The notes under the pieces were generated by a model. That model did not search any database. It was not told the origin of the DNA and was given only the letters and a program-made list of their open reading frames with translations. The translations under genes and the position numbers were made by a program. A DNA stretch of 64,000 bases from Cognaticolwellia beringensis (GTDB lineage Bacteria > Pseudomonadota > Gammaproteobacteria > Enterobacterales > Alteromonadaceae): NCBI RefSeq assembly GCF_002076895.1, contig NZ_CP020465.1, forward strand, positions 868,001 through 932,000. The letters run 5' to 3'. The first letter of the stretch is position 1; each line of letters begins with the position of its first letter. Below are positions 1-64,000 of this stretch, piece after piece.

Positions 1-137
1 AGTAAAATAACATCAGCATCTTCAGCTTCTTCGGCTAGAACAAAGCCATGGGTAGAGTCTAAAAGTTCTGCCATTTTCTGCGAGTCATACTCGTTCATTT
101 GACAGCCCCAAGTTTTGATGTATAGCTTTTTACTCAT
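1..137 (-). CDS. miaB: tRNA-2-methylthio-N6-dimethylallyladenosine synthase MiaB (5' end only)
   Basis: Only the first 45 codons are inside the window; the gene runs off the left edge. MiaB is a radical-SAM enzyme that adds the methylthio group to i6A37 of tRNAs reading UNN codons. The visible N-terminus begins [19 protein letters not shown], nearly identical to E. coli MiaB. Cys12 is the first cysteine of the N-terminal UPF0004 domain that binds the auxiliary 4Fe-4S cluster. An AGGCG lies 8 bases before the ATG. In E. coli miaB also lies next to ubiF and a Met/Leu/Gln tRNA cluster, as here, although two or three extra genes separate miaB from ubiF in this genome. Confidence 0.93.
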
Positions 138-274
138 TATTCGCGCCTAATCTTTTCTATGAAATTGATTCTAGTTTTTGCTAGAGAATTTATGGAGGCA
201 CATTTTACTCTTTCTTGGCCTATGATGCTAGCTTAGAAATATACTAGCGTTAAATTGTATCGTGCTTTTTCGCA

Positions 275-3142
275 TTATGAAATTTTCCTTAAAGGAATTG
301 ACAGAATTATTTCACTACCGTGCTTTTGATTATCATAAGTATGGAATGTCGCGTTAAATTTATTGGCAACTTGACGAATATAGTACATAGCCATTTCAAA
401 GTTAATTTTACTGTTAAATTGGGTAAAGCTTTGTTCATTAGAGGTGATTTTCAACCAAATCTTCCCATTACTTACGTTAACGCGAACTTCAAAGACACCA
501 CCATTATCACAGTTAATAGCGGCTAATATAGCTTCATAAACAATCCGATAAATAGCACTTTGCAGCGCATACCTTACATCTTGGTCTTCTACATCAAGGT
601 GTAATGTTACTAATACATGAAATTGCCGATGAAAATAATCAGCAAGGTAGGGCAAAGCGACAGTTAATGAGCTCCCAGATAAGCTACTTGGTGCTGCATG
701 ACTATTTTGTGTTGAAAGTTCATCTAAACACTCTCGTATCAGAGACTGTACATAAGGAATCTCTTTTTCATTAGAAATTGATTCAGCAGTTGATAGACTT
801 TCGGAGTCTGGAGCAATGAGTGTTTGTATTTTAATTAATTTACGACGAATTACTGATGCTGCTTGGCTTTGGCTGCTGAGTTCATCATTTAATGTTTTGT
901 GTATATTTCTAATGGAGCGAGAACGTAAATACAAAAGCCATAACGTTAATATTATTAAGCTGATACTGATGATGGCATAAAAAATTTGGCTATTCGGATG
1001 CCAGTACCATGGGTAGGAAACATTAATATCAGCATAGGCTTTATAATCATTCCATTGACCTAAGCTATTAGTGCCCATAATCTCAATGTGATATGCACCA
1101 GATGATAACCCCGTCAATGTTAATTGTGAGCCGTTAATATCATTCCAGTAACCACCATTTATTTGGTATTTAAACTGTTTACCTTGGCCGGGCCTAAAGT
1201 CTAAACTGGCAAGTTCAAAGGTCACAATATCATTAGGTGAATCTATATCAATAACATCGCATAATAATTTAGCTTTACCAGAAACAATCGTCTTACTGAT
1301 AAAGGTTTTAGTGTGCATTTTATCTTCAATACTCAATGGAACTTCTATAACACCGCCATAATGGCTTGCATAAATTTTGTTATCCATTAACACTGGTTTT
1401 TTAGCGAAAGTAAATTGCTCAGTATTAGCGACTAAGTTCAGTTGGTAGGTGTCTGGATTAAGTCGATATAGACCTGGCCGGCCTGAAATCCATATTTCAT
1501 CATTAATCAAACTCATATAACCAAAGGTAATGTTTTTGGCGAAATGTGAGAGTAATTCACCTTGTAAGTTGAATATAAAAAAACCATCGCCTTTAGTTGA
1601 GACAAAAACTTTGCCTTTGTATTCAAGCAATGCAATGACCTTATTTTCCCCAAAGCTATTGATTTTAGTTACTGACTTGTCGTTGGTATCAACAATGTTA
1701 ATGCCTGTTGAGGTAGCAACCCAAAGTTTATTATCTGCCAACGCCAAAGAGTCTATTACTTCTGGCGAACTTAAGGTTTCACCTTGAATGTGATATTCAA
1801 CACGCTGACTTGCAATATCAAACTTGATCACGCCATTAGCATTCGTTGCTAAATATAACGCACCATCTTTATGTTTCATGGAAAGTAACAACAGATTGTT
1901 GCTTGGAAAGTTCACCCGTTCAAGTGTTTGACTAGCACTATTAAACTGCCATAAGCCGTCAAATGTTGCGATGTAAAGGCTGTCGCCGTCAGAATATAGG
2001 TCGGTAATGATTTTGGCACTATTACTGAATTTATTATTTATGCCTTTAGGTAAAAATTTATTGAGTTCAGAAAGTGAGTTTAGCCCAGCGCCATAACTGC
2101 CTAATACTAAGTTATTTTGATACACAGCTAATGCTATAGCATTAAATCGCACATCAAATATCTTAGGCGTGTTTTTAGCGATTGATTGAGTTATTTTTTT
2201 TACGCCGCGGTTAGATAAAATCCATAAAACCCCAGTGTTATCATGAAAAAGCTTTTTGACGAAAGTTGAGACTATATTAGGGTAGTTATGTGCTATTTCA
2301 GCTAGGTTATTTAGTTTATATTGGCTTATCTGACCTTTAACGTCAGTGGTAAAAAGGCTAACCCTATCATGTGAAGGAGTAAGTGATGTAATAGCGTTAT
2401 TAACCAGAATACGTTTTTTTTCTTGGTTGTCTGATAACGATATTAACTCATTACCTTTGGCTATCAATAATATCGTTCCTGTAGCTGACATTGCTGTTAT
2501 ATTACCAGCTTCAACAAGCTCTAACGTATCATCTACAACTTTGAATACCCCGTCAGATTTTGATATATAAAGATGCTTTTGGGTATGCTGCAGATTATCA
2601 ATTTCGCCGTTATTTGCTATTAATTGTGTTTCCTGTAGAAGAGGATTGAGCTTATAAAGTTTATTCGACACATTGAAATAATACATACCTTGATGTTCAA
2701 GTGCTTGATAAATACTACTTGAGTCAACATCAGTAGCTAATGCTGTTGCTGTACCTGTGTTGGTATCAAATAACCATAATTGGTGGGTTTCGGTTGCTAT
2801 CAGTAGTTTATCATTGTCAATTAAATCAATGTCGTTAATCCAATTAAAAGGTAAAGGCCAATCTTTGTTGTTGCTGTTAAACGTTATGCTACTTTCACTG
2901 TCATGGCGAATGAGACCGTTAGCGGTTGCCAACCAAATAAAACCTTTTTTATCTTGAATGATGTCAATGCTATGAAGCGATTGGTTATTTAAATTTTTTG
3001 CAGATGAAATAGCGCTAAAAAAACTTGCCATTAGTAGTAAAAATGGTGCTAAAAAGCACCACTGAGTAAAGTTTTTTACCGTACAAATACTAATAGTATT
3101 ATGTAATGCTATCTGGCGCTTCTTTTGGAGGGTGGCGCTCAT
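275..3142 (-). CDS. Periplasmic beta-propeller sensor with degenerate histidine-kinase-like C-terminus
   Basis: A signal-anchor segment is followed by a long run of two-component-regulator propeller blades; motifs such as GFIWLATANGLIRHD and GVLWILSNRGV are visible. Next come a Y_Y_Y-type domain, one membrane helix about 215-240 residues from the end, a short coiled coil and a HATPase-like tail. The tail resembles LytS/NarX-type kinases (YRIVYEAILAAIN in the N-box position), but I see no phospho-acceptor histidine and no clear D-box or G-boxes, so it is probably a pseudokinase or a ligand-gated scaffold. The frame stays open to an ATG at 3283, but that overlaps the upstream gene by 185 bases. 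The ATG at 3142 (955 aa, 44-base overlap) is preferred, though neither start has a good ribosome site. The partner regulator is not evident. Confidence 0.75.
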   Translation of the reverse strand: MSATLQKKRQIALHNTISICTVKNFTQWCFLAPFLLLMASFFSAISSAKNLNNQSLHSIDIIQDKKGFIWLATANGLIRHDSESSITFNSNNKDWPLPFNWINDIDLIDNDKLLIATETHQLWLFDTNTGTATALATDVDSSSIYQALEHQGMYYFNVSNKLYKLNPLLQETQLIANNGEIDNLQHTQKHLYISKSDGVFKVVDDTLELVEAGNITAMSATGTILLIAKGNELISLSDNQEKKRILVNNAITSLTPSHDRVSLFTTDVKGQISQYKLNNLAEIAHNYPNIVSTFVKKLFHDNTGVLWILSNRGVKKITQSIAKNTPKIFDVRFNAIALAVYQNNLVLGSYGAGLNSLSELNKFLPKGINNKFSNSAKIITDLYSDGDSLYIATFDGLWQFNSASQTLERVNFPSNNLLLLSMKHKDGALYLATNANGVIKFDIASQRVEYHIQGETLSSPEVIDSLALADNKLWVATSTGINIVDTNDKSVTKINSFGENKVIALLEYKGKVFVSTKGDGFFIFNLQGELLSHFAKNITFGYMSLINDEIWISGRPGLYRLNPDTYQLNLVANTEQFTFAKKPVLMDNKIYASHYGGVIEVPLSIEDKMHTKTFISKTIVSGKAKLLCDVIDIDSPNDIVTFELASLDFRPGQGKQFKYQINGGYWNDINGSQLTLTGLSSGAYHIEIMGTNSLGQWNDYKAYADINVSYPWYWHPNSQIFYAIISISLIILTLWLLYLRSRSIRNIHKTLNDELSSQSQAASVIRRKLIKIQTLIAPDSESLSTAESISNEKEIPYVQSLIRECLDELSTQNSHAAPSSLSGSSLTVALPYLADYFHRQFHVLVTLHLDVEDQDVRYALQSAIYRIVYEAILAAINCDNGGVFEVRVNVSNGKIWLKITSNEQSFTQFNSKINFEMAMYYIRQVANKFNATFHTYDNQKHGSEIILSIPLRKIS

Positions 3143-3548
3143 CGCCGCAGACGGCAAAGACATTTGGCACTTTGCCTTCAAGTTCAGGCTTTTGCACCAA
3201 AAGATAAGTTGGCTTTCTTGGGGAGTTTTCACTGCGTTTAATTGCCCATGCTTTACGCACCTTATCGGCATGCTCTTTTCCATACTTTACTTCAAATGCG
3301 GTGGCGATCATTTCAACGCCAAAATCATCCATCACCATGATGGCATTATCATGGTAGCCACTTGTGGTATCAAAATCTATATCAACGGTTAAAATTTTAT
3401 TATTGGGAAGGACTAAATCTGCTTTAAGTTTTGATATCACGGCACGGTCTTCGTGCGCTTTTAATTGGCTTAAGTTTGGTTTTTCGCTTAAGTCGTAAAC
3501 GAGATTAATATCTTTGGCTATCCTGTTTTCTTTTCTTATTGCTGACAT
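3099..3548 (-). CDS. Hypothetical cytoplasmic protein, 149 aa
   Basis: I do not recognise the family. The protein is soluble, charged and alpha/beta-like, with no signal peptide or membrane segment. The C-terminal part has a distinctive VFAVCGDERHPPKEAPD stretch. The reading frame is supported by an AAGGGAT ribosome site directly before the ATG. It overlaps the start of the downstream propeller sensor on the same strand, which suggests translational coupling and a possible functional link to that sensor. It is divergent from the 2OG-Fe(II) oxygenase gene across about 120 bases. Confidence 0.7.
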   Translation of the reverse strand: MSAIRKENRIAKDINLVYDLSEKPNLSQLKAHEDRAVISKLKADLVLPNNKILTVDIDFDTTSGYHDNAIMVMDDFGVEMIATAFEVKYGKEHADKVRKAWAIKRSENSPRKPTYLLVQKPELEGKVPNVFAVCGDERHPPKEAPDSIT

Positions 3549-3668
3549 AACTTATCCCTTTAGTGAGTTTTATTTTTGATTGATCTTTCATCGAGTATTT
3601 GAATACTATGCTTAAATACTAATTTGTATTAATGGAATCATCCATCATTATTTTTTTGGGTTAATTTT

Positions 3669-4322
3669 ATGCAGTGGATTCAGGCATTGGACGAAAAAGG
3701 GTATTGCCAAATTGATAATTTTTTACCAATACAGCATGCTGAACGATTAAGAAAAAATATCATTGTTAATAATCATTTTAAAAAGTGGAATCTACTCACT
3801 ACGCCATACCGGCCACTTATGCATGTGAAAGATAAAATCTCAACCAGCGTAATTGATAAACAGCGGCATATTCAAGCAACTAAAGCTTTTAAACGTCGAA
3901 AATTTTCCTTTTCTTTTTATCGTTCAAGTAATAAACATGCAAAGCAACATGGTCAAGCATCATTACATCAATATGTTGGTCAGAAAGTTTTGACGTTATT
4001 GAAAAATCACTCATTAATTAAAGGAAAATTACAAGATTCGTTTTTTGCAGCTTATAAAAAGGGCCAATTCATCAGTTACCATACTGACGGCAGCGCAGGA
4101 AAATATGCCTTTATTTATCAGCTATCGACTGGCTGGCAGCAAAAGTATGGTGGTCAATTAGAGCTTTACCCTCAAAGAATTAAATTCTTTAAACGCACTA
4201 TAGCCCCTAAATTTAACAGCCTCACTATTTTAAAGTTATCGCATCCTATGCCTCATAGCGTTAAGTTACTAAATAATCCTGCACATAAACATCGAATTAC
4301 CATATCAGGTTGGGTAGAATAA
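3669..4322 (+). CDS. 2-oxoglutarate/Fe(II)-dependent oxygenase family protein
   Basis: 217 aa. The C-terminal half carries the facial triad of this superfamily: His138-x-Asp140 in SYHTDGS, a distal His196 in MPHSV, and Arg209 as the likely 2-oxoglutarate carboxylate ligand in HRITISGW. It resembles the prolyl 4-hydroxylase-like branch (2OG-FeII_Oxy), which hydroxylates side chains of proteins or small molecules. The N-terminal 100 residues are basic and unassigned, so the substrate cannot be read from the sequence. The gene is 31 bases upstream of ubiF on the same strand, so the two are probably co-transcribed. No signal peptide is seen. Confidence 0.85.
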   Translation: MQWIQALDEKGYCQIDNFLPIQHAERLRKNIIVNNHFKKWNLLTTPYRPLMHVKDKISTSVIDKQRHIQATKAFKRRKFSFSFYRSSNKHAKQHGQASLHQYVGQKVLTLLKNHSLIKGKLQDSFFAAYKKGQFISYHTDGSAGKYAFIYQLSTGWQQKYGGQLELYPQRIKFFKRTIAPKFNSLTILKLSHPMPHSVKLLNNPAHKHRITISGWVE

Positions 4323-4353
4323 CCTAACGTCGATAAAGTTGTAAAAAAGCATT

Positions 4354-5520
4354 ATGAATCAATTTGATTGTGTAGTTGTAGGTGGTGGCATGGTGGGAGC
4401 AGCAAGTGCGTTATCACTGGCTGAATTAGGGTTAAAGGTTGCCATTATTGAAAAAAGTGCGCCTGCTATATTTTCTCCCGAACAAGATTTTGACTTAAGG
4501 GTATCTGCAATATCACTAGCTTCAGAACAGCTATTAAAGCAATTAGGTGCTTGGCAACAACTAAAACAATGGCGAATGTGTGCATATAAACGTCTTGGCG
4601 TTTGGGAGTTCGAGCAAAGCTATACTGAATTTAATGCTCAAGATATTAACCAAACGCATTTAGGCCATATTGTCGAGAATAGGTTAATACAACTTGCCCT
4701 GTGGCAAAAATTGCAACAACACAGCAATATTACATTATTGTGCCCTGAAACCTTAATTAACATTGAACAAAGCCCAACAGACGTTAAATTGACGTTATCG
4801 TCTGAAACTATAAACGCTAAAGTTGTAATTGGTGCCGATGGTGCCAATTCTTTTGTGCGAAAACTTGCTAATATTGGTACTACGGGGTGGGATTACGCCC
4901 AATCAGCAATGCTGATCAATGTTCAAACAGAAAAACCACAACAAGATATTACCTGGCAACAATTTTATCCAACAGGACCACTTGCCATGTTACCTATGCC
5001 AGGGAACTTTGCTTCATTGGTTTGGTATCATGATAAAGATGAAATTAAGCGCTTATCGGCGTTATCTAATGGCAACCTAGCACAAGAAATTTTGCAAAAC
5101 TTTCCAGCACGCTTAGGAAACGTTGAAGTCATCAATAAAGCGGCATTCCCTTTAACACGACGCCATGCAAATCAATATCAAAAAGGCCGTATCCTGTTAA
5201 TTGGCGACGCGGCGCACACCATTAACCCAATGGCAGGGCAAGGGGTTAATTTAGGCTTTAAAGATGTTAAAGCGCTGCAGCATGTTATCGCAAAAGCAAT
5301 AGGCAACGGCGAGTCATGGCATGAGCCCAAGGTTTTAGCGAGTTATCAACAAAAAAGAAGGACAGATAACTTGTTAATGATGACCACAATGGATGCATTG
5401 TATTTGTCATTTGGGCACGTGTCGCCTTTGGTGAAACTGGCACGAAATGCAGGTCTAATGATGGTAAATACTGTACCAAGCTTGAAAAACAAAGCCTTAG
5501 CTTATGCCTGTGGTATATAA
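4354..5520 (+). CDS. ubiF: 2-octaprenyl-3-methyl-6-methoxy-1,4-benzoquinol hydroxylase UbiF
   Basis: 388 aa FAD monooxygenase of the UbiH/UbiF/UbiI family, acting in ubiquinone biosynthesis. The N-terminal dinucleotide fold is VVVGGGMVGAA (residues 7-17). The second FAD motif GDAAHTINPMAGQGVNLG lies at about residues 284-301 and is typical of the Ubi hydroxylases. Assignment to UbiF rather than UbiH or UbiI rests mainly on synteny with miaB and the Met-Leu-Gln tRNA cluster, which flank ubiF in E. coli, so the exact ring position hydroxylated is an inference. The next features downstream are the tRNAs, on the opposite strand. Confidence 0.87.
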   Translation: MNQFDCVVVGGGMVGAASALSLAELGLKVAIIEKSAPAIFSPEQDFDLRVSAISLASEQLLKQLGAWQQLKQWRMCAYKRLGVWEFEQSYTEFNAQDINQTHLGHIVENRLIQLALWQKLQQHSNITLLCPETLINIEQSPTDVKLTLSSETINAKVVIGADGANSFVRKLANIGTTGWDYAQSAMLINVQTEKPQQDITWQQFYPTGPLAMLPMPGNFASLVWYHDKDEIKRLSALSNGNLAQEILQNFPARLGNVEVINKAAFPLTRRHANQYQKGRILLIGDAAHTINPMAGQGVNLGFKDVKALQHVIAKAIGNGESWHEPKVLASYQQKRRTDNLLMMTTMDALYLSFGHVSPLVKLARNAGLMMVNTVPSLKNKALAYACGI

Positions 5521-5630
5521 ACAATAACGGATAGGTGGAAGGCAACAGGTTGTGAAAATCAGATTAAATTAAGATCAAGCAGTTTGAGTTCTGTGAAGGA
5601 GATAACAAGAAAATAGCAATAGATTGAAAA

Positions 5631-5715
<85 letters not shown>

Positions 5716-5793
5716 ATTTTCAGGTAGTAATCTCGATGAACCAAGATTATTGAAACAGTACTACATTAACTATAGAACATAAATAAAAGAAAG

Positions 5794-5868
5794 TGGCTGG
5801 GGTATGAGGATTTGAACCTCAGAATGACGGGATCAAAACCCGCTGCCTTACCGCTTGGCTATACCCCA
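5794..5868 (-). tRNA. tRNA-Gln (UUG), copy 1
   Basis: 75 bases with encoded CCA. The 5' end TGGGGTA pairs with TACCCCA, and the anticodon loop TTTTGAT gives TTG. The gene body is identical to the copy at 5940, including the preceding GAAAGT spacer, so this is a recent tandem duplication or is kept identical by gene conversion. Confidence 0.95.
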
Positions 5869-5939
5869 ACAGAATACTTCTATTTAATTAAGTTTATAAC
5901 ATTGATGGACTTTCGAATAATACAGAGAGTAAAAGAAAG

Positions 5940-6014
5940 TGGCTGGGGTATGAGGATTTGAACCTCAGAATGACGGGATCAAAACCCGCTGCCTTACCGC
6001 TTGGCTATACCCCA
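5940..6014 (-). tRNA. tRNA-Gln (UUG), copy 2
   Basis: 75 bases with encoded CCA, identical in sequence to the neighbouring copy at 5794. The order Met-Leu-Gln-Gln matches the start of the metT-leuW-glnU-glnW cluster of E. coli, which also adjoins ubiF. Confidence 0.95.
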
Positions 6015-6065
6015 ACAATGTTACTTACTTTCTAACAAATATCATGATGATGAATGTTAGTAGAA

Positions 6066-6150
<85 letters not shown>

Positions 6151-6188
6151 ATTTCTTCTATTACTACTATTACTACTAAGAGTAAAAA

Positions 6189-6265
6189 TGGTGGCTACAC
6201 CGGGATTTGAACCTGGGACCCCATCATTATGAGTGATGTGCTCTAACCAGCTGAGCTATGTAGCC
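6189..6265 (-). tRNA. tRNA-Met (CAU), elongator
   Basis: 77 bases with encoded CCA. The acceptor GGCTACA is fully paired with TGTAGCC and the anticodon loop CTCATAA gives CAT. The sequence closely follows E. coli metT (elongator), and the first acceptor pair is matched, unlike initiator tRNA. It is the first gene of the operon, 30 bases downstream of a strong promoter. Confidence 0.95.
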
Positions 6266-6296
6266 GTTCCATCTTGCCTCTCAGCAAGTGGCGCGT

Positions 6297-6325
6297 ATTA
6301 TGCAAATCTGATTGCGATACGTCAA
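6297..6325 (-). promoter_or_regulatory. Sigma-70 promoter of the tRNA operon
   Basis: On the minus strand, TTGACG (6320-6325) and CATAAT (6297-6302) are separated by exactly 17 bases. They are followed by a GCGCC discriminator, the GC-rich type that makes stable-RNA promoters sensitive to ppGpp. The tRNA-Met gene begins about 30 bases downstream. Confidence 0.8.
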
Positions 6326-6469
6326 CCGTTTTTTATCAATTAAATAAGACTTTTTGCTTGTTTGGCTATTCAATGTGCAATTTGTCGGATATATGTGCAA
6401 AACTCACTGTCAAAGACAAACATATTTGCAAATATCACTCATAAGTTTGTTTATTTAAATTAGCGAACT

Positions 6470-6823
6470 TTATTTTATACGCTCGTTTGCTATTTTTGTC
6501 AGGTGTGCTGAATTTTTCTTTATCACAGCCAAATTATTACTCACTGTTTTTACGGGTAACTTACCTATTAAGTATTCACCAATATCTAACGCATTTGAGG
6601 TGGCAGCAAACTCGAGTAAGTTTTGACCATTACATTGAACGTTATCAAAAATGGATCTAATGTTAACGTTGTTAGTTTTTAAATATTTACGTAAGCGTTT
6701 TTTGTCGTTTATCGATACATATTCACAGATACGCAATGAGATGCTGTCATCAAAAGCTACACTTTGTGGGGTGTAAGAAAATGCGCTAGCAAGTACTAAA
6801 GACGCTAAAAGGGTAGTTTTCAT
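6470..6823 (-). CDS. DUF3718 family secreted protein
   Basis: 117 aa with a signal peptide (about residues 1-23, cleavage near SVA-FDD). The mature protein matches the DUF3718 family seen in Alteromonadales: the ICEYVSINDKKRLRKYLK segment, two cysteines (in LRICEYV and VQCNGQ) and an ALDIGEYLI motif. The function is unknown. It is monocistronic between the tRNA promoter and a non-coding stretch. The start has an AGGAAT ribosome site just upstream. Confidence 0.75.
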   Translation of the reverse strand: MKTTLLASLVLASAFSYTPQSVAFDDSISLRICEYVSINDKKRLRKYLKTNNVNIRSIFDNVQCNGQNLLEFAATSNALDIGEYLIGKLPVKTVSNNLAVIKKNSAHLTKIANERIK

Positions 6824-7211
6824 ATTATTCCTAAATAATTATTCTGTTGCCTAGAAAGTTTATCTGTAAAGTTAAACTTTGCCAGTTTTGTGGGTAAATG
6901 ATTGAAAGCGTTAAATCATGAGCTTATTCTAATATATTAAAGATTTTCGCAGTGACTTTATCTAATACCATTAATTTGATTAATTAGGTGATCTACTTGG
7001 TATCATTTCTAAACAAGTCATCAGACTGAGGTTTAATTAAGTTTAATGCTTAGCAGAGCTCTTCCTTCTTAAAGGGAGGAATGAATGATAAAGGATGGAA
7101 TAGGGGCTTAAAAATTGAGAAGAAGGGGGAACCTTTGATTTGTTATTCTTTTATCGTCGTACTTCTTCTCTCCCGGTAAACTATGGTATTACTTTTTACA
7201 GGAAGAAAAGA
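6824..7211. other. Intergenic stretch without a gene
   Basis: I see no credible reading frame here. It contains a 39-base element bounded by ATACCA and TGGTAT (6965-7003), discussed as a possible dispersed repeat, and purine-rich sequence around 7060-7140. Confidence 0.5.
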
Positions 7212-7243
7212 AAGAGAAAAGCAGGTGTAGAGGCTTTTCTCTT
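7212..7243 (-). terminator. Rho-independent terminator after ychF
   Basis: A perfect 11-bp stem (AAGAGAAAAGC / GCTTTTCTCTT) with a 10-base loop, followed on the minus strand by a pyrimidine-rich TCTTTTCTT tract. It lies 46 bases past the ychF stop. Confidence 0.65.
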
Positions 7244-7288
7244 ATTAAGGCAAGTTGTGAATAAAGCGAGTTGCCGAATTATTAAAGG

Positions 7289-8380
7289 TTAGACATTAAA
7301 TCTGAAATGAACAACGTCACCATCTTTAACACGATACTCTTTACCTTCTAAACGCCACTTTCCGGCTTCTTTAGCACCAGATTCACCGTTGAACTCGATA
7401 AAGTCATCATAGGCTACAACCTCTGCACGGATAAAGCCTTTTTCAAAGTCAGTATGGATAACACCGGCTGCTTGTGGCGCGGTAGCATTTTGTTTTACGG
7501 TCCAAGCTCTAACTTCTTTTACACCTGCGGTAAAATAGGTTTGCAAGTGCAATAAAGAGTAACCAGCATTGATAACACGATTTAGGCCAGGTTCTTCTAA
7601 TCCCATCTCAGCCATAAATTCAACACGGTCTTCATCATCCATTTCAGATAATTCACTTTCGATTTCAGCACAAACAGCAACAACGATTGCACCTTCTTTG
7701 TCCGCGATTTCTTGAACTTGGTCAAGGTAAGGGTTATTTTCAAAACCATCATCATTAACATTGGCAATGTACATGGTTGGCTTAATCGTTAAAAAGTTTA
7801 AGTAGGCAACGGCAGCTTTCTCTTCTTTAGTCAGCTCTAAAGAACGCACCATTTCACCGTCTTCGACATGTTTTAATATTTTTTGTAGCACCGGCATTTC
7901 AAACTTAGCTTCTTGATCTCCGCCTTTAGCTTTCTTGGCTAAACGAAAAATAGCACGTTCTGCTGTATCCATGTCAGATAAAGCTAATTCAGTATTGATG
8001 ACTTCGATATCATCAATAGGACTAACTTTGTTGGCAACATGAATAATATTGTCGTTTTCAAAACAGCGTACTACGTGGCCAATAGCATCAGTTTCACGAA
8101 TATTAGCTAAAAATTTATTACCTAAACCTTCACCTTTTGAAGCACCTGCCACTAAACCGGCAATATCAACAAACTCCATAGTTGTTGCCAGAACTCGCTC
8201 TGGCTTTACTATGTTTGCTAAAGCATCTAAGCGTGGATCGGGTACAGGAACAACGCCCGTATTAGGCTCAATTGTACAAAAGGGAAAGTTCGCAGCTTCA
8301 ATACCCGCTTTAGTTAACGCATTGAAAAGTGTTGATTTACCTACGTTGGGCAAGCCAACAATACCACATTTAAAACCCAT
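7289..8380 (-). CDS. ychF: Redox-regulated ATPase YchF (Obg-like ATPase)
   Basis: 363 aa, the usual family length. Obg-type NTPase: G1 GLPNVGKST at residues 9-17, FCTIEPN in the switch I region, and [17 protein letters not shown] as G3. The altered G4 motif makes YchF prefer ATP over GTP. The C-terminal TGS domain ends [14 protein letters not shown]. YchF binds the ribosome and modulates translation under stress. It follows pth by 32 bases, the arrangement conserved across gammaproteobacteria, so the two are co-transcribed. Confidence 0.97.
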
Positions 8381-8412
8381 GATGTTTACCTATTATGTTG
8401 ACGCAATAATGT

Positions 8413-8997
8413 TTATTGCGCTTTAAAAGAATGTAGACGATTTTGTGCTTTTTTCACATCGTCTTTTTGCCAAATTTCAAAACAGCGTGCAGCTTCGTCT
8501 ATCGCTTGGTCTATTAAGTTTTGTTCGATGGCAGGTGCTTTACCAAGTACATGCCCAGTAACGCGGTCGCGATGACCTGGATGATCAATGCCAATGCGTA
8601 ACCGATAAAATTCTCTGTTATTAGCCATACTTGAAATTATGTCGCGTAAGCCATTGTGGCCACCGTGACCGCCACCCAGTTTGATTTTACAAACGCCTGG
8701 TAACATATCTAACTCATCGTGAGCAACGAGTATATTTTCAACGGGAATACGAAAAAAGTTGGCTAATGGTGCTACGGCCTGTCCACTACGATTCATAAAA
8801 GTGGTAGGTATTAGAAGATGAACTAATTGCCCAGCAATTAATCCTTTACCGTATAGACCTGAATATTTTTTTTCTGGCTTTAGTGAAATGTTATAACGTG
8901 AAGCAAGTTCTTGAACGAACCAATCACCAGCATTATGACGGGTTTTACTGTATTCGGAACCTGGATTTCCTAAGCCGACTACTAACTGAATCGCCAT
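8413..8997 (-). CDS. pth: Peptidyl-tRNA hydrolase Pth
   Basis: 194 aa. It frees tRNA from prematurely dropped peptidyl-tRNA. Catalytic and substrate residues are visible: Asn11 in GLGNPG, His21 in TRHNAG, the AHDELDM aspartate, and the [11 protein letters not shown] loop. It lies upstream of ychF, with rplY about 140 bases further upstream on the same strand. Length and motifs are normal. Confidence 0.97.
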
Positions 8998-9140
8998 CTA
9001 ATAGTTTACTCTTGTTGTTGAAACTTATGTTTATAAGCTCAAATACATTTAAAACAAGTACATTTAAAACTAAAAAGCTTAAAGGGCATGTCGTAAAAAC
9101 ACTTCCCTTTAAGCCTATTCATTTTGAATAATGTTAACTA

Positions 9141-9773
9141 TTACTCAGCTGGAGCTTCTGTAGGTGCTTCAGGTGCGCTGTCGTCTTCATCTTCAACTAC
9201 AACTTTAGCAGCATTTAAAGTAACAACTGCTTGGTCATGGCTTTCGCCTTTAGCTAATTCGTCAGAAGTAACGCCTTTAGGTAAGGTGATATCTGATAAA
9301 TGTAACGTTTGACCAACTTCTAAGTTAGCAACATCAATTTCGATGTACTCAGGAATGTCAGCAGGTAAACATGTAATTGCGATTTCATTCATATGGTGAG
9401 CCATAGTGCCACCAAGTTTCTCTGCTTCTTCTTCATTAAGGAAATGAATTGGAGCATTAACTTGTACAGCATTTTTAGCGTTAATACGTAAAAAATCTAA
9501 GTGCATTACAACTTGCTTGAACGGGTGACGTTGCATATCTTTTAAAAGACATTCAACAGGCTTGCCGTCAACGTTAATTGTTAAAACGTGAGAGTAGAAT
9601 GCTTCTTCTTGTTGTGCACGGAAAACATTTTTGTGCTCTAACGTTAAAGAAACAGGCTCTTTGCCTTCACCGTATATAATTGCTGGAACTTTGTTCGCGT
9701 GACGTAGGCGGCGGCTCGCACCTTTCCCTAAATCTGTACGTACTTCAGCATCCAATGTAAATAAATCTGTCAT
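9141..9773 (-). CDS. rplY: 50S ribosomal protein L25, long (Ctc) form
   Basis: Two-domain L25/TL5/Ctc type: an N-terminal 5S-rRNA-binding domain ([20 protein letters not shown]) and a C-terminal beta domain with a DITLPKGV segment and an acidic, Ala/Pro-rich tail. The frame opens at an ATG at 9785. The second ATG at 9773 has GGAT six bases upstream and begins [14 protein letters not shown], the normal N-terminus, so 210 aa is preferred. It sits between prs and pth, as in other marine gammaproteobacteria. Confidence 0.95.
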
Positions 9774-9957
9774 GGTAATATCCATTATTTAATAATTAAA
9801 GGTTGTTACTTTTTGCGACCAAAAGCAACCTGTTCCTGTATTAACTTTTTACTTACTAAGCAGTCAACTAAGTAACTTACTCAGCGTAATTAGCTAAAAA
9901 AGGCGCAGCATGATAACACCCAAGCGACACGAGATCCATTACTTATCTTTAAATCTT

Positions 9958-9972
9958 ATACCAACTTGGTAT
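9958..9972. repeat. Short perfect palindrome ATACCAA-C-TTGGTAT
   Basis: Seven-base arms around a single C in the non-coding gap between prs and rplY. Its arms match the ends of the 6965-7003 element, suggesting a minimal version of the same dispersed motif. Apart from this and the terminator at 10038, the gap 9774-10087 shows nothing definite. Confidence 0.4.
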
Positions 9973-10037
9973 TACCTCAAGCGCGGGGCTTATAGCAATT
10001 CGAGAGCTGATTGCCATAATAGTAATTTGTAAGTATA

Positions 10038-10063
10038 AAAAAAGCACCCATAGGTGCTTTTTT
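10038..10063 (-). terminator. Rho-independent terminator after prs
   Basis: Stem AAAAAAGCACC / GGTGCTTTTTT with a 4-base loop, A-rich on one side and T-rich on the other, so it can work on both strands. It lies 25 bases past the prs stop and separates prs from rplY. Confidence 0.85.
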
Positions 10064-10087
10064 AACAATACAATTTTTGCTTAACGC

Positions 10088-11035
10088 TTACGCATCAAAC
10101 ATTGCAGAGATAGACTCTTCGTTACATACACGACGAATGGCTTCTGACAACATACCACTTAAGGTCAGTTGACGAACATTACCTAGCGCTTTAATTTCAT
10201 CTGATAATGGAATTGAATCAGTCACAACAACTTCATCAATAACTGAATTTTTTAAATTTTCAGCCGCATTACCAGAAAGTACTGGGTGAGTTGCATAAGC
10301 AAATACGCGTTTAGCACCGTGTTCTTTTAATGCTTCTGCTGCTTTTGCAAGTGTTCCGCCAGTGTCGATCATGTCATCTACGATGAAGCAATCACGGCCC
10401 TTAACATCACCAATGATATGCATAACTTGTGCAACGTTAGCTTTAGGGCGACGTTTATCAATAATGGCAAGATCTGCATCATCCAATAGTTTAGCCACCG
10501 CACGAGCACGAACAACACCACCAATATCAGGAGAAACGACTACTGGGTTTTCAATGTTACGTGCCAGCATATCTTCTAATAAAATCGGTGTACCAAAAAC
10601 GTTATCCACTGGTACATCAAAAAAGCCTTGGATTTGTTCTGCGTGTAAATCAACCGTTAATACACGGTCAACGCCTACACTTGATAAGAAGTCAGCCACA
10701 ACTTTTGCCGTGATAGGTACACGAGCACTACGAACGCGACGGTCTTGACGAGCATAGCCAAAATAAGGCATAACGGCAGTAATACGTCCAGCTGATGCAC
10801 GACGAAGCGCATCAATCATCACGATTAATTCCATTAAGTTATCGTTGGTTGGGGCACATGTTGATTGAATAATAAAAACATCCGCACCACGCACGTTTTC
10901 AGTGATTTCAACACTAATTTCACCATCACTAAAACTACCAATCTTGGCTTCGCCTAAGGTGATATATAGACGATTAGCGATTTGTTTGGCCAGTTCAGGG
11001 GTGGCGTTACCCGCAAAGATCTTCATGTCAGGCAC
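10088..11035 (-). CDS. prs: Ribose-phosphate pyrophosphokinase (PRPP synthase)
   Basis: Makes PRPP from ribose 5-phosphate and ATP for nucleotide, histidine, tryptophan and NAD synthesis. Motifs: the [18 protein letters not shown] region, [13 protein letters not shown], and the PRPP loop [15 protein letters not shown]. The frame stays open to an ATG at 11062 with no ribosome site. A GTG at 11035 is preceded by GAGGA with a 7-base spacer and gives a protein starting at [15 protein letters not shown] with 315 aa, exactly the E. coli length, so I chose it. It lies downstream of ispE by about 120 bases. Confidence 0.96.
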
Positions 11036-11158
11036 TGTCAGTTCCTCAGAAACTTTTGACATTTAAATTACGATACTGAATAAAACGGTAAGTTAAATAT
11101 CAGCAAATTATTTTATTTTTGCCAGTTTTAATGGCATTTATATTAATTTTATCCGAAC

Positions 11159-12025
11159 TTAATTGTCGTTTACTGCCGCAATTGCAGCATGTAAGGGCGA
11201 TTGATTTAGTCCTTCGGCTACGAATGATTCTATACCAGTAGGTAGTAAAGATTGCACGTAGCACGCGTCATGTTTAGAGCTAAAACGTGAAAATATACAC
11301 GCGCCAGTTCCTGTCATCTGGGACGGCGCGTATTCTATCAACCAAGCCAGTAGTTTGGCAACCTCGGGGTAGTGTTTTATTACCCAAAATTGGCAATCAT
11401 TGTGATAATTATCGATATTTTCATCGCTGTAGCGTATAGATGGCGTATCGCGAGTTAAATCTGTTGCGGTAAAAACGCTTTGTGTAGAAATACTGCAATT
11501 AGGTTTTGAAATTAAGTACCAATAAGTTTTTGGCGAGGCCGGAGTTAGTTGTTCGCCAATTCCTTGGGCAAACGCGGCAAAGCCATGGATAAATATTGGC
11601 ACGTCAGCACCCAATTTTAAACCAAGGTCAGCTAGTTGTGCAGTCGTGAGCTTAGTTCGCCAGAGCGCATTAAGCGCGAGCAGCACGGTCGCGGCATTTG
11701 ATGAACCACCACCTAAGCCACCACCCATAGGTAATCGCTTGTCTAATTTAATGTCGACACCTTGCTGACAGTTGGTATAGCTTTGTAATAACTCGGCTGC
11801 TTTTACGATTAAGTTATCGTGATTATCGACGCCTGGGATGGGTGTCAGTAGTGTTATTGTTTTATCAACAGTGACATTAAATGCAATAGTATCGTGATAA
11901 TCTAGAAACTGAAAAACGGTTTCTAGTTGGTGATAACCGTTGTCCATTCGGCCGACAATATGCAAAAACAAGTTAAGTTTCGCTGGTGAAGGAAATGTAA
12001 TGAAGGTTTTTTTATTCAAGGTCAT
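11159..12025 (-). CDS. ispE: 4-diphosphocytidyl-2-C-methyl-D-erythritol kinase IspE
   Basis: 288 aa GHMP kinase of the non-mevalonate isoprenoid pathway. It has an N-terminal SPAKLNLFLHIVGRMDNGYH segment, the ATP-binding PMGGGLGGGSSNAA loop at about residues 95-108, and a C-terminal GTGACIF motif. It starts 4 bases after lolB ends on the same strand; the lolB-ispE-prs order is the standard gammaproteobacterial arrangement. Confidence 0.97.
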   Translation of the reverse strand: MTLNKKTFITFPSPAKLNLFLHIVGRMDNGYHQLETVFQFLDYHDTIAFNVTVDKTITLLTPIPGVDNHDNLIVKAAELLQSYTNCQQGVDIKLDKRLPMGGGLGGGSSNAATVLLALNALWRTKLTTAQLADLGLKLGADVPIFIHGFAAFAQGIGEQLTPASPKTYWYLISKPNCSISTQSVFTATDLTRDTPSIRYSDENIDNYHNDCQFWVIKHYPEVAKLLAWLIEYAPSQMTGTGACIFSRFSSKHDACYVQSLLPTGIESFVAEGLNQSPLHAAIAAVNDN

Positions 12026-12029
12026 CTCG

Positions 12030-12644
12030 TTAAATTTTCCATGAATGTATGACGATTTTTATGCTTAAATCGCCTTGACGGATGGTTAGCTGTTTAGCCA
12101 ATTGATAAGGCCCAATATGATGATATTTGCTGTATTTTATCAGCCAGTTTTCGTTATTATAATGACTCGTTAAAGACTCAGGTAGCAATGTTTTTACATG
12201 ATAAACGACTTGGTCATCTGGCAAGAAGGCTAAGCCTTTTAGCCAATGGTTCATAGCTCTAGTCGGTAGGTTTAAGCCCGTAAGTTCAAAGATTAAACTG
12301 TCTAAGTCTTGTGTGTTGTAGTCATTGCCGTCAACTTCCAATGTGAAATTATCTTGCTGTTGATTAAGCTCCAATACTTTAATGCCAAATAACGTCGATA
12401 AATTTAACGACTCGGTTTTATCTGCAGCATTTTTTTGCCAATGAAGCGTGGCACTTTGGCGCTTTTGACTATTTATGAAGGCGATCTTTCCGGCTATAGT
12501 CCAGCTATTAAGTTGTGATACTTGTTTATTACGGCTATTTATATCTTGGTTTGCTTGATTATTTTCGACTGGAATGTCATTAATGCTACTACAAGCACTT
12601 AATATACCAACAAAAAAGAGTGTAATGAGTCGTTTACTATACAT
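12030..12644 (-). CDS. lolB: Outer-membrane lipoprotein LolB
   Basis: LolB accepts lipoproteins from LolA and inserts them into the outer membrane. The frame opens at 12716, but the ATG at 12644 has AGGAATGCT just before it and starts a clean lipoprotein signal, MYSKRLITLFFVG, with lipobox LSAC at Cys18. The following Ser-Ser lacks an Asp at +2, consistent with outer-membrane sorting. 204 aa, close to E. coli (207). The sequence SWTIAGKIAFINSQKRQSATLHW is typical. It is divergent from hemA, as in E. coli. Confidence 0.93.
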   Translation of the reverse strand: MYSKRLITLFFVGILSACSSINDIPVENNQANQDINSRNKQVSQLNSWTIAGKIAFINSQKRQSATLHWQKNAADKTESLNLSTLFGIKVLELNQQQDNFTLEVDGNDYNTQDLDSLIFELTGLNLPTRAMNHWLKGLAFLPDDQVVYHVKTLLPESLTSHYNNENWLIKYSKYHHIGPYQLAKQLTIRQGDLSIKIVIHSWKI

Positions 12645-12947
12645 AGCATTCCTGTCGTGGTTGAAATGAAAAAGCTTAGCTCCATCAAGTGAAGCAACAA
12701 CTAATAACAAAAACATATCGCTTACATGCTTTCAATTGAAAGAGATTTTACGTAAAATTATCGCGATTTTTTGTCGCAGATCATAGGTTTTTTTCAAAAT
12801 CTAGCTGATAATAAGATCAATTAGTCATTTCAAGCTGTTAATTAAACCGCAAAATAGTCATTAAATGCGTATAATATAAGCCGCACGATGGTTAATCATT
12901 CGCCGCAGACTTTGCCGGCCATTACTTTTTTGGACTCAATAATTCAT
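12645..12947. promoter_or_regulatory. Divergent lolB/hemA control region
   Basis: A gene-free gap of about 300 bases. A TATAAT at 12870-12875 is a good -10 for hemA, but the -35 is poor. A perfect 14-base palindrome CTTTCAATTGAAAG (12729-12742) lies near the lolB side and could be an operator; no regulator can be named. Confidence 0.4.
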
Positions 12948-14216
12948 ATGTCGATAGTTGCAGTAGGTATCAATCATAAAACCGCACCGGTTGCTGTTAG
13001 GGAAAAAATATCTTTTAACCCTGATAACCTGAGCTCGGCTTTGCAAGAACTGATCGATTCAGTAGATTGTAAAGAAGCTGCGATTTTATCTACCTGTAAT
13101 CGAACTGAGTTATACATAGTGCAAGATGGTGATGTAACGCTAACGCAAGAACGTTTAGTGCGTTGGTTAGAACAACATCATAATGTACCTGCATCTACCA
13201 TCACCCCAAGTTTATATTGGCATCAAGACCAACAGGCTGTTAACCACATGATGCGTGTTGCTTGTGGCTTAGATTCTTTAGTACTCGGTGAGCCGCAAAT
13301 ATTGGGGCAAATGAAACAAGCCTATAAACAAGCCAAAGCTGCAGGCTCGATGGCGTTAGTTATGGACCGCCTTTTTCAACGTACTTTTGGTGTTGCTAAA
13401 CAAGTTAGAACGGACACCGAAATTGGCGCAAGTGCCGTGTCTGTTGCTTTTGCCGCCGTTAATTTAGCAAAACATATATTTGCTAGTTTAGACAAAACCC
13501 GCGTTTTGCTTGTGGGTGCTGGAGAAACAATTGAGTTAGTGGCTAAGCATTTATACGAAAATAATGTTGGTCATATTACGGTAGCTAACCGCACGTTGAG
13601 TCGCGCTGAAAATATGGCTAAACAATTTGGTGCCGATGTTATTACACTGGCGCAAATCCCAGAAATGATGGCCAGTGCCGATATCGTGATCAGTTCCACA
13701 GCCAGCACTTTACCCATCATTGGTAAAGGCATGGTAGAAAAAGCCTTAACGAAAAGAAAGCACCGTCCAATGTTTATGGTTGATTTAGCGGTGCCTCGTG
13801 ATATTGAAGAACAAGTATCAGATCTCGAGGACGTATTTCTTTACACCGTTGATGACTTGCAAAATATTATTACAAAAAATTTAGATAATCGTCGTAAAGA
13901 AGCGGTAATGGCTGAAGGTATTGTTACGGAGCAGTCATCTAGTTTTATGTCATGGTTGCGGGGCTTAAATACTCAAGATACGGTGATTTCATATCGTAAA
14001 CAGTGTTTAGATAATCGTGATCAATTGCTTGAAAAAGCCATGCAACAATTAGCGGCGGATAAAAACCCTGAAGCGGTAATTGCCGAACTTGCCACTAAGT
14101 TAACCAATAAGTTTATGCATGCACCGACAAGTGCAATACAGTCGGCCGCACAAGGTGGGGAGCTTGATAGACTTATGTACTTGCGTGATATTTTCAACAT
14201 AGAAGATAAAAAGTAG
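12948..14216 (+). CDS. hemA: Glutamyl-tRNA reductase HemA
   Basis: First committed step of tetrapyrrole synthesis: reduces glutamyl-tRNA to glutamate-1-semialdehyde. The frame is open from 12888, but homologues begin at MSIVAVGINHKTAPV (ATG 12948), giving 422 aa. With this start the catalytic cysteine in AAILSTCNRTE is Cys50, as in E. coli. The NADPH domain shows LLVGAGETIELVAKHL, and the C-terminal helical dimerisation domain is complete. It heads the hemA-prfA-prmC series. Confidence 0.96.
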   Translation: MSIVAVGINHKTAPVAVREKISFNPDNLSSALQELIDSVDCKEAAILSTCNRTELYIVQDGDVTLTQERLVRWLEQHHNVPASTITPSLYWHQDQQAVNHMMRVACGLDSLVLGEPQILGQMKQAYKQAKAAGSMALVMDRLFQRTFGVAKQVRTDTEIGASAVSVAFAAVNLAKHIFASLDKTRVLLVGAGETIELVAKHLYENNVGHITVANRTLSRAENMAKQFGADVITLAQIPEMMASADIVISSTASTLPIIGKGMVEKALTKRKHRPMFMVDLAVPRDIEEQVSDLEDVFLYTVDDLQNIITKNLDNRRKEAVMAEGIVTEQSSSFMSWLRGLNTQDTVISYRKQCLDNRDQLLEKAMQQLAADKNPEAVIAELATKLTNKFMHAPTSAIQSAAQGGELDRLMYLRDIFNIEDKK

Positions 14217-14337
14217 CCCTTAATTTATTCAATTGCTGAAAATAAGTTATCAATAAATTACCTTTCGCTAACTCCACACCCGTTGTATCTCATAGCTAAG
14301 CTCTTTATACTGCTCGATTGCACCCTATTTAGTATAA

Positions 14338-14372
14338 ATTACCCGCTTAGTGGAATATAATGCGCGGGTAAT
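14338..14372. promoter_or_regulatory. Inverted repeat around a -10-like TATAAT upstream of prfA
   Basis: Nine-base arms ATTACCCGC (14338-14346) and GCGGGTAAT (14364-14372) enclose a TATAAT at 14356-14361, 32 bases before the prfA start. The layout is that of an operator over a promoter, or of a leader hairpin; no regulator is assigned. Confidence 0.4.
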
Positions 14373-14403
14373 TAATCAATTATTGACTATATAAGATCAT
14401 TTA

Positions 14404-15492
14404 ATGAATAAATCTGTTTACCAAAAACTTGAGATACTTGTCGAACGCTTTGAAGAAGTTCAAGCGTTATTGTCTGATCCTGAAACTATTTCCAATCAAG
14501 AGAAATTCCAAGCTTTATCAAAAGAATTCTCACAATTAGAAGTGGTCACATCTGCTTTTCATGCCTATCAAGAAGCGGAAAATGATTTTGCTACGGCAGA
14601 AGAAATGCTTAAAGATGAAGACCCTGATATGCGTGAAATGGCGCAAGAAGAGTTTAAAGCGGCTAAGAAAGCGGTAGAAGAAATGACTGGCGAGCTGCAA
14701 GTGTTGTTATTACCTCGTGATCCTAAAGACGATAACAATTGCTTTGTTGAAATTCGCGCCGGTGCAGGTGGCGATGAAGCCGCTATTTTTGTAGGTGACT
14801 TATTCCGTATGTACAGCCGTTACGCAGAAAAGCAAGGCTGGAAAATCGAACTAATGAACTCCAATATAAGCGAGCAAGGCGGCTTTAAAGAAATTGTCGT
14901 TAAGGTTAATGGTGTTGGCGTTTACGGCCAAATGAAGTATGAATCTGGTGGTCACCGTGTACAACGTGTACCGGAAACAGAATCACAAGGTCGTGTGCAT
15001 ACTTCTGCTTGTACTGTGGTTGTAATGCCTGAAATTCCAGAGTCACAAGCGATTGAAATCAATAAAGCAGATTTGAAAGTAGATACCTTCCGCGCGTCAG
15101 GGGCAGGTGGACAACACGTTAACAAAACCGATTCAGCTATTCGTATTACTCACATTCCAAGTGGCGTGGTAGTTGAATGTCAAGACCAACGCTCACAGCA
15201 TAAAAACCGTGCGCAAGCGATGTCAGTTTTACAAGCGCGCTTGCAGCAAGCCGAAGACGAAAAACGTCGTAGTGCCGAAGAGTCTTCTCGTCGTAACTTA
15301 GTGGCGAGTGGCGATCGCTCTGAGCGAATTCGTACTTATAACTTCCCACAAGGCCGTATGAGTGATCACCGTATCAACCTAACGCTTTATCGTTTAAACG
15401 AAATTATGGAAGGTAATTTACACTTGATACTTGAGCCAATTATGCAAGAAAGTCAGGCCGACTTATTGGCAGAGCTTTCAGAGCAGCATTAG
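14404..15492 (+). CDS. prfA: Peptide chain release factor 1
   Basis: 362 aa. Recognises UAA and UAG and releases the peptide. The GGQ motif is residues 235-237 ([13 protein letters not shown]), the glutamine being the target of PrmC encoded next door. The tripeptide anticodon site reads PET within [12 protein letters not shown], where E. coli has PAT; the PxT pattern is kept. The stop overlaps the prmC GTG start by one base, so translation is coupled. Confidence 0.97.
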
Positions 15493-16382
15493 TGATTGAA
15501 TCAGCATGTGAGCAAGGGTTATCGGTTGAACATTTGTCCACGATGACCATTGCTAAATTAATTACTTTTGGTGAGCAACTTTTGTTGCCTCATTCAGACA
15601 GCGCTAAATTAGATACTGAGCTATTGATTTGCTTTGTAATTGACAAATCACCGAGCTTTTTATTAACGTGGCCTGAGCATAAGTTGTCTATAGAGCAGAC
15701 TCAACATTTTGCTGATTTACTGTCGCGCAGGTTTCAGGGCGAACCCATCGCCTATATTGTTAAACTGCGCGAGTTTTGGTCATTACCATTGCAAGTGTCT
15801 CCCGCTACCTTAATACCTCGTCCAGATACCGAAGTGCTGGTTGAACTTGTTTTGTCTCATCACGATTTCGCAAGCTTAAATTGTTTAGATTTAGGCACAG
15901 GTACCGGTGCCATCGCTTTAGCTTTAGCATCGGAGCGACCTCAGTGGATAATAGAGGCTGTTGATTATAGTCATGATGCCGTAGCGCTTGCCATTAGCAA
16001 CGCCAATAATTTAAATTTATCACAGGTGAATATTTATCAAAGTGATTGGTTTAATGAGGTTTCTAGTGATAAGCGTTTTGATATTATTGTCAGTAATCCA
16101 CCGTATATCGATGAGCATGACCATCACCTTAATGAAGGCGATGTTAGATATGAGCCTAAAAGCGCTCTAGTTGCAGCGGATAACGGCTTAGCTGATATTA
16201 AAATTATTGCTAGCCAAGCATTAAATTTCTTAAAGCCTGGTGGCTTTTTGTATATTGAACACGGCTTTGAGCAAAGTATTGCTGTACAAAAAGTTTTAGC
16301 GGATTTAGCTTACAGCGAAATTGAAACAATAAAAGATTACAGTAACAACGACCGAATTACTCGGGCTTGTTACTCAATATAA
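15492..16382 (+). CDS. prmC: Release factor glutamine N5-methyltransferase PrmC
   Basis: Methylates the GGQ glutamine of release factors. SAM motif LDLGTGTGAIALALASE and catalytic NPPY in IVSNPPYIDEHD are both present. The GTG at 15492 overlaps the prfA stop (TAGTG) and gives 296 aa. An in-frame ATG at 15543 would give 279 aa, nearer the E. coli length of 277, so the start is uncertain; neither has a strong ribosome site. Confidence 0.95.
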   Translation: MIESACEQGLSVEHLSTMTIAKLITFGEQLLLPHSDSAKLDTELLICFVIDKSPSFLLTWPEHKLSIEQTQHFADLLSRRFQGEPIAYIVKLREFWSLPLQVSPATLIPRPDTEVLVELVLSHHDFASLNCLDLGTGTGAIALALASERPQWIIEAVDYSHDAVALAISNANNLNLSQVNIYQSDWFNEVSSDKRFDIIVSNPPYIDEHDHHLNEGDVRYEPKSALVAADNGLADIKIIASQALNFLKPGGFLYIEHGFEQSIAVQKVLADLAYSEIETIKDYSNNDRITRACYSI

Positions 16383-16413
16383 ATAATAAAATATAAACTT
16401 AATGGAGTTCATC

Positions 16414-16788
16414 ATGCTTAAACATTTACATATGACCGTTGCCGTGATCAGTATTTTACTGTTTACCTTTCGTTTCGCTTTAACGTTAGCTAATTCAAAT
16501 AAATTGTCATTGAAATGGCTGAAAATTGCCCCACATATTATCGATACCTTACTGCTGGGTCTTGGTATTGCTTTAGCGATTAAACTGTCGATAAACCCAG
16601 GTGAACAATTATGGTTAGCCGAAAAAATATTCGCTGTATTTGCTTATATTTTTACTGGTTACTACACCCTTAAATTAGCGCGCAATCGTACCATGCAAGT
16701 TATTGGGTTTTTGGGTGCTATAGGTTGGATAATGCTGATTGTGCGTATCGCCATAAGCAAGGAAACCGTATTTTTAGCTGGCTTATAA
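16414..16788 (+). CDS. SirB2-family inner-membrane protein
   Basis: 124 aa with four predicted membrane helices (LHMTVAVISILLFTFRFAL, HIIDTLLLGLGIALAI, IFAVFAYIFTGYYTL, IGFLGAIGWIMLIVRI). It matches the SirB2/YchQ family, whose biochemical role is unknown. The first ATG at 16402 sits inside the ribosome site; GGAG with a 6-base spacer points to the ATG at 16414. It lies in the conserved hemA-prfA-prmC-sirB2-sirB1-kdsA order. Confidence 0.88.
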   Translation: MLKHLHMTVAVISILLFTFRFALTLANSNKLSLKWLKIAPHIIDTLLLGLGIALAIKLSINPGEQLWLAEKIFAVFAYIFTGYYTLKLARNRTMQVIGFLGAIGWIMLIVRIAISKETVFLAGL

Positions 16789-16826
16789 GCCGCTAAAATT
16801 AAGTATTAAAAATTAATAGAGTATGC

Positions 16827-17627
16827 ATGAACGAATTGTTGTTATCAGAGATTAAATCTGAAAAAAATGAATTATTACAAACTTTTTTATTAGTCGAAGA
16901 GTTTATTTTTGGCAAGAAAACTGCTGTTCAAAGTGAATTGGATGAACTGGTGGGTTATTGCCAAGCTGAAACTGATGAAATAAAAGACCCTATTGAACGT
17001 GCTGAGGTATTGATTAATGCCTTATTTGTTGATCAACTTTTTATTGATAACCAGCAACAAAATTGGCCAGTAATTTCATATCAGACATCAACAGCGTTAG
17101 CGCATAAACTGATCTCACCCATCTTGAAAGCGGTACTTATTGCGTATGTAGCTAATGCCTGTGATTGTAAAACTGACATTGTTTTTGTACCTGAAAAAGC
17201 CATGTTGAGAATAATATGCGATGACAATTATGCCATTATATTTGATCCCGTAACCGGTGAGTCGCTAAATTGGCATGAGCTAGATGTGCGCATGAATGAG
17301 ATTTCAGGCGACCCATTTGAAGTAACACTAGATATAATGAAACAAGAAAGTTTAGTGCTGGAACATATCACGAGTCTTAAAGCTGCGTTTATACGTGAAC
17401 AGGCTTACGATGATGCGTTAAAGTGTGTTGATATGCTATTAGCACTGAACCCGAATGACCCATTTGAACGCCGTGATCGTGGTTTTTTATTGCACCAGCT
17501 AGACTGTTTCAAAGTCGCTTATGATGATTATCAATACTTTGTTGAGCAATGCCCAAAAGATCCAGCTGCACAGCTATTGAAGCTGGAACTAGATAAAATT
17601 TCAATTTCAGATACGATATTACACTAA
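16827..17627 (+). CDS. SirB1-family protein (transglutaminase-like plus TPR)
   Basis: 266 aa, soluble. Matches the YchA/SirB1 family: an N-terminal transglutaminase-like region (SPILKAVLIAYVANA, DNYAIIFDPVTGESLNW) and a C-terminal tetratricopeptide-like part (AAFIREQAYDDALKCVDMLLALNPNDP). The catalytic cysteine of true transglutaminases is not evident, so it is probably non-enzymatic. Position between sirB2 and kdsA is conserved, although here a transporter gene is inserted before kdsA. Confidence 0.87.
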   Translation: MNELLLSEIKSEKNELLQTFLLVEEFIFGKKTAVQSELDELVGYCQAETDEIKDPIERAEVLINALFVDQLFIDNQQQNWPVISYQTSTALAHKLISPILKAVLIAYVANACDCKTDIVFVPEKAMLRIICDDNYAIIFDPVTGESLNWHELDVRMNEISGDPFEVTLDIMKQESLVLEHITSLKAAFIREQAYDDALKCVDMLLALNPNDPFERRDRGFLLHQLDCFKVAYDDYQYFVEQCPKDPAAQLLKLELDKISISDTILH

Positions 17628-17698
17628 TAAAAATTTACCTGTTTAAAAAGTATAACAATTAACAACAGCGTAAATTGTAAAAATTAAAAGGATAAGTA

Positions 17699-18961
17699 AT
17701 GCAAGATACAGTCTTGGCTAATGCGCCATTGATCACGAACGATGCCACCGTGCTCGGAATTTTAGCGCTAATTTTAGGTTTTGTTTTTTATACATCAAAC
17801 AGTCAAAACGCGGCTTGTCGTTCATTCTATAAATATGTTCCAGCACTGTTAATGTGTTATTTACTCCCATCACTATTAAATACCTTTGGCATTGTTAGTG
17901 CTGATGTTAGCCAAGTTGATGAAGTAGCAAAATATTTTCTCTTACCTGCATGTTTAGTATTGTTAACACTTAGCATAGATATTAAAGCGATTGCTGGCTT
18001 AGGCAGTAAAGCCATTATTATGTTTTTAACCGGTACGGTTGGTGTGATCATCGGTGGACCAATAGCCTTGTTAATTGTTTCAGTGGTATGGCCTGAGTTA
18101 ATTGGTGTTTCTGGTCCTGATGCTGTTTGGCGCGGTATGGCAGCTCTTGCGGGCAGCTGGATCGGTGGTGGCGCAAATATGCTAGCCATGAAAGAAATAT
18201 ACGGTGCAGACGGTAAAATATTTACCATTATGGTAACGGTTGATATTGTTGTCGCCAATATTTGGATGGCATTTTTACTTTATATGGCAGCGAACCATAA
18301 GCGTATTGATGCAAAAAATGGTGCAGATACATCGAGTATCGACCGTTTGATTGAAAAAGTTGAGGCAGAGACTCGAGAGAATTCAAAACAGCCTGAGCTG
18401 AAAGATTATATGCTTATTCTAGCCGTTGGTTTTGGCGCAGCTGGTTTAGCACATTTAGCGGCTGATTATTTAGTACCATTTTTTCAAAACAATTATCCTG
18501 AACTAAAGAAGTTTAGTTTACACAGCAAATTATTCTGGATTATTGTATTAGTAACCAGCATCGGACTTGCGCTTTCTTTTACGAAAGTGAGAAAGCTAGA
18601 ATCAGTGGGAGCTTCAAAAGTTGGAAGTAGTTTTCTTTATGTTTTAGTGGCGACTATCGGCTTGCATATGGATATTACACAAATTGTTGAAGCACCTAAA
18701 TATATGGTCATTGGTTTAATCTGGATGGCAGTACACGTAATATTATTGTTTGCTGTGCGCAAATTTATAAAAGCACCGGTATTTTATTTAGCGGTCGGCA
18801 GTAAAGCTAATATTGGTGGTGCAGCATCTGCTCCGGTCATTGCATCGGCATTCCACCCGTCACTTGCACCTGTCGGGGTTTTGTTAGCCGTTTTTGGCTA
18901 TGCTTTAGGTACTTATATGGCATGGTTATGTGGCCAATTGTTAAGAATTGTTGGCAGCTAA
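17699..18961 (+). CDS. DUF819 family integral membrane protein (putative transporter)
   Basis: 420 aa with about ten hydrophobic helices and a charged cytoplasmic loop near residues 200-235 (IEKVEAETRENSKQPELKDY). It matches the DUF819/YjcL family, which shares the glycine-rich repeats of sodium-dependent carriers (AALAGSWIGGGANMLAMKE and AVGSKANIGGAASAPV). The substrate is unknown. It interrupts the otherwise conserved sirB1-kdsA junction and is followed by kdsA after 36 bases, so co-transcription is likely. Confidence 0.88.
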   Translation: MQDTVLANAPLITNDATVLGILALILGFVFYTSNSQNAACRSFYKYVPALLMCYLLPSLLNTFGIVSADVSQVDEVAKYFLLPACLVLLTLSIDIKAIAGLGSKAIIMFLTGTVGVIIGGPIALLIVSVVWPELIGVSGPDAVWRGMAALAGSWIGGGANMLAMKEIYGADGKIFTIMVTVDIVVANIWMAFLLYMAANHKRIDAKNGADTSSIDRLIEKVEAETRENSKQPELKDYMLILAVGFGAAGLAHLAADYLVPFFQNNYPELKKFSLHSKLFWIIVLVTSIGLALSFTKVRKLESVGASKVGSSFLYVLVATIGLHMDITQIVEAPKYMVIGLIWMAVHVILLFAVRKFIKAPVFYLAVGSKANIGGAASAPVIASAFHPSLAPVGVLLAVFGYALGTYMAWLCGQLLRIVGS

Positions 18962-18973
18962 AGCAGCCGCTAA

Positions 18974-19840
<867 letters not shown>

Positions 19841-19870
19841 ATAAAAATCGGTTGAGAGTTTACGTAAAAG

Positions 19871-19896
19871 AAATGGCGCTAATTAGCGCCATTTTT
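19871..19896. terminator. Bidirectional terminator between kdsA and the symporter gene
   Basis: A perfect 10-bp stem AAATGGCGCT / AGCGCCATTT with a 4-base loop, followed by T residues on the plus strand. It separates convergent genes and may serve both. Confidence 0.8.
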
Positions 19897-19919
19897 GATA
19901 GAAAAATTAATGAATAATA

Positions 19920-21260
19920 TTAGCTTTTATCTAAATGATGAAAGTCGATATCTTCGATGATTTTGCCGGCATCTGGATCGTTAAATACGGCTTCGTCGAA
20001 TTGATCCTCAGACTTACCAACAATAACGGTCACCATACTATCTCCAGTAACATTAACCGCAGTTCGCGTCATATCCAATAAGCGGTCGACACCAATAATT
20101 AGTGCAATACCTTCAACAGGTAAACCCACTTGCTCCAGCACCATAGCTAACATAATTAAGCCAACGCCTGGCACGCCTGCTGTACCGATTGACGCTAAAG
20201 TCGCTGTTAGTATAACCATTAAATAGTCAGTTAAGGTTAAGTCTTGGCTAAATACTTGTGCAATAAATACCGTGGCAACACCTTGCATAATCGCAGTGCC
20301 GTCCATGTTAATGGTTGCACCTAATGGTACGGTAAAAGAAGCAATAGAGTTTTTAACACCCATTTTTTTAGTCGTTGTTTCTAACGTAATAGGTAATGTG
20401 GCATTACTACTTGAAGTGGAAAAAGCAAAAATGGCGGTATCGCGCATTTTCTTTAAAAAGGTTAATGGGTTTAAGCCAGTAAGTAGTTTGAGCAAAACAG
20501 GATAGGTGATAAAGGCATGCAGTAATAATGCAGCAACCACTACCATGAAGTATTCTATTAAATTGCCGAAGGTGCTTAACGATACATCGGTGAATAAACC
20601 TGCTAATAAACAAAATACGCCATAAGGTGCAATGTTCATTAATATAGTCACCAGACGCATAACCACAACACTCATATCTTCGAACATTGCCGCAATGCGA
20701 TCGCCGGCTTTACCGGATAGCGCAATAGCGATACCAAATAATAAGGCAAAAATAATGACTTGCAACATATTGCCTTGAGCAAAAGCAGCAAACGGATTAC
20801 TTGGGAACATTTGAATCAAAACTTGCGCAAGCGAAGGGGCTTCTCGGCTAGTAAAGGTTGTGCCTGCTACCATGTTAACGCCTTCACCAGGGCTAACCAG
20901 TAAAGCTAAGCTCATCGCAAAACTAATGGCAATGGCAGTTGTTAACAAGTATAGGCCAATAGCTTTACCACCAATTCTACCTAGCTTAGTGGTGTCTTTT
21001 AGCGAACAGGTGCCACAAATTAAGGATACGAAGACTAAAGGCACCACTAGCATTTGCAGGCTAGAAATAAATATTTGCCCAATAACTTCAAAAACACCAT
21101 CAACAAAAAAGCCGCGCAGTGAAAAATCAAATAGATATAAAGGAATGACAAGATCTGAGCCGTCAGGCATTAGCCATTGTAAAATTGTGCCAACGAGAAT
21201 ACCTGCAACCATGCCGGTAACAATTCTAGTCGTTAAACTTGCTTGCTTTTTTTCAGCCAT
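19920..21260 (-). CDS. Dicarboxylate/amino acid:cation symporter (DAACS family)
   Basis: 446 aa, with the GltP/DctA-type fold of eight membrane helices and two re-entrant loops. Signature motifs: the serine-rich STSSSNATLP loop, VPLGATINMDGTAI (the NMDGT cation site), and GTAGVPGVGLIMLAMVL. The transport domain ends VDRLLDMTRTAVNVTGD; this DMxRTxxNVxGD pattern binds the substrate carboxylates. Likely a Na+- or H+-coupled glutamate, aspartate or C4-dicarboxylate importer; the exact substrate cannot be read. Monocistronic. Confidence 0.92.
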   Translation of the reverse strand: MAEKKQASLTTRIVTGMVAGILVGTILQWLMPDGSDLVIPLYLFDFSLRGFFVDGVFEVIGQIFISSLQMLVVPLVFVSLICGTCSLKDTTKLGRIGGKAIGLYLLTTAIAISFAMSLALLVSPGEGVNMVAGTTFTSREAPSLAQVLIQMFPSNPFAAFAQGNMLQVIIFALLFGIAIALSGKAGDRIAAMFEDMSVVVMRLVTILMNIAPYGVFCLLAGLFTDVSLSTFGNLIEYFMVVVAALLLHAFITYPVLLKLLTGLNPLTFLKKMRDTAIFAFSTSSSNATLPITLETTTKKMGVKNSIASFTVPLGATINMDGTAIMQGVATVFIAQVFSQDLTLTDYLMVILTATLASIGTAGVPGVGLIMLAMVLEQVGLPVEGIALIIGVDRLLDMTRTAVNVTGDSMVTVIVGKSEDQFDEAVFNDPDAGKIIEDIDFHHLDKS

Positions 21261-21719
21261 ATTTTTCTAGTTTTAATGTACGATGCCTTATTATGTTATT
21301 GCGACGAACAGAAATCAAATGATAAAACTTTAGGGGGCTTTGATTTTATGAGATTAATTTTATCATTGCTTTGATTGTTACAAAATTTGAGCGCTATAAA
21401 CTGACGCTCATGGCTGATTGTGTTTATCAGAGCATTAAAACCAAGATGATCTACCAAAAATAAATGTAGGGTCACTCTAATTATTCAATCAATATTCCCC
21501 TAAATCGTTATAACATTTTAGCTAAAGCTATTTGGTTGCTGATAAATTGTCTAAATAAATAATGAATTACATTGTTATTCTTAGGGAAACGAACCGATTA
21601 CTAGTCTTAAAAGCCAATTATTTTCAATAAATTATGTTTTTTTTGTTAATCACTGACCTTTTTATAAAAATTCGGTTAAGATGGGATAAGTTGATAAAAA
21701 TACCAGGGAGATGCTTTTT
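21261..21719. other. Gene-free stretch between the symporter and the Ig-like lipoprotein
   Basis: AT-rich, about 450 bases, with no credible reading frame. It must hold the promoters of the two divergent genes, but I see no clear consensus boxes. Confidence 0.4.
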
Positions 21720-24242
21720 ATGGCGCTACTTCAACGCTTTAGTTTAATTTTACTGTTTGCAACCTTAGTGGGTTGTGGCGGTAGTAGTGGTGGGTTCACT
21801 GAAACCCCAGATGGCAGCGGTGATGGTAGTTCATCAGACGCTATAACGATTTCTTTAGCTATTTCAGATACAACAGTAACAGGCGCAGCGCCAGTAACTG
21901 TTTCTGCGACGGTTATGCAAGGCGCGGATCCGGTTGTAGGAAGAGCGGTTACTTTTACCACTGGATTAGGTTCGTTTTCACCGACATCCGGTACTGCATT
22001 AACTAGTGATAGTGGTATTGCTACAATAACGCTGACAGCGGGTAGTGTGCGCGGAGCAAGCGAAATATCGGCTTCTGTATCTTCTGGTGAAAGTTCAACA
22101 ACACCTCTAGGTTTTACCACTCAAGGTGATGATATAAATGTAGTGGGCGATATCAATATTAGTGTTGCTTTAGTTGATTCAAATGGTAATCCGACCGACA
22201 CAGTGACTTCGTCAAAACCAGGTAAAGCTATCGCGTCTATAAATGGCATAAGTGCTCCAGTTATAGTTAGTTTCACTTCATCTGTTGGTGAAATTCCTAT
22301 TGCCTCAGCTTTAACAAATAGTAATGGAGAAGCAACTGTTGATGTATTTGCTGGAGAAAGTTTAGGCGCAGGAACTATTATAGCTTCCATTGTTAGCGGA
22401 GAAACGGGTCAAGTTTTATTCGTGGTCGGTTCTTCAACAGTTTCCATGGGGAGTGGTACCCCGTTTGTCGAAGGTGTTGCTAATATAAGTTTGCCTGAAA
22501 TATCAGCGGGCGGAACTAGCGTCCTCTCGGTATCTATAGTTGATGACCAAGGCAATTTATTCACCGAACCTGTTGAAGTTAATTTCTCTTCTGGTTGTGC
22601 TGTTCAGTCTACAGCAACGTTAAGTAGCCCAATCACTACTTCAAACGGTGTAGCTACGAGTACTTATTTAGCGCAAGGCTGTGTTGGTAATGACCCAATC
22701 AATGTAACAGCAAATGCTGGCGGTATTAATTTATCAGCCAATGCAACAATAAGTGTTCTAGCTGCAGATATTGGCAGTATTGAGTTCGTTTCGGCGACTC
22801 CAGAAAACATTGGTATTGTTGGTGCAGGTATTGTTGGGGGTTCAGAGAGCTCAACGGTAGTGTTTAAAGTAAAAGACACTGATGGCAATCCTTATAATAA
22901 TCGCGAAGTTAACTTTGCGTTAAATACTAATCGCGGTGGTATTAATTTAAGCCAAAATAATGCGACATCTAACGCGCAAGGTATTGTCCAAACGGTGGTT
23001 AATTCCGGTACTGTTGGGGCGACTGTTCGTGTAACTGCTTCAACTGAAGCGCTAGATGGTTCAATTGTATTTACGCAGTCGAACCAGTTAGTGGTATCAA
23101 CGGGTATACCTGATCAAGATAGTTTCAGTTTATCAAGAGGTGTTGCTAACCCTGAAGCATGGAGTGTTGATAATGTAGAAGTACCTGTGACCGTATTGAT
23201 GGCCGATGCTTTTAACAACCCTGTACCTGATGATACCGCGATATATTTTACTACAGAAGGTGGTGCTATTGAACCATCATGTTTAACGCTTAACGGTAGA
23301 TGTAGTGTTAATTGGCGTAGTCAAAACCCTAGACCTGCAGGCCAAACGTTAACAAATAGTTTTTGTTCAGTTGCCAATGACGCAGACCCTACAATATTCT
23401 GTGCTAGACTTCCGCTCCCTAATGGTAAAAATTACTTAGGGCAAGAATATGGTGGCCGTGCAACGATTTTAGCAACAGCTATAGGAGAGGAGTCTTTTCC
23501 TGATAAAAATGGCAATGGTCGTTTTGATGAAAGTGAATATACTTTGTTCCAAGGTTTGGATGTTGGTGATAGGCTTTATGACTTAAAAGAAGCCTTTGTC
23601 GATCATAATGAAGATGGTGTCTACAACCCTGCAGAATCTAGCGGTGAAACCGGCGGTGAATTAGAAGAGTTCACTGACTTTAATTCCAATGGTACCTTCG
23701 ATATTGAAGATGGTGCATATAATGGTATTTTGTGTGGTTTAAATGATGTAACAAACCCTGGTACTGAAATAGCAAATCAATATTGTGCAGATCCTGATGA
23801 TGAGCCAGACCCAACTAAGAAGTCTGAAAAAGTATCAACTAATGTTCGGGGTTCAGCTATTATCGTAATGTCAGGCAGCTCTCCATTTATTACAGTAACA
23901 GCGACAAATGATGCAATTGTTAATACGGATCCAAACTTTAATGCAGCTGATAACACTTTATATATTGCCGGGGAAAGTACAGGAACCGTAAGTATTGTCA
24001 TTGCTGACTTGCATAATCAACCTATGCCAGCAGAAACAACTGTTACCTTTGTAGCCGGTGTTGGTAGCATACTTGGAAATCCTATCTATAAATGGCCAAG
24101 TCATGCCGTTAATGGTGGTAGTGCTTTTAGTGTGGCAGTTAAAGGTGTGGCAGAGCCAACGAGAGGGCCTTTGCAAATACAAGTTGAAACACTAGGCGGA
24201 GTAACGACAGTCTTTAGTGGCATTAATATCGTGATTCAATAA
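21720..24242 (+). CDS. Large surface lipoprotein with invasin-type Ig-like domains and EF-hand-like loops
   Basis: 840 aa. Start at 21720 rather than 21711: AGGGAG has a proper 9-base spacer only to the second ATG. The signal peptide ends in lipobox LVGC followed by GG, so the protein is probably outer-membrane anchored. At least four Big-1-type repeats follow (VTGAAPVTVSATV, GRAVTFTTGLGSFSP and related blocks). Residues about 595-665 contain three EF-hand-like calcium loops (DKNGNGRFDESE, DHNEDGVYNPAE, DFNSNGTFDIED). The family suggests a calcium-stiffened adhesin or matrix protein; no translocator or anchoring partner is nearby. Confidence 0.85.
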   Translation: MALLQRFSLILLFATLVGCGGSSGGFTETPDGSGDGSSSDAITISLAISDTTVTGAAPVTVSATVMQGADPVVGRAVTFTTGLGSFSPTSGTALTSDSGIATITLTAGSVRGASEISASVSSGESSTTPLGFTTQGDDINVVGDINISVALVDSNGNPTDTVTSSKPGKAIASINGISAPVIVSFTSSVGEIPIASALTNSNGEATVDVFAGESLGAGTIIASIVSGETGQVLFVVGSSTVSMGSGTPFVEGVANISLPEISAGGTSVLSVSIVDDQGNLFTEPVEVNFSSGCAVQSTATLSSPITTSNGVATSTYLAQGCVGNDPINVTANAGGINLSANATISVLAADIGSIEFVSATPENIGIVGAGIVGGSESSTVVFKVKDTDGNPYNNREVNFALNTNRGGINLSQNNATSNAQGIVQTVVNSGTVGATVRVTASTEALDGSIVFTQSNQLVVSTGIPDQDSFSLSRGVANPEAWSVDNVEVPVTVLMADAFNNPVPDDTAIYFTTEGGAIEPSCLTLNGRCSVNWRSQNPRPAGQTLTNSFCSVANDADPTIFCARLPLPNGKNYLGQEYGGRATILATAIGEESFPDKNGNGRFDESEYTLFQGLDVGDRLYDLKEAFVDHNEDGVYNPAESSGETGGELEEFTDFNSNGTFDIEDGAYNGILCGLNDVTNPGTEIANQYCADPDDEPDPTKKSEKVSTNVRGSAIIVMSGSSPFITVTATNDAIVNTDPNFNAADNTLYIAGESTGTVSIVIADLHNQPMPAETTVTFVAGVGSILGNPIYKWPSHAVNGGSAFSVAVKGVAEPTRGPLQIQVETLGGVTTVFSGINIVIQ

Positions 24243-24266
24243 CGATATGTAGTTTTCATTGATAAA

Positions 24267-24293
24267 AAAAAACCGCTTTTAAGCGGTTTTTTT
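24267..24293 (+). terminator. Rho-independent terminator after the Ig-like lipoprotein
   Basis: Stem AACCGCTT / AAGCGGTT extended by A/T pairs, 2-base loop, T7 tract; A-rich on the other side so possibly bidirectional with the convergent ureohydrolase gene. Confidence 0.85.
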
Positions 24294-24343
24294 ATAGTTT
24301 AATTAAAAATGGCAGAAGAGTAGCTCTTTTGATAATCGTAAAA

Positions 24344-25450
24344 CTACTTATTCATTTCTTCAATCAAGAATGCTGAAATTTCAGCACCTGCTGCAAGTGT
24401 TCTGTCGCGGCTAACTTCGCCTAAACCTGTGCTATCAGTAAATGGGGCTATTTCCATCATGTCAGCGCCAGTAATCGGACATTGTGCCGCTACCGCACGT
24501 AATATTTGCATTGACTCGTTGGGTGATAAACCATCAGGCTCTGGTGTGCCTGTTGCTGAGGCAAAGGTTTCGTCTAGTGCATCAATATCAAAACTTACGT
24601 AAACCTCATCGACGTTATCATCTTTTAATTGCTTGATGATTTTTGCAATAATGGCTTCAACGCCTTGTTCTTTTACTTCATGCGCCCAATGCTGCTTAAC
24701 GCCAAAAGTGCTTTCCCAATGTGATTTTGGTTTACCACTTGAGCGAATGCCGATTTGAATTAAATCACGGTGATCAGTTAAGTCATCTAAAATATGGGTA
24801 CACCATGAGCCAAAACATAAGTCGATACCTAAGCGTTCGACCAACAAATCAGTATGGGCGTCAAAGTGAATAATCGCAGCACGAATACCTTGCTTCTTCT
24901 TCGCTTGTAAATACGCTTTTGTTAGTGGGTAACTTACCGAATGATCACCACCAATGCCAAATATGCCTTTCTTTGGGAACTCAGCATAAAAGTCATGCAA
25001 TACATCTTCAGTGATTGTTAATGGACTAACAGGGAAGGGGCTATTCTCATCTTGATAAAGTGCTTTTCGACAATTGGCAATGGTTGCTTCGTTAAGGTAT
25101 TTATCATGTAACAAATGTGGAATAACGCGCACATCGCCTAAATCAAAGGCATTTAAATTTGGGTATTGCTCTAATAACGTTGAGCGAACAAATAAAGGTC
25201 CCCAGTTTGCGCCACGTAAAATTCCGCCACCACAATCTGAAGCAATGCCGAGAATCACCGCGTTAGTCGACTCAGGCAGTTTTTCAACGCTTTGTTGCCA
25301 TAGAGACTCTATGTCGTGTGATTGGCCAAATAAGGCGTTGTGCAAACGTTCCTTGCGCTCTTTTGCAGTGTTAACGGTAAAAACGCCGTTACCTGGTGGG
25401 CATAAGCAGTGGTTAATTTTATTTTTAAAGGTTGACCATGAAGCTGTCAT
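24344..25450 (-). CDS. Arginase/agmatinase/formimidoylglutamase family ureohydrolase
   Basis: 368 aa from the ATG at 25450 (AGGAAGAG upstream; the frame extends to 25477 without a ribosome site). The binuclear manganese ligands are visible: GGDHSVS, FDAHTD, and SFDIDALDETFASATGTPEPDG. The N-terminal 90 residues are longer than in bacterial agmatinases. The substrate (arginine, agmatine, formimidoylglutamate or another guanidino compound) cannot be decided from the sequence, and no amino-acid catabolism genes adjoin it. Confidence 0.88.
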   Translation of the reverse strand: MTASWSTFKNKINHCLCPPGNGVFTVNTAKERKERLHNALFGQSHDIESLWQQSVEKLPESTNAVILGIASDCGGGILRGANWGPLFVRSTLLEQYPNLNAFDLGDVRVIPHLLHDKYLNEATIANCRKALYQDENSPFPVSPLTITEDVLHDFYAEFPKKGIFGIGGDHSVSYPLTKAYLQAKKKQGIRAAIIHFDAHTDLLVERLGIDLCFGSWCTHILDDLTDHRDLIQIGIRSSGKPKSHWESTFGVKQHWAHEVKEQGVEAIIAKIIKQLKDDNVDEVYVSFDIDALDETFASATGTPEPDGLSPNESMQILRAVAAQCPITGADMMEIAPFTDSTGLGEVSRDRTLAAGAEISAFLIEEMNK

Positions 25451-25848
25451 GTATATTCTCTTCCTATTAATAGGCATTGAAATTCACTAAAATGAACGCA
25501 ATCTACCTGGAGTGATTGTAAAAATTTGTTATTACTGGTGAAAAACTGAAGTTATTTCTCTCTCAGCCCTTAAGTTTTGCTAAAAAGTCGATTATGATGG
25601 CGCCGAAAAATTCGCATCATTATAGCTAAAAGTTGTAAAAAGGCATATATATAAAAATTTTTTGCTTGTCAGCTCGCTAATTTACAGATATATCTAATAG
25701 TAATTTCAATCTCAAATTTAATTTTACGTTACAGTTTTATTCATTATTGCAAATTGTCTTAATATTTTGCTCGCGCAATATTAAGACACTCGGTGCAAAC
25801 AACTGTGACGCAACTGACCTAGTCAGCTTAGTAGGAATATAAAATAAT
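25451..25848. other. Gene-free divergent region upstream of topA
   Basis: About 400 bases, very AT-rich, between the ureohydrolase and topA. It must contain both promoters. topA promoters in other bacteria are supercoiling-sensitive; I cannot assign boxes here with confidence. Confidence 0.4.
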
Positions 25849-28524
25849 ATGGCAAAATCTCTGGTAATTGTGGAATCGCCAGCCAAAGCGAAAACAATTA
25901 ACAAGTACCTTGGTAAAGATTTTATTGTTAAATCTAGTGTTGGTCATGTTCGTGACCTTCCACATAGCAGTACCGGTAAAAAGGTAGCGGCTAAGTCTCC
26001 CGCTGAAGTGCGTAAAATGGCACCTGCAGCGAAGGAAAAATATAAAGCTAAGCGTGATAAACAAGCACTTGTTAATCGTATGGGCATTGATCCTGAAAAT
26101 GATTGGGAGGCAAATTATCAAATACTGGCAGGTAAAGAAAAAGTTGTTGATGAATTAATTAAGCTGGCCAGTAATGCTGATACCATCTATCTCGCAACCG
26201 ATTTGGATCGCGAGGGAGAGGCGATTGCTTGGCATTTAAAAGAAATTATTGGTGGCGACGACGATAAATATAAACGTGTTGTTTTTAATGAAATAACTGA
26301 AAACGCTATTCAACAAGCCTTTTCTACGCCAGGTGAGTTAAGTATGCCAGGTGTAAACGCGCAACAAGCAAGACGTTTCCTTGATCGCGTGGTTGGCTTT
26401 ATGGTTAGCCCGCTATTATGGAAAAAAGTGGCTCGTGGTTTATCCGCCGGTCGTGTTCAGTCTGTTGCTGTAAAGTTAGTAGTTGAAAAAGAACGTGAAA
26501 TTAAAGCCTTTGACCCGAAAGAATTTTGGGAAATTAGCGCTGATACGAAAACAGCTTCAGGGTTAGATTTTCCATTAGACGTGACTCATGAAAATGGCAA
26601 AGCATTTAAGCCAACTAATGAAGCGGACACTAATAAAGCGTTAGCGACATTAAAAAGTTCAGCATATACCGTTAATAAACGCGATGACAAACCGTCTAAA
26701 AGTACGCCATCAGCGCCTTTTATTACCTCAACCTTGCAACAAGCGGCCAGTACTAAATTAGGTTTTGGTGTTAAACGTACTATGGGCTTAGCTCAACGTT
26801 TATATGAAGCGGGTCATATTACTTATATGCGTACCGACTCGACCAATCTAAGTAAAGACGCGGTTGAAATGTGTCGTGGCTATATTAGCGATAACTTTGG
26901 TGAGAACTACTTGCCAGAAAAAGCTAAAGTATATAGTAGTAAATCCGGTGCTCAAGAGGCTCATGAAGCGATTCGTCCATCGAACGTAAAAGTTGAGTCT
27001 GCCTTTATGGAAGGTATTGAAGCCGATGCTAAGAAGCTGTACGACCTTATTTGGCGTCAGTTCGTTGCTTGTCAAATGACAGCTGCTCGCTATACAGTTA
27101 GCACCATTACTGTTGGTGCTTCTGGTTTTGATTTAAAAGCCAAAGGCCGAGTGATGCAATTTGATGGTTGGACTCGTGTTCATCCACAATTATCAAAAGG
27201 TGATGATAAGCATTTACCAGACTTATCTGTTGGTGAAGTATTATCACTTGAACAACTAAACCCTACACAGCACTTCACCAAGCCACCAGCACGTTTTGGT
27301 GAAGCATCATTGGTAAAAGAGTTAGAAAAACGCTCAATTGGACGTCCTTCGACTTATGCGTCAATTATTTCAACCATTCAAGATCGTGGTTACGTTCGTT
27401 TAGAATCAAAACGTTTTTACGCAGAAAAAATGGGTGAAATTGTTACCGATAGCTTGTCTGAAAGCTTTAAAAACTTAATGAGCTACGACTTTACCGCCAA
27501 CATGGAGCAAGAGCTTGATGAAGTGGCTGAAGGTAAAGCGAATTGGAAAGACGTGCTGAATGGTTTTTATAAAAACTTTACTAAGCAACTTTCTCAAGCC
27601 GATATGCCTACCGAAGAAGGTGGCATGCGTAATAACGAACCGGTATTAACCGATATTGACTGCCCAACCTGTGGTCGTAAAATGGGTATTCGTACTGCGC
27701 AAACTGGTGTTTTCTTAGGTTGTTCTGGCTATGCTTTACCACCCAAGGAACGTTGTACTAAGACGATGAACCTAACGCCGGGTGAAGAAGCCGTTAGCGT
27801 TTTAGCTGAAGATCAAGAAACCGAAGCATTACGTGCTATGCACCGTTGTAAAAAATGTGGCACGGCCATGGACAGTTACCTTATTGACGAAACACGCAAA
27901 TTGCATGTTTGTGGTAATAATCCTGTTTGTGATGGTATTGAAGTTGAGAAGGGCGAGTTTAAACTTAAAGGCTACGACGGACCTATTTTAGAATGTGATC
28001 GTTGTGAAGCTGAAATGGAACTTAAGTCTGGCCGCTTCGGTAAGTATTTTGATTGTACTAACAGCGAATGTAAAAATACCCGTAAGCTATTAGCCAGTGG
28101 CGAAGCTGCGCCGCCAAAAGAAGATCCTGTGCAATTACCTGAACTAGAATGTGAAAAGTCTGAAGCACATTTTGTTTTACGTGATGGCGCTGCTGGTATC
28201 TTTTTAGCCGCGAATACTTTCCCAAGATCACGTGAAACTCGTGCGCCTAAAGTGGTTGAATTAGCGCGTTTTCGCGATAGAATTTCTGAAAAGTTCTATT
28301 ACCTTGCTGATGCACCAACGCAAGATCCAGAAGGCAACTTAGCTGTTGTACGTTATAGTCGTAAAACGAAGTCACAATATGTAATGACAGAAGTTGAAGG
28401 TAAAGCGACAGGCTGGAATGCCAAGTATGTTGACGGCAAATGGGTTGAAGAACTTGCGAAGAAAAAAGTGGTTAAAGCCAAAGCAAAAGCTAAGCCAAAG
28501 CCTAAGGCGAAAAAAACCGCTTAA
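25849..28524 (+). CDS. topA: DNA topoisomerase I (type IA)
   Basis: 891 aa. Relaxes negative supercoils. TOPRIM domain begins [20 protein letters not shown], with metal-binding [13 protein letters not shown]. The active-site tyrosine is Tyr326 in [14 protein letters not shown]-terminal zinc-ribbon modules with cysteine pairs ([27 protein letters not shown]) are followed by a lysine-rich tail ([12 protein letters not shown]), a nonspecific DNA grip. Monocistronic with its own terminator. Confidence 0.97.
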
Positions 28525-28543
28525 CGTGATTAATGCATTATAT

Positions 28544-28568
28544 AAAAGCGCTCTTGAGCGCTTTTTTT
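28544..28568 (+). terminator. Rho-independent terminator after topA
   Basis: Perfect 10-bp stem AAAAGCGCTC / GAGCGCTTTT with a TT loop and following T tract. Confidence 0.85.
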
Positions 28569-28788
28569 ATTTCCAGAATACACAAACGAACTCTACGCAT
28601 TTTATGTCATAACGTCGACGATAAAATAGTGCCCTAAAATTGTGCTATGTTTATTGATACTCATTCGTTAAGTATTAGCTTATCGCTCGGGCTATTAATT
28701 TAGTGATCAGTAGTAAGCTAAAAGTAACAGGCTATTTTAATTCGGCGCATTGTCTTTAGCTCCCTATAGAGTAGCAATGGAAGCAGGT

Positions 28789-29163
28789 ATGGATAGAAAA
28801 TTTATTTTAACCAGCTTTGGCTATGCCATTATTGGATTAGCGCTTGGTATCGTTATGGCAGCAACTAAAAACCATGGTCACTCGGTAACACATGCGCACA
28901 TCATGCTCATTGGTTTTGTAATGTCATTTATTTATGGGTTATGTCACAAGTTGTGGCTGAATAATATAATATCAACCTTGTCAAAACTGCAGTTTTATAT
29001 TCATCAAGCGGGTACTTTTGGCGTTACCATTGGCTTATTTCTTCTTTACGGCAACTTTGTCTCAATAGAGGCTGTTGACCCTGTTCTAGCAATATCTTCA
29101 ATTGCAGTGCTTGTTGGTATGGTACTAATGAAAGTACTGTTTATTCAGTCGTCTAAAAATTAA
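28789..29163 (+). CDS. Small four-helix membrane protein, heme-copper-oxidase-like
   Basis: 124 aa from the ATG at 28789 (GGAAG five bases upstream); ATG 28777 or TTG 28750 are alternatives. Four hydrophobic helices. The segment SVTHAHIMLIGFVMSFIYGLCHKLW resembles the histidine-bearing helix of cytochrome-oxidase subunit I relatives, and such short proteins are often annotated as cbb3-oxidase-like. Whether it binds heme is unproven. It is a single gene between topA and a convergent unknown. Confidence 0.65.
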   Translation: MDRKFILTSFGYAIIGLALGIVMAATKNHGHSVTHAHIMLIGFVMSFIYGLCHKLWLNNIISTLSKLQFYIHQAGTFGVTIGLFLLYGNFVSIEAVDPVLAISSIAVLVGMVLMKVLFIQSSKN

Positions 29164-29252
29164 TAATAAAGCACATGTTCAGTTAAGGGGCTTGGTTGAT
29201 GAGGCTAGTTTGCCAGTGAGTAGTCGAAAAATGCTGGTCTTAATGATAATTT

Positions 29253-29696
29253 TTAAATCTCAATAACTTGCTGGCCGAAATACCATACTTTACTAAATTG
29301 ACCTTTATTTTTATTGGCAATGGCTCTGATATTCTCAATTAAAACATCATCAGAGAGAATCGTTCTGCCGACATTGTAGATAAGTAAATTGATGGGGGCG
29401 TTAACGGCGTAACGTTTATTGATTTTTCTCGTGTAGGTTTCAGACGTATAGTCCCTTATCCGCGAAGTCGTGTTGTTACCTAAGTTTTCTTCATTTGCTA
29501 GTGCTTTAGCAAGATCTTCTGAGCACGCTTCAGTTAATTCAAAGAAAGTTATTTTACCATCGATTAAGCACTTTAAATCGGGCTTGCCATCTTTGGGGGA
29601 TTGCTTTTCAACAGCTTGACAATTTAATCCCGCCGCGACCACAAAGCGGTTGAATATGGAAATTTCGACCTTTCCTTTTTCTGCTTCAGACGTCAT
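29253..29696 (-). CDS. Hypothetical protein with a restriction-nuclease-like motif
   Basis: 147 aa, soluble, no named family recognised. Residues 39-55 read PD-(12)-ELT, close to the PD-(D/E)xK core (Asp40, Glu53) but with Thr55 where the catalytic lysine is expected. A following NLLIYNVG strand and C-terminal FSKVWYFGQQVIEI are consistent with a small alpha/beta fold. Asp40 and Glu53 may therefore belong to an inactivated or variant nuclease fold; this is inference only. No methyltransferase or toxin partner adjoins. Confidence 0.6.
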   Translation of the reverse strand: MTSEAEKGKVEISIFNRFVVAAGLNCQAVEKQSPKDGKPDLKCLIDGKITFFELTEACSEDLAKALANEENLGNNTTSRIRDYTSETYTRKINKRYAVNAPINLLIYNVGRTILSDDVLIENIRAIANKNKGQFSKVWYFGQQVIEI

Positions 29697-30009
29697 TATT
29701 ATCGCTTAACCGTTTATTTTAACATGACTTTAATTATAGCAGTCGGCAAAATTTAGTCTTAATTAGTTCATGAATTTTGCTATGGCGAAATGATTTTTAT
29801 CACAATTTCCCTGTTTAGCTTGGCGTAGAGTACATTTTCCTTGAGCTTTCGCCAAATAGAGCCCTGTGCTGAACAAAGGTAGAAAATGTTAATGCTCGCT
29901 AGGCGCGTAATAATTACAGACGATTGCTAATATTACTTTTTATCTTGGTTTCGGCAGCTTTTCATTTTCATCAGTGATAAAATCTGATTTATTTTCTAAA
30001 AGATTTATT
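29697..30009. other. Gene-free divergent region upstream of rbgA
   Basis: About 310 AT-rich bases between two divergent genes. No reading frame or convincing regulatory element seen. Confidence 0.4.
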
Positions 30010-30942
30010 ATGGCGATTAATTGGTTCCCGGGGCATATGCATAAAGCCCAAAGAGAGATTAAAGAGATTTTACCGCAAATTGATGTGGTGATTGAAGTTT
30101 GTGATGCGCGTTTACCTTTTAGTAGCGAAAATCCGATGATCACTGAAATTCGTGGTGATAAACCGTTAATTAAAATTTTAAACAAATCAGATTTAGCGGA
30201 TCCTGCAATAACACAACTATGGCTAGATTATTTAGAGTCTCAGCACAACGTTAAAGCGATTGCATTAACCACAGAATCGCCTTCTGTTGCGAAAACACTT
30301 CCGGCCTTAATTCGAAAATTAGCCGCCAGTAAAGATGAAGCTGGTAAGCAAATAAATGCCGTAATCATGGGTATTCCCAATGTAGGTAAGTCTACCTTAT
30401 TAAATACACTTGTCGGTAAAGCGAAAGCAAAAGTAGGTAACGAACCAGCAGTAACTAAAGGCCAGCAACGTATTCGTTTAGATGATGGTTTATATTTATA
30501 TGACACTCCAGGTATGCTTTGGCCTAAGATAGTCAATGAAAATAGTGGTTATCGTTTAGCGATTACAAGTGCCGTTAAAGATACTGCATTCGACCATGAA
30601 GAAATTGCTTGTTTTGCTGCCGAGTATTTATTATCTGCTTACCCTGAACGGCTAAAAGAACGCTATAAAATTGAACAGTTACCAGAGCAAGAAGTCGAGT
30701 TGATTGAAGCTATTGGTAAACGTCGTGGTTGTGTTAAAAGCGGCGGCCATATTGACTTTCACAAAGCGTCTGAAATATTAATTAATGAAATTCGTGATAA
30801 AACGCTAGGCGCTATTTCATTTGAAACACCTGAAATGGTGTTGGCGGAAGTTATTCACTTTGATAAAGTTGAAGAAGATAAAGTAGCTGCCAGAGAAGCG
30901 AAAAAAATAGCGCGTGGCAGAGGTCGCCGTAATAAGCGTTAG
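30010..30942 (+). CDS. ylqF: Ribosome biogenesis GTPase YlqF/RbgA
   Basis: 310 aa circularly permuted GTPase acting in 50S subunit assembly. The motifs occur in the permuted order G4 (LNKSD), then G1 (GIPNVGKST), then G3 (DTPGML). The conserved family start is MAINWFPGHMHKAQREI, which places the start at 30010, not the 5'-most ATG at 29974. The C-terminal tail is basic (KKIARGRGRRNKR), suited to rRNA contact. Confidence 0.93.
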   Translation: MAINWFPGHMHKAQREIKEILPQIDVVIEVCDARLPFSSENPMITEIRGDKPLIKILNKSDLADPAITQLWLDYLESQHNVKAIALTTESPSVAKTLPALIRKLAASKDEAGKQINAVIMGIPNVGKSTLLNTLVGKAKAKVGNEPAVTKGQQRIRLDDGLYLYDTPGMLWPKIVNENSGYRLAITSAVKDTAFDHEEIACFAAEYLLSAYPERLKERYKIEQLPEQEVELIEAIGKRRGCVKSGGHIDFHKASEILINEIRDKTLGAISFETPEMVLAEVIHFDKVEEDKVAAREAKKIARGRGRRNKR

Positions 30943-30950
30943 TATTCTTT

Positions 30951-30978
30951 AAAGTCAAAAGTCAAAAGTCAAAAGTTA
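30951..30978 (+). repeat. Four tandem heptamers (AAAGTCA)
   Basis: Three perfect copies of AAAGTCA and a fourth reading AAAGTTA, in the gap between rbgA and the HIT gene. A simple slippage-prone tract just upstream of the HIT-gene leader. Confidence 0.8.
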
Positions 30979-31013
30979 AATATAATAATAAGCTTAAGGA
31001 TTAAGGTAGCATT

Positions 31014-31445
31014 ATGAGTGAACAATTCCAATTACACCCTCAATTAGCAAATGACTGTTTTGTTATTACAGATTTTCCACTTTCTCGCTTATTGCTATGC
31101 AATGACAGTGCGTTTCCATGGTTTATTTTGGTGCCAAAAGTTGCTGATATTCAAGAGATATATCAACTTGATTGGCAACAGCAACAACAGTTATTAAATG
31201 AATCAAGCATGCTGAGTGAAGTGCTGATGCAGGAATTTAACGGTGATAAAATGAATGTGGCAGCATTAGGTAATGTCGTATCACAATTACATTTACATCA
31301 TATAGTACGTTTTGAAAGTGATGTCTGTTGGCCTAAACCTATTTGGGGACAACAAGCATTAACCCCATATAGCGATGAGCAACTTACGAGTATCAAAGAT
31401 CGTATTTTACCTAAGCTTGAAGCTATCCTATCAAACGACAGCTAA
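31014..31445 (+). CDS. HIT-family (histidine triad) protein
   Basis: 143 aa. HIT hydrolases cleave nucleotide conjugates such as dinucleoside polyphosphates or AMP-lysine. The C-terminal core reads QLHLHHIVRFESD, the histidine triad in its common Alteromonadales form, preceded by LNVAALGN-type sequence (MNVAALGNVVSQLH). W and P-rich end (CWPKPIWG) is also usual. Downstream of rbgA by 71 bases and closed by a strong terminator. Confidence 0.87.
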   Translation: MSEQFQLHPQLANDCFVITDFPLSRLLLCNDSAFPWFILVPKVADIQEIYQLDWQQQQQLLNESSMLSEVLMQEFNGDKMNVAALGNVVSQLHLHHIVRFESDVCWPKPIWGQQALTPYSDEQLTSIKDRILPKLEAILSNDS

Positions 31446-31477
31446 AATAAACCCAAAGCATAATTTTAATCATTTAT

Positions 31478-31504
31478 AAAGGCGACTTCAGTCGCCTTTT
31501 TTTG
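31478..31504 (+). terminator. Rho-independent terminator after the HIT gene
   Basis: Perfect 9-bp stem AAAGGCGAC / GTCGCCTTT, TTCA loop, T7 tract. Confidence 0.88.
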
Positions 31505-31671
31505 TTTATTTTTACAGGGAGACGAGAATGAGAAGGGCAGGAGTCTTTAAGTAAAAATGCATTTTTGATTTTTTTCTTATACTCCTCAATATTTTCTCCT
31601 TGTTAACATTTTTTATTTAATAGGACTATTTGGTGTTAAAACACGGCGATTAAATTCGCTCTACAAGTACT

Positions 31672-32421
31672 AATCACTTCTCGGTGTAGCGCAAAGCGCG
31701 CCTCTGCCGTTCTCGGTGGTAAAAAAATAGCTATAAGCTGTCAGTTTTAAGCTGTCAGTTAACTTCAAAGCCATGCGTGTGGTGTTTGTTTTAACTGAAT
31801 GCTGACAGCTTTGAACTTAAAACTTTTCTTGCGGCTAAAGCCACACCTACAATGTTAAATCACTGCTCGGTGTAGCGCAAAGCGCGCCTCTGCACTTCTC
31901 TGTGGTAAAAAATAGCTATAAGCTGTCAGTTTTTAGCTGTCAGTTAACTTCAAAGCCATGCGTGTGGCGTTTGTTTTAACTGTAAGCTGACAGCTTTGAA
32001 CTTAAAACTTTTTTGCGGCTAAAGCCACACCTACAATGTTAAATCACTGCTCGGTGTAGCGCAAAGCGCGCCTCTGCACTTCTCGGTGGTAAAAAAATAG
32101 CTATAAGCTGTCAGTTTTAAGCTGTCAGTTAACTTCAAAACCATGCGTGTGGTGCTTGTTTTAACTGAAAGCTGACAGCTTTGAACTTAAAACTTTTCTT
32201 GCGGCTAAAGCCACACCTACAATTTAAATCACTGCTCGGTGTAGCGCAAAGCGCGCCTCTGTACTTCTCGGTGGTAAAAAAATAGCTATAAGCTGTCAGT
32301 TTTAAGCTGTCAGTTAACTTCAAAACCATGCGTGTGGTGCTTGTTTTAACTGAAAGCTGACAGCTTTGAACTTAAAACTTTTTTGCGGCTAAAGCCACAC
32401 CTACAATTTAAATCACTGCTC
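31672..32421. repeat. Tandem array of four ~185-bp units with REP-like palindromes
   Basis: Units begin at the TCGGTGTAGCG motif at 31681, 31867, 32051 and 32236 (periods 186, 184, 185) and end in a truncated fifth at about 32421. Units are over 90% alike by eye. Each contains GCGCAAAGCGC, a block with AGCTGTCAG twice, its inverted partner CTGACAGCT about 60 bases on, and GGCTAAAGCC near the end. The last is the reverse of the GGCTTTAGCC core typical of REP elements. Each unit can fold into a long hairpin. No transposase is present nearby. Short reading frames inside are not coding. Confidence 0.9.
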
Positions 32422-32450
32422 GATGGTGAGTAATATTTTAATTTGGGGGG

Positions 32451-32478
32451 TGTTTAGGCGAGTTAATTCGCCTAAACA
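32451..32478 (-). terminator. Perfect hairpin just after the methionine gamma-lyase gene
   Basis: An 11-bp perfect stem (TGTTTAGGCGA with its complement) and a 6-base loop, 11 bases past the stop. On the minus strand it is followed by CCCCCC rather than a T tract, so it may protect the mRNA end rather than terminate by itself. Confidence 0.5.
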
Positions 32479-32488
32479 TGGAGTTTAA

Positions 32489-33673
32489 TTATTTAATCAA
32501 AGCTAGCGACTGGCTTAAGTCAGCGATTAAATCATCAACATTTTCAAGCCCAACGGATATTCTAATTAAACTATCGCTGATGCCTGCAGCTAAACGCTCT
32601 TCTTGAGTATAAGGCGAATGTGTCATTGAAGCTGGGTGTTGAATAAGAGATTCTGCGTCGCCCAAACTTACCGCAATTGAAAATAATTGCATACGGTTAA
32701 TAAAGTCACCGCCACCTGCTAAATCACTATTTATTTCAAACGCTATAACACCACCAGCCGCTTTCATTTGAGTACCAATAAATTTATGCCCTGGGTGGCT
32801 TTTTAAACCTGGATAATAAACATGACTAACGTTTTCATGGCTTTCTAAAAATTCTGCTATTTTTTCAGCATTGCTGCAGTGGCGCTCCATACGGATCGGC
32901 AAAGTTTTAAGGCCGCGCATGATCAACCAAGCGTCATGTGGACTCATCGTTGCGCCAATATCTTTTAAAACGGTCATTTTTATATTCATGATCATTTCAT
33001 TTGAACCACAAATGATACCGGCAACCACGTCACCATGTCCGTTTAAGTATTTTGTCGCGCTATGTACAACAATATCAATGCCATACTTTTTAGGCTGTTG
33101 TAATACAGGTGTTAAAAAGGTGTTGTCGACGACTGAAATAATATTGTGCTTTTGCGCGATTTGACCAATAACTGACAAGTCATATACGGCTAAATTAGGG
33201 TTGACCGGTGTTTCTAAAAAGATAACTTTGGTGTTTGGCTTTATAGCCGCTTCAATTTCAGCTGGATTCGCCATATCAACGAAACTGACTTCGATGCCCC
33301 ATCGTGTAAGTTGATGATTCATCAAGGCGAATGAACAGCCATAGACGGCTTTCGATGAAATTAAATGATCGCCACAAGATAAATTTGCCAGTAAAGCGCC
33401 TGATACTGCGCCCATACCAGTAGCAGTAGCCGCAGCGTCATCCATACCTTCCATTGCAGCTACGCGCATTTCGAGTTGACGAGTAGTTGGATTACCTAAG
33501 CGACTATAAATGTAGCCTTCAGCTTCTCCTGCGAATCTATCAGCACCTTGTTGTGCGTTATCGAAAATAAATGTAGATGTTTGATAAAGTGGTGTGGCTA
33601 GAGAGCCAAACTGCTCGTCATTAATGCGGCCTGAATGAATAGCTTGAGTTTCAATATGTTTACTGTCCGACAT
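32489..33673 (-). CDS. megL: Methionine gamma-lyase (Cys/Met metabolism PLP enzyme)
   Basis: 394 aa, PLP fold-type I. Splits methionine to methanethiol, 2-oxobutyrate and ammonia. The PLP lysine lies in VVHSATKYLNGHGDVVAG. The Cys in VYGCSFALMNHQ occupies the position of Cys116 of known methionine gamma-lyases, which separates them from cystathionine gamma-synthases and beta-lyases, where it is usually different; this and the GSLATPLYQTSTF start favour the lyase call. It is divergent from a TyrR-type activator with palindromes between, suggesting amino-acid-responsive control. Confidence 0.85.
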   Translation of the reverse strand: MSDSKHIETQAIHSGRINDEQFGSLATPLYQTSTFIFDNAQQGADRFAGEAEGYIYSRLGNPTTRQLEMRVAAMEGMDDAAATATGMGAVSGALLANLSCGDHLISSKAVYGCSFALMNHQLTRWGIEVSFVDMANPAEIEAAIKPNTKVIFLETPVNPNLAVYDLSVIGQIAQKHNIISVVDNTFLTPVLQQPKKYGIDIVVHSATKYLNGHGDVVAGIICGSNEMIMNIKMTVLKDIGATMSPHDAWLIMRGLKTLPIRMERHCSNAEKIAEFLESHENVSHVYYPGLKSHPGHKFIGTQMKAAGGVIAFEINSDLAGGGDFINRMQLFSIAVSLGDAESLIQHPASMTHSPYTQEERLAAGISDSLIRISVGLENVDDLIADLSQSLALIK

Positions 33674-33821
33674 GGTATACCTTAATCTATGGGAAAATTA
33701 TTATTGTTTGCGTTAAGTCACCGACTTATTCTTATTTACATATAGCAATTATACTGCCATGTAACTTATGTTGTTAAATATCAATAACTTACTTTAATAT
33801 TTCATGTTTACAAATTGAAGT

Positions 33822-33839
33822 TGTAATATATTTATTACA
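33822..33839. promoter_or_regulatory. TyrR-box-like operator 1
   Basis: TGTAAT-N6-ATTACA, an exact inverted repeat matching the TyrR layout TGTAAA-N6-TTTACA with one changed base per arm. It lies closest to megL, 149 bases before its ATG. Confidence 0.65.
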
Positions 33840-33922
33840 ACTTTATCTGGCATACAGAATAACTTTGTAAAAATTAATAGAGATTCTTTGTTTTATATGG
33901 CTTTGGATAACGATATTGCTCT

Positions 33923-33940
33923 TGTAATATATTTATTACA
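33923..33940. promoter_or_regulatory. TyrR-box-like operator 2
   Basis: Identical 18-mer to operator 1 (TGTAAT-N6-ATTACA), centred 101 bases from it. Confidence 0.65.
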
Positions 33941-33941
33941 T

Positions 33942-33959
33942 TGTAATCTGTGTATTACA
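33942..33959. promoter_or_regulatory. TyrR-box-like operator 3
   Basis: TGTAAT-N6-ATTACA with a different central hexamer, separated from operator 2 by a single base (19-bp centre spacing, about two helix turns). This suits side-by-side binding of two dimers near the regulator's own promoter. Confidence 0.65.
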
Positions 33960-33970
33960 GGTTAGGATCT

Positions 33971-33999
33971 GTTGTTGTTGTTGTTGTTGTTGTTGTTGT
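33971..33999 (+). repeat. (GTT)9 microsatellite in the regulator leader
   Basis: Nine GTT triplets plus GT, between operator 3 and the AGAGG ribosome site of the TyrR-like gene. A TAA follows in frame, so it is untranslated. Confidence 0.9.
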
Positions 34000-34013
34000 A
34001 ATAAGAGGCTTTT

Positions 34014-35579
34014 GTGCGAATAGAAATAAAATCTGAAGACCGAATGGGCATTAGCCAAGAGATATTGTCAACTTTTACTCGCTTGGCGCTAGATATTCAA
34101 GCGATGGAAGTGAGTTCGCAATTTATATTTGTTCATTTGGCAAAGAGCACCATAAGTTTTAATAAAGTAAAACAAGCGCTAATGAATGTTTCAGGTATTA
34201 TTCATTGCTGTAAAGTTGATTTACTGCCATCAGAAAGCCGTGAGCGGCATCTACGGGCACTAGTTAATCGTTTACCTGACGCTATCATAGATATTGATGA
34301 AAATGCCCGTGTGATGGCTTTAAACCAAGCAAGTGAAACACTTTTAGTTAATCACCAGCGCCACAAAGGAGTTTCGCCGTTACAGGGCGAGCAACTAAAG
34401 GGAGTACAAGTTAATACGCTGTTAGATATAGAAATAGCACTACCATTATTGGATAACGTTAGCTCACAAAATATCGATATTGCCGGGCAAAGCTACCTAG
34501 CCGAAATTAGCCCTATTAGTGAACAAGAAAACAGCTCGGGTGCGGTAATATCGTTAAAGTCGATAACCAGTTTAGGTCGGCAAATTTCAATCATGCAAAC
34601 ACGAGATGAACAAGGTATTGATAATATCATTGGTCGTTCAGCCAGTATTTTATTATTAAAGGAGCAAACCGCTCGATTTGCCGAATTAGAATTACCAGTA
34701 TTAATTAATGGTGAAACAGGTACCGGTAAGGAGCTTATTGCAAGGGCTTTACACAACGCTAGTAATCGAAAACAAGCACCATTTTTAGCAATAAACTGCG
34801 CCGCTTTACCTGAACACTTACTTGAAAGTGAGCTTTTTGGTTATGCAAATGGTGCTTTTACTGGTGCGCAGAAGGGTGGTAAACCCGGTTTACTTGAGTT
34901 AGCAGAAGGGGGAACATTATTCTTAGACGAAGTCGCTGAAATGTCACCGTATTTGCAGGCAAAATTATTACGATTTTTACAGGATTTTACTTTTCGGCGC
35001 TTAGGTGGCAGTAAAGAATTGCAAGCAAATATTAGAGTGGTGAGTGCTACTCATCAAGATTTATTAGCCATGATAAGTAAGCAAAAGTTTAGGGAAGATT
35101 TGTTCTATCGTTTAAATGTTCTCAATTTACATTCGCCACCATTACGTGAACGCGCAGAAGATATTGCCTTAATAGCGCGACATTTCGTAGTTTTAGCGTC
35201 AACCCAAATGAACGTGAAACAGACTACAATAGATGAAAATGCCATGAAACTGCTTTGTTCCCACCGTTGGCCAGGCAATATTCGAGAATTACAAAATGTG
35301 CTGTTTAGGGCCGTTGCGCTCAATGAACAAAATAATATTTCAGTACAAGATATTAGTGTTGCTCTAGCTCAATTTAAGCAAAAGGAAGTGATTAATACGG
35401 TTGATTTTAAAGTGGAAGATGAGTTGGAAGACTGGGCTAGTGCTCAAGCGAAGTTTGAAGAGCAGCTTATCAGCTCTTTATATCCTCATTATCCAACGAC
35501 ACGAAAATTAGCCGAGCGATTAAAGGTCTCTCACAACAAAATCGCCATGAAGTTACGACAATTTCACATTAATCAATAG
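34014..35579 (+). CDS. TyrR-family transcriptional regulator (ACT-PAS-AAA+-HTH)
   Basis: 521 aa. Starts with GTG (AGAGG, 5-base spacer). Order: ACT domain (residues 1-70, IKSEDRMGISQEIL), PAS-like segment with a linker (about 78-185), an AAA+ sigma-54-interaction domain (Walker A GETGTGKEL, Walker B GGTLFLDEVAEM) and a C-terminal TyrR-type HTH (TTRKLAERLKVSHNKIAMKLRQF). E. coli TyrR lacks the GAFTGA loop needed to contact sigma-54; here GAFTGA is intact, so sigma-54 activation is possible. It probably controls the divergent megL and itself through the boxes between them. Confidence 0.9.
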   Translation: MRIEIKSEDRMGISQEILSTFTRLALDIQAMEVSSQFIFVHLAKSTISFNKVKQALMNVSGIIHCCKVDLLPSESRERHLRALVNRLPDAIIDIDENARVMALNQASETLLVNHQRHKGVSPLQGEQLKGVQVNTLLDIEIALPLLDNVSSQNIDIAGQSYLAEISPISEQENSSGAVISLKSITSLGRQISIMQTRDEQGIDNIIGRSASILLLKEQTARFAELELPVLINGETGTGKELIARALHNASNRKQAPFLAINCAALPEHLLESELFGYANGAFTGAQKGGKPGLLELAEGGTLFLDEVAEMSPYLQAKLLRFLQDFTFRRLGGSKELQANIRVVSATHQDLLAMISKQKFREDLFYRLNVLNLHSPPLRERAEDIALIARHFVVLASTQMNVKQTTIDENAMKLLCSHRWPGNIRELQNVLFRAVALNEQNNISVQDISVALAQFKQKEVINTVDFKVEDELEDWASAQAKFEEQLISSLYPHYPTTRKLAERLKVSHNKIAMKLRQFHINQ

Positions 35580-35627
35580 AGGCTGATAACTTGTCGTTAA
35601 TGCCGTGTTTTGCTTTCTGGCTCTGAG

Positions 35628-36416
35628 CTAATCTTCCAATATTTTGTATAAGATTTTTTTCACGTGCTCTGGCTCAAAGGGTTTATCGCACATTGCCGTT
35701 ACGCCTTCAGTCAGTATATTCGCTAAGTGTGTATCGTTACTTTCACTGGTGACCATAAGTATCGGTATATGTGACTGCTTGCTCTTATTGCGAATATAGC
35801 GTGTTAGCGCTTTACCATTAACTTCAGGCATATTGTAGTCAGTAACCACGAGATCAAACATATTATCTTCTAATAACGCTATAGCTTCACTACCGTCAAC
35901 TGCTTCGGTAATTTTTAATAATCCTAAGTTGTTAAGGACACGTTTAATGTGATTTCTTGCGAGGCGGCTATCATCAACGAGTAAAACGCGCACTTGATGA
36001 ACATCAAAATATTCAAGTTCTAGTTCGTCGGTTGATAATAAATCGATAGTGGTATTTATCGCTGTTGTTAGGTGGTCTTTAGTAAAGGGTTTGGGTAATA
36101 AGGCGATAACACCAGATTGTTTCAATTCTTCTAAATTTTCGCGGCGATGTTCACTGCTTACTAACATAAAAGGAGTGTCGGCAATAGTGGGGGTATTTCT
36201 TATTTTATTGAGTAATTCTATTGCGTCGCCATCATCAAAATACATGGCGCTAGTGATTAAATCGCGTGGGTGCATTTTGGCACTTGCATAAGCTTCAACT
36301 ATGTTTCTAGCTTCTGCTACTTGGGTGATGCCTTGATCTTTTAATCCTTGAATTATGATTTTTCTTTGTAAGTCGGAAGGTTCAACAACCAGTAAAGATA
36401 ATTCGCTTGGGTTCAT
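35628..36416 (-). CDS. Tandem receiver-domain response regulator
   Basis: 262 aa from the ATG at 36416; the longer frame to 36485 would run into yciH and lacks family similarity. Two CheY-like domains. The first (residues 1-125) has EPSD in place of the acidic pair and Ser where the phospho-acceptor Asp should be (DLITSAMYF). The second is canonical, with VDDSR, DLVVTDYNMPE and CDKPFEP. There is no output domain, so it probably relays signal by protein contact. The partner kinase is not adjacent. Confidence 0.85.
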   Translation of the reverse strand: MNPSELSLLVVEPSDLQRKIIIQGLKDQGITQVAEARNIVEAYASAKMHPRDLITSAMYFDDGDAIELLNKIRNTPTIADTPFMLVSSEHRRENLEELKQSGVIALLPKPFTKDHLTTAINTTIDLLSTDELELEYFDVHQVRVLLVDDSRLARNHIKRVLNNLGLLKITEAVDGSEAIALLEDNMFDLVVTDYNMPEVNGKALTRYIRNKSKQSHIPILMVTSESNDTHLANILTEGVTAMCDKPFEPEHVKKILYKILED

Positions 36417-36444
36417 AACATCACTTATATTGTAAATTGCTTGC

Positions 36445-36843
36445 TTAACCACCAATGAACTTGACTTTAAAACCACGTTTTTCAAGTACAGCTTTTATTT
36501 CTTCGCGCTTGTCTCCTTGGACTTCAATGACCTCGCCAACCACGCTTCCGCCAGTGCCACAAGTTTGCTTAAGTTTTTTTGCCAGTTCTTTTAAGGCTTT
36601 ATTGTCTAGACCTAAGCCGGTAATAGTGACAACACCTTTGCCTTTTCTACCTTTAGTTTCTCGGCGTACTTTTGCATAGCCATCGGAAGGCGTAACGCTA
36701 ACACTTTTAGGCTGAGTTATTCTGCCATCAGCTGTTGAATATACCAAAGATTGATCATTATTCTGCTGTTTATTGGTTGTTTCGTCGGTTTCTTTGCCAA
36801 AAGCACTTGCTAAGTCACTTAGGCTGGTAAATTTTTTTGTCAT
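36445..36843 (-). CDS. yciH: Stress-response translation initiation protein YciH (SUI1/eIF1-like)
   Basis: 132 aa. N-terminal flexible region, then the SUI1 fold: RRETKGRKGKGVVTITGLGLDN, KALKELAKKLKQTCGTGGSV and EVIEVQGDKREEIKAVLEKRGFKVKFIGG. Family members act on start-site selection at the 30S subunit. It lies upstream of the tandem receiver gene, 28 bases away on the same strand, so the two are probably co-transcribed. Confidence 0.93.
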   Translation of the reverse strand: MTKKFTSLSDLASAFGKETDETTNKQQNNDQSLVYSTADGRITQPKSVSVTPSDGYAKVRRETKGRKGKGVVTITGLGLDNKALKELAKKLKQTCGTGGSVVGEVIEVQGDKREEIKAVLEKRGFKVKFIGG

Positions 36844-36866
36844 AGTTACTTCTAAAATTTAGATAA

Positions 36867-36895
36867 AATAAAACCACTACTAGAGTGGTTTTATT
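36867..36895 (-). terminator. Terminator after etfA
   Basis: 12-bp stem AATAAAACCACT / AGTGGTTTTATT with a 5-base loop, T-rich on the minus strand. It separates the etf operon from yciH. Confidence 0.75.
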
Positions 36896-36979
36896 ATATA
36901 CCCGTTCAGGTTCAAGATACAGATTTGTGCAAATCAAGCATTAGCGCAGGTTAATTAACTTATACGCTAAAAGTTTAGC

Positions 36980-37906
36980 TTAAAGTTTGCTTTCTAATTC
37001 TGGTAAAGCGTCAAATAAATCAGCCACTAAACCGTAATCGGCTACTTGGAAGATTGGTGCTTCTGCATCTTTGTTAATCGCAACAATAACTTTAGAGTCT
37101 TTCATCCCGGCTAAATGTTGAATAGCACCTGAAATACCTACCGCAATGTATAAGTCAGGAGCAACAATTTTACCTGTTTGACCCACTTGCATATCGTTGG
37201 GTACAAAGCCAGCATCAACAGCTGCACGAGAAGCGCCAATGGCTGCGCCTAACTTATCAGCAATACCTTCAAGTAATTTGAAGTTTTCACCGTTTTGCAT
37301 ACCACGACCGCCAGAAATAACTACACTTGCTGCACCTAGATCAGGTCGCTCAGAAACAGAAAGTTCATCGCTTACGTGGCTAGAAATACCTGCATCAGTG
37401 ACTTTGTCTAGAGCAACAATCTCAGCATTGCCATCGGTTGCTACCGCGTCAAAACCTGTAGAACGAACGGTAATAACTTTCTTGCTATCAAGACTTTGTA
37501 CGGTTGCAATCGCGTTACCAGCGTAGATAGGACGAACAAACGTGTCACTACTTTCTACGGCAATAATGTCAGAAATTTGCGCAACATCTAATAACGCAGC
37601 AACGCGAGGCATAAAGTTTTTGCCCGTTGTTAAAGCTGTAGCGATGATATGACTATAATCTGCTGCAAGTTCAGTCACTAATAAAGATACATTTTCAGCT
37701 AGTTGATGTTCATAAGCGGCGTTATCAGCCACTAATACTTTCGAAACGCCATTAACTTTACTGGCGGCTTCAGCTACTGCTTGGCAGTTATGGCCCGCTA
37801 CTAAAAGGTGAATGTCACCACCAATTGCTTGTGCTGCGGCAACTGTTTTTAGTGTGTCGGATTTTAATTCGCTGTTATCGTGCTCTGCAAATACTAAAAT
37901 GCTCAT
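36980..37906 (-). CDS. etfA: Electron transfer flavoprotein, alpha subunit
   Basis: 308 aa. Partner of EtfB; carries electrons from acyl-CoA dehydrogenases to ETF-quinone oxidoreductase. The C-terminal FAD-binding part is clear: [44 protein letters not shown] and [17 protein letters not shown]. It overlaps etfB by 4 bases, so translation is coupled. Confidence 0.97.
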
Positions 37907-38655
37907 GATATCACCTTCGCTTCATTCTTTAATTTTTCTACTAATTCATCAATGCTTTCAACAATAATACCGGCCTTACGTTCTGCAGGAGGTGTTACTT
38001 TAATTAACTTAGTACGAGCTGTTAAGTCAATACCAAAGTCAGCGGCAGATTTCACATCTAATGGCTTACGCTTTGCTTTCATAATGTTAGGTAATGACGC
38101 ATAGCGAGGTTCATTCAAGCGTAAGTCAGTGGTGACAATCGCAGGCAAATTTAACGAAATAGTTTGCAAGCCACTATCAACTTCACGCGTAACGTTAACT
38201 TTATCGCCATCAATAGTTACAGCAGAGGCAAATGTACCTTGAGCCATACCCGTAAGGGCGGCTAACATTTGACCTGTTTGGTTGTTATCACTATCGATTG
38301 ATTGTTTACCAAGAATAACCAATTGAGGTTGCTCTTCTTCAACAATTTTTTGTAATAATTTAGCAACGTTAATTGAATCTAAGTTTTCATCAGTATCGAT
38401 TTGAATAGCACGATCAGCGCCTAATGCTAGTGCTGTGCGTAATTGTTCTTGGCAAGATTTATTACCAATTGATACGGCGATAACTTCAGTTGCTGTTCCC
38501 GCTTCTTTTAAACGAACCGCTTCTTCAACTGCTATTTCACAGAACGGATTAATTGCCATTTTTACATTAGCAAGATCGACATTGGAGTTGTCTGCTTTAA
38601 CACGTACTTTTACGTTATAGTCAATAACGCGTTTGATGGGTACTAATACTTTCAT
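37903..38655 (-). CDS. etfB: Electron transfer flavoprotein, beta subunit
   Basis: 250 aa. Standard EtfB start [19 protein letters not shown], the AMP-binding region [22 protein letters not shown], and the recognition-loop segment [22 protein letters not shown]. First gene of etfBA, divergent from the ETF-quinone oxidoreductase gene across a 329-base control region. Confidence 0.97.
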
Positions 38656-38696
38656 CGTTGCCTCTGATTATGCTTGTTGTATGTTATGTTAAGTTG

Positions 38697-38723
38697 GTTA
38701 AACTAAATTTAATTTAGTTTAAC
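38697..38723. promoter_or_regulatory. 27-bp palindrome upstream of etfB
   Basis: Perfect 12-base arms (GTTAAACTAAAT and its complement) around TTA, 42 bases before the etfB ATG; a candidate operator on the etfBA promoter. The regulator is unknown. Confidence 0.5.
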
Positions 38724-38751
38724 GCTAAAATATTTGTTTGAAAGACTACTT

Positions 38752-38805
38752 GTAGACTTTGTTTACGTCAACGTCTTTGTAGACTATGTTTTCGTCAACA
38801 TATTT
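38752..38805. repeat. Two imperfect 27-bp direct repeats in the etf intergenic region
   Basis: Copies at 38752-38778 and 38779-38805 both start GTAGACT and share the GTCAAC core with about five mismatches; a degraded third GTCAA follows at 38807. They lie between the etfB palindrome and the PsrA-like boxes. Confidence 0.7.
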
Positions 38806-38907
38806 TGTCAATATGTTCAGTCAAATTGCGTTTAAATAAATAATATCGGTAAATAATGCAATACAAGATAGTATTTAACACGAAAATATCTATAATGTTT
38901 GATGTTA

Positions 38908-38942
38908 TCAAACAGGTGTTTGAAAATCAAACGAGTGTTTGA
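38908..38942. promoter_or_regulatory. Two tandem PsrA-type operators upstream of ETF-QO
   Basis: TCAAAC-AGGT-GTTTGA (38908-38923) and TCAAAC-GAGT-GTTTGA (38927-38942), 19 bases apart centre to centre. They match the published PsrA pattern CAAAC-N2-4-GTTTG. PsrA is a TetR-family repressor of fatty-acid oxidation genes in gammaproteobacteria and its regulon is known to include etf genes. An extra GTTTGAT arm at 38897 pairs with the first box as well. Confidence 0.72.
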
Positions 38943-38984
38943 TTTATTCAGAATAAACATAAAAATTGAATGATGGGAGATGTT

Positions 38985-40634
38985 ATGGAACGCGAATCAA
39001 TGGAATTTGACGTTGTAATTGTTGGTGCCGGTCCTGCAGGCCTGTCAACAGCTTGTCAACTCATGAAGTTAGCACAAGAAAAAGAACAAGAACTCATGGT
39101 ATGCGTAGTTGAGAAGGGCTCTGAGGTTGGCGCACATATTCTTTCTGGCGCCGTTTTTGAACCACGGGCATTAACTGAGCTGTTTCCAGATTGGAAAGAA
39201 AAGGGCGCTCCTTTAAATACCGCTGTTACCGGCGATGATATTTATTTATTTAAAGGCGAAGATAGCGCGATTAAATTACCTAATTTTAGTGTTCCTAAAA
39301 CCATGCATAACGAAGGTAATTATATTGTTAGTATGGGTAATGTTTGCCGTTGGTTAGCTGAACAGGCCGAGCAATTAGGCGTTGAAATATTTCCTGGCTT
39401 CCCAGCACAAGACATTATTTATAATGAAGACGGCAGTGTTGGCGGTGTTATTACTGGTGATATGGGGCTCGACAAAGAAGGTAAGCCGAAAGATTCATTT
39501 ATGCCAGGTATGGAGCTAAAAGCAAAATACACCGTGTTTGCTGAAGGCTGTCGTGGTCATTTAGGCAAAGAACTTATTGCTAAATTTGCGCTAGATGCTG
39601 ATAAATCTCCACAACATTACGGTTTAGGCTTTAAAGAAATTTGGGATATTGCCCCAGAAAAGCATCAAGAAGGTTTAGTGGTTCATTCTGCTGGTTGGCC
39701 GCTGGAAAAAGACACCAATGGTGGTGGTTATTTATATCATGCAGAAAATAACCAAGTATTTGTCGGCTTAATTGTCGATCTTAGTTATAGCAATCCACAT
39801 TTAAGTCCGTTTGATGAATTCCAACGTTACAAACATCACCCTAAGATTGCTCAATACCTTGAAGGTGGCAAACGTGTGTCTTATGGCGCAAGAGCTATGG
39901 CGAAAGGCGGCTTTAACTCATTACCTAAAATGACTATGCCTGGTGCTGTTTTGGTTGGTTGTGACGCAGGTACCATCAACTTTGCTAAAATTAAAGGTAA
40001 TCATACCGCGATGAAGTCTGGCATGTTGGCGGCTGAAACTATTTTTGAAGCCTTAGCGTCGGGTGATGAAGGCGGTAAAGACCTCATCAGCTTTACAGAT
40101 AAATATCAAAACTCCTGGTTATATGAAGAACTTTATAATACGCGTAACTTTGGCCCCGCTATGCATAAATTTGGCACCTTTTGGGGCGGCGCTTATAACA
40201 CCGTAGACCAAAACATTTTTGGTGGTAAGTTACCGTTCAACTTTAAAGATGACAGCTTAGATCATGAGCAATTAAAGCTAGCGGCAGATGCTCCGGTGAT
40301 TAATTATCCAAAACCTGATAATAAATTGAGTTTTGATAAACTGACATCAGTATTTTTATCGAACACCAACCATGAAGAAGAGCAGCCATGTCACTTAAAA
40401 CTGGCTGATAGTAGTATTCCTATCGGTGTTAACTTAGTTAAATATGCTGAGCCTGCCCGACTTTATTGTCCTGCTGGTGTCTATGAAGTTGAAAGTACAC
40501 CTGAGGGTGATAAGTTTGTTATTAACTCGCAAAATTGTGTGCACTGTAAAACTTGTGACATAAAAGATCCGAGCCAAAATATTACTTGGGTTACACCAGA
40601 AGGTACCGGTGGCCCGAATTACCCTAACATGTAA
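38985..40634 (+). CDS. Electron transfer flavoprotein-ubiquinone oxidoreductase
   Basis: 549 aa from the ATG at 38985 (GGGAG with a 5-base spacer; ATGs at 38970 and 38973 lie before it). Transfers electrons from ETF to ubiquinone in the membrane. FAD motif VVIVGAGPAGLST, a quinone/membrane-associated middle with GWPLEKDTNGGGYLYH, and a C-terminal 4Fe-4S site with NCVHCKTCDIKDPSQNI plus the LYCPAGVYEV cysteine. Faces etfBA; all three proteins form one pathway. Confidence 0.96.
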   Translation: MERESMEFDVVIVGAGPAGLSTACQLMKLAQEKEQELMVCVVEKGSEVGAHILSGAVFEPRALTELFPDWKEKGAPLNTAVTGDDIYLFKGEDSAIKLPNFSVPKTMHNEGNYIVSMGNVCRWLAEQAEQLGVEIFPGFPAQDIIYNEDGSVGGVITGDMGLDKEGKPKDSFMPGMELKAKYTVFAEGCRGHLGKELIAKFALDADKSPQHYGLGFKEIWDIAPEKHQEGLVVHSAGWPLEKDTNGGGYLYHAENNQVFVGLIVDLSYSNPHLSPFDEFQRYKHHPKIAQYLEGGKRVSYGARAMAKGGFNSLPKMTMPGAVLVGCDAGTINFAKIKGNHTAMKSGMLAAETIFEALASGDEGGKDLISFTDKYQNSWLYEELYNTRNFGPAMHKFGTFWGGAYNTVDQNIFGGKLPFNFKDDSLDHEQLKLAADAPVINYPKPDNKLSFDKLTSVFLSNTNHEEEQPCHLKLADSSIPIGVNLVKYAEPARLYCPAGVYEVESTPEGDKFVINSQNCVHCKTCDIKDPSQNITWVTPEGTGGPNYPNM

Positions 40635-40653
40635 TATTGTTGGTAATAAACGT

Positions 40654-40682
40654 AAAAAACCTGCAAAAAGCAGGTTTTTTTA
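40654..40682 (+). terminator. Rho-independent terminator after ETF-QO
   Basis: 11-bp stem AAAAAACCTGC / GCAGGTTTTTT, A5 loop, continuing T tract. Confidence 0.85.
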
Positions 40683-41119
40683 TGTTTACTCCGCTGTTAG
40701 CCATCCATGGCTTCACTATATTTAGTCGATCTGCACCTCCTTGAATGGTTAAATTTTTTATCGTAAAAATTAAGTGTCTACCCACTATGCAATTTCTCGA
40801 TGACATGGTCATCTTAGCCATCGCAGATCTTACGAAATTAATGTTTTCTACAGTCTACGTTAAGCCACGAAGTTGATTTGACCTCGTCTGTGACCTTTCG
40901 GTAATTTCTTCCTCATTATTTTAATTTTTTTAATACTCCCTAGGTAAACGGTACTTAGTGGCTAGAAATTAGCTTAGACGAATCGAATACCAGGCTTAGT
41001 TTTTTATAATATATCAGTCTAATGAAATCGTATAATTGTACTAGGGTTAGTCTGTAGTCATACGAATGAAAGGTATTTTTATTTATCAACGTGTACTAAA
41101 AAATTAAGGATTATTTACT
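40683..41119. other. Gene-free stretch
   Basis: About 435 AT-rich bases with no supported reading frame; it presumably holds the promoter of the following secreted-protein gene (AAGGA ribosome site just before 41120). Confidence 0.4.
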
Positions 41120-41881
41120 ATGAACCTGTCTAAAGTTATACCTAAAATAATCGCAGTTCTACTCATTCCAATTTCAGTGTTTTGTGCTGCTGAAGAAAAG
41201 CCAGAAATGTTTGTTTATTCGACATATTTTAATTGCGAACCCGAGCAGGAGCCTGCTGTAGATGAACAAATTTTAAATAACTATGCTCCTATTTATAACG
41301 CAAGTGTTAAAAGTGGCACTATCGCTAACTGGGGTTGGCTAAAACACCATACAGGAGGACAATGGCGCCGAATTTTGTATCATTCAGCACCGAGCATCGA
41401 CGCACTATTTGCTGCTCAAGATTCCATGAACGAAAAGTTCTCAGATGTTTTCGGGGATAGTATTGATGCCGTTGGCCGAGGCTGTAAATCCCATGAAGAT
41501 TATATTTGGCAATATGTTACAGGTAGTCGGCCTGCTTTAGACGGTGCCACTCGCGGTAAAGCTAGTTTATCTGTTTACATGGAATGTAGCTTTTCAGGTG
41601 AAGAAGAAGCCGATGAAATTTTTAAAAAACATTTCGCGCCCGTATTTAATGCCGAAGTAGGTAAAGGTAAACTAACATCATGGGGTTGGATGTCTCATGT
41701 GCTAGGCGGAAAGTACCGTCGATTACAAACGGCCACAGCAGATAATTATTCTGATTTATTAAAAGCGCAAGAACGTATTCTTGATACGCTTTATGGCAAA
41801 AAGAATAAACATAGTGAAGAATTTAGTGAAATCTGTACCAGTCATCAAGATTATCTTTGGGATATAAGTAAAGAGTTGTAA
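41120..41881 (+). CDS. Secreted protein made of two 117-residue repeats
   Basis: 253 aa, with a signal peptide cleaved near residue 23 (FCA-AEE). I recognise no named family. The mature protein is a gapless internal duplication with a 117-residue period: WGW at 71-73 and 188-190, SHEDYIW and SHQDYLW, and Cys39/Cys122 matching Cys156/Cys239. One disulfide per repeat is likely in the periplasm. The NYAPIYNASVKSGTIANWGW / HFAPVFNAEVGKGKLTSWGW pattern could fit a dimeric alpha/beta-barrel fold, so one chain may mimic a dimer. Single gene. Confidence 0.75.
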   Translation: MNLSKVIPKIIAVLLIPISVFCAAEEKPEMFVYSTYFNCEPEQEPAVDEQILNNYAPIYNASVKSGTIANWGWLKHHTGGQWRRILYHSAPSIDALFAAQDSMNEKFSDVFGDSIDAVGRGCKSHEDYIWQYVTGSRPALDGATRGKASLSVYMECSFSGEEEADEIFKKHFAPVFNAEVGKGKLTSWGWMSHVLGGKYRRLQTATADNYSDLLKAQERILDTLYGKKNKHSEEFSEICTSHQDYLWDISKEL

Positions 41882-41887
41882 TGCTAG

Positions 41888-41946
41888 AGAGTTAATTACT
41901 GGTTTATTTTAATATTATTAGCCAATAATTAACTCTAATTTTTTCT
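41888..41946 (+). terminator. Probable terminator with a long stem
   Basis: An 11-bp perfect outer stem (AGAGTTAATTA / TAATTAACTCT), further pairing inside (CTGG/CC) and a T6 run just after. AT-rich but close behind the stop. Confidence 0.55.
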
Positions 41947-42038
41947 ATAACACAGTTTTAAATGTCTATTTTGAAGATTTATTGGGGGTAAATATCTTAG
42001 TAAGTTTATCTAACGCGCCTAGGTAAGCCCTAGATAGG

Positions 42039-42812
42039 TTAATTAGTTTCTATTAAGTTAAAATCGACTAAGGCTGGAATGCCCAGCTGTAGCTCGTTCT
42101 CAATCTGATTAAGTTTTATGAGGCTTGCACAAATGATTTCCGCTTTATTTTCCAGAGCGTTAGCTTGGTTACTAATATCAAGCTTTATATCATTTCCCAT
42201 CATTTCAATGCGCTGGTCAAATGTTTCTACGCGTTGTTCAGTACTTTTTTCTTCTCGGTGAGTCATGGCTTCACCTACAGCAACTAAAATAGTACCGACA
42301 GAATCTGTAACAATAGTTTCAATTTCTTTTTCAAATTCCCCTGCAAAAATTTCATCAAAGTCATCAAAGTCTTGTGGCGCAATATAGTAGCTTTCATCAC
42401 TATGATTAAAACGGGAACGCAATCGCCATTTCATCTCATCAAATTTATCTTGAAACTGTTGATGTGAGGCGCTGTTTTCACCCGTGAGACTGCTAATCAC
42501 TTTATTGACTGCTTTCAGTCCAAGCTCTACTCCCTCAATGGCAATCGAGACAATAGCGGGTACTTGCGCTCTGATACCTATAGTGTATTCGCTTAACTGT
42601 TTTTTTTGTTCGTTACTAAGGGAGATCTCTCTGCCATTGACAAAAAGTTGATGCTGACCGTTTATTTGCACATAGGTTTGGCCCTTATTGATCATACGTA
42701 TGTGTGCAGGATCAATAATTACGCCATAATTGAAATTAATATCGCATTGTTGAGCATTTACAGTACTCATAAATAAACAGCAAGCTAATAAGCTGCGGGC
42801 AAAAAATGCCAT
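42039..42812 (-). CDS. YggN/DUF2884-family periplasmic protein
   Basis: 257 aa with a signal peptide (cleavage near VNA-QQC). Family features as in E. coli YggN: an early Cys in QQCDINFNYGVIIDP, the INGQHQLFVNGREISLSNEQKKQLSEY block, and a long helical, acidic C-terminal half with one late Cys. The function is unknown. It is 45 bases downstream of the FapA/DUF342 gene on the same strand. Confidence 0.82.
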   Translation of the reverse strand: MAFFARSLLACCLFMSTVNAQQCDINFNYGVIIDPAHIRMINKGQTYVQINGQHQLFVNGREISLSNEQKKQLSEYTIGIRAQVPAIVSIAIEGVELGLKAVNKVISSLTGENSASHQQFQDKFDEMKWRLRSRFNHSDESYYIAPQDFDDFDEIFAGEFEKEIETIVTDSVGTILVAVGEAMTHREEKSTEQRVETFDQRIEMMGNDIKLDISNQANALENKAEIICASLIKLNQIENELQLGIPALVDFNLIETN

Positions 42813-42857
42813 AGAAAACTCCGTATTTTCTGAAGGTTGTAGTGGAGGCTTTTATAA

Positions 42858-44537
42858 TCAAACTATTGGATTGATATGAACTTGGCGTTTATTGTATTTG
42901 AAGCGACTTGGGCCATATTCACGACGAGTTCTCTCTTGGAAATCACCAACGATTATTTGCACGCCATGATACACTCTTTCGTTTGCTTCAACATAGACAC
43001 TGTTCATGTATTCTTGAAGTACTTCTTCAAGTGATTCTTTTTCAAAAAGTAAATCAGCTGTTTTTCTCGCATGATGCTTATAGGTAGTGACTACTTTGGC
43101 TAACATTTCTGGTTTAGCTTTTTCTTTAGGAAGTTTTTTTAGTTTCAGTGCGGCGACTCTTAATTCTAAAGATTGGTCAGATTCGCTTTTGATAGATAAG
43201 TCAATTTCTGCAATTTTATCTAAGTAAGCGTTCATTTTATCTGTAAAGGTAATAACAGTGAACCCGCCGGCTGTTGCACCTATTGTGCCTGCACGCACTG
43301 ACTCGCCTGCACTGACATAACCCGCAATAAGTTTACCATTCGCTTTATCTTTGTTGCCAACCCAGAGGGTTTTATCAACGATAATGATGTTGTGCATTAT
43401 TTGATTTTCAATGCGTAAAGAATCACAGCTGATATCGGCATATTGACTGTACTTGGCATAAACCTTCCCTCCAGCTTTTATATTAACGCTCAGGTTTACT
43501 TGAGAAGATTCGAGTGCGTCTACTTCTTGTTTCTTACCAATAATGCCAGTGCCAATTGTGATGTCTCTACCAGCATCTAGTGTGGCTGACTCAACAAAAC
43601 CACCGATTGAAATGTCGCCTGTTGCGGTTACTTTCATACCTTCGCCAACGTCACCGTCAATAATAACACTACCTTTAAACTTAACATGGCCGGTGCTGAC
43701 ATCAACCTTCTTAAGGTGATAAACACTATCAACCTCCATGCCATTTTCAATAATTCGAGGCAGGCCCACTAAGGTAGAAACTAAAATACTAGTGTTTTTT
43801 TCGCTTAAAACTGTGCCATCACCAATACGCATTTCAATATCATTGCCTGGTGAGGGCTCTAATACTTCTCCCGTTACGGTATAGCCTGGAATACCATCGG
43901 TATGGGGGATTTTTTTCGCGAGAGGATCGCCTATTTTTACGCAGATAATATCGCCAAGATCACGCATATCAACACTGCCATCTTCACGCTCTTTAGGGCG
44001 TAATATTCTATCTTGTGCACTTTGAACTAAATGTTTAATGTAAGCGTCTTTACCATCGATAGGCAATTTTCCGCGAGCTATTTCACCTTTAACTATCGAA
44101 CCTGCGGGTTCTTTAGTTGCTCGCTCAGCAATTTTGACTAATTGATCTTTACTAAAACCTTTACACACATTTGCAGCTTGAGCTGCATCAAGTATTTCTT
44201 TTGCGCTAAAGTGTTTGCCTCCAAGTGCGGTAGTAATTTCCGCAGAAGCTGACATGTTGTCACTATCAATCTCAAACGCTACCGTTGCATCCCGTCGCTC
44301 AAGTATTTGGTATTTTATTTCACGACCTGTATGGTTTTCTTGTAAAGGCTTTAATACACTTTTAAGTTCAGCAATAGCATTTTTAATATTACCATTGACA
44401 ACAAATAGGTCACTGTAGACAGAATTTTCAACTAGCTCATGGATATCAGCTTCCGTTAGCGGGGTCTGAGTTTTTACAGGAGACAGCACTAGGTCAATGT
44501 TTTTCTTATCGTTACTTTTTAAACTTGCCTTAGTCAC
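42858..44537 (-). CDS. FapA/DUF342-family cytoplasmic protein
   Basis: 559 aa. Starts with GTG behind GGAG. N-terminal alpha/beta part, a central region of beta-helix-like repeats (HVKFKGSVIIDGDVGEGMKV, TATGDISIGGFVESATLDAGRDI), then a C-terminal coiled coil (residues about 430-510). This is the FapA architecture found widely in Vibrio and Alteromonadales, where it has been tied to polar or metabolic regulation. It is unrelated to the Fap amyloid system despite the shared name. Neighbours are a 108-aa unknown upstream and YggN downstream. Confidence 0.85.
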   Translation of the reverse strand: MTKASLKSNDKKNIDLVLSPVKTQTPLTEADIHELVENSVYSDLFVVNGNIKNAIAELKSVLKPLQENHTGREIKYQILERRDATVAFEIDSDNMSASAEITTALGGKHFSAKEILDAAQAANVCKGFSKDQLVKIAERATKEPAGSIVKGEIARGKLPIDGKDAYIKHLVQSAQDRILRPKEREDGSVDMRDLGDIICVKIGDPLAKKIPHTDGIPGYTVTGEVLEPSPGNDIEMRIGDGTVLSEKNTSILVSTLVGLPRIIENGMEVDSVYHLKKVDVSTGHVKFKGSVIIDGDVGEGMKVTATGDISIGGFVESATLDAGRDITIGTGIIGKKQEVDALESSQVNLSVNIKAGGKVYAKYSQYADISCDSLRIENQIMHNIIIVDKTLWVGNKDKANGKLIAGYVSAGESVRAGTIGATAGGFTVITFTDKMNAYLDKIAEIDLSIKSESDQSLELRVAALKLKKLPKEKAKPEMLAKVVTTYKHHARKTADLLFEKESLEEVLQEYMNSVYVEANERVYHGVQIIVGDFQERTRREYGPSRFKYNKRQVHINPIV

Positions 44538-44575
44538 ACGCGTATAACTCCGTTATATACAAAATTTATCGCTGG

Positions 44576-44902
44576 TTAAATATAATTTTGTTGATGAACT
44601 TTAATAAAATTTATAGTGCCTACTTTCGAATAGTCTAATTTATATTCTTTATTGTCTAATGCTTGAACAAATACTAAGGTTTTTTCTTCGCCAAATACTT
44701 CAGCTGTACTCACATCGACAAGCTCTTGGTAGGCTTTTTTCGCCTCAGAGCGTTTAGTTGGCATAACACCATCATATAAATCAATGCCAGCATGGCTCAC
44801 CATCACTACAGGATGATTACCATTAACCATAAGTAGATCAATTTTTCTATTTTTATGAATAATGGTGTTTCGACCACTGGTTATAAAATTTTTTTCGTTC
44901 AA
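44576..44902 (-). CDS. Hypothetical protein, 108 aa
   Basis: No family recognised. Starts with TTG (AAGGAG, 6-base spacer), so the reading frame is well supported in spite of the rare codon. Soluble; the GRNTIIHKNRKIDLLMVNGNHPVVMVSHAGIDLYDG segment looks beta-rich and the C-terminal half is charged. It is 38 bases upstream of the FapA-family gene on the same strand, so the two are probably co-expressed. Confidence 0.68.
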   Translation of the reverse strand: MNEKNFITSGRNTIIHKNRKIDLLMVNGNHPVVMVSHAGIDLYDGVMPTKRSEAKKAYQELVDVSTAEVFGEEKTLVFVQALDNKEYKLDYSKVGTINFIKVHQQNYI

Positions 44903-45234
44903 AGTATTCTCCTTTTTGGAAATAAGTTATTAGGTACTTGTTATTTTTAACATTTAAGTACAGTTAACTTTTATCAAATCTACTATTGAAATTTATGGCT
45001 TTAAGTATATGTGCTATCAGCAATAATTAAAGACTCCAAATATATAAACATTTAAATTACTAAGCAATATAAAACCTAGCACTTACCTGAATATAGCCTT
45101 ATAAATCCATACATATCTCACTAATTAGTGGATCATTTCTACTGGTTAAAATAATACACTACTTCGGTTTTAATTATTATCTCTGTATGGATGCAGCTTA
45201 TTAGGCAGTGCAGGAGATGTATTGTCCGTAACAA
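44903..45234. other. Gene-free stretch upstream of the FapA group
   Basis: About 330 AT-rich bases with no supported reading frame or clear hairpin. It must contain the promoter of the 44902 gene. Confidence 0.4.
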
Positions 45235-46533
45235 CTATTTAATGAATTTGTTATAACTCACTTGGTCATAGTGCGGACTTTCTTGGCTATTTATTAATTT
45301 TCGACGGACTAAATCTAAACTTCGAGCCGCGACAATTTGCTGGAAATATTGCCTCGCGACAGGGATACAATAATACTTAGCATGCAAAGCTTGTTGGTTG
45401 CCCCAAGCGATCCAAACTGAGCCAACAGGTTTATCTTTCGTACCGCCATCGGGCCCTGCTATACCGGAAACAGCGATGACATAATCGGCATTCGACTTTG
45501 CCAAAGCACCTTTGGCCATCGCTAACACAGTTTCTTTGCTAACAGCGCCATGGTTAATTAGCGTTGCTGCTGGTACATCAATCATTTTACTTTTCATGTC
45601 ATTTGAATAGGTGACGAAACCTGCTTCAAACACTGCTGAAGCACCAGGAATTGCGGTAATTTGGCTCGCAATTAAGCCACCAGTACAAGATTCTGCAAGG
45701 GTGATTCTTTGCTGTGACTTCATCAGTAAGGGCACAAGGTAATCAGCGATAGTTATATGGTTAGTCTTGCCCGTTGATAGAATATGGTCACCTAATAAGT
45801 CACGCAATTTATTCTGCCATTGCGGTAATATTGCCTTCCCTTTCTGGCATTGAGCGCTCAACTTTATTTCAAGCACAGGCATCGCCGCGCGGAATCCAAT
45901 TTCTATTTCATTTGGCCAGTCAGGGAGGTTGTCATTCACTAAAGCCTGTAAGGTTGATTCACCAAGACCAAAGGTTTGGAAACGAACAAGGCTATGCTTG
46001 GTAGGTATCGGAAATAGTTGCTGTAAGTTAGGAATTATTTCATCTTTTAGCATGTGAGTTAATTCACTTGGCACCCCTGGAGTACAAATAATCAGGCATT
46101 GGCCTAACTTAATACTAAAGCCAACCGCACTGCCTGTTTCATTAGCAACAATTTCACAACCTAAAGGTAAATAGGCTTGCTTTAAATTAGGTTTATTGAG
46201 TTTGGCGTTTCTTCGCTTGGCCCATTTTTGTAAATGCAAATGAGCATCAGGGTTGAGGTGCAGATCTACGCCGCATGCTTGGGCTAATGCTTGTGATGTT
46301 AGATCGTCAATAGTTGGGCCTAAGCCACCGTTAATAATCAGTACTTCTGCTGTTTGACTAAGTTGAACTATTTCTGCCTGTAAAAGTAGTAAATCATCAG
46401 CAATGGTGACTTTTTTTCTGATAGTTAAGCCAATGTCATTGAGCTGTTGTGCAAACATTACTGAATTTGTATCAATAACATCGCCATTCATCAATTCATT
46501 ACCGGTTAATAAGATGTTTACTTGAGTAGTCAT
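45235..46533 (-). CDS. cinA: CinA-family protein with nicotinamide-nucleotide amidase domain
   Basis: 432 aa, full-length two-domain form. N-terminal MoCF-like domain (LLTGNELMNGDVIDTNS, INGGLGPTIDDLTSQA); C-terminal PncC amidase (LAESCTGGLIASQITAIPGAS, SGIAGPDGGTKDKPVGSVWIAW), which deamidates NMN to recycle pyridine nucleotides. Monocistronic. No recA or competence gene is adjacent, so the competence link is not supported here. Confidence 0.93.
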   Translation of the reverse strand: MTTQVNILLTGNELMNGDVIDTNSVMFAQQLNDIGLTIRKKVTIADDLLLLQAEIVQLSQTAEVLIINGGLGPTIDDLTSQALAQACGVDLHLNPDAHLHLQKWAKRRNAKLNKPNLKQAYLPLGCEIVANETGSAVGFSIKLGQCLIICTPGVPSELTHMLKDEIIPNLQQLFPIPTKHSLVRFQTFGLGESTLQALVNDNLPDWPNEIEIGFRAAMPVLEIKLSAQCQKGKAILPQWQNKLRDLLGDHILSTGKTNHITIADYLVPLLMKSQQRITLAESCTGGLIASQITAIPGASAVFEAGFVTYSNDMKSKMIDVPAATLINHGAVSKETVLAMAKGALAKSNADYVIAVSGIAGPDGGTKDKPVGSVWIAWGNQQALHAKYYCIPVARQYFQQIVAARSLDLVRRKLINSQESPHYDQVSYNKFIK

Positions 46534-46696
46534 ACGGCTCCAAAGCTCAATTACACTGTGGTTTATGTTAACGAAAAAACTTAATAATTGCGCAGTAAAT
46601 TTATTTATAATATTTCGCCTATTTTTTACACGGCTAATGATTTGAACTATTCTATTTATAGTAGGTGGAGTGTTGAGTAAATGAGGAGGGGATCAA

Positions 46697-47482
46697 TTGA
46701 AGAAAAAAAATAATTTATGGCTATTAAATACGTTACTGATTTCCTTTGTTGTTTTGCCATTATTTGGCCTTAACAACTTACAAGCTAAAGAATATGTGAT
46801 TGGTGTCGAGGATGTGAGTTATTATCCTTTGTATGATTTTTCTATCGAGGGAGTTGACCGCGATAGCTTTACTAAAGAATTGTTAAGCACATTTTTTCGC
46901 CATCAAGGTTATAAATACAAATTTGTCGCACTACCGGTGAAGCGATTCGATAAATGGTATGTTGAAGAAACAATAGATTTTAAATTTCCCGATAATGAAC
47001 GTTGGCGATCTGGTGAAAGTAAAAAATTAAAGCTGACTTTTAGCCAACCAGTTTTGTATTTAATTGCGGGTACCTTCGTGTTGAAAAAAAATAAAAATAA
47101 GCCTCGTGAGGCCATTAAACGTTTGGGAACGATTTTCGGTTTTTTCCCAACACTTTGGTACGACAGAGTAGATAATAATACCATTGAATTAGTTGAAAAT
47201 TCTTCCTCATATAGTTTAGTTAAGCATTTATTGTATGATAATATTGATGCGGTCAATATTGAAAGAAATGTGATTGATTACAATCTTAAGTTATTAAACA
47301 AAGCTCAAGACGCGGTTGTACTGAATAAACATATTCAACATCAGCGTTATGCTTTTCATTTTTCTACTATTTTACACCCCAAAATTATTCAAGAGTTTGA
47401 TCAGTTTTTGAATGACCATAGCCAGCAAATAGCTGACTTGAAAAATAAATATGGCATTGTTGAAACATCAGCAACCTTTTAG
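46697..47482 (+). CDS. Periplasmic substrate-binding-protein-like (PBP2-type)
   Basis: 261 aa. Starts with TTG behind a strong GGAGGGG site. Signal peptide (LLISFVVLPLFGLNNLQA-KEY), then a type-2 periplasmic-binding fold resembling the extracellular solute-binding family 3 (YVIGVEDVSYYPLYDFS, GVDRDSFTKELLSTFF). No permease or ATPase genes adjoin, so it may be a sensor or an orphan binding protein of the kind common in Alteromonadales. Confidence 0.77.
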   Translation: MKKKNNLWLLNTLLISFVVLPLFGLNNLQAKEYVIGVEDVSYYPLYDFSIEGVDRDSFTKELLSTFFRHQGYKYKFVALPVKRFDKWYVEETIDFKFPDNERWRSGESKKLKLTFSQPVLYLIAGTFVLKKNKNKPREAIKRLGTIFGFFPTLWYDRVDNNTIELVENSSSYSLVKHLLYDNIDAVNIERNVIDYNLKLLNKAQDAVVLNKHIQHQRYAFHFSTILHPKIIQEFDQFLNDHSQQIADLKNKYGIVETSATF

Positions 47483-47519
47483 CTTTTATACCCGTGAAAT
47501 TAATAAGACGTTTTATAAA

Positions 47520-47915
47520 ATGACCCAGAAGATACAGTCGTACAATCGAGCACTTTTGTTTGGTAAGTGGTATCGCAGCGAACGAGACAACGAAGGCTAT
47601 TTGTTTACCGAGTTTGCCGAAATATCGGCTGATGGCCGCTATGAGTTTACTTTTATTCAACATGACGACCATGGCACAGTTTCAGAGCAATCGGTTGAGT
47701 CAGGTGATTGGGGTTTGGTTGGAGATATCCATTTTACAATTAGTAAGAGTGAATTCATCAACGACGAACATTATGCGGCTGATTTAGAACATGATGATAA
47801 CTACCACGCCTATCGGGTATTGACATTAAATAGCCTAATTTTTGAATATCAACACATCTTGAGCAATGAAGTGTTTATCCTACGTCGAGTTATTGATAAT
47901 ATTGCGCTAAGTTAA
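47520..47915 (+). CDS. Hypothetical protein with a lipocalin-like beta pattern
   Basis: 131 aa from the ATG at 47520; an open frame back to 47451 overlaps the previous gene and looks unrelated. Alternating hydrophobic strands (LLFGKWYRSER, YLFTEFAEISADGRYEF, SGDWGLVGDIHFTISK) with an initial GxWY are reminiscent of lipocalin-like barrels, but no family is certain. No signal peptide. The ribosome site is weak. Confidence 0.62.
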   Translation: MTQKIQSYNRALLFGKWYRSERDNEGYLFTEFAEISADGRYEFTFIQHDDHGTVSEQSVESGDWGLVGDIHFTISKSEFINDEHYAADLEHDDNYHAYRVLTLNSLIFEYQHILSNEVFILRRVIDNIALS

Positions 47916-47991
47916 ACTTATTTAACCAAGGCGCAGAAGAAAACCGCCTCCTTGTCACCAGTTTCCATTAATCACTTTTTTGAGAGTTCGG

Positions 47992-48900
47992 ATGAAGCAA
48001 TTTAAAGCAGCCAGTTTAATGACGGCAATTAAAACACCATATAATGCCAAAGGCGAGATAGATTTTAATACTTATGATCAACTAGTTGCTGAGCAAATTA
48101 AAGCAGGTGTTGATGGTATTGTGGTTGGTGGTACAACTGGTGAAGGACACTTACTTACTTGGGAAGAACATTTAATTCTTATCGCTCATAGTGTTCACAA
48201 ACATGGTAAAGATTTACTGATTATTGGCAATACCGGAAGCAACAACACTCGAGAAGCTATTAAAGCAACGCAATATGGATTTGCCGCGGGTATGGATGCG
48301 ACACTGCAAATTAATCCTTATTACGGTCGTAGCTCAACTGCGGGTGTAAGTGCACATTTTCATAAATTGTTTGATATTGGACCGGCCTTTATTTACAACG
48401 TGCCAAGTCGCACAGGCCAGGATTTAACACCCGATTTAATTGAGCCGCTATCAAAGCATAAAAACTTTATTGGTGTGAAAGAGTGTACCGGTAATGACCG
48501 TATAGCTTATTATGAAGAGCGAGGCATTGCTTGTTGGTCAGGTAACGACGACGAAAGTGCAGCGGGGCGTCATCAGCACGGTTCTCACGGTGTTATTTCT
48601 GTAACGTCGAACCTTGTCCCAAGTTTGATGAGACAGTTGATGGATGCACCTAATGATAGCTTACAGCAACGTATGCAACCGTTAATGGAATGGCTTTTTT
48701 GCGAACCTAACCCTATTGCTATTAATACCGCACTTATGATGACAGGTGCAGTTGCTCCTATATTCAGAATGCCTTACCAAGCATTAACTAAAATACAGCG
48801 TGAACAAGGTTTAGCGCTGCTTGCTGAATTGGCTAAGGATGAGGTAGTTGGCGATAAACTTATGTTAATGGCTGATGATGACTTCAAATATTGTTGCTAA
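47992..48900 (+). CDS. dapA: Dihydrodipicolinate synthase family protein (DapA)
   Basis: 302 aa from the ATG at 47992 (GAGAG upstream). Condenses pyruvate with aspartate semialdehyde in lysine and peptidoglycan synthesis. All catalytic positions are present: GGTTGEG, the YNVPSRTG tyrosine and arginine, and the Schiff-base lysine in GVKECTGN. The C-terminal third is less typical than E. coli DapA, so a related aldolase of the family remains possible. It stands alone, away from lysine genes, with its own terminator. Confidence 0.83.
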   Translation: MKQFKAASLMTAIKTPYNAKGEIDFNTYDQLVAEQIKAGVDGIVVGGTTGEGHLLTWEEHLILIAHSVHKHGKDLLIIGNTGSNNTREAIKATQYGFAAGMDATLQINPYYGRSSTAGVSAHFHKLFDIGPAFIYNVPSRTGQDLTPDLIEPLSKHKNFIGVKECTGNDRIAYYEERGIACWSGNDDESAAGRHQHGSHGVISVTSNLVPSLMRQLMDAPNDSLQQRMQPLMEWLFCEPNPIAINTALMMTGAVAPIFRMPYQALTKIQREQGLALLAELAKDEVVGDKLMLMADDDFKYCC

Positions 48901-48940
48901 TTTAGTTAGCTAGCTTTCGTTGCTTTATGACCGTAAAATT

Positions 48941-48974
48941 AAAAAACAGTGAGCTTATGCTCACTGTTTTTTTT
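48941..48974. terminator. Bidirectional terminator between dapA and the rluA-family gene
   Basis: 14-bp perfect stem (AAAAAACAGTGAGC and its complement) with a TTAT loop and T tract, between convergent genes. Confidence 0.9.
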
Positions 48975-49009
48975 AGGACTTTTATATTATAAATTAATCA
49001 GAGATTGAA

Positions 49010-49882
49010 CTAGTCACGTAATTTTTCTAATTGCGGTCGTAACGCTTCGGGAATAGAAAATGTTTGCTCCACATGTTTTATTGGGCAGGTAAACTTCAGC
49101 TGTACAGCGCATAATTGCAGATTTACTTGTTGATTTGTAGCGTTGATTTTACTTAGCGCCGATGCGCTGCCATGCAGTCGATCACCCACTACGGGCAAGC
49201 CGATGCTAGCTGCGTGTATGCGTATTTGATGTTTGCGACCGGTTTCAATGTTTACTTGCACTAAAGATAAATGCTTTTCTTGATTATATTCAAGGTTTAG
49301 GAAATGGCTACGAGCAGCCTTTTCATCAATCGCCGAGTCAATTGTTTCTGGTTGTGGTCGCTGTTGGTGATCGCCGTGGACAATAATGTGATAGGTTTTT
49401 TCTATTTGATGTTGCTCAAACATTAAACTTAACGCCCGTGTTGCGCTTTTACTATGGGCCACTAAAATTAAACCTGTGGCGGCGCGATCAAGGCGATGAA
49501 CCGGAAAAACCGCACGTTCAGGCAGTAAGTTTTTTTGTGCCCAGCGCGTTATGGTGCAGTGATCACTCCATTTAGATCCTTGAGATAACATACCATAAGG
49601 CTTATACCAAACACTGTAATCAGTTAAGTCTGCTATTAAAGTTGCGGGTGTCGGCATTTGCGATAGAACAGTTGCGTCATAATAAAAATGCAGTTTATCG
49701 TCTAAATGTAACTTTTTTTTCAGCCGACGACAGCGTTGCGTTGTTTTACCTCTGCTATGCCATAAGGCACCTTTGTCTATCGCTTTTTTTATTTCACCGA
49801 CCGTTAGGTCACATTGAATTTGCAGCGCTTCCACTATACTTATCGTGCGATCAATATTGATATGGCATTCAAATTTTTTCAA
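49010..49882 (-). CDS. RluA-family pseudouridine synthase
   Basis: 290 aa. Converts uridine to pseudouridine in RNA. The catalytic aspartate lies in PVHRLDRAATGLILVA; further motifs KTYHIIVHG, VNIETGRKHQIRIHAA and LPVVGDRLHG are normal. An N-terminal S4-like segment appears reduced. Which rRNA or tRNA site it modifies cannot be read from sequence. Confidence 0.92.
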   Translation of the reverse strand: MKKFECHINIDRTISIVEALQIQCDLTVGEIKKAIDKGALWHSRGKTTQRCRRLKKKLHLDDKLHFYYDATVLSQMPTPATLIADLTDYSVWYKPYGMLSQGSKWSDHCTITRWAQKNLLPERAVFPVHRLDRAATGLILVAHSKSATRALSLMFEQHQIEKTYHIIVHGDHQQRPQPETIDSAIDEKAARSHFLNLEYNQEKHLSLVQVNIETGRKHQIRIHAASIGLPVVGDRLHGSASALSKINATNQQVNLQLCAVQLKFTCPIKHVEQTFSIPEALRPQLEKLRD

Positions 49883-50089
49883 AACAAATCTACTTAATAA
49901 ACTTATATCAGGTAGTTTAACAAATTTATTGCCTAAATTGGCATATCTGAAGGCAACGGGTAATTTAGCAAAATAAAATAACTGACAAAACTTTAGTATT
50001 GGTTTAATTAAATTAAATTAAATTCAGCGTGGTCTTTAACTTCAGACAACGATAAAATACGCGTTAATACAACTTAGGAATATATAAAA

Positions 50090-50443
50090 ATGCAACGTAA
50101 TGAAGAATTATTTCCACTCGACAATGTCGGTAACGCTTTATGGCAAATGTTAGAAGGTGGTGATGATTTAACACTTGAAAGAGAATTCGAATTTTCGGTT
50201 ATTTTTTCTGATCAAGAGCAGGCACTAAAGTTTGGTCAATTGTTATTAGAAAATAATCAAAAACTATCATTTTGTCCCTATCAAGGCGATGACGCTTTTC
50301 CGTGGGAAATCACAGCCTATCCATTTATGTCAGCAAGCTATGAAAATATTGCGGCTTATCAAGAGTTATTAACCACCAGTGCAACACCGTTTGCAGGTAA
50401 GTATGACGGTTGGTACTGTGTTGATAACAGTAATACAAAGTAA
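50090..50443 (+). CDS. RraB-like (ribonuclease E inhibitor-like) protein
   Basis: 117 aa, acidic. The pattern LEREFEFSVIFSDQEQALKFGQLLL followed by a late YDGWYC resembles the RraB fold, in which a YDGW motif is conserved. RraB binds RNase E and slows mRNA decay in E. coli; this shorter Alteromonadales version is untested. The next gene is 20 bases downstream. Confidence 0.58.
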   Translation: MQRNEELFPLDNVGNALWQMLEGGDDLTLEREFEFSVIFSDQEQALKFGQLLLENNQKLSFCPYQGDDAFPWEITAYPFMSASYENIAAYQELLTTSATPFAGKYDGWYCVDNSNTK

Positions 50444-50463
50444 TACCAAAATAGAGGAATACT

Positions 50464-50676
50464 ATGGATGTTCAACAGTTTGACCGTCTGAAAAATGTTA
50501 GCGCTAAGTCATTTAATGATCAAAAAGCTTTAATCAAAAAAGTGCTGGCGGGACGAGACATTGCCTGTAAGCAGTGCGGAACATTTATAAGAGTTACTTT
50601 GCCTGAAGATAAAAAAATCACCGGCTTATTTTGTGCAAAAGGCTGCACAAATATCGCTTTAGATTTTGTATTATAA
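50464..50676 (+). CDS. Small zinc-ribbon-like protein, 70 aa
   Basis: Cysteines in CKQC and FCAKGC (C-x2-C ... C-x3-C) suggest one zinc site; no named family. Follows the RraB-like gene closely (AGAGGAATACT ribosome site), so it probably shares its transcript. Confidence 0.65.
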   Translation: MDVQQFDRLKNVSAKSFNDQKALIKKVLAGRDIACKQCGTFIRVTLPEDKKITGLFCAKGCTNIALDFVL

Positions 50677-50738
50677 AAAGCTAAAAAGCTACGACTGACA
50701 AGTGGTGATATTACTTAGCTTAAAGCTCATCATCTGTT

Positions 50739-51413
50739 TTACAAAAATGTCGCAATGTCTTCAAGTTTTTTCTTGCTCATGGCGTGATGTGGCACGGTAG
50801 CGTTTTCGCTCGGATAACCAGCAATGATTAGCATGTAAGGGCGACTATTTTCATCACGGTCACATACTTTTGTCAAAAATGACATAGGCTTTGGTGTATG
50901 GGTTAACGTTACTAAGCCGCTTGAATGCAAAGCATTAATTAAAAAGCCGGTAGCGATCCCCACTGACTCATGTACATAGTAATTGGTGTTTTTATCTTCG
51001 ACAGCAATGCCGCCTTTTTTCTCACTGAAAACGGCAATTAACCAGGGCGCATGCTCTAAGTACGGTTTATTAGCATCTGTACCTAACGGTTTTAACGCAT
51101 CTAACCATTCCTCACCACCTCGGCCTTGATAAAAGTTACTTTCGTGAATTTCTGCTTGTTGGCGGATTTGTTTTTTAACGTCGTGACTACTGATGGCGAC
51201 AAAATGCCATGGTTGATGGTTAGCTCCGCTTGGCGCGGTTCCTGCGGCTTTAATACAGTTTTCAATAATGCGTTTTGCAACAGGGCGGTTACTAAAACTG
51301 CGGACACTATGGCGGCGTTTAATATTTTCATAAAAATCAGCAGAACGCTGTAACATTTCGTCACTTGTGTATTCAATATAATCGCTTAAAGGCGATGAGT
51401 CATGGGCTTTCAT
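50739..51413 (-). CDS. Nitroreductase-family flavoprotein
   Basis: 224 aa. FMN-binding motifs RRHSVRSFSNRPV (phosphate contacts), GTAPSGANHQPWHFVAI and ESVGIATGFLINALHSSGLVTL. Such enzymes reduce nitro, quinone or halogenated substrates using NAD(P)H; the length and the SxRxF start are close to the iodotyrosine-dehalogenase-like subgroup, which is an inference. Monocistronic. Confidence 0.9.
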   Translation of the reverse strand: MKAHDSSPLSDYIEYTSDEMLQRSADFYENIKRRHSVRSFSNRPVAKRIIENCIKAAGTAPSGANHQPWHFVAISSHDVKKQIRQQAEIHESNFYQGRGGEEWLDALKPLGTDANKPYLEHAPWLIAVFSEKKGGIAVEDKNTNYYVHESVGIATGFLINALHSSGLVTLTHTPKPMSFLTKVCDRDENSRPYMLIIAGYPSENATVPHHAMSKKKLEDIATFL

Positions 51414-51544
51414 AAGACTTGCTGCTCTTAATATTATTTCTTTCTAGCTTATCGATAAAGTTAGTCATAAAGCAAGTTTATGTAGAAATAATACCATCAA
51501 ACAATAGTACAAATATCAGTATTAAATACAGTGGGAATACTGAC

Positions 51545-51820
51545 TTAATAATCTTGATGTTTTTGATTAGATAACTGAATGAAGTAGTTATTCAGCCCAG
51601 TAAACCGGCGTGTGACCTCTGCTTTATAAACGCCTAGACAAAGAAAAATTGTCATAATTAGGCTAATAACGGGCAAGTTAGTCGCTTGGAGATAGGCAGA
51701 TATTAGGGTTGTGATAACAGCACCAACCACAAAATAGCTCAACGTGATCCGTAACCATACATAGGCTGCAATCATCATGCTCTGTAAATCGAGAGGTTTT
51801 AACGGCGTCGCAGTTTTCAT
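51545..51820 (-). CDS. Small membrane protein, 91 aa, unknown
   Basis: Two or three hydrophobic segments (MMIAAYVWLRITLSYFVVGAVITTLI, VISLIMTIFLCLGVYKA) with charged ends. No family recognised. Confidence 0.6.
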   Translation of the reverse strand: MKTATPLKPLDLQSMMIAAYVWLRITLSYFVVGAVITTLISAYLQATNLPVISLIMTIFLCLGVYKAEVTRRFTGLNNYFIQLSNQKHQDY

Positions 51821-52146
51821 TGCTAATGTTCTTTTAGAGTACGTAAATTATGTGTCACTGAGTATAGTTAACTAAACTGGAATATATAAGTTAATTTTTA
51901 TTCCTAAATGGTATATGAAAGAGGTTTAGTTTATAAACTTACGAGTGCGATGCAAAGTGAGGAGTTAAAAACATTTTATTTCAATAATTTAAAATTATTT
52001 GTGTTGGATTATTTTTGTTCGATTATTGACAAGGTACAAAAAGTTTTAAATTATTTTTAGCTCGCTTACAGCATAATTTCCTACGAAGCGATTTAAATAG
52101 ACTAAAATTATTGGGCGAACTACTTAGGGATAAATAAGGTTTTAAG
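51821..52146 (+). promoter_or_regulatory. Gene-free region with a candidate usp promoter
   Basis: No supported reading frame. TTGACA (52026-52031) and AATTAT (52049-52054) lie 17 bases apart, about 90 bases before the usp start, making a plausible sigma-70 promoter with a full -35 and a partial -10. Confidence 0.45.
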
Positions 52147-53019
52147 ATGAAAAACTTTAAAAATATTTTAGTGATTGCTGAAGATATCGGCCTAAACCAA
52201 ACCTTATTGCTTAAAGCGTTGAGGATTGCACACAGTGCAAAAGCAAATTTAACGATCATAACCAATAAGCATGATAAAGAAATAGAGCAGCATCTCGAGC
52301 TGATTTATCAGCAAAAGACTACAAGCTCAGCCATGTTAAACGGATATAATCCAGGAAAATTGGAAATTGATATCAATATAAAATATTGCTCAGCACCATT
52401 TTCGCACCAAGATGTCTTGGCTGAAGTGACTAATCATAGTTATGATCTATTGATTAAAGACATACATGCCGCACATTTTCGTTGGGGTTTATCTTGGTCT
52501 GATAACCATTATTTATTGCGTGAAGGTAAGACTAATCTTTTGCTCGTTGGTGAAACACAGTGGCCAGAAAGTGGCAATATTTTAGCGGCATTAGAAACAG
52601 AAGAGTCGACAGATAAACACCAAAAACTGAACCAGTTTATGATTGATGAAAGTCGTTATTTGGCGGGGCTTTTAAACAGTGAAGTTCATTTAATTAACTG
52701 TTATCAAGAACAACCCAGTATTTCATTAGAAGATCGCTTATTTGAGGAAGGTGTTGAAGAGCCTTCACAACAGCACTGGCGTCATTTAAAAAGCTCTGCA
52801 TCTAACTTTGATGTAGAACAAGATCATATGCACGTTGAACCAGGCTTGCCGGAGTTTGTGATTCCGCATGAAGCGAAAAAATATAATGCTGACATTGTTA
52901 CTTTAGGTGCTGGTGAACATCATGGTTTAATTGATTTACTTAAAGGGCATTCTACAGATTATGTACTCGAAGGGCTTTCTTGTGATGCACTTATTTTAAA
53001 AGCAAATGTATGTAATTAA
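52147..53019 (+). CDS. Tandem universal stress protein (UspE-like)
   Basis: 290 aa with two Usp domains (start MKNFKNILVIAEDIGLNQTLLLKALRIA; second from about residue 145). Length and layout match UspE of enterobacteria, which aids survival under starvation and oxidative stress. The second domain ends GHSTDYVLEGLSCDALILK, in place of the ATP-binding GxxG-S pattern, so nucleotide binding is uncertain. Closed by a strong terminator facing purL. Confidence 0.85.
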   Translation: MKNFKNILVIAEDIGLNQTLLLKALRIAHSAKANLTIITNKHDKEIEQHLELIYQQKTTSSAMLNGYNPGKLEIDINIKYCSAPFSHQDVLAEVTNHSYDLLIKDIHAAHFRWGLSWSDNHYLLREGKTNLLLVGETQWPESGNILAALETEESTDKHQKLNQFMIDESRYLAGLLNSEVHLINCYQEQPSISLEDRLFEEGVEEPSQQHWRHLKSSASNFDVEQDHMHVEPGLPEFVIPHEAKKYNADIVTLGAGEHHGLIDLLKGHSTDYVLEGLSCDALILKANVCN

Positions 53020-53035
53020 TTATTACGCCATAAGA

Positions 53036-53059
53036 AAAAAGCGCCAAATGGCGCTTTTT
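53036..53059. terminator. Bidirectional terminator between usp and purL
   Basis: 10-bp stem AAAAAGCGCC / GGCGCTTTTT, AAAT loop, between convergent genes. Confidence 0.88.
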
Positions 53060-53106
53060 CGTATTATACACAGTAACTTATTTATTATAGCGGTAAGTCT
53101 GTGAGC

Positions 53107-56100
53107 TTAACCTATAAACTTACGTGCGTTTCTAAACATGCGTACCCAAGGCGAATCTTCTTGCCATTCATCAGGGTGCCATGAGTTAGCCACTGTGCGG
53201 AATACACGTTCAGGGTGCGGCATCATAATGGTTACTCGACCATCTGTTGTTGTTAGTGCCGTAATACCATCAGGTGAGCCGTTCGGGTTAGCCGGGTAAG
53301 TCTCAGTGATATGACCATAGTTATCAACAAAGCGCATAGCTACAGTGCCTGATTCGTTTGCCGTATCAATATCATCATCTGATTTAAACTCTGCACGACC
53401 TTCACCGTGTGAAACGGCGATAGGCATACGTGAACCTTCCATACCATCAAAGAAGATAGACGGGGTAGGTTGGATTTCAACTAAGCTAAATCGAGCTTCA
53501 AAACGCTCTGACTTGTTTTGTACAAAACGTGGCCAAGCGTCAGAACCAGGGATGATTTCTTTTAGGTTAGACAACATTTGACAGCCGTTACACACACCTA
53601 GCGAGAACGTATCTTCACGTTCGAAGAAGGTTTTGAACATGGTTTTGGCATCTTTGTTGAACAATATTGATTTTGCCCAACCTTCACCAGCGCCAAGCAC
53701 ATCACCGTATGAGAAACCGCCACAAGCCACTAAGCCATTAAAGTCAGCTAAATCAGTACGGCCAGATAAAATGTCTGACATATGTACGTCAACGGCAACA
53801 AAACCTGCACGATCAAATGCCGCAGCCATTTCTACATGTGAGTTGACGCCTTGTTCACGTAAAATAGCAATGCGAGGGTTAGTTGCATGCTGAGCATCTT
53901 TTGCTATTAAACCAGCAACAATATCTTCATTGATATCAAAACTTAAATCAGCACTTAGGCCTGGATCTTCAGTATCAAACTTAACATCATGTTCTTGTTG
54001 AGCACATTCTGGATTGTCACGTAACGACTGCATTTTATGGGTGGTTTGTGCCCAGGTAGTGCGGTAATAAGTACGAGAGTTTTCTAGCACAACTTCGTTG
54101 TTACGGGTAAAGCGGATAGTATCTTCGTTATTAATTCGGCCAATGTCCGTGCAACAATCTTCAATACCAAATTCAGCAAAAACGGCGTGGATAGCATCAA
54201 CGTCACTTTCGCGAATTTGAATTACTGCGCCAAGTTCTTCATTAAATAATACATCAACATCGTTGCCTGATGCTGAAGTCAGTTTACTTAAGTCAATATC
54301 AACACCGGTATGGCCAGCAAAAGCCATTTCAACCACAGTAGTGAATAAACCGCCATCCGAAATATCATGGTATGCAATCAGTTTTTCATCACGCACGAGT
54401 GTTTGCATGGCGTTGAAGAAGCCTTTTAAGGTTTCAGAACAATCTACATCTGGGGTTTCATTGCCAAGGTGTTTATAAACCTGAGCTAAACATGAACCGC
54501 CTAAACGCTGTTTACCTTTTGATAAGTCAATGGCAACGATGCGAGTCTCACCTTGATCTATTCTTAATTCAGGTGTTACGGTTTTACGAATGTCTTCAAC
54601 AACACCAAAAGCGGTGATAATTAACGACATTGGAGACGTTACAGATTTCTCAGCACCATTTTCTTCCCATTTGGTTTTCATCGACATAGAGTCTTTACCA
54701 ACAGGAATCGTTAAACCAAGTGCTGGGCAAAGTTCTTCACCAATAGCTTTAACCGCTTCGTATAAACCTGCATCTTCACCTGGATGACCCGCAGGAGACA
54801 TCCAGTTAGCTGAAAGCTTAATACGGTTCAAATCACCAATATCAGTACCGGCAATGTTAGTTAGCGACTCAGCTACTGCCAAACGTGCTGAAGCGCCAAA
54901 GTTTAATAAGGCAACGGGTGTGCGCTCACCCAACGACATAGCTTCGCCGTGGTAAGAATCAAGCGCTGAAGCGGTAACACCACAATCGGCTACAGGTACT
55001 TGCCAAGGGCCAACCATTTGGTCGCGATTAACCATACCGGTTACCGAGCGATCGCCAATAGTAATTAAGAAAGTTTTTTCTGCAACAGTAGGCAAAGATA
55101 AAATACGCTCAGCTGCATCAGCTAACGTGATGTCAGTAACGCTAAAGTTATCGCCAGTGGCTACTTTTGTTTCAACGTCTTTGAAGATTTTAGGCGTTTT
55201 ACCTAATAAAACTTCAAGTGGTAAATCAATCGGTGTGTCTAACTTATCGTTACCAGCAAAATGTGAGTCAGTAACGATTAAGTGTTCTTCTTCGGTAGCA
55301 CGACCAACCACAGAAAATGGTGCGCGTTCACGAAGACATATTTGTTCAAATGTGGCTAAGTTTTTATCTGATACAGCGATAACATAACGTTCTTGAGATT
55401 CGTTACACCAAATTTCATGAGGTGCCATGCTACGTTCATCATTCGGTACGTTACGCAGTTCAAAAACACCACCACGGCCGCCATCAGAAACTAGCTCAGG
55501 AAAGGCATTAGATAAACCACCCGCGCCAACATCATGAATGAAAGCAATAGGGTTTTCTTCGCCTAACTGCCAACACTTATCAATAACTTCTTGGCAACGA
55601 CGTTCCATTTCAGGGTTTTCACGTTGCACGGAAGCAAAATCTAAACTCTCAGCAGATTGACCTGATGCCATTGAAGAAGCGGCACCGCCACCTAAACCAA
55701 TGTTCATTGCAGGGCCACCAAGGGCAATTAAATGAGCGCCAACAACTATTTCGCGCTTTTGTACGTGTTCGTCACGAATATTACCTAAGCCACCGGCCAA
55801 CATAATGGGCTTATGGTAACCACGGACTTCGCTACCGTTAAACGAGTTAACTTGTTCTTCGTAGGTACGGAAATAACCTAAAATAGCTGGGCGACCAAAC
55901 TCATTATTAAAAGCTGCGCCACCTAATGGGCCTTCCGTCATAATATCTAAGGCTGAAACGATACGATTGGGTTTACCAAAATCAGTTTCCCATGGTTGTT
56001 CAAAACCCGGAATACGTAAGTTTGAAACTGAAAACCCCACTAAACCCGCTTTGGGTTTTGAACCAATACCGGTTGCGCCTTCATCACGAATCTCACCACC

Positions 56101-57054
56101 TGAACCAGTTGCAGCGCCCGGGTAAGGAGAGATAGCAGTAGGGTGGTTGTGAGTTTCAACTTTCATTAAAATTTGGATGTCTTCATGGTGATAGTCATAA
56201 ACATTCGTTTCAGGATTTGGGAAGAAACGACCGCCTTTGTTACCCACCATAACCGCCGCGTTGTCTTTATAAGCACTTAAAACAAAGTCAGGGTTGACTT
56301 CATGGGTATTGCGGATCATTTTGAACAACGATTTCGGCTGTTTTACACCGTCGATAGTCCAGTCGGCGTTAAATATTTTATGACGACAATGCTCTGAGTT
56401 TGCTTGGGCAAACATGTAAAGTTCAATGTCGTGCGGATTACGACCAAGTTTGCTGAAGTTTTCAAATAAGTAGTTAACTTCATCTTCGGCTAGGGCTAGA
56501 CCCAGCTCAATGTTGGCTTGAACTAAAGCGTTTTTGCCGCCGTGTTCGATGTCAATGCTGGTAAGTTCACCTGGCTCTGCACTAGCAAAAAGCGCGCTGG
56601 CTTCATTGATGTCAGTGAAAATTGATTCCATCATGCGATCATGAATCAAATTATTTAATGTCGATTGTTGCGCTGGCGTTAATGGCTCGTCGTTTTCGGT
56701 GCTGACGTAGTAAGCTAAGCCGCGCTCTAGGCGAATAACCTTACTTAAACCACAGTTGTTTGCAATGTCGGTAGATTTTGATGACCAAGGAGAGATCGTG
56801 CCAGGTCGTGGTGTTACTAATAAAAACTGCCCAACGGGGTCATGTTCTTCAATTGTAGGGCCATACTTAAGAAGTTGCTGTAAAACCGAGGCTTCTTCAA
56901 CGTCTAAATCTGCTGAAACATGAGCGAAATGGGTAAATTCAGCATAGATATCCGTGACCGGCAGTTGCAGCTCAGAACACTGATTTAATAGCTTGTTTAC
57001 TCTAAAATCAGATAGTGCTGGCGCACCGCGAAAGGTTTTCATCAACATCGACAT
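53107..57054 (-). CDS. purL: Phosphoribosylformylglycinamidine synthase (large single-chain)
   Basis: 1315 aa, the full gammaproteobacterial fusion. Fourth step of purine synthesis: FGAR to FGAM with glutamine and ATP. Order: N-terminal PurS-like and linker parts, two AIRS-type domains ([39 protein letters not shown]), and a C-terminal glutaminase with catalytic Cys in [10 protein letters not shown] and His in MMPHPERVF. Divergent from mltF with tadA beyond, the order seen in E. coli. Confidence 0.98.
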
Positions 57055-57109
57055 AGTCTATTTCACCGGGTTATATTAATTAATAAAATTAAGGATAAAA
57101 AACGCGCGT

Positions 57110-57139
57110 ATTATAGATGAAACAGGACAATTAGAGAAA
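57110..57139 (-). promoter_or_regulatory. Probable purL promoter
   Basis: On the minus strand TATAAT (57110-57115) with a weak TTTCTC -35 eighteen bases upstream, followed by a GC-rich ACGCGCG discriminator of the ppGpp-sensitive type. I see no PurR box. Confidence 0.45.
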
Positions 57140-57236
57140 TGATTTGTCTCCTTTTAGCCGAATTTTCTGAGGGCAAAATGTGTCACTGCGCAAAAATAGC
57201 TTTTTAAATAACTCAATAAACGTGACAATAGACATT

Positions 57237-58670
57237 ATGATAAATACACAAATAAAATCATTTGCTATTAAAGTTAGCTTGAATAAGCTGTTGGCCTTGT
57301 TTCTAGTGCCATGTATATTCATGTTGTCTGCTTGTGAATCGCACAAAGCGTCTGCAAATTTGCAGCGTATTATTGATCGTGGTTATTTAACCGTAGGCAC
57401 ACTTTATGGTAACACTAGCTATTACCTTGACGCCGAAGGGCCCGCAGGTTTTGAATATGAACTTGCGCAAAAATATGCCGAATATTTAGGTGTCGAATTA
57501 AAAATGATGCCTAGTTATAATTTAAATGATTTATTTCAACAGCTTGATAATGGTAGCGTTGATATACTCGCTGCTGGGCTAGCGGTAACTGATGAGCGTC
57601 TTAAAAATTATCATTTTTCACCAAGTTATGATGATGTTAGTCAAAAGCTAGTTTTTAAGCAGGGTAATATTAGACCACGCACATTGGCTGATTTAACGGG
57701 TACGTTAGAAGTATTAGAACACTCTAGTCACGTAGAAAGTTTATCACAATTAAAATTATCTAATCCGGAACTGACATGGTCGACAACCAGTGAATTAGAT
57801 AGCGAAGAACTTTTATTGCGTGTACTTTCTGACGAAATTGATTACACCATTGCAGACACGAATACTTTGGCCGTTAGTCGCCGATATTATCCTGAAATCA
57901 GTATAGGCTTTACTATTCGTAAAGAAGAATCATTAGCTTGGATGATCAATAAACATAGTGACGATTCTATTTTTGCCAGCGTAATTGAGTTTTTTGGGCA
58001 AGTTCATCATAACGGTGTATTGTTGGCTTTGAATGATAAACATTATGGCCATATTGAAGAATTTAATTATGTCGATACACGTATGTTTATTAAGGCTATT
58101 GCAAATAAATTACCCGAGTATCAACCACTTTTTGAAAAATATGGACAAGAGGTAGACTGGCGTTTGTTAGCGGCTATAAGCTATCAAGAGTCGCATTGGG
58201 AACCTCATGCCCGCTCTTATACCGGTGTGCGAGGTATGATGATGCTAACCTTGCCGACCGCAAAACAAATGGGCATAAAAAGTCGTTTAGATGCTGAACA
58301 GAGTATTCGTGGTGGTGCAAAATATTTTAAGCAAATGATTGCACGTATGCCAGCACGAGTTCCCTCTCCAGATCGACTTTGGTTTGCGCTCGCTTCATAT
58401 AATATCGGCTTAGGGCATTTAAATGATGCTCGTAAAATTACCAAGCAACAAGGCGGAGATCCTGACCGTTGGGTGGAAGTGAAGGAGCGCTTGCCGTTAC
58501 TAAAACAGAAAAAATATTATAAAAAAACTCGCTATGGTTACGCTCGTGGCGACGAACCGGTTAATTATGTTGAAAATATTCGTCGTTACTATGATACATT
58601 AACTTGGATGGATGATCAGGCCAAGCATAGCGCAGTGAAAAGTGAGTTGGCGGTGAATGAAATACATTAG
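57237..58670 (+). CDS. mltF: Membrane-bound lytic murein transglycosylase F
   Basis: 477 aa from the ATG at 57237; the frame is open back to a GTG at 57180, and the start is uncertain. Cleaves peptidoglycan glycan strands. An N-terminal solute-binding-like domain ([35 protein letters not shown]) is followed by an SLT domain with catalytic Glu in [12 protein letters not shown] and [13 protein letters not shown]. The signal segment ends in LSAC-ES, a lipobox, whereas E. coli MltF is not usually drawn as a lipoprotein. Divergent from purL. Confidence 0.92.
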
Positions 58671-58867
58671 ACAATGTTAGGACGCTCCAGAAACATTATC
58701 TGCTATTTCATCAAAGTGTCATAAATGCGAGTGATAATAGTAAATATTGTTAGAGTGACATAGTGTTTAGGGAATATTTAAGTAATATATAATACAGGTA
58801 TATTTAGATATATATATTATGCGCCTACACTTATCTAATGAGTTAAACGTACGCCAAGGAGGTGGAT

Positions 58868-59026
58868 ATGAAAATTAAAAAGTGTTTAGTAAGTAACCAA
58901 AGAAAAAGAACATTACATCGTAACAAAGTCAGATTAGCTAACCGTCGACATACTCAGTTTGCATCTGAGCAGTTTCATAACGAAACACCATCAGTAAACG
59001 AAAATAACGAGTTAGAGAACTCCTAA
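58868..59026 (+). CDS. Small basic protein, 52 aa, unknown
   Basis: Short gene that length filters miss. An almost perfect AAGGAGGTGGAT ribosome site sits directly before the ATG. The product starts MKIKKCLVSNQRKRTLHRN, is strongly basic in its first 30 residues and acidic at the end (NENNELENS). No family recognised; the charge suggests RNA or DNA binding. A hairpin overlaps its stop codon. Confidence 0.65.
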   Translation: MKIKKCLVSNQRKRTLHRNKVRLANRRHTQFASEQFHNETPSVNENNELENS

Positions 59027-59031
59027 CTCGT
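59007..59031 (+). terminator. Hairpin overlapping the stop of the 52-aa gene
   Basis: Perfect 9-bp stem ACGAGTTAG / CTAACTCGT with a 7-base loop, no T tract behind it; possibly an mRNA-end or attenuation structure rather than a classical terminator. Confidence 0.45.
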
Positions 59032-59188
59032 AAAATTGAAATGAAATACTGCATTGTTATAAACGTGCTTGCCAAGAACTCAATCCATTTGGCTAAGTGC
59101 CTTTTCCCTGCCTAAAATAGACCAGATCATCAGTGGAATTTTTCGTGGTTAAAATTTTTATTAGTTCATTCTACGATATAGAGTTAGC

Positions 59189-59746
59189 TTATAACTGTGA
59201 TTTTCTTGCTTGTTTTTCGGCTTTTTTTTCCGCTCTTCTCCGTTTAAAAAAAGCTGAAAGCATAACGCTACATTCGTCGGCTAAAAGGCCTGATTCTGTA
59301 TTCACTTGATGATTATGCTTTTCATGGTTTACTAATGAAAATGCGCTGCCAGCTGCTCCTGTCTTTAAGTCTTCACTAGCAAAAACTAAACGATTTATAC
59401 GGCTATGTACCAACAAACCTGCACACATAGGGCAAGGTTCAAGGGTGACATATAGCGTGCAATCGAGCAGACGATAATTGTGTAAGTTTTTGCCTGCATC
59501 ACGAATTGCCATCATTTCGGCATGTGCTGAGGGGTCATTATTCATGATCGACTGATTAAAGCCTTCGCCCACAATTTCCCCTGCATAAACTACCACTGCA
59601 CCTACCGGTATTTCATTATGGCTGTCTGCAATGCTAGCCAGTTCAATAGCTCGGCGCATAAACTTAATGTCGAGTTCAGAAAAGCCGTCATCACTTGGTT
59701 GACTGATGATTTTAGTGATAAGTTTATCTGTTGAGGTACTTTTCAT
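59189..59746 (-). CDS. tadA: tRNA-specific adenosine deaminase TadA
   Basis: 185 aa. Makes inosine at position 34 of tRNA-Arg(ACG). Zinc site: HAE in DPSAHAEMMAIRDAG and PCPMC in LEPCPMCAGLL. An N-terminal extension of about 20 residues and a lysine/arginine-rich tail add to the usual length. It ends a tight rdgB-hemW-tadA unit, 3 bases after hemW. Confidence 0.95.
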   Translation of the reverse strand: MKSTSTDKLITKIISQPSDDGFSELDIKFMRRAIELASIADSHNEIPVGAVVVYAGEIVGEGFNQSIMNNDPSAHAEMMAIRDAGKNLHNYRLLDCTLYVTLEPCPMCAGLLVHSRINRLVFASEDLKTGAAGSAFSLVNHEKHNHQVNTESGLLADECSVMLSAFFKRRRAEKKAEKQARKSQL

Positions 59747-59749
59747 AAA

Positions 59750-60895
59750 TTATAAAAACATTTCTAATAAATCGTTAAGGTATCTATGCCCAAGCTTGCT
59801 AACTGACCATTGTGTGCCATTAAATTCCATTAAGTTTTTATCTTGAGCTTTTAATAATGTAGGTAAAACACTATCGATGCTTAAACCCGTAAAAGCTTGA
59901 TATTCTTCAAGTGAGAAACCAGAAAACAGGCGCAAACGGTTCATCATGTATTCAAAAGGCAACTCTTCAGCACTCACCGTATGCAGTTTATCAAGTGCTT
60001 TTCTGCTGGTATCTAAATACCCTTTTGGATGTTTTACTTTCACCGTCCGGTGAATAGTTTTGTTTGTAACATCAGTAATTTTACCGTGAGCACCGCAGCC
60101 AATACCGAGATAATCGCCAAACTTCCAATAGTTAAGATTATGCTGACATTGAAATTCAGGCTTGCTGTAGGCTGAAATTTCATATTGTTGATATCCGGCT
60201 TGATTCAATAACGCAATGCCTTGGTCTTGAATATTCCAAAGTACTTCATCTTGCGGGAGTTTTGGTGGCCTAGAATGAAACGCAGTATTGGGCTCAATGG
60301 TGAGTTGATACCAAGAAATATGGCTTGGATTTAAACTAATCGCTGTTTTTAAATCATCAAGTGCATGGGCTACCGTTTGTTCAGGTAAGCCATGCATTAA
60401 GTCAAGATTGAAGCTTTTTACGCCACATTCGCTGGCTAAGTTTGCTGCTATTTTGGCTTGCTCGCTATCATGAATCCGACCTAGCTTAATTAATTTATCA
60501 GAGGCAAAGCTTTGCACCCCGATAGATAATCTTGAAACACCGCCATTAAAAAAGCCAATAAATTTTTCTGCTTCAACGGTGCCAGGGTTCGCTTCTAAGG
60601 TAATTTCGATATCGGCTTTATGTTCAAAACGCTGTAATACTTCAGTTAATAGCTGATCGATAGCGGGGGCTGAAAATAAACTTGGCGTACCGCCACCAAT
60701 AAAAATTGAATGCAAAGGTCTGTTATTCAGACTAAAACGTTCAATGTCACTGTCTAAATCAAGCAGCAATTGTGCAATATAGTCTTGCTCTGGAATCGCG
60801 TGTTTTAATGCGTGAGAGTTAAAGTCACAATAAGGGCATTTTTCAACACACCAAGGTATGTGAATATATAACGAGAGTGGCGGCGCAATTAACAT
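59750..60895 (-). CDS. hemW: Radical SAM heme chaperone HemW
   Basis: 381 aa. Formerly mis-called coproporphyrinogen oxidase; HemW delivers heme and has the radical-SAM motif CVEKCPYCDFNSH (C-x3-C-x2-C) at residues 16-28. Other family blocks: FIGGGTPSLFSAPAI, GVQSFASDKLIKLGRIH, MHGLPEQT. It starts 1 base after rdgB and lies 3 bases before tadA. Confidence 0.95.
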   Translation of the reverse strand: MLIAPPLSLYIHIPWCVEKCPYCDFNSHALKHAIPEQDYIAQLLLDLDSDIERFSLNNRPLHSIFIGGGTPSLFSAPAIDQLLTEVLQRFEHKADIEITLEANPGTVEAEKFIGFFNGGVSRLSIGVQSFASDKLIKLGRIHDSEQAKIAANLASECGVKSFNLDLMHGLPEQTVAHALDDLKTAISLNPSHISWYQLTIEPNTAFHSRPPKLPQDEVLWNIQDQGIALLNQAGYQQYEISAYSKPEFQCQHNLNYWKFGDYLGIGCGAHGKITDVTNKTIHRTVKVKHPKGYLDTSRKALDKLHTVSAEELPFEYMMNRLRLFSGFSLEEYQAFTGLSIDSVLPTLLKAQDKNLMEFNGTQWSVSKLGHRYLNDLLEMFL

Positions 60896-60896
60896 C

Positions 60897-61496
60897 TTAC
60901 GCTAATACTGCTAAAAGCTGCGGCACAAGTTTCTGCAGTGCTTGGCCACGATGGCTAAGTTGATTTTTTAAATCTCGTGGTAACTGTGCTGATGTCATTT
61001 GGTGATCTGCTTGCCAAAATACAGGATCGTAGCCAAAACCTTGCTCACCTACTTTATCTCTAGCGATAGTGCCGTGCCAAACACCATGACAAATGAGTGG
61101 GGTTGGATCATTTTCATGACGCATATAAACCAGAACACAGTGAAAACGCGCGGTGCGCTTATCATCAGCAACATTTTCTAGCGCATTTAAAAGCTTGTTA
61201 GTATTATCATCATCACTAGCGTTTTCACCAGCATAACGCGCGGAATAAACCCCAGGTGCGCCGTTTAAAGCGTCAACTTCTAAACCAGAATCATCAGCAA
61301 TAGCGGGTAGACCCGTAATTTTTGCTGCATGACGCGCTTTTATAATCGCGTTTTCAACAAAGGTAGTGCCAGTTTCAGCAACATCAGCAACATTGAATTC
61401 GCTTTGTGGCTTAATTTCAATATTTTGTGCTGCCAACAAACTTGCCAGCTCGTTCACTTTACCTTTGTTACCTGTTGCTAATACGATAGTGGTCAT
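60897..61496 (-). CDS. rdgB: XTP/dITP diphosphatase RdgB
   Basis: 199 aa. Clears non-canonical purine nucleotides (XTP, dITP). Motifs: [16 protein letters not shown], the [24 protein letters not shown] block and GFGYDPVFW. First gene of the rdgB-hemW-tadA unit, 1 base before hemW. Confidence 0.96.
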
Positions 61497-61774
61497 GAAA
61501 ACACCTTATACTTTTACATTACGCGCTTAAATATTTAATCTAAATAAGCCATTTACCAAGTATCGATACCAATTAGTTAGTATGCGATGAGATAAATTAA
61601 TTAAAACAATGGCGCGCATAATACCTTAATCTGCAGTAAAGGGGGAGCGTCAAACACTGAATTTTGCAGTACACATGAGGAATTATGTTGTTCAGCTAGA
61701 TATAAAAGCTTAGCGCAAGTAGTGTGGTAATATTGGCTGACGAATAGCCGCTATGTAATCCATTAATGGTCAAT
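61497..61774. other. Gene-free region upstream of rdgB
   Basis: Together with the terminator that follows, about 365 bases with no reading frame. It contains an ATACCAA-led stretch (61566-61616) similar to the 6965-7003 element. Confidence 0.4.
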
Positions 61775-61803
61775 AAAAAAGCGGCAAATCAATTGCCGCT
61801 TTA
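61775..61803 (-). terminator. Rho-independent terminator after the DUF4426 gene
   Basis: 10-bp stem AAAGCGGCAA / TTGCCGCTTT with a 5-base loop; on the minus strand followed by a T6 run. It isolates the rdgB unit from the yggS-proC-yggT-DUF4426 transcript. Confidence 0.8.
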
Positions 61804-61861
61804 CTATAATAAATTAGCCTAAAGGCTTTATTTAATTAATCTAAACTTAATCAATCTAAAC

Positions 61862-62302
61862 TTAATCCACATAAAATTTTTGTGTGAACTTTAAGTTATG
61901 CTGTTTACCTTTGTCGGTGATATTAATATCAAAGTATATGGTTTCTTTGTTGGTATAACTGACCTGCGCTAGATAATAAATCGCGTCGCCTTCTTTTACT
62001 TCCATAAAATCTAGTGATTTAATTTGTCCAACATCATTACGCGCTCTACCGCTTATATTGACCATTTTAGATGGATGACTGGCTTGTGTATTATCAAGCA
62101 CTGAAATATTAATCAAACCTTTATAACGGCTTCGTTCAATACCATAAGCTTTAGCAATTTCTGGCGTTAAAAAAGTGGAGCCTAAAGCAATATAATGAAC
62201 ATTTATGTCATCCATTTTTTTCATATTTTCAGCATTAACAGACCCCATAAACGCTACGGCTAAAAAAGCTATTATCCCGAGTTTACTGATGAATTTTTTC
62301 AT
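61862..62302 (-). CDS. DUF4426-family secreted protein
   Basis: 146 aa with a signal peptide (cleavage near VNA-ENM). The mature part (INVHYIALGSTFLTPEIAKAYGIERSRYKGLINISVL) matches the DUF4426 family typical of the yggT-rdgB neighbourhood in marine gammaproteobacteria. An all-beta fold is likely; function unknown. A 15-base repeat (AATCTAAACTTAATC) straddles its stop. Confidence 0.82.
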   Translation of the reverse strand: MKKFISKLGIIAFLAVAFMGSVNAENMKKMDDINVHYIALGSTFLTPEIAKAYGIERSRYKGLINISVLDNTQASHPSKMVNISGRARNDVGQIKSLDFMEVKEGDAIYYLAQVSYTNKETIYFDINITDKGKQHNLKFTQKFYVD

Positions 62303-62373
62303 GTTTTTGACCTTATAATTTAAGTCGTTCTTGTTAAGTATATACGACGATATTCATTAGGATAAAATAACGT

Positions 62374-62934
62374 TTATAGCATCGACCAATATGGCACCCA
62401 ACCGCCAAGTAAAATATTAATTACATTTAATAATAAAAAGGCGATAAGCACTGATAAATCAAGGCCACCAATGCTAGGAATAATACGTCTTATTGGAGAT
62501 AATATCGGCGCTGTCAATTGACTGAAAATCATTTGAGTTGGGTTGTAACCTTGCACTACCCAGCTCATTAACGCCATTACAAGCATAATAATAAACAGCA
62601 ATACACCGGTTTGCTTAATGAGATAAATTAATCCTAAATATAAAGCAGAAAGAATATCAATTGGGCCGCCATTGAGTAATGGAATAATGATAAAAGTTAA
62701 GGTAGCGAAAATATAAGCTAACACAATAGTCGCTAAATCAACGCCACCTACACCTGGAATAATGCGGCGCAATGGGATAACTAACGGGTTACTCACTTTA
62801 ACAATAAACTGACTAAGTGGATTGTAAAAATCAGCGCGAACAAGTTGTAGCCAAACTCGCAACACTAAAACCATCAGAAATGTGTCAAAAGCAAATTTAA
62901 GCAAGTAATTAATTGCTTCCATCGAAAACTCCAA
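62374..62934 (-). CDS. yggT: YggT-family integral membrane protein
   Basis: 186 aa with two YggT modules, each of about two membrane helices joined by a conserved loop (VWLQLVRADFYNPLSQFIVKVSNPLVIPLRRIIPG; MIFSQLTAPILSPIRRIIPSIGG). Linked to osmotic balance or cell division in some bacteria. It lies downstream of proC, as in related genomes. Confidence 0.92.
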   Translation of the reverse strand: MEFSMEAINYLLKFAFDTFLMVLVLRVWLQLVRADFYNPLSQFIVKVSNPLVIPLRRIIPGVGGVDLATIVLAYIFATLTFIIIPLLNGGPIDILSALYLGLIYLIKQTGVLLFIIMLVMALMSWVVQGYNPTQMIFSQLTAPILSPIRRIIPSIGGLDLSVLIAFLLLNVINILLGGWVPYWSML

Positions 62935-63027
62935 AATTTTAATTTATAATATAAAAAAACTAAAATAATCAGTATTTTACTGACTATTTAAATATTTAAT
63001 ACTTCAAGTGTGCTGATAGTAATACTA

Positions 63028-63840
63028 TTAAGCCGTTTTCGCCATTTCTTTAGCGCGATCTACGGCACAATTCATGGCATTGGATACCAGCTTTTCTAAA
63101 CCACCATCAATAAAAGAGGTTAATGCTGCTTGGGTTGTACCGCCTTTAGAGGTAACGTTTTCGCGCAGTTTGCCAATAGGGAGTTTATTTTCAATCACCA
63201 TTTTAGCGGCACCTAACGCGGTCTGTTGTACTAGCTCTCGACTATCTTGCTCACTAAAACCGTAAGCTATAGCCTGCTTTTGCATCGCTTCCATAAACAA
63301 GAAAAAGTAGGCTGGGGCTGAGCCTGACACAGCAATAATATGATCAATTTGTTCTTCAGAAGTTAACCATTTAACGATGCCAACAGACTCCATAAGTGTG
63401 GTTGTGAAAGCTTTTTCTTCTTCAGTCGTGTGAGCGTTAGCATATATTCCAGATACCCCACAACCGAGTTGTGCCGGGGTGTTTGGCATAGTTCTGATCA
63501 CAGTGCAGGGCTTAACTAACGCAAGCTCTATTTGCTTAATGGTGCATCCTGCTGCAACAGAGATAAAACATTTATCGGTAATATCGATATTTTTACCTAA
63601 ATGTTGGCAAACTTCTTCAATAAGGTAAGGCTTAACGCCAAGCACAATAACGTCAGCAAAAGTTGTGGCTTCAATATTACACTGTGTTTGCTTAATACCA
63701 TGCGCTGCTTGCAGTGCTAAACGCTTTTCTGCTGAAGGATTTGATACGATAATATGTTCAGGATTAAAACCGCCATTTATCAGTCCCGAAATAATTGCAC
63801 CGTTCATGTTGCCTGCGCCAATAAAAGCTATTTTTTTCAT
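63028..63840 (-). CDS. proC: Pyrroline-5-carboxylate reductase ProC
   Basis: 270 aa from the ATG at 63840 (AGGAAAATT upstream); the frame extends to 63897 without similarity. Last step of proline synthesis. Rossmann motif IAFIGAGNMNGAIISGL, VLGVKPYLIEEV, and the C-terminal GSAPAYFFLFMEAM and SKGGTTQAALTSF blocks. Lies between yggS and yggT, the common order. Confidence 0.96.
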   Translation of the reverse strand: MKKIAFIGAGNMNGAIISGLINGGFNPEHIIVSNPSAEKRLALQAAHGIKQTQCNIEATTFADVIVLGVKPYLIEEVCQHLGKNIDITDKCFISVAAGCTIKQIELALVKPCTVIRTMPNTPAQLGCGVSGIYANAHTTEEEKAFTTTLMESVGIVKWLTSEEQIDHIIAVSGSAPAYFFLFMEAMQKQAIAYGFSEQDSRELVQQTALGAAKMVIENKLPIGKLRENVTSKGGTTQAALTSFIDGGLEKLVSNAMNCAVDRAKEMAKTA

Positions 63841-63978
63841 AATTTTCCTATCAAGTATTGCTGATTCAATGAGTATAATTCTTTGTTCAAATATCAAAAT
63901 TCTATCTATGTTAAATCCACCACTATTACTAGTAGGAACTTAATTTGTCCTATTGTACTATTTTTTTGGCTGACTTAT

Positions 63979-64000
63979 TTAGCTTCTAGCGCCAAATATT
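63979..64000 (-). CDS. yggS: YggS-type PLP-binding protein (3' end only)
   Basis: Only the last six codons and the TAA are inside the window: IFGARS then stop, the characteristic YggS C-terminus (family ends near AIFGAR). Position directly upstream of proC agrees with the conserved yggS-proC-yggT order. The identification rests on this short tail and on synteny. Confidence 0.72.

What the first reader, a model, noticed from the sequence alone, without database searches (positions are those of the whole stretch)
31672..32421. Four-copy 185-bp tandem array with paired REP-like palindromes
Units repeat at 184-186 bases with few differences and form long hairpins (AGCTGTCAG arms, GCGCAAAGCGC and the GGCTTTAGCC-type core). 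REP elements usually occur singly or in pairs; a regular array of this length between a HIT gene and megL is unusual. It could be a tandemly amplified REP/BIME element mobilised in trans by a REP-associated transposase elsewhere, or a transcribed hairpin array. Units contain no variable spacers.
Basis: partly seen in the sequence, partly recalled or inferred. Interest (0 to 1): 0.7.

Follow-up and report, generated by a model that had tools for sequence, protein, structure and literature searches.

The report
Tandem array of mosaic REP palindromes
A short mosaic of repeated DNA hairpins, of a kind known from other bacteria, has been copied four times head to tail in the gap between two genes of a Colwellia-type bacterium whose genome holds many similar arrays; it is a good example of a known phenomenon rather than a new system.

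Summary
In detail: four head-to-tail copies of a 184-186 bp unit at 31672-32410, plus a partial copy, between a HIT gene and megL. Each unit is a mosaic of three palindromic repeats: REP A (GTAG foot, GCGCAAAGCGC, + strand), a long AGCTGTCAG inverted repeat ("element C", my name) and REP B (GTAG foot, GGCTTTAGCC, - strand). It is best read as a hybrid modular BIME. The genome holds 304 matches to a related REP pattern, at least 20 other REP arrays (18 with that REP, 2 with REP A) and a RAYT gene beside one of them. Relatives hold the parts as A+B or A+C, and this genome has one degenerate A+C+B copy elsewhere. The gap has no array in 16 of 16 genus relatives: a pre-existing mosaic was amplified here. 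Copies 3 and 4 differ at 2 columns, all other pairs at 8-10, which indicates stepwise duplication, probably by recombination or slippage between direct REP A copies (inferred). A RAYT role is unproven. In passing: 8 of 8 copies of an IS4-family element sit in REP hairpin loops.

The parts
31672..31857 (+). unit copy 1 (186 bp): REP A, element C, REP B
31858..32041 (+). unit copy 2 (184 bp)
32042..32226 (+). unit copy 3 (185 bp)
32227..32410 (+). unit copy 4 (184 bp); 2 columns differ from copy 3
31680..31721 (+). REP A in copy 1 (further copies start at 31866, 32050, 32235): GTAG foot, GCGCAAAGCGC hairpin, CTCGGTG at both sides
31722..31825 (.). element C in copy 1 (further copies start at about 31907, 32092, 32277): AGCTGTCAG inverted repeat
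   Evidence: DNA fold z -4.1; relatives in 13 of 16 other genus genomes by match to the unit, most of the listed matches lying in this part of the unit
31830..31851 (-). REP B in copy 1 (further copies at 32014-32035, 32200-32221, 32384-32405): TGTAGGTGTGGCTTTAGCCGCA
32411..32444 (+). partial copy: 5' lead and 3' tail of a REP A without its hairpin
   Evidence: tail matches the REP A tail at 3517 kb at 22 of 26 bases; next best place in the window 18 of 26
31642..31666 (-). REP-like remnant just before the array (TTGTAGAGCGAATTTAATCGCCGTG)
   Evidence: read from the sequence; hairpin z -2.2; family assignment is inference
31478..31503 (+). intrinsic-terminator-like hairpin of the HIT gene
   Evidence: conserved in G003
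32446..32482 (-). strong hairpin behind megL; not called as terminator (no T run)
   Evidence: z -9.3; absent from the terminator list; conserved in G003
31014..31445 (+). HIT-domain gene, left neighbour, ends towards the array
32489..33673 (-). Cys/Met metabolism PLP-dependent enzyme (megL-type), right neighbour, ends towards the array

Best explanation
A hybrid modular BIME. A mosaic of two GTAG-footed REP elements of different families (A on +, B on -) around a third palindromic repeat (element C), followed by another REP A, stood in the gap between two convergent genes. The stretch between the direct REP A copies was then duplicated stepwise to four units, most likely by unequal recombination or replication slippage. 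Shown: the anatomy, the absence of the array in relatives, the part-combinations elsewhere, and unequal divergence of the copies. Inferred: the recombination or slippage step, and that the array has no dedicated function and is merely tolerated between convergent genes.
For: Order A(+) C B(-) four times, then a REP A remnant, that is direct REP A copies at both ends of the repeated stretch. Parts in other combinations: A+B without C in G009 (L136), A+C without B in G003 (L131), one degenerate A+C+B at 3518101 of this genome. No array in the HIT-megL gap of 16 of 16 genus relatives (68-198 bp) nor in the 30 of 42 named loci where megL follows (41-332 bp), against 1050 bp here. Copies 3 and 4 differ at 2 columns and all other pairs at 8-10, as expected of successive duplications. 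The same genome has 18 arrays with a related REP and 2 with REP A, several with two- or three-unit higher-order periods, as unequal exchange would leave. 10 of the 17 arrays with ORFs on both sides lie between convergent ORFs, and so does this one.
Against: No strain-level data on copy number. A one-step origin followed by partial homogenisation would also give unequal divergence. The exact insertion point is not fixed: up to about 165 bp in front of the array are also missing from the empty relative, and the alignment there is poor. In 20 x 20 kb samples, 3 of 7 arrays in this genome carried REPs but 0 of 3 did in the REP-rich G008, so REP content alone does not predict arrays in a sample of that size. 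The REP A and REP B hairpins alone are weak.
Confidence: 0.7

Rival explanations
1. RAYT-driven amplification: the REP-associated transposase nicks direct REP copies at their GTAG feet, a circular module forms, and rolling-circle copying makes the array (model of Nunvar et al. 2010, PMC2817692, discussion read).
For: The module (two direct REPs with an inverted one between) is the one from which that model starts. A RAYT is present, with REP copies on both sides. In the genus the short-type RAYT stands by REP copies in 5 of 5 loci, while 21 of 21 other Y1_Tnp loci have none. Some whole modules recur at distant loci, e.g. 102, 133 and 2235 kb, 88-90% over 265-688 bp.
Against: The REPs at the RAYT are of another subtype than the window's. 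G007, G011 and G012 hold 314, 164 and 66 REP matches with no such RAYT found, though their assemblies are in 160, 60 and 40 contigs. The copies were not made in one burst without later turnover.
Confidence: 0.2
2. The 185-bp unit is itself a mobile element (MITE-like) that inserted repeatedly or as a block.
For: A+C at 85-89% identity at other loci of G003 and a degenerate A+C+B copy at 3518 kb show that the mosaic, or its parts, moved at some time.
Against: No second locus with the full unit above 70% in this genome; perfect head-to-tail register; I saw no target-site duplication around the array, but did not search for one systematically.
Confidence: 0.06
3. A transcribed array of hairpin RNAs.
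For: Element C folds well, most of its 16 predicted pairs are kept in 17 aligned copies, and a terminator-like match lies in copy 2 at 31955-31968.
Against: No promoter-like match inside the array, and 2 terminator-like matches against 1.4 expected; no Rfam match near a gathering score; unfavourable covariation term, +0.46; the array follows the HIT terminator and is absent from relatives.
Confidence: 0.02

Closest known systems
Hybrid modular BIMEs of Stenotrophomonas (Nunvar et al. 2010, PMC2817692; passages and discussion section read)
   Same: Tandem modules of regularly spaced REPs in alternating orientation, some with REPs of two families, with unrelated inter-REP segments and a RAYT gene beside one array.
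   Different: The window unit also holds a third, non-GTAG palindromic repeat (element C), and its REP subtypes are not those beside the RAYT found here.
Tandem REPIN clusters of Pseudomonas fluorescens SBW25 (Bertels and Rainey 2011, PMC3116915; passages and one section read)
   Same: Tandem repeats that include flanking sequence; arrays of two REP types with a period of 184 bp (112 + 72); clusters beside RAYT genes.
   Different: Other host and REP sequences; no element C is mentioned in what I read.
GTAG REP super-family (PMC3733652; passages read)
   Same: GTAG at one foot of a short palindrome; clusters frequent; association with RAYT genes.
   Different: The window's REP subtypes are few in this genome, and no Colwellia is named in the paper's main text (term count 0).
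ISRm22 of Sinorhizobium meliloti (IS4 family; PMC1525189; passages read), compared with the IS4-family element noticed here
   Same: All copies (10/10 there, 8 of 8 here) inside REPs, at or about the palindrome axis.
   Different: 8-bp instead of 6-bp target duplication; other host; the two transposases were not compared here.

Membership tests
GTAG REP (window REP A and REP B) | GTAG at the foot of the palindrome | tested here: met
   Read in all four copies of both
GTAG REP (window REP A and REP B) | short imperfect palindrome able to form a hairpin | tested here: met
   Both fold to the expected stem-loop, but only modestly better than shuffles: z -1.4 and -1.9
GTAG REP (window REP A and REP B) | high copy number in the genome | tested here: inconclusive
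   The related REP pattern has 304 matches, control 0, but the window's exact REP B has only its 4 array copies, and REP A 6 matches to a 61-base query
Modular BIME | tandem modules with REPs in alternating orientation | tested here: met
   A(+) ... B(-), four times
Modular BIME | extragenic position | tested here: met
   Between HIT and megL, convergent
Modular BIME | mobilisation by a cognate RAYT | not testable with these tools
   A RAYT is present, but its neighbouring REPs are of another subtype
RAYT (gene at 412055-412507, outside the window) | match to the REP-associated tyrosine transposase model over cut-off | tested here: met
   NF047646, 122.8 bits, cut-off 80; Y1_Tnp 32.8 bits, cut-off 23
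RAYT (gene at 412055-412507, outside the window) | flanked by REPs | tested here: met
   REP copies on both sides in L033
Known structured RNA family | Rfam match over the gathering score | tested here: not met
   11 matches up to E 1 in 31400-32600, best 23.2 bits against gathering 47 and 55

The most novel reading that the evidence does not exclude
Element C is an undescribed mobile palindrome family of this genus that fuses with GTAG REPs of two families into three-part mosaics, and the RAYT (HUH) chemistry acts on GTAG feet of more than one REP family, amplifying whatever lies between two direct REPs; the twenty or so arrays of this genome would then be a natural record of such amplifications.
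Probability: 0.15. Interest if true: 0.5.

Novelty: new member of a known kind. Interest (0 to 1): 0.3.

Why it matters
It documents a REP/RAYT/BIME system in the Colwellia group, for which my three literature searches showed no description (one paper, listing only; 22 papers, 10 listed, listing only; one paper on Y1 HUH proteins, PMC6006769, whose passages do not name Colwellia). About twenty arrays in one genome, sister species with the parts in other combinations, and REP-rich genomes with and without a RAYT make an open question testable: do BIME arrays grow by transposase action or by ordinary recombination and slippage?

Tried and rejected
Rfam search of the array region: 11 matches up to E 1, all below their gathering scores. 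RNA covariation of element C over 17 copies that I picked from BLAST hits (two of them from the window array): 16 pairs, 4 with any two-sided change, covariation term unfavourable. Sampling to ask whether tandem arrays go with REPs (20 x 20 kb each, period 60 or more): 3 of 7 arrays in G000 carried REPs, 0 of 3 in G008, 0 of 2 in G001, 0 of 3 in G004; too few to conclude, and two of the sampled stretches that rang (L201, L211) overlap regions that I already knew to hold REPs. My first idea that the 1.3-kb inserts in arrays were IS110 elements was wrong: they are IS4 family. The Y1_Tnp genes at 678, 681 and 2891 kb have no REP-B near and were set aside. A search for slippage and BIMEs listed mostly unrelated papers.

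Limits of counts: pattern censuses list only the first places, so arrays were taken from listed places; the 20 arrays are regions that I fetched because they held repeats, not a genome-wide census, and listed clusters at 992, 1207, 1316, 3182 and 4449 kb are not among the 20. The BLAST of the unit in relatives scored at most 13 candidates per genome, so its counts are lower bounds. One search examined 26 of the 28 rows; the other two are second fragments of genes already counted. An earlier count gave 31 and 10; the right figures are 30 and 12 (recounted). The genus genomes and the named loci overlap in part.

Full report
WHAT IS THERE. Four head-to-tail copies of a 184-186 bp unit occupy 31672-32410, followed by a partial copy to about 32444. 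Of 186 aligned columns 171 are invariant; copies 3 and 4 differ at 2 columns, every other pair at 8 to 10. The window is 868001-932000 of a 4.66 Mb single-contig genome. Of 42 named loci that encode a relative of the HIT protein, 36 are titled Colwellia or Cognaticolwellia, the other six Alteromonadaceae, Thalassotalea or Moritella, so the host is of that group; its own name was not given.

ANATOMY. Each unit holds three palindromic pieces. REP A (+ strand): CTCGGTGTAG, a GCGCAAAGCGC hairpin, then CTCTGC...CTCGGTGG. Element C (my name): about 100 bp with AGCTGTCAG arms, which fold well as DNA (z -4.1). REP B (- strand): TGTAGGTGTGGCTTTAGCCGCA. Both REPs have the GTAG foot of the GTAG super-family (PMC3733652, passages read). 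The order is A(+) C B(-), four times, then a REP A remnant whose tail matches another REP A of the same genome at 22 of 26 bases; the next best place in the window has 18. A REP-like remnant stands just before the array (31642-31666).

SURROUNDINGS. The array lies between the 3' ends of two convergent genes, HIT and a megL-type enzyme. A terminator-like hairpin follows HIT; a strong hairpin follows megL (z -9.3) but has no T run and was not called a terminator. Both hairpins are kept in relative G003 (31 of 37 and 32 of 38 bases) with no array between them. The alignment between the hairpins is poor, so the exact insertion point is not fixed, and up to about 165 bp before the array are also extra. 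G003 has the same intergenic sequence as the record of Cognaticolwellia sediminilitoris KCTC 52213, L092. The gap is 68-198 bp in 16 of 16 genus relatives (11, 5) and 41-332 bp in the 30 of 42 named loci where megL was found behind HIT; in the other 12 it was not found in the fetched stretch. Here it is 1050 bp.

GENOME-WIDE CONTEXT. The REP pattern TGTAGGTYGGNNTTYANNCCRTCA (up to 1 mismatch) has 304 matches in this genome and 0 in the control. In the genus 11 of 17 genomes have it: G007 314, G000 304, G011 164, G008 142, G016 73, G012 66, G003 59, and 2 to 4 in G002, G014, G009 and G005; six have none. A narrower pattern outside the genus gave only a few matches per genome, close to the control, except 10 in G059. 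In the 23 regions that I fetched, with the window array, Tandem Repeats Finder shows about twenty arrays of inverted REP pairs, mostly with periods of about 100-190 bp and 2 to 11 copies, several with higher-order periods of two or three units. The 18 of them with REP-B hold 209 matches to a similar pattern (sum). Linkers look mostly array-specific: of 231 pairs of array sequences 6 share a stretch over 100 bp at 80% or more, one of these being the two parts of the 424-426 kb array; the 102, 133 and 2235 kb arrays share a module at 88-90% over 265-688 bp. The window array shares 23-24 bp with two REP-B arrays, 178 bp at 70% with the 3517 kb REP A array and 49 bp at 82% with the 4454 kb one. 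Of 20 arrays, 17 had ORFs of 110 aa or more on both sides: 10 convergent, 6 co-directional, 1 divergent; in three of the 17 one neighbour is the IS transposase.

MOSAIC HISTORY. The parts occur in other combinations: A+B without C in G009 (L136); A+C without B in G003 (L131, 86-89% over the 148 bp of REP A and C; L144 holds a REP A tail plus C); and one degenerate A+C+B copy at 3518101 of this genome, at the end of a REP A array. So the mosaic existed before it was amplified here. The structure A-C-B-A' with direct REP A copies is a substrate for tandem duplication by unequal recombination or slippage, and the divergences of the copies fit stepwise growth. This step is inferred.

RAYT. One gene, 412055-412507, 150 aa, scores 122.8 bits against NCBIfam NF047646 (REP-associated tyrosine transposase, cut-off 80) and has REP copies on both sides. 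Across the genus, 5 of 26 examined Y1_Tnp loci have REP copies in the fetched stretch of about 3.2 kb: G000, G002, G003 and G008 (149-150 aa) and G016 (interrupted by a stop). The other 21 have none. Only the G000 protein was run against NCBIfam; the others are called the same type from length and their first residues. G007, G011 and G012 are REP-rich with no such gene found; their assemblies are fragmented. The REPs at this RAYT are not of the window's subtype: the exact window REP B occurs 4 times in this genome, all in the array, and in G003 once exactly and once with 1 mismatch. PMC6006769 (passages) says that there is in general one full-length transposase gene for each REP type. Hence this RAYT is a candidate, not a demonstrated mobiliser.

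COMPARISON. Nunvar et al. 2010 (PMC2817692) described modular BIMEs, some hybrid with REPs of two families, with unrelated inter-REP segments, and proposed a RAYT rolling-circle model that starts from two direct REPs with an inverted one between (passages; discussion). Bertels and Rainey 2011 (PMC3116915) described tandem REPIN clusters and two-family REP arrays. The window array is a new member of this kind, in a group for which my searches showed no report; that is not proof of absence.

SIDE FINDING. An element with an IS4-family transposase (NF033591, 291 bits against 152) has 8 matches in the genome, all full length at 100%. The 8 copies share an identical 1290-bp block, and 8 of 8 lie in the loop of a REP hairpin with an 8-bp duplication: ACTTTAGT, GCTTTAGC, ACTAAAGT or GCTAAAGC. 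ISRm22, also IS4 family, is a precedent with 10/10 (PMC1525189, passages).

VERDICT. Real, explained in kind, and modestly interesting as a test bed.

Noticed in passing
G000 at 102864, 132731, 376309, 1207632, 1693463, 2236076, 2268463, 4450285 (loci L188-L195): IS4-family element, 8 copies sharing an identical 1290-bp block, 8 of 8 inserted in the loop of a REP hairpin with 8-bp target duplications. ISRm22 is a published precedent.
   Followed up: yes
G000 about 395-470 kb (e.g. L073), with similar clusters in G002, G004, G008 and G014: Element C matches and REP arrays cluster in stretches of tens of kb. In L073 the ORFs look, by my reading and not by a family search, like sugar-nucleotide and sulfate-activation genes. 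A Thauera paper notes REP arrays beside exopolysaccharide genes (PMC3733652, passage).
   Followed up: partly
window 31478-31503 and L155 (G003): In G003 the hairpin behind HIT reads CGTAGGGGCGACTTCAGTCGCC plus T run, i.e. it looks like a REP serving as terminator; the window has the same hairpin without the GTAG foot.
   Followed up: no
L076 at 944189-944833 and L069 at 357243-357430: A 148-bp array of 4.4 copies whose unit shows no TGTAGG foot, directly beside a REP array, and a perfect 51-bp array of 3.7 copies just before another REP array.
   Followed up: no
L075 (G000 678-681 kb): Two Y1_Tnp genes interrupted by stops, with no REP-B near.
   Followed up: no
L078 at 1202711-1203247: A 141-bp array of 3.7 copies that looks like repeated tRNA genes (by eye, not run through the tRNA finder), just behind a REP array.
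   Followed up: no
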